From Myxacorys almedinensis A (GTDB taxonomy: Bacteria > Cyanobacteriota > Cyanobacteriia > Leptolyngbyales > Leptolyngbyaceae), in NCBI RefSeq assembly GCF_010091945.1, contig NZ_WVIE01000036.1:1-33375 (forward strand): DNA of 33,375 nucleotides. Direction: 5' to 3'. The translations under genes were made by a program, and so were the position numbers. Shown in pieces: positions 1 through 33,375 of this stretch. Numbering within the stretch: position 1 is the stretch's first letter; every line of letters starts with the position of its first letter. Below the pieces are notes generated by a model. The model was not told where the DNA came from, made no database searches, and was given only the letters and a program-made list of their open reading frames with translations.

Positions 1-14
1 GTCGATTATGTTAC

Positions 15-51
15 CCATGGGTCTGATTGGTCTCACCAGTCAGACCCATGG
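15..51. repeat. 17-bp inverted repeat / hairpin
   Basis: The arms at 15-31 and 35-51 are complementary over 17 positions with only one G:T pair, and are separated by a 3-base loop. The outer half reads CCATGGGTCTGA on one side and TCAGACCCATGG on the other. No T-tract follows on either strand, so it is not a standard intrinsic terminator. It lies just upstream of a kinase remnant. It could be a mobile palindromic repeat or a transcript-end hairpin; the sequence does not decide. Confidence 0.75.
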
Positions 52-197
52 CTATAGGGGCAGGGTCTAGTTGCTCGTGTTAACTGGTTACTATATGTGC
101 AAGCCTGCGTGAACTTCGTCATCTTTAGCATGTCGCTTTACATTGCGGTCACTGTTGACCTGAAGGTGTAATTGAGGGTCGAGTTTACTCGATACCC

Positions 198-581
198 TTG
201 GTAGAATGCAATGCCGCGCAACTCAACCAGGTGTTTATGCATCTCTTGACCAACGCGATCGATGCGATCGAAGCGTCTCAAGCACCTTCTAAAGGCACAA
301 TCACTGTCAAAACAAGCGTGATGGATGACGCTTGGGTGCATGTGTCGATTCACGATAACGGTATCGGTATCTCTGAGCAGGTGCAATCTCGAATGTTTGA
401 TCCCTTTTTTACCACCAAGCCCGTTGGTCAAGGAACAGGCTTAGGGCTAGCCGTCAGCTACCGGGTGATGGAACAGCAAGGCGGACAATTGGAGTGTCGA
501 TCGCAGCTAAACAAAGGGGCGGAATTTACAGTTATCGTACCCGTTTCAGCCGTTGGTGCTGAGGCGGCAAACGCGGCATGA
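198..581 (+). pseudogene. Sensor histidine kinase remnant (ATPase domain only)
   Basis: This encodes the catalytic HATPase_c domain of a two-component sensor kinase. The N box (NQVFMHLLTNAIDAIE), G1 (DNGIGI), F (MFDPFF) and G2 (GQGTGLGL) motifs appear in order. No sensor or His-containing dimerisation domain precedes it. The only start is a TTG at 198, and the frame is closed upstream by TGA at 156-158. The in-frame residues just before the TTG (159-197) still look kinase-like (SIPLVEC). A second frame (127-171, MSLYIAVTVDLKV then stop) also resembles the segment that normally precedes this motif, which suggests a frameshift near 160-170. It is therefore probably a decayed, 5'-truncated kinase. 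A translated 127-aa stand-alone ATPase domain cannot be excluded. The gene may also have extended beyond the left edge before disruption. Confidence 0.72.
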
Positions 582-662
582 CCCCAGCACTCTTTGCAAA
601 TGCCCAACTTTGAGCAATTTAGATGAGAATAGAGAGGCAGTGCATTCGGTTGCCGTTGAGCC

Positions 663-2078
663 TTGAATCAGCCTTCTTCTAAAGTCAATCGGTCTAACCC
701 GCAGGAAACCCATTTGAATCGGGCGCGGGCAAGTTTGCGACGGGCGTTTACAAATTACTCGCAGTATTTGCGATCGAGCAAAAATTCCGTTTTACAAGCT
801 ACGCTCAAGGATGAACTCGAAGCGCTGTCAGCTAATCTCAACAAGCTCGATACCTTTGTTGTGCGGATTGCAGTGTTTGGTCTGGTGAGCCGGGGTAAGT
901 CTGCCGTCCTAAACGCGCTCATGGGCGACCAGAAGTTTGAAACGGGTCCGCTAAACGGCGTGACGCAGCAGCCTCGCACCGTTCGCTGGTTGCCTACCGG
1001 AGGGATGGTTTCTGAACATAGTGGGATTGCCTCGCCGCAACTGGGCAAAGTCCAGATTGAGCTAATTGACACACCCGGACTTGATGAAGTCGATGGGCAC
1101 GCGCGAGCAACCATGGCGCAAGAGGTAGCCGTGCGGGCAGACTTAATTTTGTTTGTTGTGGCAGGAGATATTACTCGGACAGAATATAAGGCGCTGTGCG
1201 ATCTGCGGCAGGTGCAAAAACCGATGATTGTTGTGTTTAATAAGATCGATTTATACCCTGATCAGAGCCGCCAAGCGGTCTATGCAAATTTGCAAAAGCT
1301 AGGCGGCAGAACGGGTCGCAGTGAACGATTAGAGCAATTGCTTACTCCCGATGAGATTGTGATGGTGGCAGCAGAACCCGCACCGCTTCAGATGCGGGTG
1401 GAATATCCCGATGGTCGGGTGCTGACGGAATGGGAGACGCCGCCGCCAGAAATTGATGATCTAAAATACAAAATCCTCAAAATTTTGAACCGCGAAGGGC
1501 GATCGCTGCTGGCGCTTAACGCTCTATCGCAGGCACGGATAGCTGAAACGCAGATCGCCCAACGGATCGTTGAACTTCAAGAGGGGGAAGCAGAGGCGCT
1601 GATTTGGAAATTTACCCGCTATAAAGCGCTTGCGATCGCCCTCAACCCGATTGCCGTTCTCGACCTGATTGGGGGTGCAGTGTCTGATGTTGCCATGATT
1701 CGTGCCCTTGCCAATCTCTACGGTCTACCCATGACGCGCTACGAAGCTGGAAAACTGCTGCAAACAATTTTGATCAGTTCCGGTGGGCTGCTGTTAGGAG
1801 AACTAGGGAGCGGACTTTTACTTGGGCTAGGCAAAAGTGCATCGGCGTTAGCAACCGGAATCGATGGTTCTGCGGGGTTTTCGGCACTGGCAGGGGCTGC
1901 GATCGCGCAAGCTGGAATTGCAGGATACGGCTCGTATTCGGTCGGTCGTGCGGCACAGGTGTATCTTGAACAGGGTTGCACTTGGGGAGCGCAGGGCGCA
2001 AATACCGTAATTCGCGACATTTTAAATCAGGTCGAACCGAATACCATCATTTACCGATTGCGTCAAGAATTGATGTAA
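663..2078 (+). CDS. Era/dynamin-like GTPase with C-terminal DUF697 region
   Basis: This is a 471-aa GTP-binding protein of a cyanobacterial family annotated only as a GTPase. Visible motifs are the P-loop GLVSRGKS (residues 73-80), G3 DTPG (136-139) and G4 NKID (193-196). The N-terminal 60 residues are basic and helical. The second half (about 315-435) carries the DUF697-type segment (KALAIALNPIAVLDLIGGAV), followed by Gly/Leu/Ala-rich hydrophobic stretches. This suggests membrane association. The start is a TTG at 663; an in-frame TGA lies at 657-659 and no ATG is available before the conserved region. It probably acts in a membrane- or envelope-linked process, but its cellular role is unknown. 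It converges with the next gene on the minus strand. Confidence 0.85.
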   Translation: MNQPSSKVNRSNPQETHLNRARASLRRAFTNYSQYLRSSKNSVLQATLKDELEALSANLNKLDTFVVRIAVFGLVSRGKSAVLNALMGDQKFETGPLNGVTQQPRTVRWLPTGGMVSEHSGIASPQLGKVQIELIDTPGLDEVDGHARATMAQEVAVRADLILFVVAGDITRTEYKALCDLRQVQKPMIVVFNKIDLYPDQSRQAVYANLQKLGGRTGRSERLEQLLTPDEIVMVAAEPAPLQMRVEYPDGRVLTEWETPPPEIDDLKYKILKILNREGRSLLALNALSQARIAETQIAQRIVELQEGEAEALIWKFTRYKALAIALNPIAVLDLIGGAVSDVAMIRALANLYGLPMTRYEAGKLLQTILISSGGLLLGELGSGLLLGLGKSASALATGIDGSAGFSALAGAAIAQAGIAGYGSYSVGRAAQVYLEQGCTWGAQGANTVIRDILNQVEPNTIIYRLRQELM

Positions 2079-2165
2079 CGAGCGACGCAGTTTGAAAGGA
2101 TCAAGCTGCAAAAAGGCGCACTCATCGCGCGCCCTTAGCAAGCGGCGTGCCGAACCGAGATGACA

Positions 2166-3041
2166 TCATGCCGTTTCCCAAAGTTGCCGAATCTCATCGG
2201 GCAGAAACCCTGCCACTTCCTGAATTCGATCTTCAGAAAGCTCGTCCTTCGTGGCTGAGAACACGGCGGCAACGGCTTCTTCTGGCGGCACAGCGGGGGC
2301 TAATCCGCCCTCCTGACGAATCCGAAACAAAAACGTATCTGCCTTAATCTTTAGGGGCGGACGTACCCGGCTCAGAAAATGCACGATCGGGTTGGTGTCT
2401 TCCCACAGATCAGCAACTTCGGTGGCAAGCGGCGTCGCGGCATAAAGCGTCTTGTCGTCGTTGCCTTTTTCCATCGGCACCTGCAACTCTTGGCTCACAT
2501 GGTCTACCGCCTCGTTTGTCATCATGTCGCGCATCGTGCGGAATACAACTTCTGTAATGTCTCTTGCATCATATAAGCTGTCGAGTTCCGCTTTGATCAT
2601 CACCTTTTCTAAAAACGGTGTATCTTTGGTTGCGATCGGAGTGGTCTCACCCTTTTCCAGAGCTTTTGGCGGATTAGCGATCATGTCTGCCAGCATGTCC
2701 CGCCCTTTCTGCGTCAGTTCGGCTTTCTCAAACTCAATTAAATGTGGCAAGGGACCATCCGACGCGCCATAGGTGTTAGCGATGCGTAACCCAAACTCTT
2801 CCGCGTTCACGGCATCCGGCACATCTTCCTGATTGCCATAGGCATTGCCTGAAAATTGAGCGTTAATGTACTGACGCTGGTTTAAATAGTCTAAATGCCC
2901 CAAAAAGTCAGCTTGGGTTAGCTTTATCCCAGCAAAATCTGCCTCTCTAAACTTGACCGGATCAGGCCCTGGACTTTTGTCGCACTCATCGATCCGTCTT
3001 AGCATGATATACACCACATCATCGCGAATGGAAATTGGCAT
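2166..3041 (-). CDS. Winged-helix-like / DUF2267 domain protein
   Basis: This 291-aa soluble protein has no assigned function. The C-terminal half (about 155-290) resembles DUF2267 helical repeats: one copy around DITEVVFRTMRDMM (161-174), with the rest ending in EEAVAAVFSATKDELSEDRI and LPDEIRQLWE (254-289). The first 120 residues look like a winged-helix module, with LTQADFLGHLDYLNQRQYI followed later by LTQKGRDML; this assignment is by eye. The ATG start is backed by a GGAG at 3048-3051, six bases upstream. It is divergent from the YbjN gene across a 341-bp gap. A regulatory or stress role is possible but not shown. Confidence 0.75.
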   Translation of the reverse strand: MPISIRDDVVYIMLRRIDECDKSPGPDPVKFREADFAGIKLTQADFLGHLDYLNQRQYINAQFSGNAYGNQEDVPDAVNAEEFGLRIANTYGASDGPLPHLIEFEKAELTQKGRDMLADMIANPPKALEKGETTPIATKDTPFLEKVMIKAELDSLYDARDITEVVFRTMRDMMTNEAVDHVSQELQVPMEKGNDDKTLYAATPLATEVADLWEDTNPIVHFLSRVRPPLKIKADTFLFRIRQEGGLAPAVPPEEAVAAVFSATKDELSEDRIQEVAGFLPDEIRQLWETA

Positions 3042-3382
3042 AGTAATCTCCTATAAGGTGTCCTTTAGTTGAATGACAGCACAGTTACAAACTGCTTGAC
3101 ACTCAAAACTATTACGTACCGTATTAGGATACTCATCTACCAGGGGGATCATCTCGGTCAAACAACCCTCTGTCAGTAGTTGAATTTGTGGTTAAGATGC
3201 AACGCCTAAAAATAAGAGCTCAAACCCTCCAATCTCTGCTACAAAGATGAAGGATGAAGATAGGTAAAATTCTGAGTCATAGCTGTTGAACTAAACGCTA
3301 CCGTAAATCCTAGTTACTCTGCTAAACATGCCAGCAAATCGATCACACTCGTAAACCGATCACACCATAAACAAACGTACTT
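3042..3382. other. 341-bp divergent intergenic region
   Basis: This separates the minus-strand DUF2267 gene from the plus-strand YbjN gene and must hold both promoters. A TTGACA hexamer occurs at 3096-3101, but I find no convincing -10 box at the right spacing. No ORF longer than a few codons, no tRNA and no clear hairpin was seen. Confidence 0.5.
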
Positions 3383-3844
3383 ATGACAAGCTATCCATCT
3401 GAGCCAGACCTAACTAGCTCATTGCCTTCGAGCGAGACCGATATTATTGAAGTGATTGAAACCGTGATTGCTAGTCTCGATCAGAGCGATAGCGCCATGG
3501 TAAACCAAACTGATGGGGGTCATCTCTGGAAATTTAAGTACGGCAGCGTTGAGGTGTTTGTACAGCTAACGGGCACCAGCGACGAAGATACCTTTACCGT
3601 TTGGTCAAGCGTGTTGGGTTTGCCTGCCCAAAACGAGCCGCAACTCATGAAAAAACTGCTAGAAATGAACTGGTTAAGTACATTTGAAGCGTGCTTTGGG
3701 ATCTTTAACGCTCAAATTGTGGTGCTGTCGAGCCGGACGGTAGCAGAGTTGTCTCCGGGCGAGGTCTCCCGACTGATTACGGTGGTTGCTACGATCGCAG
3801 ACGATAACGACGAATTGCTGCAAGCTGAGTTTGGCATCAAATAA
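3383..3844 (+). CDS. YbjN domain-containing protein
   Basis: This 153-aa protein matches the YbjN family (type III secretion chaperone-like fold), which is common in cyanobacteria. Diagnostic stretches are VEVFVQLTGTSDEDTFTVWS, the LMKKLLEMNWLSTFEACFGI segment around residues 90-110, and the C-terminal ELSPGEVSRLITVVATIADD. The N-terminal 20 residues are Ser/Pro/Asp-rich and probably disordered. No signal peptide or membrane segment is present, so it is cytoplasmic. Family members are linked loosely to stress responses and protein interactions; the biochemical function is not established. The gene converges with the carotenoid-protein gene, and hairpins lie between them. Confidence 0.85.
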   Translation: MTSYPSEPDLTSSLPSSETDIIEVIETVIASLDQSDSAMVNQTDGGHLWKFKYGSVEVFVQLTGTSDEDTFTVWSSVLGLPAQNEPQLMKKLLEMNWLSTFEACFGIFNAQIVVLSSRTVAELSPGEVSRLITVVATIADDNDELLQAEFGIK

Positions 3845-3852
3845 TCACAAAA

Positions 3853-3902
3853 GGGCGCGGTTTGCCGCTATGCAGGCAAACCCAAGCTAGCGAACCGCAC
3901 CC
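3853..3902. terminator. Overlapping hairpins between convergent genes
   Basis: GGTTTGCC (3859-3866) pairs perfectly with GGCAAACC (3875-3882). The overlapping segment GGGCGCGGTT (3853-3862) can instead pair with AACCGCACCC (3893-3902) at nine of ten positions. The two foldings exclude each other. The site sits between the ends of the YbjN gene (plus) and the OCP-like gene (minus), so a bidirectional terminator is the simplest reading. No long T-tract is present. Confidence 0.5.
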
Positions 3903-3943
3903 TCAGCTTTACACTTCAACATTCAACTTCAAAATTTAACCCA

Positions 3944-4408
3944 TTAGTCCTCCGTCGGAGTTCCCATTTCCATGACGGCGCTCCGCATGAAGTTAATGCG
4001 TTGCTCAAACGTCAGCTTCTTGATCATTTCTGTAAATGAATCGGTTTCGCTGGGCAACTGGTAGTCAGACGGCACTTGGATAATAGAGCCATCTTCCATG
4101 CCTTGCCCCAACAGCAGCCAGACTTCCAGTCTTGCGCTGGAACTCAGAGCACTATAGGTGCGCCCCCATTCGCTCGTCGCCCCACTGAGAATATCTTGTT
4201 GGGCTTGTAGCTGCTGCTCGGGAGAAAGTTCTTGGATGCGATCGTAGTAGGCACGAGCCGCAACATCAGCACTATGAGCCGGGTCAGGGGTCAAATTATC
4301 TTTAATGTCTAGATACCCAAACCACAGTAGGGCAAGCTGTGTATCCACATCATAGCGGCGAAATGCCTCTAATGCTTGAGTGGTGTCTTGATCGGTTGCG
4401 TAGGTCAT
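3944..4408 (-). CDS. Helical carotenoid protein (OCP N-terminal domain homologue)
   Basis: This is a stand-alone homologue of the carotenoid-binding N-terminal domain of orange carotenoid protein, without the NTF2-like C-terminal domain. In this family such proteins bind a keto-carotenoid and quench singlet oxygen and/or phycobilisome excitation. Counting from the ATG, it is 154 aa. Residues corresponding to OCP Trp41 and Tyr44 are kept (LLWFGY, Trp29 and Tyr32), as are Trp110 (Trp97) and Arg155 (Arg142 in NFMRSAVMEMG). The position of OCP Trp101 is Leu (SALSSS), and that of Asn104 is Ser. I chose the ATG at 4408 because GGAG lies six bases upstream. A TTG at 4450 would add 14 residues. No ketolase, FRP or C-terminal-domain homologue is adjacent. 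The family call is secure by motif; the ligand is inferred. Confidence 0.85.
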   Translation of the reverse strand: MTYATDQDTTQALEAFRRYDVDTQLALLWFGYLDIKDNLTPDPAHSADVAARAYYDRIQELSPEQQLQAQQDILSGATSEWGRTYSALSSSARLEVWLLLGQGMEDGSIIQVPSDYQLPSETDSFTEMIKKLTFEQRINFMRSAVMEMGTPTED

Positions 4409-4414
4409 AAGATA

Positions 4415-4418
4415 CTCC
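4415..4418 (-). promoter_or_regulatory. Ribosome binding site deciding the OCP-like start
   Basis: On the minus strand GGAG is followed by TATCTT and then ATG (4408-4406). This is good Shine-Dalgarno spacing. The upstream TTG at 4450 has no comparable site, so the ATG is preferred. Confidence 0.6.
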
Positions 4419-4676
4419 AAAAGTGGATCAAACTGGCTTCTGTCCGGCAATTAATGGCGGCTAATTGACCGGAGCTAAGAGGCGCAGTTTGTCGCGTTTT
4501 ATCTGTTCTTGACATACCTTAACGACGCAATCTCAGCCCATAACCTAGACAAAGATAGAGACGAAACACTGAGCGTTAGACAGAGGTATTTGCTGATACG
4601 CTTTGAGAGTGACGGTTTTGCCGATCCCTTCCACAAGAGTGACCTTTCCAAATATCAACCGGATTAATCAAGAAAA

Positions 4677-5474
4677 ATGGAAACGTGGCGACTCATTCCT
4701 CTGATCCACGGGGCGGGGCATAGGCAAATGGCGATCGATCGGTGGCTGCTAGAGCAGCATCGCTTGGGCGTACATCCACCCACCTTACGGTTTTACACAT
4801 GGTCGCCGGTTGCCCTTTCGTTGGGCTATCATCAACGCCGCTACCCAGACGCTTGGAATTGCTTACAGTGGAGTAGTGATGCCGGTTCTGCGCCCGTGCC
4901 TGCCCCTCCCATTGCCCTGGTTCGGCGACCAAGCGGGGGACGCGCTGTTCTGCACCAAGGGGATCTGACCTATGCCATCATCACCTCTGGGCTGTCTGGC
5001 AGCCGACTGCAAGCCTATCGCACCCTGTGTGAGTTTTTGATCCAAGGATGGCGTGCCCTCGGCGTTGAGCTTGATTATGGGCAGGCGCGGCGCGGCTACA
5101 TTCACAACCCCAACTGTTTTGGCACCGCCACGATCGCTGATCTGGTGACTGCCGATGGGGCAAAACTGATCGGGAGCGCCCAATTGCGATACGATTCTGC
5201 GATTTTGCAGCATGGCTCTATGCGGTTAGAACCCGATGCTCACCTGTTTAAGCAAGTGTTTGAAGCTGATCTACACATGCCCAGATTAAATCTATCGCTT
5301 ACGGGAGAGGCACTACGGGATGCTGTGATGCAGGCGCTGATTGATGCCGCGATCGCACAGTTTCAGATCAACCTAGTTGAGCAACCTTTAACCCCATCAG
5401 AATGGCAGCAAATTGATCAAACCAATCCAACTTTCTTATGGCGTAATCAGGATTTATTCAGCAACGCCCACTAG
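4677..5474 (+). CDS. Lipoate/octanoate protein ligase family (LipM-like)
   Basis: This 265-aa protein belongs to the biotin/lipoate A/B ligase superfamily. These enzymes transfer octanoate or lipoate to lipoyl domains of 2-oxoacid dehydrogenases and glycine-cleavage H protein. The RRPSGGRAVLHQGDLTYA block (about 83-100) is the characteristic motif. The active-site Lys sits in AKLIGSAQLR (Lys163). NPNCF puts a Cys at 147, the position where LipM-type octanoyltransferases carry their nucleophile, and ILQHGSM (176-182) follows as in LipM. The sequence therefore fits amidotransfer/octanoyltransfer better than an ATP-dependent LplA. The ATG start gives a full-length family member. The debranching-enzyme gene follows after 83 bp on the same strand, with no obvious functional link. 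Confidence 0.82.
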   Translation: METWRLIPLIHGAGHRQMAIDRWLLEQHRLGVHPPTLRFYTWSPVALSLGYHQRRYPDAWNCLQWSSDAGSAPVPAPPIALVRRPSGGRAVLHQGDLTYAIITSGLSGSRLQAYRTLCEFLIQGWRALGVELDYGQARRGYIHNPNCFGTATIADLVTADGAKLIGSAQLRYDSAILQHGSMRLEPDAHLFKQVFEADLHMPRLNLSLTGEALRDAVMQALIDAAIAQFQINLVEQPLTPSEWQQIDQTNPTFLWRNQDLFSNAH

Positions 5475-5557
5475 AATTTCAAAGGATAGTAGACAATTCT
5501 AACGGCTAAAGCGGTGTTGCCTCGATATTCGATAGATGCAGGAAGGGAGCGAAAGGG

Positions 5558-7561
5558 ATGGTGATTGACTTTGGGCGCGAGATTTGCGGCGCACTAGAAA
5601 CGGCAGAAACGCGAGAATGGTTGGTCACCAATGGCATCGGAGGGTTTGCCTCTGGTACGATCGCCGGGATGCTGACGCGGCGCTATCATGGCTTGCTGAT
5701 CGCTGCCCTCAAGCCGCCCCTGCAACGAACCCTACTGCTTGCCAACCTCGAAGACACTGTGCGTTATGGGGACGAGATTTATCCGTTAGCCACCATACGC
5801 TGGTCAGATGGCATTGTCAGACCCAAAGGTTATCAGCACATTGAGCGCTTTTATTTAGAAGGAACAATTCCGGTTTGGCAGTATGCGTGCGGCGATGCGC
5901 GGCTGGAAAAGCGAGTCTGGATGCAGCAAGGAGAAAACACAACCTATGTGCAATATTATCTGCATCGGTCAACGCAGCCTCTAACGCTTGTGTTTAAGTC
6001 GATGGTAAATTATCGTGATTACCACGGTGATACGGTGGGCAACGGTTGGAAGATGGAAGTTGAATCGGTAGAACATGGTGTTCGAGTCAGCGCGTTTCCT
6101 GAGGCTGTGCCGTTTTACCTGTTGTGTGGAGGCAATGTTTCCCTATTTCATGAGTGGCATTACGGGTTTGACTTGGCGATCGAACGGGAGCGGGGACTGA
6201 GCGATCGCGATGATCATCTTCATGTTGCTACGTTTCAAGCCACGTTAGAACCGGGACAAGCCCTCACTTTTGCAGCGAGTACAGAGGCGCATCCTAACTT
6301 AGATAGCGAAAGTGCCCTGCGATCGCAGCAAGTGTATGAGCAGCGACTTTACGATCGCTGGAAAATTGACTTTCAAGGAACCCTACAAAGCAGCCGGCTC
6401 AAGCAAGTTGAAAGTAGCCCACCGTGGATTCGCCAGTTGATTTTGGCGGCAGATCAGTTTATTGTTACACGCACCCAGCCCCACAACCCCCATGGGAAAA
6501 CGATTATTGCAGGCTATCCCTGGTTTGGTGATTGGGGACGGGATACGATGATCAGCCTGCCTGGGCTAACGCTGACCACCGGGCGCACCGAACTCGCGCG
6601 ATCGATTATTCAAACCTTTGCTCAATCGGTGGATCAAGGAATGCTGCCCAATCGCTTTCCCGATGCCGGAGAAACGCCCGAATATAACACTGTTGATGCA
6701 ACGCTTTGGTATTTCATTGCGATTTATTCTTATTACACAGCTACGGATGATCAAGATTTAATCGAGGCATTGTTTCCAGTGTTGGCAGATATTATTGATT
6801 GGCATTGTCGCGGTACTCGATATAGCATTCACCTCGATGCTGCTGATGGATTGCTTTATGCAGGAGAACCGGGCACACAACTCACCTGGATGGATGCCAA
6901 AGTAGAAGGTTGGGTAGTAACGCCGCGCATCGGCAAACCAATAGAAGTCAATGCCCTGTGGTATAACGCGCTCCGGATCATGGCAAAGTTTGCCCGCCAA
7001 ATTGGCAAGCCTCATCGTGAATATGATGCGATGGCAGAGCGGGTATTGATCCGGTTTTCGCGCTTTTGGAACGAGGCGTCGGGCTACTGCTACGATGTGC
7101 TAGACAGCCCTGAGGGCAATGATGGGGCGCTGCGTCCCAATCAACTATTTGCGGTGGCGTTGCCAGAAAGCCCTCTGTCTGCCCATCAGCAAAAAGCCGT
7201 GGTGGATGCCTGTTCGCGATCGCTGCTCACTTCGTATGGGCTGCGATCGCTTGATCCCAAACATCCCAACTATCAGGGGCAGTATGGCGGCAATCCTAAG
7301 CAGCGCGATGGAGCCTATCATCAGGGCACCGTTTGGGGGTGGCTGATGGGCACGTATGCGATCGCCCATCATCGCGTATATGCTGACCCGGTGATGGCAC
7401 GGCAATTTCTAGAGCCGATGGCAAATCATCTAACCGCGAGTGGGTTAGGAAGCCTGAGCGAAATTTTCGATGGGGACGCGCCGATGATGCCCCACGGCTG
7501 TTTTGCTCAAGCGTGGACGGTAGCAGAAGTGTTGCGAGCCTGGTTTGCGATCGCTAGTTAA
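5558..7561 (+). CDS. Amylo-alpha-1,6-glucosidase (glycogen debranching enzyme)
   Basis: This 667-aa enzyme hydrolyses alpha-1,6 branch points in glycogen in the cytoplasm. It has the archaeal/bacterial-type layout of GDE_N (about 17-230, opening with WLVTNGIGGFASGT and RRYHGLL) and the alpha/alpha-barrel GDE_C catalytic domain (about 285-665). The hallmark AGYPWFGDWGRDTMIS (318-333) is intact, as are PNRFPD, EYNTVDATLW, and the C-terminal GTVWGWLMG and SEIFDGD. No signal peptide is present. The ATG at 5558 follows a purine-rich AGGGAGCGAAAGGG. In a photoautotroph it would act with glycogen phosphorylase during dark breakdown. Length and motifs are normal for the family. Confidence 0.92.
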   Translation: MVIDFGREICGALETAETREWLVTNGIGGFASGTIAGMLTRRYHGLLIAALKPPLQRTLLLANLEDTVRYGDEIYPLATIRWSDGIVRPKGYQHIERFYLEGTIPVWQYACGDARLEKRVWMQQGENTTYVQYYLHRSTQPLTLVFKSMVNYRDYHGDTVGNGWKMEVESVEHGVRVSAFPEAVPFYLLCGGNVSLFHEWHYGFDLAIERERGLSDRDDHLHVATFQATLEPGQALTFAASTEAHPNLDSESALRSQQVYEQRLYDRWKIDFQGTLQSSRLKQVESSPPWIRQLILAADQFIVTRTQPHNPHGKTIIAGYPWFGDWGRDTMISLPGLTLTTGRTELARSIIQTFAQSVDQGMLPNRFPDAGETPEYNTVDATLWYFIAIYSYYTATDDQDLIEALFPVLADIIDWHCRGTRYSIHLDAADGLLYAGEPGTQLTWMDAKVEGWVVTPRIGKPIEVNALWYNALRIMAKFARQIGKPHREYDAMAERVLIRFSRFWNEASGYCYDVLDSPEGNDGALRPNQLFAVALPESPLSAHQQKAVVDACSRSLLTSYGLRSLDPKHPNYQGQYGGNPKQRDGAYHQGTVWGWLMGTYAIAHHRVYADPVMARQFLEPMANHLTASGLGSLSEIFDGDAPMMPHGCFAQAWTVAEVLRAWFAIAS

Positions 7562-7591
7562 TTTGCTCTTGAAGGGGAGCATTCTAGTTTT

Positions 7592-7652
7592 GCAAATTCG
7601 CCCTCATCCCCCAATCCCTTCTCCTAGTTTGGGAAAAGGGGAGCCAATTTGC
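7592..7652. repeat. Palindromic C-rich/G-rich cyanobacterial intergenic repeat
   Basis: GCAAATT (7592-7598) and AATTTGC (7646-7652) are perfect inverted ends. They enclose a C-rich block (CCCTCATCCCCCAATCCC) and a G-rich partner (GGGAAAAGGGGAGCC). This resembles the CCCTCATCCCC...AAGGGGAG elements scattered between genes in many filamentous cyanobacteria (from memory). It lies between the debranching-enzyme gene and the CSP41b-like gene and may also help end transcription. Confidence 0.55.
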
Positions 7653-7717
7653 TGGGGCGATTCGCCAATCGCCATAAAATAAAAAGTTGTTGTCAGTAGG
7701 ATAGGAGCGATCGCACC

Positions 7718-8653
7718 ATGCGAATTTTGGTCATGGGTGGAACCCGGTTTATCGGAGTGTATCTCACTCGGCTATTGGTCAAACACGGGCACAACGTCAC
7801 GCTATTTAACCGAGGAAATCAGCCTGCTCCTGTGCCAGGGGTGCAGCAAATTCACGGCGATCGCACCAACCCAACCGAACTCAAAGAAAAACTTTCAACT
7901 CAAGACTTTGACGCCATTTTTGATAATAATGGGCGCGAATTAAGCGACACAAAACCCCTAGCCGAACTCTTCAAAAACCGGCTTCAGCACTTCATTTATA
8001 TAAGTTCTGCGGGTGTGTATTTGAAGTCTGATCAAATGCCACATATCGAAGGTGATGCAGTTGATCCAACCAGCCGTCACAACGGCAAAAGTGAGACAGA
8101 GCTTTATCTTGCCGCTCAAGAATTGCCCTTTACCTCGATCCGCCCAACTTACATTTATGGACCTCAAAACTATAACGATCTAGAATCCTGGTTTTTCGAT
8201 CGAATTGTTCGCGATCGCGCCATCCCGATTCCGGGTCACGGACAACACTTTACCCAGTTCGGACATGGGAAAGACCTAGCCAACGCGATGACCAAAGTGT
8301 TAGGCAATCCCACCGCGATCGGGCAAATTTATAATGTCTCTGGAGTTCGCGCCGTCACCTTTGATGGACTCGCCCGCGCCTGCGCTCAAGCCGCCGGAAA
8401 AGATCCCGCCACCCTCCAACTGGTGCACTACGATCCCAAGACGTTCGATTTTGGCAAACGCAAAGCCTTCCCCATGCGGACTCAGCACTTTTTTACCGAT
8501 GTGAATAAAGCGATCGCCGATCTGCACTGGCAGCCCGAATTCGATCTCGTCTCCGGCTTAACAGATTCTTTCCAAAACGATTATGTCGCCTCTGGTCGCC
8601 ACACTACTCCTCCCGACTTCTCCTTAGATGATCAGATCCTAGCTGCCGTCTAA
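7718..8653 (+). CDS. CSP41b-like atypical SDR (NAD-dependent epimerase family)
   Basis: This 311-aa Rossmann protein has the nucleotide-binding motif GGTRFIG (7-13) and closely resembles plant chloroplast CSP41b. Shared blocks include SSAGVYLKSD (96-105), the SIRPTYIYGPQNYN block, the VTFDGLA segment, and near the end FGKRKAFPMRTQHFF and WQPEFDLVSGLTDS. CSP41 proteins bind and cleave stem-loop RNA and associate with ribosomes and chloroplast transcripts. The classical YxxxK catalytic pair is replaced by YLK, as in CSP41, so sugar epimerase activity is doubtful. AGGAG precedes the ATG by 11 bases. The CofE-like gene follows after 62 bp on the same strand. The RNA-related role is inferred from the plant homologues. 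Confidence 0.85.
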   Translation: MRILVMGGTRFIGVYLTRLLVKHGHNVTLFNRGNQPAPVPGVQQIHGDRTNPTELKEKLSTQDFDAIFDNNGRELSDTKPLAELFKNRLQHFIYISSAGVYLKSDQMPHIEGDAVDPTSRHNGKSETELYLAAQELPFTSIRPTYIYGPQNYNDLESWFFDRIVRDRAIPIPGHGQHFTQFGHGKDLANAMTKVLGNPTAIGQIYNVSGVRAVTFDGLARACAQAAGKDPATLQLVHYDPKTFDFGKRKAFPMRTQHFFTDVNKAIADLHWQPEFDLVSGLTDSFQNDYVASGRHTTPPDFSLDDQILAAV

Positions 8654-8715
8654 TTCTTGCTATTCTTCTGTTTCCTCTTGACGCCGTTACCGCTCCTGGA
8701 TATCTTTGTCTCTCA

Positions 8716-9936
8716 ATGACAGAGGATTTTGATGTGGACGTTCTAATCGCCCTTCTTGCGATCGCAGTCGGTTTAATTCTGTTCATACTGTTGGGGTTGG
8801 ATGTTCAATATCGCCAGCGTCTTGGCAACAAGATGGAGCTTTCCTCTGGAAAGTGGGAAATCGAAGTGTACGAGCCTCAGCGCTACGTTTTAGTTGGTGA
8901 GCTAGAGTTTCACAACTTCACCGAGCGGCTCGAAGTCATGGTTCCGGAGATTCGGGCGGAGGTCGTGCTGCTGTCTGCCGATAGCTTAGAAGGCATCACG
9001 ACAACGACTCGAATTGAACCTCGATTTAAAGGGGCTGACGTTCGGGCTGATGGCTACTGGGAAAGCCACATTGTCAAAATCGGTAAAGACGATCCGATCG
9101 AAGTAACGGTCGAAATCCGAGGAGATGATCTCGGTCAACTTAGGGTCGCTTGGGTTCAAATTCATTACATGACCTACGGTCCAGAAGGGCGATGCCCAAA
9201 CGTTCGTCATGTGATCGTGCCGCTCAAATTTCCAACCGTCGAAGAATCCCATCGCTGGCGTCCGGCAACCAATGCCGATGTTTTGCCGATTCGGACTCAT
9301 CTGCTCACTCACCTCGATGATCCTGTTGCCATTGTCAAGCGCTACGTCATGCCCCATGCCCAACCTGGCGACGTGGTTACCCTAGGAGAATCGCCCGTTG
9401 CCATCATGCAAGGTCGGTTTCGGCATCCCAGTACCATTCAGCCCGGTTGGTTAGCCAAACGCCTGTGTTATCTGTTCTTGCCAACCTCTAGCCTGGCTAC
9501 GGCTTGCGGCTTGCAAACCTTGATCGACCTTGTTGGAGCAGGGCGGGTCTTCGTGGCGTTCTTTGGGGGAGCGCTGGCAAAACTAATCGGCAAAAAAGGC
9601 GTGTTCTATCAGTTGGCAGGAGAACAGGCACGCCTGATCGACGATGTAACGGGAACCATTCCTCCCTACGATAAATTTATTGTGTTAGGACCGCACAATC
9701 CACGGGAGATCTGCGATCGCATTCAGCAAGAAACTGGACTTTCTGCGGCAATTGTCGATGTCAATGACTTGAAAGCAGTTAAAATATTGGCATCGACTGC
9801 TGATCTATCCCACAGCTTGCTCAAACAAGCCTTGATCAGCAACCCTGCCGGAAACGCCAACGAGCAAACACCCGTGGTGTTGATTCGTCCCACCGAGCCG
9901 GAGCGCGGTTTGCGGAGCAAGTTTTCCTCCCCTTAG
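8716..9936 (+). CDS. Membrane-anchored CofE-like (F420-0:gamma-glutamyl ligase family) protein
   Basis: This 406-aa protein has one N-terminal membrane segment (about 9-29, ALLAIAVGLILFILLGL). A beta-rich middle domain (about 40-185) follows, then a C-terminal region (about 200-390) similar to CofE. CofE-type stretches are AQPGDVVTLGESPVAIMQGR, the CGLQTLIDLVGAGRVF segment, and the DKFIVLGPHNPREICDRI block. CofE adds glutamates to coenzyme F420-0. Most cyanobacteria are not known to make F420 through a full pathway, so this cyanobacterial family probably does something related but different. The annotation is by family resemblance only. It is probably co-transcribed with the CSP41b-like gene 62 bp upstream. 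Confidence 0.72.
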   Translation: MTEDFDVDVLIALLAIAVGLILFILLGLDVQYRQRLGNKMELSSGKWEIEVYEPQRYVLVGELEFHNFTERLEVMVPEIRAEVVLLSADSLEGITTTTRIEPRFKGADVRADGYWESHIVKIGKDDPIEVTVEIRGDDLGQLRVAWVQIHYMTYGPEGRCPNVRHVIVPLKFPTVEESHRWRPATNADVLPIRTHLLTHLDDPVAIVKRYVMPHAQPGDVVTLGESPVAIMQGRFRHPSTIQPGWLAKRLCYLFLPTSSLATACGLQTLIDLVGAGRVFVAFFGGALAKLIGKKGVFYQLAGEQARLIDDVTGTIPPYDKFIVLGPHNPREICDRIQQETGLSAAIVDVNDLKAVKILASTADLSHSLLKQALISNPAGNANEQTPVVLIRPTEPERGLRSKFSSP

Positions 9937-10060
9937 TCGTACCGTCCCCCCTCGGACTTTACCCACCCAATCTGCTAACAACGTTAAGCCAATCTTTCTT
10001 AAGGTTGAACCCGATTGCCCCTCAAATTCTTACCCTGGGATTGACCCTCGCCATCGTCCT

Positions 10061-11287
10061 ATGTTTCGAGCTTTTTCTCAAAATAGTCAAGTGGCAATCC
10101 GCCAAGTCCAGTATCGGGACGTGGATGCAATTGAGCAACTCTGCCCAAACACCGCAGATGGAGATCAGCCTGCTTGCTCGACGGTGCGCGAGAAGTCTTT
10201 GTCGATTCGGCATTGGTACGGTCTTCTCAAACTCCTGAGCCTATTTCCCAACCCGTTCCAAAATTCCCTTTGCGTTTACGTTGCAGAACTCAATCAGCGC
10301 GTTCAAGGTGTGATTCGGGTGTCGCCGTTTAACCGCACGGGCAGTACGTGGCGTGTCGATCAGGTCGCGGTGGCTCCGGTCTCAAAGGTCGAGAGCGGCG
10401 ATGAGCCTCAAACCGATGCCCCAGTTTTGACCAAGATGGATGTGGGTTCTCTGCTGCTACGCTATTGCCTAGAGCGGATTTGGCAAGCCCGAATCTGGAT
10501 CTTAGAAATTGATATCAACGACCAAGCCGCGTTAGCCCTCTACCGACAAAATGGCTTTCAGCCCTTGGCAAACATGACCTACTGGTCACTTTCGGCAGAG
10601 CAGCTACACGATTTGTCTGAGCGAGAGCCAGATTTGCCCAATCTGCTACCAGTAAGCAATGCAGATGCCCAATTGCTCTATCAACTCGATACGATGGCAA
10701 TGCCGCCGCTCGTGCGTCAAGTGTTCGATCGTCACATCCAAGACTTCAAAACTAGCCTGTTTGGCTCTCTGATCGATTGGGCAAAGCAATGGCTGACAGG
10801 CACAGAATGCGTCAGCGGCTATGTATTCGAGCCGCAGCGAAAAGCTGCGATCGGGTATTTCCAAGTGCGCCTGTGTCGGGATGGCTCTCAGCCTCACAAC
10901 GCTCAGTTAACCGTCAATCCGGCTTATACGTGGCTCTACCCAGAACTAATGGCACAAATGGCACGAATCACGCGAGAAGTGCCGCCCCAGTCTTTGCAAA
11001 TGGTGTCGCCTGACTACCAGCCAGAGCGAGAAAACTATTTGGAACTCATTGGAGCAAACCGCATAGGGCACACGCTGCTGATGTCTCGCTCGGTGTGGCA
11101 CAAAGTGCGAGAAACCAAATCGATCGCGGAAGGGCTACAGATCGCCGATATGCTACAAGGCTTGCAGCCTACCAGAAAGCCGGTTCCGGGCAGAATTTCG
11201 ATGCTGACGTCGGCAAAGCAGCCTCCTACAAAGCCCAAGCAAGACTCAACAGGCACCGATGCTCATGGGAGCGATCGCTGTTGCTAA
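10061..11287 (+). CDS. GNAT family N-acetyltransferase
   Basis: This is a 408-aa cyanobacterial protein whose N-terminal half (about 10-185) has the GNAT fold. It shows VQGVIRVSPF for the central strands, WRVDQVAVAP, GSLLLRYCLERIW in the acetyl-CoA loop/helix region, and IDINDQAALALYRQNGFQPL for the C-terminal motif. The second half (about 190-350) may be a second, degenerate GNAT-like domain. The last 40 residues are Lys/Pro/Thr-rich and probably disordered. The substrate is unknown. Its stop codon is immediately followed by the ruvX ATG with no gap, so the two genes are translationally linked. Confidence 0.8.
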   Translation: MFRAFSQNSQVAIRQVQYRDVDAIEQLCPNTADGDQPACSTVREKSLSIRHWYGLLKLLSLFPNPFQNSLCVYVAELNQRVQGVIRVSPFNRTGSTWRVDQVAVAPVSKVESGDEPQTDAPVLTKMDVGSLLLRYCLERIWQARIWILEIDINDQAALALYRQNGFQPLANMTYWSLSAEQLHDLSEREPDLPNLLPVSNADAQLLYQLDTMAMPPLVRQVFDRHIQDFKTSLFGSLIDWAKQWLTGTECVSGYVFEPQRKAAIGYFQVRLCRDGSQPHNAQLTVNPAYTWLYPELMAQMARITREVPPQSLQMVSPDYQPERENYLELIGANRIGHTLLMSRSVWHKVRETKSIAEGLQIADMLQGLQPTRKPVPGRISMLTSAKQPPTKPKQDSTGTDAHGSDRCC

Positions 11288-11746
11288 ATGACAAAGCTTT
11301 CAGCCCTGGGGTTAGATGTGGGTCGCAAACGAATTGGTGTCGCAGGCTGCGACGGCACTGGTCTCATTGCGACCGGATTATTTACCATTGATCGCACCTC
11401 GTTTCAGCAAGTGGTAGACATTCTCCAACAAACAGTTCTTGAGCGAGACGTTCAGCTTTTGGTGGTGGGTCTGCCCTACACCATGGGCGGGACGGCAGGT
11501 CATCAGGCAAAAGCAACCACGAAGTTTGCGAAAGCCCTCTCTAAGGCGCTAGCTCTGCCCGTAGAGTACATGGATGAGCGCCTGACGAGCTACCAAGCTG
11601 AGCAACTGCTGCACGCGCAACGCATTTCTCCTTCGCGAAACAAGGGACTAATCGATCGTAAAGCCGCTGCCATTATTTTGCAGCAATGGCTCGATCACCG
11701 CCGCCAAGACTTGAAAAAGCAGGTAACTGAGCAATTGCCATCTTAA
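11288..11746 (+). CDS. ruvX: YqgF/RuvX family nuclease (16S pre-rRNA processing / Holliday junction)
   Basis: This 152-aa RNase H-fold protein is normal in length for RuvX/YqgF. Members process the 5' end of 16S rRNA precursor and have been proposed to resolve Holliday junctions. Motifs are ALGLDVGRKRIGVA with Asp10, VVGLPYTMGG (59-68), YMDERLTS with Glu97, and LIDRKAAAIILQQWLD with Asp123. These give the expected acidic active site. It begins directly after the stop of the GNAT gene. A small hairpin with a T-rich tail follows its stop codon. Confidence 0.93.
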   Translation: MTKLSALGLDVGRKRIGVAGCDGTGLIATGLFTIDRTSFQQVVDILQQTVLERDVQLLVVGLPYTMGGTAGHQAKATTKFAKALSKALALPVEYMDERLTSYQAEQLLHAQRISPSRNKGLIDRKAAAIILQQWLDHRRQDLKKQVTEQLPS

Positions 11747-11759
11747 AAAACATTGGCAT

Positions 11760-11782
11760 TAAAGCGTAACGCTTTATTTTAT
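11760..11782 (+). terminator. Weak intrinsic terminator after ruvX
   Basis: TAAAGCG (11760-11766) pairs with CGCTTTA (11770-11776) around a 3-base loop, followed by TTTTATT. The short 7-bp stem makes it modest in strength. It ends the GNAT-ruvX unit 14 bases after the stop codon. Confidence 0.5.
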
Positions 11783-11909
11783 TCATCACAAACTACGAAT
11801 TCCGAAGTCATTCCGTGTCCATTTCACGAGATACTACTTTTTGGAAGACGAACCGCACCTTCGATCGAAATCTTCCAAACTGCTAATGAATCGAGATAGA
11901 GAAAGTCCA

Positions 11910-12470
11910 ATGGAAGACGACAGCTTAGATATGGATACCCCCACCGTCACCCTAACTGATGAAGCCGGACTCCAGTTGACGTGCTACATCGAGCATTCCT
12001 TGGACGTGGACGATCAGGAATATGCCTTGCTGCTTCCCGTTGACTCCCCCATCGAAATTTTTGCTTGGGAAGAAAACGGAGAAGAAGACGAAGCCGTTTT
12101 GGTGGAAGACCAAGCGATGCTCGATCAAGTCTTTGCGATCGCAAAAGCGGTTTTAGAAGAGCAAAATCTAGCCCTCAAACGAACGGCGGTTGTGCTCACC
12201 GTAGAAGGCGATTTGCCTGAGCTTGATGAAGAAGAAGAATGGGCAGGGGTGGAATCTGATTCGGATGACGAACAAGAAGAATTGCAGTTGCTTGCCAGCT
12301 TTTGGCACGAAGAGCAAGAATTTGCCATTTATACTCCCCTTGATCCCTATTTCATCTTGGCAAGATTAGATGCCGACGGACGCCCCCACCTTCTGTCCCA
12401 AGAAGAGTTGAAGAAAATCGAACCGATGCTGCCGATGCTGGAAGATCAAATGTTTGATGAGATGGAGTAG
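11910..12470 (+). CDS. DUF3727 family acidic protein
   Basis: This is a very acidic cyanobacterial/plastid protein of the DUF3727 family, 186 aa from this ATG. The first module (TPTVTLTDEAGLQLTCYIEHSL, continuing to YALLLPVDSPIEIFAW) and a second similar one (ELQLLASFWHEEQEFAIYTPLDPYFILAR) are separated by an Asp/Glu-rich linker. No signal peptide, membrane segment or known catalytic motif is visible, and its function is unknown. The ATG at 11910 follows purine-rich AGAGAAAG and places the conserved domain near the N terminus. Alternative starts are ATG 11886 and TTG 11841, which would only add unconserved residues. A terminator lies just downstream. Confidence 0.8.
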   Translation: MEDDSLDMDTPTVTLTDEAGLQLTCYIEHSLDVDDQEYALLLPVDSPIEIFAWEENGEEDEAVLVEDQAMLDQVFAIAKAVLEEQNLALKRTAVVLTVEGDLPELDEEEEWAGVESDSDDEQEELQLLASFWHEEQEFAIYTPLDPYFILARLDADGRPHLLSQEELKKIEPMLPMLEDQMFDEME

Positions 12471-12489
12471 GCAACACAATTAGACTAAC

Positions 12490-12532
12490 AAGGGGAAGAA
12501 AGATCAGCAATTCGCATTTTTCTTCCCCTTTT
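12490..12532 (+). terminator. Intrinsic terminator after DUF3727 gene
   Basis: AAGGGGAAGAAA (12490-12501) pairs with TTTCTTCCCCTT (12519-12530) as a 12-bp stem around a 17-base loop, ending in a short T run. It lies 20 bases after the stop codon. Confidence 0.75.
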
Positions 12533-12557
12533 GGCATATTAAAACTTCTAATAAATG

Positions 12558-12585
12558 TTGACTAATGGGCAAAGACGGTTAATAT
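12558..12585 (+). promoter_or_regulatory. Candidate sigma-70-type promoter for mltG
   Basis: TTGACT (12558-12563) and TAATAT (12580-12585) are separated by 16 bases and lie 48 bases before the mltG ATG, downstream of the preceding terminator. The match is by eye only. Confidence 0.4.
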
Positions 12586-12632
12586 TTGTTCCTTGGCAAA
12601 GGCAATTGCTGACCCTGATCTAAGACATCCTA

Positions 12633-13745
12633 ATGAAACTAGCCCAACGTTTTGCAACGTTATCGATTTTTCTCATTTTGGTGGGTGCTGCCCTGGGTTT
12701 ATCAGCGTGGCGAGCACAAGCCTGGTGGAGTCAGGCAAGTGCACCCATTACCCCCACCTCCGCCCCCTCCGAAAGTAAGCGGGTGATTATTCAGATTCCG
12801 CAAGGTACAACGGCTCAAGGTGTGGGTCGCGAACTTGAGGCGGCAGGTCTAATTCGGTCGGTTAGGGCGTGGGATTTGTGGGCGCGCTGGTTGGCTTGGA
12901 AGTATCCTGATGGCGGGTTCCAAGCCGGAAACTATGAGCTTACGACGACTGAACCCCTGCAATCGATCGCAGAGAAGATTTGGACAGGGCAGGTGGCGCA
13001 ACGCAGCTTTACCATTCCTGAAGGCTGGTCGATCAAGCAAATGGCGGCTTATTTTGAGCAACAAGGCTTCTTTCGAGGAGACGACTTTCGGGCGGCGGTG
13101 CGCCAACTTCCGATTGACCGCTACCCATGGCTGCCTAAAGATGCTCCGCACCTAGAGGGATATTTATACCCTGACACCTATCAGATGACGGCGGGCGACG
13201 CGATCTCGCCTCAGGATGTGATTAATCAAATGCTCGATCGCTTCGAGCAAGTTGCCCTGCCGCTTTACAATCAACAACAGGGCACCACGCGGTTGTCTCT
13301 TGCTCAATGGGTGACGCTCTCTAGCATTGTGGAGAAAGAGGCAGTCATTCCGGGAGAGCGCCCTCTGATTGCCGGGGTGTTCACCAATCGCCTCAATCAG
13401 AACATCCCCCTTGGCTCTGATCCAACCGTGGAATATGTGTTGGGCATCACGCAAACCCCCGAAAATCCGCTGACGCTGAGGCAGGTCGAGACGCCATCGC
13501 CCTACAACACCTATATCAACGCAGGCTTGCCGCCTACTGCGATCGCGAGTCCTGGGGTAGCAAGCCTCAAAGCTACCCTCAACCCCGAAGCCACCGATTA
13601 TCTCTACTTTGTCGCTCGGTATGATGGCACCCACGTGTTCAGCAAGACCTTAGCAGAGCACGAAGCGGCTCAAGGCTCGATTCGGGATTCGATCGATGCC
13701 CAAACTGCCAAAGACCAACAGAAGCCCTCTGATCGTCAAAACTGA
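12633..13745 (+). CDS. mltG: Endolytic transglycosylase MltG
   Basis: This 370-aa YceG-family enzyme cleaves nascent peptidoglycan strands and may set their length. The N-terminal membrane anchor covers about residues 7-25 (ATLSIFLILVGAALGLSAW), and a Ser/Thr/Pro-rich linker follows. The LysM-like part runs from VIIQIPQGTTAQGVGRELEA (51-70) to FTIPEGWSIKQMA. The catalytic domain contains LEGYLYPDTY (174-183), SSIVEKEA with the catalytic Glu in the EKE (234-236), GVFTNRL, IPLGSDPTVEY, and SPYNTYINAGLPPTAIASPG. It sits in the periplasm, tethered to the inner membrane. Length and all motifs are normal. The C-terminal 20 residues are charged and variable. Confidence 0.93.
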   Translation: MKLAQRFATLSIFLILVGAALGLSAWRAQAWWSQASAPITPTSAPSESKRVIIQIPQGTTAQGVGRELEAAGLIRSVRAWDLWARWLAWKYPDGGFQAGNYELTTTEPLQSIAEKIWTGQVAQRSFTIPEGWSIKQMAAYFEQQGFFRGDDFRAAVRQLPIDRYPWLPKDAPHLEGYLYPDTYQMTAGDAISPQDVINQMLDRFEQVALPLYNQQQGTTRLSLAQWVTLSSIVEKEAVIPGERPLIAGVFTNRLNQNIPLGSDPTVEYVLGITQTPENPLTLRQVETPSPYNTYINAGLPPTAIASPGVASLKATLNPEATDYLYFVARYDGTHVFSKTLAEHEAAQGSIRDSIDAQTAKDQQKPSDRQN

Positions 13746-13965
13746 GGTGTCGTAATATTGAGGTTTGGATTATCCGACAAATCCCTTTAGACTAGGTAAG
13801 AGGCAACCCTGTCTGGCAGTCAGTTGCATTGTTTTTTTACGGATAGGTTCCAGTTTTCGCGAAGTAGCATTCTGGGAAACCTGTAAAAGGCTGCTAGCAG
13901 GGTTTCAGTGTCGCAACTCTGATGCTTTTCAATTTGTCCAAACCCTTTTACCTTTGGCTGCACAT

Positions 13966-14502
13966 ATGTCTTGGGGCAAACTCCTCCAACCTAATTTACT
14001 CCTAGAAACTACGATTTTGGGTCTAACTCCTGACCTGATTCAACACCATCACCTCAAAGGGCTAGTGTTAGACGTGGATGAAACCCTCGTCCCCATTACC
14101 AGCGCCAAAGCGTCTGAAGAGTTACTACCTTGGGCAGAGCAAATTCGGCAGGTGGCGGCGCTGTGGTTAGTGAGCAACAACATGAGTGAAAATCGCATCA
14201 AACGCATTGCTCACGCTTTGAATGTGCCCTACATCACAGGAGCCAGAAAACCCTCGCGGCGTAAGCTTAGACGCGCTGTTGAGGGAATGGAGCTACGACC
14301 AGAGCAAGTCGGTATGGTCGGCGATCGCTTGTTTACCGATGTTTTGGCTGGAAACCGACTCGGAATGTATACAATTTTGGTGCAACCAATGGTCGATCCC
14401 ACGATCGAGACAGCGCGGCGCTATCCGGTTCACACCTTTGAGTTTTGGCTCTCTCAAGCCTTAGGAGCCTCGCTAACACCGCACAAGCCTGGATTGCGCT
14501 AA
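13966..14502 (+). CDS. YqeG family HAD-type phosphatase
   Basis: This 178-aa HAD hydrolase of the YqeG/PGPMitP-like type may dephosphorylate phosphatidylglycerophosphate, but that is an inference from relatives. Motif I is LDVDETLVP (Asp36, Asp38), motif II VSNN (Ser70), motif III has Lys95 in RKPSRRKLRRA, and motif IV is GMVGDRLFTDVLAGN (Asp120). The frame stays open upstream to a TTG at 13765, which would add 67 unrecognised residues. The ATG at 13966 is chosen because MSWGKLLQPN is the usual family beginning. A short C-terminal tail follows the conserved FEFWL. Confidence 0.88.
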   Translation: MSWGKLLQPNLLLETTILGLTPDLIQHHHLKGLVLDVDETLVPITSAKASEELLPWAEQIRQVAALWLVSNNMSENRIKRIAHALNVPYITGARKPSRRKLRRAVEGMELRPEQVGMVGDRLFTDVLAGNRLGMYTILVQPMVDPTIETARRYPVHTFEFWLSQALGASLTPHKPGLR

Positions 14503-14642
14503 GTTTCCCCGCCCACTTTGCTAGCCGATGTTGGTTTTAGGTGGGTTTGATTGACACTGTGGACAGATTCGGAAACTCTTGAAGGCTTCTATGCTTGCCT
14601 CCAAGCAGCGCGTAGAATTCTGACACAACGCCACGGCTTCTA

Positions 14643-15068
14643 ATGACTAGAAACTCTAAAATCGATCGCCAACGAGAGCATCAAGCCAATGAGCGAACTT
14701 TTTTGGCTTGGGTGCGAACTTCGATCGCGCTGATCGGGTTTGGGTTTGCGATCGCGCGCTTCGGCATTTTTCTCCGCCAACTGCACATCACCCTGACTCA
14801 ACGAGAACCTCAGACCCATCCTTTCCTCAACTCTGAGACTTTGGGCATCGGTTTGGTGGTGTTTGGCGTGATGACTGTGGCGCTGGCAGCGTGGCGCTAC
14901 AATCAGGTGTTCTGGCAGATCGAGCGAGGAGACTATCGCCCTGGTCGGCTAACGGTATGGGTAATGACGGCAGTCGTTATGGTGTTGGGGCTGCTGAGTA
15001 TTCCGCTCGTGTCTTGGCGTAATCAAGTGCCGAGTTCACTTCCTGCTGCCAAGCCCCCGTCGCGATAG
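14643..15068 (+). CDS. DUF202 (YidH family) membrane protein
   Basis: This 141-aa small inner-membrane protein has three predicted transmembrane segments: about 22-45 (AWVRTSIALIGFGFAIARFG), 68-84 (LGIGLVVFGVMTVALAA) and 105-125 (VWVMTAVVMVLGLLSIPLV). The conserved DUF202 opening, NERTFLAWVRTSIALIGFGF, is intact. Family function is unknown. Some eukaryotic homologues belong to vacuolar transporter complexes, which cannot be transferred here. The ATG at 14643 lacks a clear ribosome binding site. Confidence 0.88.
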   Translation: MTRNSKIDRQREHQANERTFLAWVRTSIALIGFGFAIARFGIFLRQLHITLTQREPQTHPFLNSETLGIGLVVFGVMTVALAAWRYNQVFWQIERGDYRPGRLTVWVMTAVVMVLGLLSIPLVSWRNQVPSSLPAAKPPSR

Positions 15069-15216
15069 GGGGGACAGGTCGGGCAGGCTGCTCAAAAATC
15101 TGAAAAAATGATTAAAAATGTTAGGGTTTCAAAAGATTTCTGGCATCCTTGGTAAAAGATAAGATGGAGCCAGCAAGATAAAGGCTCTAAACTATAAATC
15201 ACTATGAATACAAGAT

Positions 15217-15246
15217 AAAGCGCCAATCTCGAAAGATTGGCGCTTT
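15217..15246 (-). terminator. Strong intrinsic terminator of the Rieske gene
   Basis: A perfect 13-bp stem, AAAGCGCCAATCT (15217-15229) with AGATTGGCGCTTT (15234-15246), closes a 4-base loop. On the minus strand it lies 10 bases after the Rieske stop codon and runs into TTTATCTTGT. Confidence 0.82.
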
Positions 15247-15256
15247 GTCCGTAGAC

Positions 15257-16375
15257 CTAGGCGGTGTATGTTTTCCCCAGACCCAGAGCGCCCAATCCTT
15301 TACGGTACGCGATCGAGGTTTGATCGGCGCGGATGTGCGATTCTGCCCGCAGATCGAGGGGCAAATCTTCGGGATACTGGGCTTCCACAACTTCCTTATC
15401 CTCAGCAAACACTTGATAGTTAAACTCGTAGATCGGCTCTAACGGAGAGTCTTTATCAAAGTTGCGACAGATTGGGCAAAATACCCGCGTCTGGCGCGCC
15501 GAAATAGGAGAGGCAGCATTTAGAATGCAAAGCCGCCCATCGTCTGGGAAATGAACCGTCAGCCGAGCCGTAAACGGAAAAAAAACCTCAAAGATCCGCA
15601 GCCATTCAAAATCAGCCGGGGCACGATGCTGCATTGCCTTTGGAAAATTGCTGACGGTACTGAGATACTCGGCGAGGATGCCGTTGGGTGTCTTTTTGAC
15701 CTCGTAGCGAGGCACGAGCGGATTATTTGAATCGCCAAACGAATTGGTGTGTACCCAAGCAAAATGGGCAACGTCTAAGAATCCTTCCATTTGCCGTCCG
15801 GATGCAGCGTTGAGATTTACGGCATCTGGCAGAATCTGTTGATAGTCTGGGTTATCCCATTCGTGGAAATCGGGCAAGGTGCGGTTTGCCTCGCGAGGCT
15901 CTGAACGATCGCTGCCTGTGAGGGAAGTCCACACTAGCCCGTAGGCTTCTCTGACTGGATAGGTTTTGAGGCAAAGCTTTGCAGGAATGCTAGCAGTTGG
16001 ATCGGCGGGAATTAAAACGCAGCGCCCCTCTGCCGAGTAGTGAAAGCCATGATATTTGCATACGAGTTGATCGCCCTTGAGGCTGCCCATGCTGAGAGGA
16101 ACACCTCGGTGTAAACAAATATCGTTTGCCACGGATAACCCTGCCGACGTGCGCCAAATGACCAAGCGCTGATCAAGCAACGTTGCAGAAATGGGATGTT
16201 GGTTGACCTCGTGGCTAAAGGCGATCGGATACCAAAACGAAGCCAGAACATCCCAATCTGACGCTTCAAAGGTGCACCCTCGTGGGTAGATTTTTTTTTC
16301 ACCTGTCTCAGTCTGAACTGTCTCAGCTTCGACTGTAGAATTTTGGACTGTAGAATTTTGAACTGTATTAACCAT
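15257..16375 (-). CDS. Rieske [2Fe-2S] ring-hydroxylating oxygenase, alpha subunit
   Basis: This is a 372-aa Rieske non-heme iron oxygenase (VanA/HpxD-type length and layout). The [2Fe-2S] ligands are Cys87-Leu-His89 and Cys106-Lys-Tyr-His109. The mononuclear iron motif is FLDVAHFAWVH (Asp201, His204, His209). The catalytic domain continues to RVFCPICRNFDKD and ends with a conserved-looking C terminus. The first 25 residues are a repetitive TVxxx linker encoded by a 15-bp tandem repeat plus a nine-A run. The start is ATG 16375; a TTG at 16384 is possible. No membrane segment is present, unlike pheophorbide oxygenases. It lies 225 bp downstream of guaD on the same strand, so a purine substrate (as for HpxD, which oxidises hypoxanthine) is an attractive but unproven idea. 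No partner reductase is in the window. Confidence 0.87.
   Translation of the reverse strand: MVNTVQNSTVQNSTVEAETVQTETGEKKIYPRGCTFEASDWDVLASFWYPIAFSHEVNQHPISATLLDQRLVIWRTSAGLSVANDICLHRGVPLSMGSLKGDQLVCKYHGFHYSAEGRCVLIPADPTASIPAKLCLKTYPVREAYGLVWTSLTGSDRSEPREANRTLPDFHEWDNPDYQQILPDAVNLNAASGRQMEGFLDVAHFAWVHTNSFGDSNNPLVPRYEVKKTPNGILAEYLSTVSNFPKAMQHRAPADFEWLRIFEVFFPFTARLTVHFPDDGRLCILNAASPISARQTRVFCPICRNFDKDSPLEPIYEFNYQVFAEDKEVVEAQYPEDLPLDLRAESHIRADQTSIAYRKGLGALGLGKTYTA
16303..16366. repeat. 15-bp tandem repeat in the Rieske N-terminal coding region
   Basis: Four full 15-bp units start at 16303, 16318, 16333 and 16348, each beginning CTGT, plus a partial fifth at 16363. Units 3 and 4 differ at one base. 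They encode consecutive TVxxx pentapeptides on the minus strand. A nine-T run (16291-16299; A9 in the coding strand) lies just downstream in the gene. Confidence 0.85.
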
Positions 16376-16600
16376 AATGTACAACGCTCTCTAGGAGGAT
16401 AGCTCGGAAGAGTAAATGCAGCAGGTTAAATTCAGGAAGTTAAATTTGCAAAATTAAACGTTGAATAAAGTGTGCTGTATACCCTAGCATTGGCAAGGCA
16501 GGGGGTTACAGTTGCTTTCGCTACTGAATCGCAGATTTTAACAATTGCAGTCGTGACCTTGGTTCAACGATCACCCAGTACAGGTAACAAGGAAGATAAT

Positions 16601-17935
16601 TTACTTTTGGTGTGCTAGTGTGCCAGCCACGTAGACAGCGTGAATCGCGCGATCGTCCCCTAACATAAGTGTGCCAAACACCTGATCAGAGAGTTCTTCT
16701 CGTGATTTTGCGGGAAACCCTTGATTGCGAACTGCCATCAGGGGCGTTGCTTGCGGGTCTAAGACGACAAAATCTGCCTCCTTGCCAGGATCAAAATTGC
16801 CAAGTTTGTCATCTAGAGAAAGCGCGATCGCACCTCCGAGCGTGGCTAAAAACAGTGCCTTAAACGCTGAAAGTGATTGGTTTTGAAGCTGGACGACTTT
16901 GTAGGCTTCACTCATCGTTTGCAGCATGGAAAAACTAGTTCCCGCGCCGATATCGGTTCCTAGACCCACCTTAATTGGCATAGTGGCTGACTTAGCGGTG
17001 TGAAGTTTAAATAGTCCGCTTCCTAGAAATAGATTGGAGGTCGGGCAAAACGAGATGGCAGCTTTGGCGTGAGACAGCCGTTGAAACTCTTCATCTGTCA
17101 GTTGAACCCCATGAGCAAACACAGACGTTTTGCCGACCAAGCCAGCGCGATCGTAAACATCAAGATAGCTTTTACTATTAGGAAATAATTCGGCAACCCA
17201 CTCTACTTCTTGAAGATTTTCTGACAGATGGGTGTGGAGATAAACATCTGGAAATTCTTGGAGCAATTGCCCTGCCAAGCGTAATTGTTCATCGGTAGAC
17301 GTAATTGCAAATCGGGGCGTAACAGCGTAAAGTAACCGACCGTTATTATGCCATTTTTGAATTAGTTTTTTGCTTTCTTCGTAAGCGCGTTGGGGGGTGT
17401 CGGTGAGAAAGTCTGGCGCGTAGCGATTCATCAAAACTTTTCCACAAATCATTCGCAGGTTAAGGCGACTCGCTACTTCAAAAAAGGCATCAACCGATTG
17501 AGGATGAACTGTTGCAAACACCAGCGCCGTTGTCGTCCCATTTTTTAGCAATTCATCTAAAAATAGCGCCGCAATTTTTTGAGCATAGGCATAATCATGA
17601 AACTTTCCTTCGGTTGGAAACGTATATTTGTTGAGCCATTCTAAAAGCTGCTCTCCGTAAGCCGCAACCATTTCATATTGAGGATAGTGAATGTGGGTGT
17701 CGATAAATCCTGGGGTAATTAATTTGTTAAAGTACGTTTCTGTTGGTAAGTTAGCGTATCTGTTGTGGAGATCGTCGTAGGTTCCAAAGTCTGCGATCGC
17801 GCCATTTTCAACAACTAGCAAACCATCAGAAATATAGCGCACACTATCTGCATCAGAGGCATAAAATGGATCATTGATAAAATCGAGAAAAGTGCCTCGA
17901 ATTGCATGAAGTGACGAAGGATTTTTTGAACCCAT
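16601..17935 (-). CDS. guaD: Guanine deaminase
   Basis: This 444-aa amidohydrolase converts guanine to xanthine and ammonia. The zinc and catalytic motifs are GFIDTHIHYPQ (His81, His83), LHTHLSEN (His236, Glu239), FAHG (His275) and GTDIGAGTSFSM (Asp328). The C-terminal beta-sandwich end, FDPGKEADFVVLDP, is present. The N-terminal HAIRGTFLDF is typical of GuaD. I chose ATG 17935; a TTG at 17947 would add four residues. The Rieske gene lies downstream on the same strand, and a purine permease is transcribed divergently. This context supports guanine use as a nitrogen source. A perfect 12-bp palindrome lies 17 bases upstream of the start. Confidence 0.94.
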   Translation of the reverse strand: MGSKNPSSLHAIRGTFLDFINDPFYASDADSVRYISDGLLVVENGAIADFGTYDDLHNRYANLPTETYFNKLITPGFIDTHIHYPQYEMVAAYGEQLLEWLNKYTFPTEGKFHDYAYAQKIAALFLDELLKNGTTTALVFATVHPQSVDAFFEVASRLNLRMICGKVLMNRYAPDFLTDTPQRAYEESKKLIQKWHNNGRLLYAVTPRFAITSTDEQLRLAGQLLQEFPDVYLHTHLSENLQEVEWVAELFPNSKSYLDVYDRAGLVGKTSVFAHGVQLTDEEFQRLSHAKAAISFCPTSNLFLGSGLFKLHTAKSATMPIKVGLGTDIGAGTSFSMLQTMSEAYKVVQLQNQSLSAFKALFLATLGGAIALSLDDKLGNFDPGKEADFVVLDPQATPLMAVRNQGFPAKSREELSDQVFGTLMLGDDRAIHAVYVAGTLAHQK

Positions 17936-17952
17936 ACCTTTGCCCAAAACTG

Positions 17953-17964
17953 GTTAAGCTTAAC
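17953..17964. promoter_or_regulatory. Perfect 12-bp palindrome between guaD and permease
   Basis: GTTAAGCTTAAC is fully self-complementary and sits 17 bases before the guaD ATG in the divergent intergenic region. This is a plausible operator for a dimeric regulator; no specific regulator can be named. Confidence 0.4.
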
Positions 17965-18041
17965 GTCTTTAAAAGGGATCTCGATTACTAAAACAAAAAA
18001 TATTTTGGAATCCCAAGCCCATTTGTTAAGGAGATTATGTA

Positions 18042-18077
18042 TTGAAAAGAACAATTAAATCGTTCATGGAAAACTAA
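18042..18077 (+). other. Possible 11-codon leader ORF upstream of permease
   Basis: A TTG-initiated frame encodes MKRTIKSFMEN then stops. It is preceded by a textbook AAGGAG (18028-18033) with an eight-base spacer. A two-codon ATG-TAT-TGA frame at 18037-18045 also fits this ribosome site. It ends 73 bases before the permease start. It is too short to judge by composition. Confidence 0.3.
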
Positions 18078-18150
18078 TATCGAACCATACTAGCCTAGGT
18101 TCCGGCAACACCGTTGAGAATATTTCATGCAATTTGGAGCAGGTTAATCG

Positions 18151-19578
18151 ATGAATACAGACCTTGATATTGAGCGATCGCAGCCCCCCCAAAGACCCTC
18201 TTATAGTGGATGGCAAGCCGCGATCGCCCGCTATTTTAAATTTGATTTTTATCACGCCAACTTCAAAACCGAAATTGTGGCAGGCGTGACAACCTTTATG
18301 ACAATGGCATACATCCTGGTTGTCAACCCCCTGATCCTATCCGATGCCATCTTTCTAAACCAGCCCAAAGATCTGTTTGCCGAACTCGTGGTAACAACAG
18401 CGATCGCATCTATGGTCGGAACCTTGGTGATGGCATTGGTGGCGAAGTATCCCTTTGCCCTAGCGCCCGGAATGGGCATCAATGCGTTCTTTACATACTC
18501 AGTCGTGCTGACGCTCAAGATCGATTGGCGCGTCGCTTTAGCGTGCGTGTTTTTGGAAGGGCTTGTCTTCATTGCCCTAACCATCACCGATATCCGGCGT
18601 CACCTGATTACCGCCGTGCCTGATGCGATCAAAGTTGCAACCACTGTCGGCATTGGGCTGTTTCTGGCTTACATTGGCTTGAGTGGCGCGGTCGAAACTG
18701 GCGGGGCAGGGCTGATTGCCGCCGACGCAGCCACCAAGACGACCCTTGGCAGCTTCCGCAATCCACAAGCAGTCTTAGCGATCGTCGGCATTTTTATGAC
18801 GATCTTTTTTATGGTGCGGCGGATCAAGGGAGCCATCCTCTGGGGCATTGTCGGAACGGCTGCCCTCGGCTGGGGTTTGGGGGTGGCGGCGGCTCCTAAC
18901 GGGGTGGTCGCTCTGCCTGTGTTGCCATCGCATCTGTTTGGGCAGGCGTTGGTCGGGCTGGGCGGCATCAATGCTGGCAATCTGATTGATTTTCTGGCTG
19001 TGTTGCTCGTGTTTCTGTTTGTCGATCTGTTTGACACCATCGGCACCCTTTCAGGCGTGGGCAAACAAGCAGGGTACATTGACGAGAAAGGCGAACTGCC
19101 CCGCGCCAACCAAGCGCTATTTGCCGATGCGATCGCAACGACCACAGGCGCAGTGATTGGAAATTCTGCCGTCACGACGTTTGTAGAATCTGCCGCAGGC
19201 ATCGCAGAAGGGGGACGGACGGGGTTTACAGCGATTGTCGTGGCAGCCTTATTTGGCGTCTCTCTGTTTTTTGGACCCGTTTTTGAGGCGATTCCGGGCT
19301 TTGCAACGGCTCCAGCCCTGACGATCGTAGGCGTGCTGATGATGACATCGGTGAAAAATATTAACTGGGATGACTTGGCAGAATCGGTTTCCGCGTTTTT
19401 AACGATCTTTTTGATCCCGTTCGGCTTTTCGATCGCGGCAGGGCTTTCGGCAGGGCTGATCGCGTATCCCCTGATCAAAGCCTTCCAAGGCAAAGCAAGC
19501 GATGTGACGGTCATTACGTGGGTTTTGGCAGCTATTTTTGCGCTGCGATTTGTCTTTATGGCGATTCGATTTGGCTAA
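18151..19578 (+). CDS. AzgA/PbuG-type purine (guanine/hypoxanthine) permease
   Basis: This 475-aa polytopic inner-membrane transporter belongs to the NCS2 family, AzgA/PbuG branch. The signature RYFKFDFYHANFKTEIVAGV, continuing into TTFMTMAYILVVNP, covers residues 27-62. ALAPGMGINAFFTYSVV, VDLFDTIGTLSGVGKQAGYI and the TTGAVIGNSAVTTFVESAAG segment are also characteristic. About 12-14 hydrophobic segments can be traced to the C terminus. It should import guanine, hypoxanthine or adenine by proton symport. Its divergent arrangement with guaD supports a purine substrate. A GGAG lies about 11 bases upstream of the ATG. Confidence 0.92.
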   Translation: MNTDLDIERSQPPQRPSYSGWQAAIARYFKFDFYHANFKTEIVAGVTTFMTMAYILVVNPLILSDAIFLNQPKDLFAELVVTTAIASMVGTLVMALVAKYPFALAPGMGINAFFTYSVVLTLKIDWRVALACVFLEGLVFIALTITDIRRHLITAVPDAIKVATTVGIGLFLAYIGLSGAVETGGAGLIAADAATKTTLGSFRNPQAVLAIVGIFMTIFFMVRRIKGAILWGIVGTAALGWGLGVAAAPNGVVALPVLPSHLFGQALVGLGGINAGNLIDFLAVLLVFLFVDLFDTIGTLSGVGKQAGYIDEKGELPRANQALFADAIATTTGAVIGNSAVTTFVESAAGIAEGGRTGFTAIVVAALFGVSLFFGPVFEAIPGFATAPALTIVGVLMMTSVKNINWDDLAESVSAFLTIFLIPFGFSIAAGLSAGLIAYPLIKAFQGKASDVTVITWVLAAIFALRFVFMAIRFG

Positions 19579-19679
19579 AGAGCAGGGGAAGCAACGCTCT
19601 ACTGAGGTTCGAGAATTACTGAGTTCCAAGAATTCGGGTTAAGCAGTACGATCGGGGATGCGGTTTCTTGCGGTTCTTC

Positions 19680-20690
19680 ATGCCTCAGTATGTTTTCAAG
19701 CGGATGCTCGCTCTGATCCCGGTGTTGGTTGGGATTACGATCGCGGTGTTTCTGCTCTTGCGGCTGATTCCCGGTGATCCAGCGATCGTGCTTGCCGGAG
19801 AGCGGGCAACGCCAGAACAAGTTGAGGCACTGCGAGAGCAGCTAGGGCTAAATCAACCGCTCTTGTTTCAGTACGTTGTGTTTCTGGGAAACCTGCTGAG
19901 GCTCAATTTAGGCACCAGTCTCATAAGCGGCATCCCGGTTCTAGACGAGATTGGGGCGCGCTGGAGCGCCACCTTCGAGCTTGCGATCGCAGCCATGGCG
20001 ATCGCGGTTTTGCTGGGTGTTCCCTTGGGGATCGTGGCGGCCATCCACAAAAACCGATGGCTTGATCAACTGACAATGGGCGGTTCCCTGATCGGCGTTT
20101 CGCTCCCCGTTTACTGGTTGGGGCTGCTGCTCATCTATCTGTTTTCGGTCACGCTCAACTGGCTGCCTCCGAGCGGGCGCATTGGCATCGAAAGCGGACT
20201 CAATTTTCAACCCTTGACCGGGTTTTATGTGCTAGATGCCCTGCTGAGATTGAACCTGCCCGTTTTGGGCGATGTCTTGGCGCATCTAATCTTACCGGCT
20301 GTCACGCTAGGAACCATTCCGCTCGCGATCGTGGCTCGCATTACCCGTAGCACCCTGCTCGATGTGCTAAGCCAAGACTATATCCGTACCGCCAAAGCGA
20401 AAGGCTTGCCCGAACGATCTGTTGTGGTGCGTCATGCCCTTAAAAATGCGCTGCTTCCCATCAACACCACCATCGGACTCCAGTTTGGAACGCTGCTCGG
20501 CGGTGCGATCTTAACCGAAACTATTTTTTCTTGGTCAGGCATTGGGTCTTGGATCTACGACGGCATTTTGGCACGAGACTATCCGGTGGTGCAGGGCGGA
20601 GTTGTGTTTGTCGCGATCGTATTTGTGTTGATTAATCTACTCGTTGATCTGTCGTATGCGGTTGTCGATCCGCGCGTGCAGTTTCGTTGA
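19680..20690 (+). CDS. ABC transporter permease, DppB/OppB type
   Basis: This is a 336-residue inner-membrane subunit of a peptide/nickel-type ABC importer. The opening MPQYVFKRMLALIPVLVGIT, then VFLLLRLIPGDPA, is the classic DppB N terminus. Five to six transmembrane segments follow. The EAA-type cytoplasmic loop reads YIRTAKAKGLPERSVVVRHA and is followed by LKNALLPI. The C terminus ends with DLSYAVVDPRVQF, typical of the family. ATG 19680 is preferred; a TTG at 19668 would add four residues. No binding protein, second permease or ATPase lies beside it, so partners must be elsewhere, as is common in cyanobacteria. It starts about 100 bp after the purine permease on the same strand. The substrate is unknown. 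Confidence 0.88.
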   Translation: MPQYVFKRMLALIPVLVGITIAVFLLLRLIPGDPAIVLAGERATPEQVEALREQLGLNQPLLFQYVVFLGNLLRLNLGTSLISGIPVLDEIGARWSATFELAIAAMAIAVLLGVPLGIVAAIHKNRWLDQLTMGGSLIGVSLPVYWLGLLLIYLFSVTLNWLPPSGRIGIESGLNFQPLTGFYVLDALLRLNLPVLGDVLAHLILPAVTLGTIPLAIVARITRSTLLDVLSQDYIRTAKAKGLPERSVVVRHALKNALLPINTTIGLQFGTLLGGAILTETIFSWSGIGSWIYDGILARDYPVVQGGVVFVAIVFVLINLLVDLSYAVVDPRVQFR

Positions 20691-20702
20691 TTCGCCCTGT
20701 CG

Positions 20703-21419
20703 TTAATTCCCACTATCAATCAGGTGACAGCCCCGCAGCAACGCCGCGCTCTCAGGCATCAACACATCTTGCAGCTTATAGACCTCTTGCAAAATGGCTA
20801 ACTCCCGACCATACTCCTGTTGCACCGTCGTCAACGCGCCATCTTGGCTCGGCTCGGTCTTGAGCAAGTACAGCGTCATATTAATGCTAGACAACGGATT
20901 GCGTAACTCTTGGTAAAAGTGGTTGAGCAAGCCATCGCGCGTGCCAGAAGACGGAGGCGTGTCTGCCGATGGCACAAACTCTGAGTGAGGTTGAACCGCT
21001 TGAACCGCCGTCCGCGCTTGGGTGGGATTGCCATAACGCTGAAGCAAGGCTTGGTGCTTGGCGAGCCGTCCAGAAATTGCCCCTAGCAATTCAACCGCCG
21101 TACATGGCTTGGTCAGGTAGTCATCTGCCCCCAACTCCATTCCCTGACGAATATCTAACTTGGTCGTTCTGGCACTGAGAAAAATGAATGGAATGCTGGA
21201 GGTTTCTGCCGATTGGCGGAGGTGAGTCAAGACGCCATAGCCATCGAGTTCGGGCATTTGAATGTCGCACAAAATTAAGTCAGGATGGCACTCCCGAGCA
21301 AGTTGGATGCCAACGTCGCCATTTTCTCCGCCGATGCTGCGAAAGCCTTCTGCTTCTAGCAGGTCGAGAATCGATTCTCGGACGGATTGCTCATCTTCAA
21401 TGACGAGGATCGTTTTCAT
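20703..21419 (-). CDS. Response regulator receiver fused to a degenerate kinase dimerisation motif
   Basis: This 238-aa protein has an N-terminal REC domain (1-120) with acidic Asp9, phospho-acceptor Asp52 (LILCDIQMPELDG) and Lys104 (DDYLTKP), so it should be phosphorylatable. A Pro/Ser/Gln-rich linker (130-160) follows. Residues 163-222 look like a HisKA dimerisation helix pair (FYQELRNPLSSINMTLYLL), but the H-box His is Gln170. No ATPase domain follows before the stop. It is therefore a receiver with a dead, truncated kinase-like output region, perhaps a docking or dimerisation module. Its ATG overlaps the 3' end of the upstream hybrid kinase by 23 bp, so the two are co-translated. It is the last gene of a three-gene signalling operon. 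Confidence 0.85.
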   Translation of the reverse strand: MKTILVIEDEQSVRESILDLLEAEGFRSIGGENGDVGIQLARECHPDLILCDIQMPELDGYGVLTHLRQSAETSSIPFIFLSARTTKLDIRQGMELGADDYLTKPCTAVELLGAISGRLAKHQALLQRYGNPTQARTAVQAVQPHSEFVPSADTPPSSGTRDGLLNHFYQELRNPLSSINMTLYLLKTEPSQDGALTTVQQEYGRELAILQEVYKLQDVLMPESAALLRGCHLIDSGN

Positions 21420-22566
21420 GGGCTGATCTGTCCAACGGTAGCGTTACAGTGAACAGTGTTCCCTCCCCCTCGGCGCTTTCAACAGCGATCGTGCCCTTGT
21501 GCAAATCGACGCACTGTTTCACGATCGATAATCCTAATCCTGTTCCTGGAATCGTTTTGGCGTTGCTCGCTCGATAAAAAGACTGAAATAAGTTGGCGTG
21601 ATCTGCCTGGGGAATGCCGATGCCTTGATCTTGAATCCGAAACGTAACAGAGTCATCATTGCTGCTGAGGGCAAAGACAATTGGTTCCCCTGTGGTTGAG
21701 TATTTGATGGAATTGGATAGCAAATTGATCAAAATATGGCGTAAGAGCCGCTCATCTAATCGGGGGAGGGGAGAGGGGGAGCGATCGGCTAGATGGCAAC
21801 CCCATGGCAGCGACGGGTGCAAGTAATCTGTGTGCCGAAATTGGATCACGCTCCCCTGCTCGTGGGGTTGAATTTCATCTACCAAGTCTTGGCAGAGCTT
21901 GAGTAGGTCGAGGGGGCAAGGCGAATAATCTAACTTGCCTGCTTCGGTTTCTGCCAGCGTGAGCACATCGCTGAGAAGCTGGTTCATCCGCCTAACCGAG
22001 AGTTGAATTCGCTCTAGATAGACCTCTCGTTTTTCGATGGCGAGTTGAGCACCGTAGCGCTGAAGGAGTTCGGTTGAGAACAAAATGGCGTTGAGTGGGT
22101 TGCGAAATTCGTGAGACACCACCGAGACAAACCGGGTTTTCAGTTCGTTGAGTTCTTTTTCTTGCCGCAGCGCGGTTTGAATGGCGGCTTCGGCTTTGTG
22201 GCGAGAGAGGGCAATTTCGATCGTCGTGATCAGTTCCCGGTCTTCAAACGGCTTGAGAATATAGCCAAATGGTTCTGTTAGCTTGGCGCGCTGAAGCGTG
22301 TTTTCGTCGGCATGGGCGGTGAGATAGACCACCGGAATCTGATAGTCGGCTCGAATTTGTTCGGCCGTTTCGACGCCATCGCGATCGCCCCGAATCCGAA
22401 TATCCATCAGCACCAGATCGGGGGACAACCCCTTGACCGACTCTAACGCTTCGGTGGCAGACGTTGCGATCGCAACTACCCCATAGCCAGCGCTTTGCAA
22501 ACTGGTTTGAATATCCAGCGCAATAATCCGTTCGTCTTCAACAATGAGAACAGTAGCAAATGACAT
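21397..22566 (-). CDS. Hybrid REC-HisKA-HATPase sensor kinase
   Basis: This 389-aa cytoplasmic kinase begins with a receiver domain (5-125; phospho-acceptor Asp55 in LVLMDIRIRGDRDG; ILKPFEDREL). A short coiled coil (123-148) leads to HisKA (VSHEFRNPLNA, His152). The HATPase_c domain has its N box around Asn285 (NLLSNSIKYS), G1 DQGIGI and G2 GTGLGL. It has no sensor or transmembrane segment, so its input must be phosphotransfer to its receiver, probably from the large kinase encoded immediately upstream. The ATG at 22566 is preferred; a GTG at 22572 overlaps the upstream TGA by 4 bp. The 3' end overlaps the next gene by 23 bp. Confidence 0.9.
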   Translation of the reverse strand: MSFATVLIVEDERIIALDIQTSLQSAGYGVVAIATSATEALESVKGLSPDLVLMDIRIRGDRDGVETAEQIRADYQIPVVYLTAHADENTLQRAKLTEPFGYILKPFEDRELITTIEIALSRHKAEAAIQTALRQEKELNELKTRFVSVVSHEFRNPLNAILFSTELLQRYGAQLAIEKREVYLERIQLSVRRMNQLLSDVLTLAETEAGKLDYSPCPLDLLKLCQDLVDEIQPHEQGSVIQFRHTDYLHPSLPWGCHLADRSPSPLPRLDERLLRHILINLLSNSIKYSTTGEPIVFALSSNDDSVTFRIQDQGIGIPQADHANLFQSFYRASNAKTIPGTGLGLSIVKQCVDLHKGTIAVESAEGEGTLFTVTLPLDRSAHENDPRH

Positions 22567-22568
22567 GA

Positions 22569-25500
22569 TCACCCTTTAGGTTTCGACTCCGCAAACGCGA
22601 TCGTAAAGCGGGTTCCCTGGTTGCACTCAAGGTCAATGGTGCCTTGTAGCTGCTTGATCAAGTTGCAAACAAGCTGCAAACCCAGGGATTTTGTACTCCG
22701 AAAGTCTAAATGACTCGGAAAGCCAATTCCGGTATCTTCGACCAGAAGAATGTATCGATTTTCAGGTTGTGCGTGTAAGTGGATTCCGATCTTACCAGGC
22801 TGAGCTTCTGGGAAGGCGTATTTTAATGAATTTGAGACCAATTCGTTGATGATTAGCCCACAGGGAATGGCAGTATCAATACTGAGACGCACTTCTTCCA
22901 CGTTGAGATCAAGCTGAACCATCCGTGAATTCATAGAATAGGAGCGAAGCAAATCGGTAACTAAACTCCGAATATACTCTGCAAAATCCGTTTTTGCTAA
23001 ATCTTCAGATTGGTATAATTTTTCATGAATTAGCGCCATGGCACGGACGCGATTTTGGCTTTCTTTAAACACCTCTGAGGTGCGATCGTCGGTGATATAC
23101 CCCGCTTGCAGCTTCAGCAAACTAGAGATGACCTGCAAATTATTTTTGACGCGATGATGAATTTCTTTGAGCATCACTTCTTTTTCATCTAGCGATGCGC
23201 GGATTTGATCTTCTGCCCACTTGCGATCGCTGATGTCTACTACCGAGCCAATGATCTCCACCGGATTTTGGTGGCGATCGCGCAATAGTTTCATGCCGTC
23301 GCGCAACCATCGATAAGAGCCGTCTTGATGGAGAAATCGATATTCGCAGGTCAATTCGCCGACCTCCAGCAATCGCGGCATCGTATTGAGGACGTGGGCA
23401 AGATCCTGGGGATGAATGTGATCAATCCAAAAATGTGAGTCTTTGAGATACTGCCAGATTTCATAACCAAGCTGCTGCGTAATATTTTCGCTAACAAAGG
23501 TGCAGGCTCGATTCCGAGTCGGCTGGCAGGTATAAATCACCGATGGATTCGAGGATAACAAATATTTCAATCGGGCTTGCGCTGCCATCAGCGTTCGTTC
23601 TGACCATTTGCGATCGTTAATATCGCGCTGCAACGCCACAAAATGAGACACGTCCCCACCCGCTGCAATAATCGGAATAATTGTTAAATCAACCCAAAAT
23701 TCTGTCCCATCTTTGCGGTAGTTGATTAGCTCAACCTGCACCGATTTGCGTTGCGTTAAAAGCAGCCGAATTCGGGCTAGCTGATCGCGATCGGTTCTCG
23801 GTCCTTGCAAAATTCTGGGCGTCTGACCGATGACCTCTGCGGCTGTAAAGCCGGTGATATTGGCAAACGCAGCATTCACATAAGTAATGGTCGGGTTGTC
23901 TAAATCAGCATTGGTGATAATGACAGCATCACTGCCATTAATCACCACTGACTCAAATAGCCGCAAGCGTTCTTCTGCCCGTTGCCGCTCTTGCCGTGCT
24001 TGCGCTTCTTGCAGCACGATCGACACATGATCTGCGACTTCCGTTAAGGTTGCAATTTCGTAAGGGTTCCACTGTTTGGGCTGCGGTGCGTTAAAACAAA
24101 GCAAGCCGATGTGTGTAGCTGAATGCTGCAAGGGAACGGCAAGCAGAGCACGGGTTTTTCGTCCGATCATCCGCGCTGCGATCGCGCTCAACAATGGCTC
24201 TTTTTCCACATCTTCAACAATGACAGACTGCCGATGTTTGAGCAGCTTGAGATAATCAGAGGCCCCGACATATCGATCGACTAGCCCTTTGAGCGAGGGC
24301 ATCGTTTCGGGCTGAGCCGAGTACAGCACCTCTACTTGGTCAGCCTCGATCACGCTATACAAAACGCGCAGATCGCTAAAGTGGAGGGCAATGTCATCCA
24401 CTGTTGATTCAATGATCTGCGTCAGCGACAGCCCGGCAGTACTGCCGGTAGAAATGCTGTTCATCAGCCGGAGGCAGACTTGGCTCTCTCGCAGGCTTTG
24501 CTCGATTTGCTTGCGTTGGGCGATTTCTTGCTGGAGTTGCTCGTTGATCCGTTGCAGTTCTGACGTGCGCTCTTCGACGCGGCGTTCTAGGTCGGCTTTG
24601 GCACAGCGCAGCGCTTCTTCTGCCTGAAGCTGAGCCGTAATGTCGGTTGCCACACAGACCAATTCGATCAGGTCTCCCTGGTCGTTGTAAAGCGGCGTCA
24701 CCCGGTTGTCAAAAAACAACCCGTTCATTTCTAACGTAGAGTTGAAGGCTTCTTCGGTATCTAGCACCCGTTGGAGGTCTGCCAAGATTTTAGGATGGTC
24801 GTGATAAAGCTCAAAGGCAGATTGCCCCACTACCTGACCTGGTTGTCCCCCGATCGCGTCTAGCCCTTTCCCTTCCGCTAGGGTAAAAACGCCCTCGCGA
24901 TTAATGGCATACAAAATGGTCGGCGTATTGCTCACCACTGTTCTCAACAATGCCTCACGTTCTGCCAGCGCGGCGGCGGCTCGCCGTTGCTCTGTAATTT
25001 CTCGGCAGTTGATCACCCTGCCAATCACCCGGTTTTCTAGCTTCAGCGGCTTAGAGTAGCGCTCGAATATGCGATCGTCCTGTAGCTCAAGAATCATGTA
25101 ACTTTCGAGATCAGGGCGCTCGGACTCGGTTTCAAGCTGCTCTAAAAATCGATCGGGCTGTTTTAGCTGTGCGATCGTAGGATCTAAAATCTGCTGATAG
25201 GTTGTAAACGAACGTGCGGTGTCGGGCAAATTCCACTGTTTGATGAAGCGATGATTGAGATTCAAAATGCGATCGCAACCATCTAGCGATAGAATGCCGT
25301 CTGCCATTGATTCGAGGGTGGTTTGCAACAGGCAAAGGGAGGACTCTAGCGCCGTCTGGGTCTGTTTGCGATCGGTAATGTCAGTCACCATTGCCAAAAT
25401 GCCGAGGTCGTCTCCTTGAGCATCTACGATGGGGCTGACAGAGATGATCGCCCACAGGTCTTGCCCAGACTGGCGCAGAAACCTCACATCTTGCTGGGTT

Positions 25501-25994
25501 TGCCTGCCCTGCCCCGCGCGATGGAGGCTGTTCTCGGCTAGGGTCTGGCTATCGGCATGCACAAAATCTAGCAGGGATCTGCCCATCAACGCCTCCACCG
25601 GGTAGCCCAGCAGTTGGGCTAATCGACCGTTCGCAAACTGAGTGTTTCCCGCCCCATCAAGCACCCAAATTCCCTCGGTCGCTGTCTCAATCAGGCGGCG
25701 ATAGCGGGCTTCGCTTTTTTGAAGAGCCGTTTCGACTCCAGCACACGCCGGAGAGTAGAGCCGCTTGAAGGTTTCCAGTTCAGCCTCGGCGCGTTGACGG
25801 GCAAGCCGTTCTTGCTGCAACTGCGCTTGGATCTGGGCGATTTGTTCAGCAGTGAGATCGGCGCTAATCTTCGCTTCCCGGTCGGGGTCGGCTCGCGCCA
25901 GTACGTGCTTGGGGCGGATCGCTCGTTCAGAAGCCGACTGATTGGGGGACGAGTTCTGAGTTGGGTTTGGGGGAGAGGAGTCCGTCGGTTGCAT
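22569..25994 (-). CDS. Multi-PAS/GAF HisKA_2 sensor histidine kinase
   Basis: This is a 1141-aa soluble sensor kinase. The order is a disordered Pro/Ser N terminus (1-30), a coiled coil (about 45-80), PAS1 (95-210), PAS2 (220-335), PAS3 (347-458), a coiled coil (458-503), GAF (521-665), PAS4 (677-797), PAS5 (806-928, with PAC-type YRFLHQDGSYRWLRDG), HisKA_2 (936-1015, EIHHRVKNNLQ, His946/947), and HATPase_c with NELVSNSLKYAFP (Asn1050) and VEDTGIGFP (Asp1087). PAS4 has GQTPRILQ where LOV domains have GxNCRFLQ; the flavin-binding Cys is absent, so it is not a canonical LOV photoreceptor. The GAF lacks an obvious bilin Cys motif. No membrane segment is seen. The ATG start is clear. It is first in a tightly packed three-gene operon and divergent from glcE. 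Confidence 0.92.
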   Translation of the reverse strand: MQPTDSSPPNPTQNSSPNQSASERAIRPKHVLARADPDREAKISADLTAEQIAQIQAQLQQERLARQRAEAELETFKRLYSPACAGVETALQKSEARYRRLIETATEGIWVLDGAGNTQFANGRLAQLLGYPVEALMGRSLLDFVHADSQTLAENSLHRAGQGRQTQQDVRFLRQSGQDLWAIISVSPIVDAQGDDLGILAMVTDITDRKQTQTALESSLCLLQTTLESMADGILSLDGCDRILNLNHRFIKQWNLPDTARSFTTYQQILDPTIAQLKQPDRFLEQLETESERPDLESYMILELQDDRIFERYSKPLKLENRVIGRVINCREITEQRRAAAALAEREALLRTVVSNTPTILYAINREGVFTLAEGKGLDAIGGQPGQVVGQSAFELYHDHPKILADLQRVLDTEEAFNSTLEMNGLFFDNRVTPLYNDQGDLIELVCVATDITAQLQAEEALRCAKADLERRVEERTSELQRINEQLQQEIAQRKQIEQSLRESQVCLRLMNSISTGSTAGLSLTQIIESTVDDIALHFSDLRVLYSVIEADQVEVLYSAQPETMPSLKGLVDRYVGASDYLKLLKHRQSVIVEDVEKEPLLSAIAARMIGRKTRALLAVPLQHSATHIGLLCFNAPQPKQWNPYEIATLTEVADHVSIVLQEAQARQERQRAEERLRLFESVVINGSDAVIITNADLDNPTITYVNAAFANITGFTAAEVIGQTPRILQGPRTDRDQLARIRLLLTQRKSVQVELINYRKDGTEFWVDLTIIPIIAAGGDVSHFVALQRDINDRKWSERTLMAAQARLKYLLSSNPSVIYTCQPTRNRACTFVSENITQQLGYEIWQYLKDSHFWIDHIHPQDLAHVLNTMPRLLEVGELTCEYRFLHQDGSYRWLRDGMKLLRDRHQNPVEIIGSVVDISDRKWAEDQIRASLDEKEVMLKEIHHRVKNNLQVISSLLKLQAGYITDDRTSEVFKESQNRVRAMALIHEKLYQSEDLAKTDFAEYIRSLVTDLLRSYSMNSRMVQLDLNVEEVRLSIDTAIPCGLIINELVSNSLKYAFPEAQPGKIGIHLHAQPENRYILLVEDTGIGFPSHLDFRSTKSLGLQLVCNLIKQLQGTIDLECNQGTRFTIAFAESKPKG

Positions 25995-26174
25995 TGCAGT
26001 TCACGGGCGGCTTGCGTTTTGCGATGGGATTGAGCAAAGGGGGGAGGTCTTCCCTGATAATGAAAACAACCCTGCGATCGTGCCATAGAAATTCTCAAAT
26101 TTCTCTAAGTAAAACTATCGTGGAGGGGAGGATAGTCAAGAATAGTCGTTACGTAGTGTGCGTAATTTCACAGA

Positions 26175-27491
26175 ATGAACGCAGTGGCTCAGAGCTTAGA
26201 ACAGTTGGTTAGCCCCACAGGATGGCTAGCGTGGGATGCTGTGGCAGCGCCTCGGCAACAGGCAATTTTACGGGCACTGCGTCCGGGGGTGCAGCCTGCT
26301 TATTTGGTGTATCCCCATACCCAAGCCGAACTCGCGTCAGTCATGGCGTTTGCCCACCAAAAGCGGTGGCAGGTGTTGCCCTGTGGCAGGGGCAGCAAAC
26401 TGCACTGGGGCGGCTTGGTCGCAGGGGCAACGTTGGTGATCAGCACAGAGCGACTCAATCGGCTGATCGATCATGCGATCGGAGATTTGACCGTTACCGC
26501 AGAAGCAGGACTGTCGTTTGCCGAGGTGCAACAGCACGTTGGCAAAGCGGGTCAGTTTCTAGCGATCGATCCGACCGTGGGCAGTTCTGCGACGGGCGCT
26601 ACTTTGGGAGGAATTGTTGCCACGGGAGATACAGGCTCGTGGCGGCATCGCTATCACAGCGTGCGAGACATGCTGTTAGGCATTACGTTTGTGCGCAGCG
26701 ATGGGCAACTGGTCAAAGCAGGCGGGCGAGTAGTTAAAAACGTAGCAGGCTATGACCTGATGAAGGTGCTCACAGGGTCTTACGGAACATTGGGCATTAT
26801 TACTCAGGTTACATTTCGAGTGTTTCCCCTGCCGTCTGCGTCTCGAACGGTGGTTTTAACGGGACAGGCAGATGCCCCAGGCACAAAGCGCACCTTCGAC
26901 CAGATCGCCAAGGCACTGCAAGCCCTGCTAAGTTCTGCGTTAACGCCCACGGCGGTAGACTTGCAATTAGAGCAAGGACTCCGGTTAGTGGTGCGGTTTC
27001 AGAGCCTATCTGAAAGTGTAGAATTGCAGGCAACGCGCCTCAATGAAATTGCATCTGCGCTAGGATTGTCTACAAGCAGTTGTGCGAACCATGTAGAACA
27101 AGCGTTATGGCAGACATCGAAAGATTTGATGGATAAAGCATCGCAAGAGCACGTAGTTTTGTGCAAGATTGGAGTGAAACCTTCTAATGCTGTAGAGGCG
27201 CTTTTTCAAATGGAACGTTTAATGCCAAATGCAACAGCCGTGATTCACGGAGGAAGTGGCTTAGGGCAAATGGCGATAGAGGGTGTGCGCTCAACCCAGA
27301 TCCAAGAGATGCGATCGCGGCTGCAATCATTGGGCGGTTATCTGTCAATTTTGCAAGCACCTCCTGATCTCAAACAGAGGATCGATGTTTGGGGCTACAG
27401 TGGCAACGCGCTACCGCTGATGAAGCAACTGAAACAGCACTTCGATCCTGACCAGCGATTAAGCCCTCAGCGCTTTGTAAGCGGAATTTGA
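26175..27491 (+). CDS. glcE: Glycolate dehydrogenase FAD-binding subunit (GlcE-like)
   Basis: This 438-aa FAD-linked oxidase subunit is of the glycolate dehydrogenase type. The FAD-binding PCMH domain shows PCGRGSKLHWGG (68-79), ERLNRLIDHAIGDLTVTAEAG (92-112), DPTVGSSATGATLGGIVATG and GGRVVKNVAGYDLMKVLTGS with YGTLGIIT. The C-terminal half is the oxidase cap domain, shortened as in GlcE relative to GlcD. It oxidises glycolate from photorespiration together with GlcD and GlcF. GlcF follows after one base. GlcD is not in the window. The gene starts 180 bp from the divergent kinase. An inverted TTACG-N7-CGTAA lies at 26149-26165 just upstream of the start. Confidence 0.85.
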   Translation: MNAVAQSLEQLVSPTGWLAWDAVAAPRQQAILRALRPGVQPAYLVYPHTQAELASVMAFAHQKRWQVLPCGRGSKLHWGGLVAGATLVISTERLNRLIDHAIGDLTVTAEAGLSFAEVQQHVGKAGQFLAIDPTVGSSATGATLGGIVATGDTGSWRHRYHSVRDMLLGITFVRSDGQLVKAGGRVVKNVAGYDLMKVLTGSYGTLGIITQVTFRVFPLPSASRTVVLTGQADAPGTKRTFDQIAKALQALLSSALTPTAVDLQLEQGLRLVVRFQSLSESVELQATRLNEIASALGLSTSSCANHVEQALWQTSKDLMDKASQEHVVLCKIGVKPSNAVEALFQMERLMPNATAVIHGGSGLGQMAIEGVRSTQIQEMRSRLQSLGGYLSILQAPPDLKQRIDVWGYSGNALPLMKQLKQHFDPDQRLSPQRFVSGI

Positions 27492-27492
27492 T

Positions 27493-28839
27493 ATGCACCC
27501 GTCCGACCATTCGATCGACTCTGAACCGTTAGCCAGAAGCTTTGACGCGCACCATCCTCCCGATCCATCAGTGATCGATGCGTGTGTTCACTGCGGGTTT
27601 TGCCTTTCAACCTGTCCGAGCTATCGCGTGATTGGCAAAGAAATGGATTCGCCACGGGGACGCATCTATTTAATGGACAGCATTAACCAAGGGGAAAGCT
27701 CGCTCTCCGAGGCTACTGTGCCGCACTTCGATTCGTGTTTAGGATGTTTAGCCTGTGTCAGCACCTGTCCGTCTGGGGTGCAGTACGACAAACTCATCGC
27801 CGCTACTCGTCCCCAAATCGAGCGTAACTATGCGCGATCGCCGGGCGAAAAAGCGCTGCGACGGTTAATTTTCTCGGTGTTTCCCTACCCTAACCGGATG
27901 CGATCGCTGCTGCGCCCGTTGGGGCTTTATCAGAAAACAGGATTGCAAAAATTAGTGCGATCGCTGGGATTTCTCAAACAGATTTCACCTCAGTTAGCCG
28001 CGATGGAAGGAATGCTACCGGAAATTCCTCCGCAAGCATTTAAGGATACGATTCCGCCATTGATTTTGGCACAGGGAGAGAAACGCTATCGGGTTGGGAT
28101 GATTCTTGGGTGCGTACAGCGTTTATTCAATCCAGAAGTCAATGATGCAACGGTGAGAGTGTTGACGGCAAATGGCTGTGAAGTGGTTGTGCCGCAACTA
28201 CAAGGCTGTTGCGGGGCGCTGTCTCATCACCAAGGGCAAGAAGAACAAGCAAAACTGTTTGCTCGTCAGATGATCGATAGCTTTGCCGATTTGAATCTAG
28301 ATGCTGTTTTGATCAATGCATCGGGATGTGGACACACGCTGAAAGAGTATGGTCATATTTTGCAGGACGATGAAGAGTACTGCACTCGCGCTCAAGAATT
28401 TGTGAGCAAGGTCAAAGATGTGCAAGAGTTTCTCGCCGATGTTGGACTTACCGCTCAGCGATCGCCGCTTCGAGACGAGCCGCTAACCGTGGTGTATCAG
28501 GATGCCTGTCATATGTTGCACGGTCAGAAAATTAGTGTGCAGCCGCGCCAGTTGTTGCGTCAGATTCCAGGGGTAAAACTGCGAGAGCCAGTCGATGCAG
28601 CGCTGTGTTGTGGTAGCGCTGGGGTTTACAACATTCTGCAATCAGAGGTCGCAGAAGAATTGGGGCGGCAAAAGGTTGAGAATCTCACTAATACTGGAGC
28701 AGAGGTGATTGCTTCTGCCAATATTGGCTGCTATGTTCAAATTTCCAAGCATTTGACGTTACAGAACAAAGCGGTTCCGGTGCTGCACCCGATGCAGTTG
28801 CTAGATTATTCGATTCGAGGAATTCAGCTAGAACAGTAA
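27493..28839 (+). CDS. glcF: Glycolate dehydrogenase iron-sulfur subunit GlcF
   Basis: This 448-aa iron-sulfur subunit transfers electrons from glycolate oxidation. Two [4Fe-4S] motifs are complete: CVHCGFCLSTCPS (Cys31, 34, 37, 41) and CLGCLACVSTCPS (Cys82, 85, 88, 92). Two CCG-type cysteine-rich domains follow, with GCCGALSHHQG and later DACHMLHGQ and CCGSAGVYN. No membrane segment is present. It begins one base after the glcE stop, so the two are co-translated. The length is slightly above the E. coli GlcF length. Confidence 0.92.
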   Translation: MHPSDHSIDSEPLARSFDAHHPPDPSVIDACVHCGFCLSTCPSYRVIGKEMDSPRGRIYLMDSINQGESSLSEATVPHFDSCLGCLACVSTCPSGVQYDKLIAATRPQIERNYARSPGEKALRRLIFSVFPYPNRMRSLLRPLGLYQKTGLQKLVRSLGFLKQISPQLAAMEGMLPEIPPQAFKDTIPPLILAQGEKRYRVGMILGCVQRLFNPEVNDATVRVLTANGCEVVVPQLQGCCGALSHHQGQEEQAKLFARQMIDSFADLNLDAVLINASGCGHTLKEYGHILQDDEEYCTRAQEFVSKVKDVQEFLADVGLTAQRSPLRDEPLTVVYQDACHMLHGQKISVQPRQLLRQIPGVKLREPVDAALCCGSAGVYNILQSEVAEELGRQKVENLTNTGAEVIASANIGCYVQISKHLTLQNKAVPVLHPMQLLDYSIRGIQLEQ

Positions 28840-29167
28840 AGAGAATAGCTGGGGTAAACACATCTAGATTAGAATTGAGCATCAAAGCCTAACGCTACCT
28901 AACGATAAAAGTGAGCGACCACAGATTAGCTTGAACGAATCGCAGGATCTGCTCTCTTGTTTTCGTCCCCTACGTCGTTATTAACTCTGCGCGACTACAC
29001 TTTTTCTCTAGAACAAATAGTGGGCGATCGTTATCAATAAGGTTGTTCAAGGTGACAATCCTTTTGCTCTACAGTCAGCCTTAGCGGTTCTCAGACCTAT
29101 GCTGATTGGCTGACAACAGTTTGACGATTCCTCGATAAACTAGCAGCAGGTCTATCGACGTTGGTCT
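28840..29167. other. 328-bp intergenic region with a hairpin
   Basis: This separates glcF from the WG-repeat gene on the same strand. The clearest structure is GTCAGCC (29074-29080) with GGCTGAC (29108-29114), extendable by AGC/GCT, about 55 bases before the WG-repeat start. A TTGACG occurs at 29121-29126 without a good -10 partner. No tRNA or credible small gene was seen. Confidence 0.5.
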
Positions 29168-30229
29168 ATGCTGCGCTTTATTGTTGGGGTTAGTGTCGCT
29201 TTTGCCCTCACCTATGTTTTGCCTCAAACTCGGTTCGCGTTCCTTGGGGCATCTCTAAGCGCAAACTCTGTGCGATCGGTCGTTGCTCAGAACACCTCAG
29301 CAAGTCTGCTCACGATTCCTAACCAGTTTGATAGCGCTACCGATTTTATAGAAGGCATTGCTCTGGTTCAGCTTGGCGAAGAATTTCGATACATCGATCG
29401 CAGCGGCAAAATTGCTGTTCAGCCAGCAGCAAACTTTGACCTTTACGCTCCATTTTCAGAAGGCTTTGCCATTGTTAGAGCAGGCGATCGCTACGGCTAT
29501 ATTAATCAGAAAGGAGCGATCGCTGTCTCGCCGAAATTTATTAGCGCAGGGCGATTTCAAAACGGGTTAGCCCCGATTCGATTTAATACAAACGTTGGGT
29601 TTATTAACCTTCAAGGCAAGCTAGTTATTCAACCTCAATTTCTCGCAGCTTCAAGTTTTTCTGAAGGACTAGCTGCCGTTAAAACAGAGCAGAAATATCA
29701 GTATATTGATCCAACCGGAAAAGCTATCTTTGAACAAGATTTTGATGATGCCTTGAGCTTTTCTGAAGGATTTGCTGCCGTTCGAGTTGGCAAACAATGG
29801 GGCTATATTGATAAGAGCGGGCGGCTTGCCATTACCCCTCAATTTGATGGAGCTTTCAACTTTTCAGACTCAATGGCGCGAATTCGAGTTGGTAAACAAT
29901 GGGGCTATATTGATAAAACTGGAACAGCCATAATACAGCCAAAATTCAACTTCGCCTCCGATTTTTCTGATGGGATGGCATTAGTTGAAGTTGGGCAACT
30001 GTGGGGGTATATCGATAAAACTGGAAAGCTTGTAATTCCAGCAAAATATAGCTATGCGGGAAGCTTTTCTGATGGGTTAGCGCCGGTTAAATATGATGAT
30101 AAATGGGGCTATATTAACAAAGTTGGACAGATTGCGATCGCGCCTCAGTTTGAGGATGCTGGCTCATTTTCAGACGGCATGGCAAAAGTTCGGGTGGGCG
30201 GCAAATGGGGGTATATCGAGAAACCTTGA
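29168..30229 (+). CDS. Exported WG-repeat beta protein
   Basis: This is a 353-aa protein made almost wholly of WG (KWG-leptospira type) repeats. A hydrophobic N terminus (1-33) and VVAQN near residue 41 suggest a signal peptide or lipid-free export. From about residue 60 there are eight full repeats and a ninth partial one, each 34 residues. The consensus is FSxGxAxVRxGxxWGYIDKxGxxxIxPxF. Repeats 5 and 6 are nearly identical in DNA (ttcgagttgg at 29781 and 29883, exactly 102 bp apart). The function is unknown; such beta-repeat proteins probably mediate binding at the cell surface or periplasm. The ATG has no good ribosome site nearby. Confidence 0.88.
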   Translation: MLRFIVGVSVAFALTYVLPQTRFAFLGASLSANSVRSVVAQNTSASLLTIPNQFDSATDFIEGIALVQLGEEFRYIDRSGKIAVQPAANFDLYAPFSEGFAIVRAGDRYGYINQKGAIAVSPKFISAGRFQNGLAPIRFNTNVGFINLQGKLVIQPQFLAASSFSEGLAAVKTEQKYQYIDPTGKAIFEQDFDDALSFSEGFAAVRVGKQWGYIDKSGRLAITPQFDGAFNFSDSMARIRVGKQWGYIDKTGTAIIQPKFNFASDFSDGMALVEVGQLWGYIDKTGKLVIPAKYSYAGSFSDGLAPVKYDDKWGYINKVGQIAIAPQFEDAGSFSDGMAKVRVGGKWGYIEKP

Positions 30230-30316
30230 TTTCTTGAAAGTTCTACCGTAAGACGAATATATATTTACAGAATGGGCAGTTTACAGTAGTACCGATTCTC
30301 TAGAAAGGCTCCGCCC

Positions 30317-31585
30317 GTGGACATTTATATTCTTGACCTTTTGGCAATCGGCACACTTTTGCTTATCGTCACATTATGCTCAGGGCTGATTGCGCGTCTT
30401 CCGCTATCCTATGCCATTATTTATTTGATTGTTGGAGTCGTTTTAAGCCCTTACGGATTGAACTTAATTCAAGTCCGCCCAGAGGCAAATGTCTTAATGA
30501 GAATTGCCGAATTAGTCGTTTTAATCTCGCTCTTTAGTTGCGGGCTAAAAATGAACCGCCCGCTTCAATTTTGGGCTTGGGAATCGACGGCAAGGCTGAT
30601 TGGGTTTCTGATGCCTATTTCTATTTTTGCAGTCGCTGCGATCGCACATTGGCTGTTAGGCATGGGCTGGGCACCTGCGATTTTGTTAGGAGCAATTTTG
30701 GCACCCACTGATCCGGTTTTGGCATCAGAAGTGCAATTAGATGATCCCCACGATCGCGATGAATTGCGCTTTGGGCTAACCTCAGAAGGCGGGCTGAACG
30801 ATGCCCTCGCCTTTCCATTTATTTATTTTGGCTTATATCTTATAGAAGATAGCAATTGGCAGAATTGGTTTAGGCAATGGGTGGCTGTAGATTTGGTATG
30901 GGCGATCGCCGCCGGAATTGTAGTCGGATTTGCAGTGACGAAAGCGGTTCGATGGCTTGATCGGTTTCTCCAGCAATTTCATGGCGTTGACGAACTCATG
31001 GAGGATTTCGTTGCAATTAGTACAATCTTGATTGCCTACTCGCTGACTGAGATTGTGAACGGATACGGCTTTTTGGCGGTATTTGTGGCAGGCATTACTA
31101 TGCGGCGGCGGCGCAATCAAGACAAGTCAATTTCTCAGCTTCACTTTATCGAGCGTCTGGAAAAACTTGCCGAAATTGGCACAATTCTACTGCTCGGATC
31201 GTTACTCCGCGTGGAACCGATGCTAGCCTATGCAGGGAATGGTTTTGTGATCGCCGGGTTTTTGCTGTTTCTTGTCCGCCCTCTTGGTGCTTGGGTTAGC
31301 ACCATTGGGTTCCAGGTACACCCTGCAACGCGCTGGTTCTACGGCTGGTTTGGCATTCGAGGTGTTGGCTCAATTTACTATCTTGCCTATGCGCTAGGGT
31401 CTGGGCTTAAAGGCACAGATGGTGAACAGGTCGCATGGATTACCTTCTGGACGATCGTGATTTCTGTCTTTTTGCATGGAGTTAGCTCAACCCCATTGAT
31501 GAAATGGTACGAACGCAACATTGAACGAAATACAACGTTAGAAGAGAATCCCATACAACACGAAGGGGGGACTGGCAGCGCATGA
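30317..31585 (+). CDS. CPA1-family cation:proton antiporter
   Basis: This 422-aa inner-membrane Na+(K+)/H+ antiporter has about 12 hydrophobic segments. Conserved transport motifs are ILAPTDPVLASEV (127-139), with the TDP of the unwound helix crossing, and GLTSEGGLNDALAFP (153-167), with the Asn161-Asp162 pair typical of electroneutral CPA1 exchangers. IRGVGSIYYLAYALG near the C terminus is also typical. The start is GTG at 30317 with AAAGG eight bases upstream. There is no long C-terminal cytoplasmic domain. It would help regulate internal pH and sodium. It lies 87 bp after the WG-repeat gene on the same strand. Confidence 0.9.
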   Translation: MDIYILDLLAIGTLLLIVTLCSGLIARLPLSYAIIYLIVGVVLSPYGLNLIQVRPEANVLMRIAELVVLISLFSCGLKMNRPLQFWAWESTARLIGFLMPISIFAVAAIAHWLLGMGWAPAILLGAILAPTDPVLASEVQLDDPHDRDELRFGLTSEGGLNDALAFPFIYFGLYLIEDSNWQNWFRQWVAVDLVWAIAAGIVVGFAVTKAVRWLDRFLQQFHGVDELMEDFVAISTILIAYSLTEIVNGYGFLAVFVAGITMRRRRNQDKSISQLHFIERLEKLAEIGTILLLGSLLRVEPMLAYAGNGFVIAGFLLFLVRPLGAWVSTIGFQVHPATRWFYGWFGIRGVGSIYYLAYALGSGLKGTDGEQVAWITFWTIVISVFLHGVSSTPLMKWYERNIERNTTLEENPIQHEGGTGSA

Positions 31586-31712
31586 ACTCCATTGCTAAAG
31601 TTATCGCTAATCTCGCAAGCCTAAAAAAATTGTGAAATCTGATAACCTATAGTTATTACAGCTTAAGTAAAACAGATGCGGCAATAGGAACAAAAGCAGA
31701 GTTCGCATTGTT

Positions 31713-32849
31713 TCACATAGGTGATAAGTGCTGTTGAATTTCAATGCCGCGATCGCGCATTACACCTTCAAACATATCAGTTGGCAACGCCTGCTCAACC
31801 GCCCAAACACCCGGTTTTTTCAACTTCTCAGATAAGATTAGTGCTGCCACTGTTCCTGTTCCCGCTCCCGCTGCCACTGCCGTATCCGACTCCACCAGGG
31901 TTGAACAGCAACGTACCGTTTGACCGTTTTTCTGCCCCGTCACCTCTGAGCGAATGGCTACCCCAACCCCACTAAAGCGATCGCTCACATCCGTCATAAA
32001 ATGACTAACGCGAGACAAAAACTCGATCGTGGCGCGCGCCTGCAAAAGTTTGGGATGCCACCAGCGCGCCACGCTCCACGTTAGATGGTTGTAAAATTGC
32101 GGAACAGTCCCAAATTTTGTCACCACGCTTTCTACCGGAAAGGTTGCTGGCAACGTGAACGCTTCGGGCATATCAAACCAGTAAACCCCAACTTTTCCGT
32201 AGGTAGGAAACTCGACCACCTCGCGATCGCTATAGGGTTTCACGGTTTGCCACTGCCCCTCTAGCCAAGCTTGAAACGGACGCTGCAAGCCCAGAAATGT
32301 AGTCCGCATTACTGTAACACCTGCGCCGCCAGAACCCGCCACCACATAGCTCAGATGGATTTTCTCAGGTTTATCTAGCTGCTCTACATCGCGGCGTACC
32401 ATGCTGTTTGAAATACCTGGAAAAATTCCGGTGTTTACCACGGCTGTGACTCCTGCGGCTTCTGCCGCTGCGCGATGAGCCAATGCCTTTCGGGTAAACG
32501 ACGGATGATCGCTCACGTCAATATAATTTACTCCGCGAGCAATGCAAATTTCTAGCACACTGGTATCGCGGTATAGAAAAGGACCAGCACAGTGAATGAC
32601 CAGATCCGCGCTGGAAATAGCGGCTTCTAAGCGATCGCGATCAACTCCGCCATGGTTCAAAGAATGGCTCAAAGGATCGCTCAACTCTACGATCGCAAAC
32701 TTAACCCGCTCTCCAAGTTGCTGGCTGAGCTTTTCTCCCCCAGAAGGATTGCGTCCTGCAATGACAATATCTGCTGATGTATGAGCCAGCAAATCCGCTG
32801 CTACGTTGCTGCCAATCCGTCCACTGCCACCTAATATCAAAACCTGCAT
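31713..32849 (-). CDS. Saccharopine dehydrogenase-like NAD(P)-binding oxidoreductase
   Basis: This 378-aa protein has an N-terminal Rossmann fold (GGSGRIGSNVAADLL, 7-21; CAGPFLYRDTSVLEICIARG; YIDVSDHPSFTRKA), typical of the saccharopine dehydrogenase NADP-binding family. The middle FPGISNSMVRRDV also matches. The C-terminal half (about 180-378) is less conserved and holds a Trp-rich patch (WSVARWWHPKLL). True lysine metabolism is unlikely in a cyanobacterium. Relatives include trans-acting enoyl-reductase-like and carotenoid or lipid enzymes, so the substrate is unknown. The gene is convergent with the antiporter gene. Its promoter should lie in the 277-bp gap towards psbA. Confidence 0.82.
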   Translation of the reverse strand: MQVLILGGSGRIGSNVAADLLAHTSADIVIAGRNPSGGEKLSQQLGERVKFAIVELSDPLSHSLNHGGVDRDRLEAAISSADLVIHCAGPFLYRDTSVLEICIARGVNYIDVSDHPSFTRKALAHRAAAEAAGVTAVVNTGIFPGISNSMVRRDVEQLDKPEKIHLSYVVAGSGGAGVTVMRTTFLGLQRPFQAWLEGQWQTVKPYSDREVVEFPTYGKVGVYWFDMPEAFTLPATFPVESVVTKFGTVPQFYNHLTWSVARWWHPKLLQARATIEFLSRVSHFMTDVSDRFSGVGVAIRSEVTGQKNGQTVRCCSTLVESDTAVAAGAGTGTVAALILSEKLKKPGVWAVEQALPTDMFEGVMRDRGIEIQQHLSPM

Positions 32850-33126
32850 GATCTATTGATAGATAACTTTTTAACGCCCCGTTGAAGCTTGGGCATAAGT
32901 CGATGGGCTGCGTCCATCATAACCAAGTGCTTTGCCAAAGTTCTCTACCTTTCGTCCCCACCTGGAGGTTAGCCAGCTATTTTGCTTACGGTTAAGTTTT
33001 ATAAAAATATCTAACCTATTAAATAGTAGAACCCCCAGTCCGTACAGAACTGGGGGTTATTTTCAATCGAGGGTTGTATAGAGTGGGGAGTTCTTCTTGT
33101 GATAAGCTCTCCCTTTTTCCAAACTG
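32850..33126. other. 277-bp gap between psbA and saccharopine-dehydrogenase-like gene
   Basis: This holds the psbA terminator (33030-33058), and on the minus strand a start-less open frame ending in TAA at 32871-32873. The same segment can fold: CTTGG/CCAAG (near 32926/32888) encloses GATGG/CCATC (near 32918/32903), and CTTTGGCAAAG folds on itself. It may be a 5' leader of the saccharopine-dehydrogenase-like gene. No match to a known riboswitch was recognised. Confidence 0.4.
33030..33058 (-). terminator. psbA intrinsic terminator
   Basis: AACCCCCAGT (33030-33039) pairs with ACTGGGGGTT (33049-33058) around a 9-base loop as a perfect 10-bp GC-rich stem. It lies about 70 bases downstream of the psbA stop on the minus strand. 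The following bases are T-rich but not a pure T-tract. Confidence 0.75.

Positions 33127-33375
<249 letters not shown>

Follow-up and report, generated by a model that had tools for sequence, protein, structure and literature searches.

A candidate HpxD-type Rieske oxygenase beside guanine deaminase and permease genes in a cyanobacterium

Three genes at the locus

The window (the whole stretch of 33,375 nucleotides analyzed here) contains a Rieske oxygenase gene in tandem with guaD and a permease gene divergent from both (Table 1). This is the layout given in the first-pass annotation, and it was confirmed by the open reading frames (ORFs) and their profile matches. The oxygenase ORF matched the Rieske (66.5 bits, cut-off 20.3) and VanA_C (77.4 bits, cut-off 23.5) profiles, and the guaD ORF the NCBIfam guanine deaminase model (588.9 bits, cut-off 375.4) and NF006679 (652.7 bits, cut-off 351). 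The permease ORF matched Xan_ur_permease (157.9 bits, cut-off 27) and none of the NCBIfam models searched; its earlier AzgA/PbuG label is plausible. Relatives of this permease occur near guaD and the oxygenase in loci L009, L015 and L018.

Table 1. Coordinates of the features at the locus, numbered within the window
Feature	Position	Strand	Basis
HpxD-type Rieske non-heme iron oxygenase	15257..16384	-	PF00355, PF19112, kinship to HpxD
guaD, guanine deaminase (guanine to xanthine)	16601..17947	-	TIGR02967, NF006679
guaD-permease divergent intergenic region	17948..18150	.	no NtcA-like GTA-N8-TAC
Purine/xanthine-uracil family permease, divergent from guaD	18151..19578	+	PF00860

Translation of the oxygenase likely begins at the ATG at 16375 and not at the upstream TTG (16384), since L009 (internally) and L018 have ORFs that start with MVNTVQ as well. 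The gap between guaD and the oxygenase is 216 bases, and co-transcription of the two is therefore possible. The NtcA-like motif missing between guaD and the permease has two matches in the whole window, both away from the locus, for a chance mean of 1.99. An Rfam search of the window gave nothing at gathering score, and thus no xanthine riboswitch was seen there.

Kinship of the oxygenase to HpxD

By sequence identity, the window oxygenase is much closer to HpxD than to any other characterized Rieske enzyme compared. It shares 49.1% identity over 91% with Klebsiella pneumoniae hpxD in CP125156.1 (50.3% over 332 aligned residues with Klebsiella HpxD), 49.9% with Pantoea HpxD and 56.6% with Paraburkholderia HpxD, vs. 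34.4% and 32.4%, respectively, with NdmA and NdmB. Six proteobacterial relatives fall between 49.9 and 56.6%, three annotated as hpxD and three only as aromatic-ring-hydroxylating dioxygenase. The C-x-H...C-x2-H motif of the Rieske cluster and the D-x2-H-F...H motif of the 2-His-1-carboxylate region are present in the window oxygenase and in all seven proteobacterial HpxD or HpxD-like rows. The name hpxD stands on 15 of 40 plasmid records among the matches listed, and no HpxD model matched in the NCBIfam search. HpxD is annotated as a subunit of a molybdenum cofactor-independent xanthine hydroxylase. The comparison supports filing the window oxygenase as HpxD itself, which makes the idea of a purine oxygenase less new. 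A structure predicted from 15 close sequences was set aside (mean pLDDT 38.8).

The window oxygenase lies inside a 35-row cyanobacterial clade in both of our careful trees (support 99/97 and 98/98). A quick tree groups this clade with HpxD to the exclusion of NdmA and NdmB (98 SH-aLRT), but in the careful analyses only 52% and 56% of 200 bootstrap trees keep this set together as one side of a branch. The fragment L047 was left out of all trees, L213, L216 and L217 out of both careful ones, and L174 and L224 additionally out of the second (the one with 56% and 98/98). The careful trees place NdmA and NdmB neither firmly inside nor firmly outside the combined HpxD and cyanobacterial set, and they were built from sequences other than VanA and PaO, two references named in the first-pass annotation.

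The lack of a firm separation between the Ndm and HpxD sets, and the presence of both NdmA and NdmB among the five best solved-structure matches, would suit an enzyme that, in the manner of NdmA and NdmB, removes N-methyl groups from purines, whether methylxanthines or methylguanines released by RNA turnover, and feeds guanine to GuaD. We consider this improbable, given 50-57% identity to HpxD and HpxD-like proteins vs. 32-34% to the Ndm enzymes. It would also leave the xanthine to urate step without an explanation in a genome that has HpxO, UraH, UraD and PuuE and no molybdenum hydroxylase match.

Purine genes in the genome and in other cyanobacteria

The genome of the strain itself has no match to the molybdenum hydroxylase profile PF02738 and no 8-oxoguanine deaminase (8-OGD) at E 1e-100, and classical uricase was not found. 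A check for xanthine dehydrogenase (XDH) and uricase had been called for earlier, and neither turned up in this genome. It does encode HpxO (C5:65864-67018) with UraH adjoining, UraD on contig C77 and a PuuE match of 541.7 bits, the pathway genes being spread over three contigs (C29, C5 and C77). Among the steps from guanine to allantoate that were looked for, only xanthine to urate had no gene, a gap that HpxD would fill. The genome shows the profile of a molybdenum-free HpxD route, namely HpxO and urate-breakdown genes with no XDH.

Among 213 sampled cyanobacterial genomes, 38 carry an HpxD-type gene. HpxO was found in 35/38 carriers vs. 58/175 other genomes (p=8e-12, Fisher test, which ignores shared ancestry), and guaD or 8-OGD in 37/38 vs. 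60/175. XDH-like genes, defined as best PF02738 matches of at least 240 bits (our own cut, checked with NCBIfam for a single protein, TIGR02965), were also associated positively rather than negatively with the HpxD-type gene (25/38 vs. 44/175). Among HpxO-positive genomes, the HpxD-type gene was not more common in those lacking XDH than in those having it (10/33 vs. 25/60, p=0.37 by the same Fisher test, again ignoring shared ancestry). For this genome, the sequence evidence favors the first-pass proposal that the Rieske enzyme replaces molybdenum XDH. We reject it as a general rule, since an XDH-like gene accompanies the HpxD-type gene in 25 of the 38 carriers.

Classical uricase was found in none of the 213 genomes even though UraD occurs in 95, which raised the idea that the oxygenase oxidizes urate in place of uricase. 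This is scarcely credible and was dropped: HpxO homologues are present in 93/213 genomes and 35/38 carriers, and the homologue in the strain's own genome means that urate oxidation is already covered there.

The first-pass annotation proposed a comparison of gene neighborhoods, and in this comparison the orthologues do not lie consistently away from purine genes, although nearness to them is seen only in part. A purine-catabolic gene lies within 5 kb of 12 of the 63 other distinct copies and is absent that near to the other 51; counted as gene entries with the window included, the figure is 13/65, where L044 and L045, halves of one gene, count apart. In group B, 2/22 have such a neighbor, not above a rough chance estimate (p=0.11) that assumes 12 purine genes per 5.5 Mb rather than a measured control. 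The neighbors nevertheless cover six purine-catabolic functions: guaD, 8-OGD, UraD, UraH, PuuE and XDH. The guaD gene adjoins the oxygenase in the strain's own genome, the genus-mate G027, G227 and G137, and XDH is present near it in G141. At the proteobacterial HpxD or HpxD-like loci, hpxO is annotated in 3/7, and 4/7 have no purine-catabolic gene annotated within about 8 kb in gene tables that are incomplete.

With core purine genes lacking within 5 kb of 52/65 entries, and with trees built without VanA and PaO, one could imagine that the enzyme acts on some non-purine aromatic or pigment catabolite and lies beside guaD by chance. The kinship to HpxD, the six purine-catabolic functions among the neighbors and the co-occurrence with HpxO make this very improbable.

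A guanine 8-hydroxylase, making 8-oxoguanine that 8-OGD would convert to urate and leaving the adjoining GuaD as a competing branch, is unlikely, although the least so of these alternatives. It fits the occurrence of 8-OGD in 32/38 carriers and directly beside the oxygenase in L026, L032, L038 (where it is interrupted) and L042; L014 shows a 122-aa fragment. However, the strain's own genome, G027 and G227, where guaD is the neighbor, lack 8-OGD at E 1e-100, and 8-oxoguanine would therefore be a dead end there; G137, with guaD beside the oxygenase gene, has both guaD and 8-OGD. A general C8 oxidation of 6-oxopurines would account for the layouts with guaD as well as for those with 8-OGD.

A second cyanobacterial Rieske subfamily is, among solved structures, closest to saxitoxin-pathway oxygenases, and about half of the cases read sit in purine loci. 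We read 27 of its 33 matches, the six excluded being the second copy in G017 and the matches in G018, G019, G020, G105 and G207; eight of the loci read came from an order-level search instead. The member in the strain's own genome, on contig C85, matches SxtT and SxtDIOX at E 1.4e-71 and 1.8e-73, respectively, far closer than the window oxygenase, which is 30.7-35.0% identical to two members of this SxtT-like subfamily. It is a tentative and rather doubtful extension that both subfamilies are ferredoxin-driven cyanobacterial purine oxygenases (one HpxD type, the other SxtT/SxtDIOX-like and located next to guaD, BMP-type nucleoside transporter and urate genes) that replace XDH where it is missing, and that the second gave rise to the saxitoxin-pathway oxygenases, whose substrate has a purine-like skeleton.

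A proposed purine route and its relation to known systems

The first-pass annotation had also seen no reductase partner, and this stood: with an HpxE query at E 1e-3, no match was obtained in the window, in 79 further cyanobacterial loci that carry an HpxD-type gene or in two other loci of the same genome. The same query found HpxE in 3/7 proteobacterial loci, its own source included. That it was not found beside the other 4/7 suggests that HpxE marks the HpxDE system and not the HpxD family. The best match in the strain's own genome reached E 5.9e-7, and carriers G035, G040 and G113 have full-length matches of 27-28% elsewhere in their genomes. At E 1e-5, a class search matched in 201/213 genomes, the listed rows being mostly short and to the C-terminal part of the query, and so had no power to separate carriers from others. 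Since no close HpxE was found in the strain's own genome, a host, photosynthetic ferredoxin is a plausible electron donor to the window oxygenase.

Taken together, the gene identities, the kinship to HpxD, the genome inventory, the co-occurrence and the partial gene clustering point to a locus that probably serves purine uptake and first oxidation. The permease would take up purine bases and GuaD would deaminate guanine to xanthine. The HpxD-type oxygenase would then turn xanthine into urate by inserting one oxygen atom from O2, presumably at C8. It may also convert hypoxanthine to xanthine, an oxidation reported for HpxDE. HpxO, UraH, UraD and PuuE, whose genes lie outside this locus in the same genome, would carry urate toward allantoate and nitrogen release, while ferredoxin, probably the photosynthetic one, would supply electrons to the Rieske cluster. 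The earlier suggestion of a hydroxylase for xanthine or another purine thus gains support at the sequence level, from both identity to HpxD and the gene inventory.

Guanine appears, as far as sequence tells, to reach urate through an iron enzyme of the HpxD kind in this cyanobacterium. The molybdenum-free route from guanine to urate is known in Klebsiella; new here is its apparent occurrence in a cyanobacterium, without the usual partner reductase. The gene is a candidate for the xanthine to urate step in strains, like this one, with urate-breakdown genes but no XDH match, and it raises the possibility of a molybdenum-free step driven by photosynthetic ferredoxin. Such genes are easily missed because aromatic-ring-hydroxylating dioxygenase is the only annotation that many proteobacterial relatives have.

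The closest known system is Klebsiella HpxD, the oxygenase component of the HpxDE (hypo)xanthine hydroxylase, with about 50% identity and the same motifs. In Klebsiella, uraH, uraD, an NCS2 permease, hpxO, hpxR and hpxD lie at one locus; our genome likewise has HpxO, UraH and UraD, and also PuuE. In contrast to Klebsiella, the window gene is cyanobacterial and adjoins guaD and a PF00860 permease, its genome yielded no close HpxE, no LysR-type gene lies between or beside the three genes among the ORFs read, the pathway genes are dispersed over C29, C5 and C77, and many cyanobacterial carriers also have XDH-like genes. The methylxanthine N-demethylases NdmA and NdmB are also purine-acting Rieske enzymes (E 6e-39 and 1.5e-33, respectively), but at an identity of only 32-34%. 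SxtT and SxtDIOX (GxtA) of saxitoxin biosynthesis are the best solved-structure matches to the window oxygenase (E 1.2e-39 and 2.9e-40, respectively). Molybdenum xanthine dehydrogenase (XdhAB), without a match in our genome and present near the oxygenase in G141, catalyzes the same net reaction as proposed here, xanthine to urate, with an unrelated protein and cofactor.

The three-gene locus and the kinship of the oxygenase

The window makes up an entire contig, C29; the cyanobacterial genome it belongs to measures 4.96 Mb and is assembled into 85 contigs. Open reading frames and domain matches bear out the positions and strands that the first-pass annotation had given to a Rieske oxygenase gene, guaD and a permease gene, with a gap of 216 bases between the first two. 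The same oxygenase gene is found in a Myxacorys californica assembly (G027, locus L018) of the same genus. Elsewhere in the window, the open reading frame for a GlcE-like FAD protein is directly followed by another in the same direction.

Coordinates of the features discussed (L, locus read; G000, the genome of the window; C, its contigs)
Feature	Location	Strand	Matches and context
Rieske oxygenase	window 15257-16384	minus	PF00355, PF19112
GuaD	window 16601-17947	minus	TIGR02967, well above cut-off
Permease	window 18151-19578	plus	PF00860; divergent from guaD and oxygenase gene
GlcE-like FAD protein	window 26175-27491		NF008439, 150 bits, below cut-off of 284
Guanidine-I riboswitch	L215:7401-7531 (G000:C5)	minus	72 bits, cut-off 63
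Second Rieske protein	L210:6635-7588 (G000:C85:51634-52587)		outside the window
PF07969 amidohydrolase	L137:6511-7857		adjoins group-B oxygenase
PF07969 amidohydrolase	L154:6036-7451		adjoins group-B oxygenase

The best sequence matches of the oxygenase among solved structures were SxtDIOX, SxtT, NdmA and NdmB (E 3e-40 to 1.5e-33). Much closer relatives were found by tblastn among plasmid records: 536 matched, the best 40 of these with 45.9-55.4% identity, and 15 of those 40 bear the annotation 'hpxD: molybdenum cofactor-independent xanthine hydroxylase subunit HpxD'. Pairwise identity was 50.3%, 49.9% and 56.6% to the HpxD proteins of Klebsiella, Pantoea and Paraburkholderia, respectively; it was 34.4% to NdmA and 32.4% to NdmB, and two members of a second, SxtT/SxtDIOX-like subfamily of cyanobacterial Rieske proteins gave 30.7% and 35.0%.

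In a quick tree, a branch with 98% SH-aLRT support set seven proteobacterial and 57 cyanobacterial proteins apart from the Ndm proteins and the second subfamily. In two careful trees, with the second subfamily set apart (100/100), the window oxygenase lay within a 35-row cyanobacterial clade (support 99/97 and 98/98). A single branch split the HpxD and cyanobacterial proteins together from all others in 52% and 56% of the 200 bootstrap trees, and the cyanobacterial proteins formed a single group in only 8% and 5%. Since NdmA/NdmB had no firm position in the careful trees, which sampled neither VanA nor PaO, and the cyanobacterial proteins did not group, it is mainly identity and context that assign the oxygenase to HpxD. 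Most probably it is an HpxD, an enzyme of known kind that here appears in a new lineage and with no HpxE. The available parts of the open-licence literature searched contain no description of HpxD in cyanobacteria (PMC7373994, PMC5270733, PMC11446756, PMC12445004).

Purine genes in the genome and across the class

Within its own genome, the oxygenase is accompanied by UraD and PuuE, both encoded on C77, and by an HpxO homologue. The latter, on C5, shares 60% identity with a protein passing the NF033623 cut-off and is adjoined by a UraH gene. The genome gave no match to the molybdenum hydroxylase domain PF02738, to uricase, or to 8-oxoguanine deaminase (8-OGD) at E 1e-100. As GuaD makes xanthine and HpxO uses urate, xanthine to urate is the sole searched step left without a gene; an HpxD homologue adjoins guaD. 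Downstream of the guanidine-I riboswitch on C5 are ABC transporter genes, which are divergent from hpxO-uraH.

Across the class, the oxygenase gene was present in 38 of 213 genomes at E 1e-70; an order-level search of 42 genomes had matches split into those of at least 57% and those of at most 37% identity. Carriers were compared with the other 175 genomes in tests that wrongly assume independence between genomes: HpxO was found in 35 vs. 58, UraD in 35 vs. 60, guaD in 33 vs. 50, 8-OGD in 32 vs. 41, and guaD or 8-OGD in 37 vs. 60. Classical uricase (PF01014) was detected in none of the 213 genomes, with HpxO homologues in 93 and UraD in 95; HpxO looks like this class's usual urate-oxidising enzyme, PuuD and HpyO being outside the search. 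A 2025 study of purine use by ocean microbes names XDH and PuuD, and its text contains nothing that starts with 'hpx' (PMC11698098).

It had been suggested that the oxygenase hydroxylates xanthine or another purine, replacing a molybdenum xanthine dehydrogenase. For this genome, HpxD kinship and the gene inventory support that suggestion. Across carriers, replacement fares less evenly: 13 of the 38 carriers, this genome included, lack any PF02738 match, but an XDH-like gene (best PF02738 match of at least 240 bits, our own cut) occurs in 25 of 38 carriers vs. 44 of 175 others, which speaks against a simple replacement.

The 80 oxygenase loci were reduced to 65 distinct gene entries, of which the window is one and two are halves of a single gene. 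A core purine-catabolic gene lay within 5 kb in 13 entries (guaD in six; 8-OGD in five, including one fragment; PuuE together with UraH in one; XDH with XdhC in one; UraD too in three) and in none of the other 52; removing the window and one gene half leaves 12 of 63. Such neighbours occurred in 11 of 43 entries of the closer group A, well over the figure of about 2.4% per locus that we roughly assumed for chance (p 3e-9), and in 2 of 22 of group B, which was not above it (p 0.11). The unassigned PF07969 amidohydrolases, from two genomes of different families, were left out of this count.

A second Rieske subfamily

The C85 Rieske protein has SxtDIOX (E 1.8e-73) and SxtT (E 1.4e-71) as its closest solved structures, and a four-gene BMP-type (PF02608) nucleoside ABC transporter set lies directly upstream on the same strand. 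This subfamily was present in 32 of 213 genomes; HpxO accompanied it in 28 of these vs. 65 of the 181 other genomes, and XDH-like genes were found in 26 vs. 43. Within 5 kb of the gene, at the 35 loci read, we found a core purine gene at eight, a BMP transporter at nine, either at 17 and neither at 18. At L200-L205 the Rieske genes directly follow guaD; at such guaD loci a divergent UraH gene is seen in five genomes, all from genus g18, and an XDH-like gene in G015. Saxitoxin has a reduced-purine skeleton, which makes an origin of the saxitoxin Rieske enzymes from purine oxygenases worth testing. The available parts of the open-licence literature searched do not describe such an origin (PMC7373994, PMC5270733, PMC11446756, PMC12445004).

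Electron supply and the proteobacterial hpx loci

With Pantoea HpxE as query, HpxE was found beside hpxD in Klebsiella, Pantoea itself and Komagataeibacter; neither the window nor any of 79 other cyanobacterial loci gave a match at E 1e-3. The best match in the genome of the window had E 5.9e-7, and three other carriers (G035, G040, G113) had full-length matches of 27-28% identity. In Paraburkholderia, hpxD is instead adjoined by a rubredoxin and an FAD-dependent oxidoreductase. Donors therefore seem to differ among lineages, and we infer that photosynthetic ferredoxin may serve in cyanobacteria.

Among seven proteobacterial hpxD or hpxD-like loci, hpxO is annotated nearby in three, and the stretches of the other four, whose gene tables are incomplete, carry no annotated purine-catabolic gene. 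The Klebsiella hpxD locus carries uraH, uraD, an NCS2-family permease gene, hpxO and hpxR. Guanine deaminase, HpxDE, HpxO and PuuE reportedly form one pathway in Klebsiella oxytoca, as described by Pope and co-workers in 2009.
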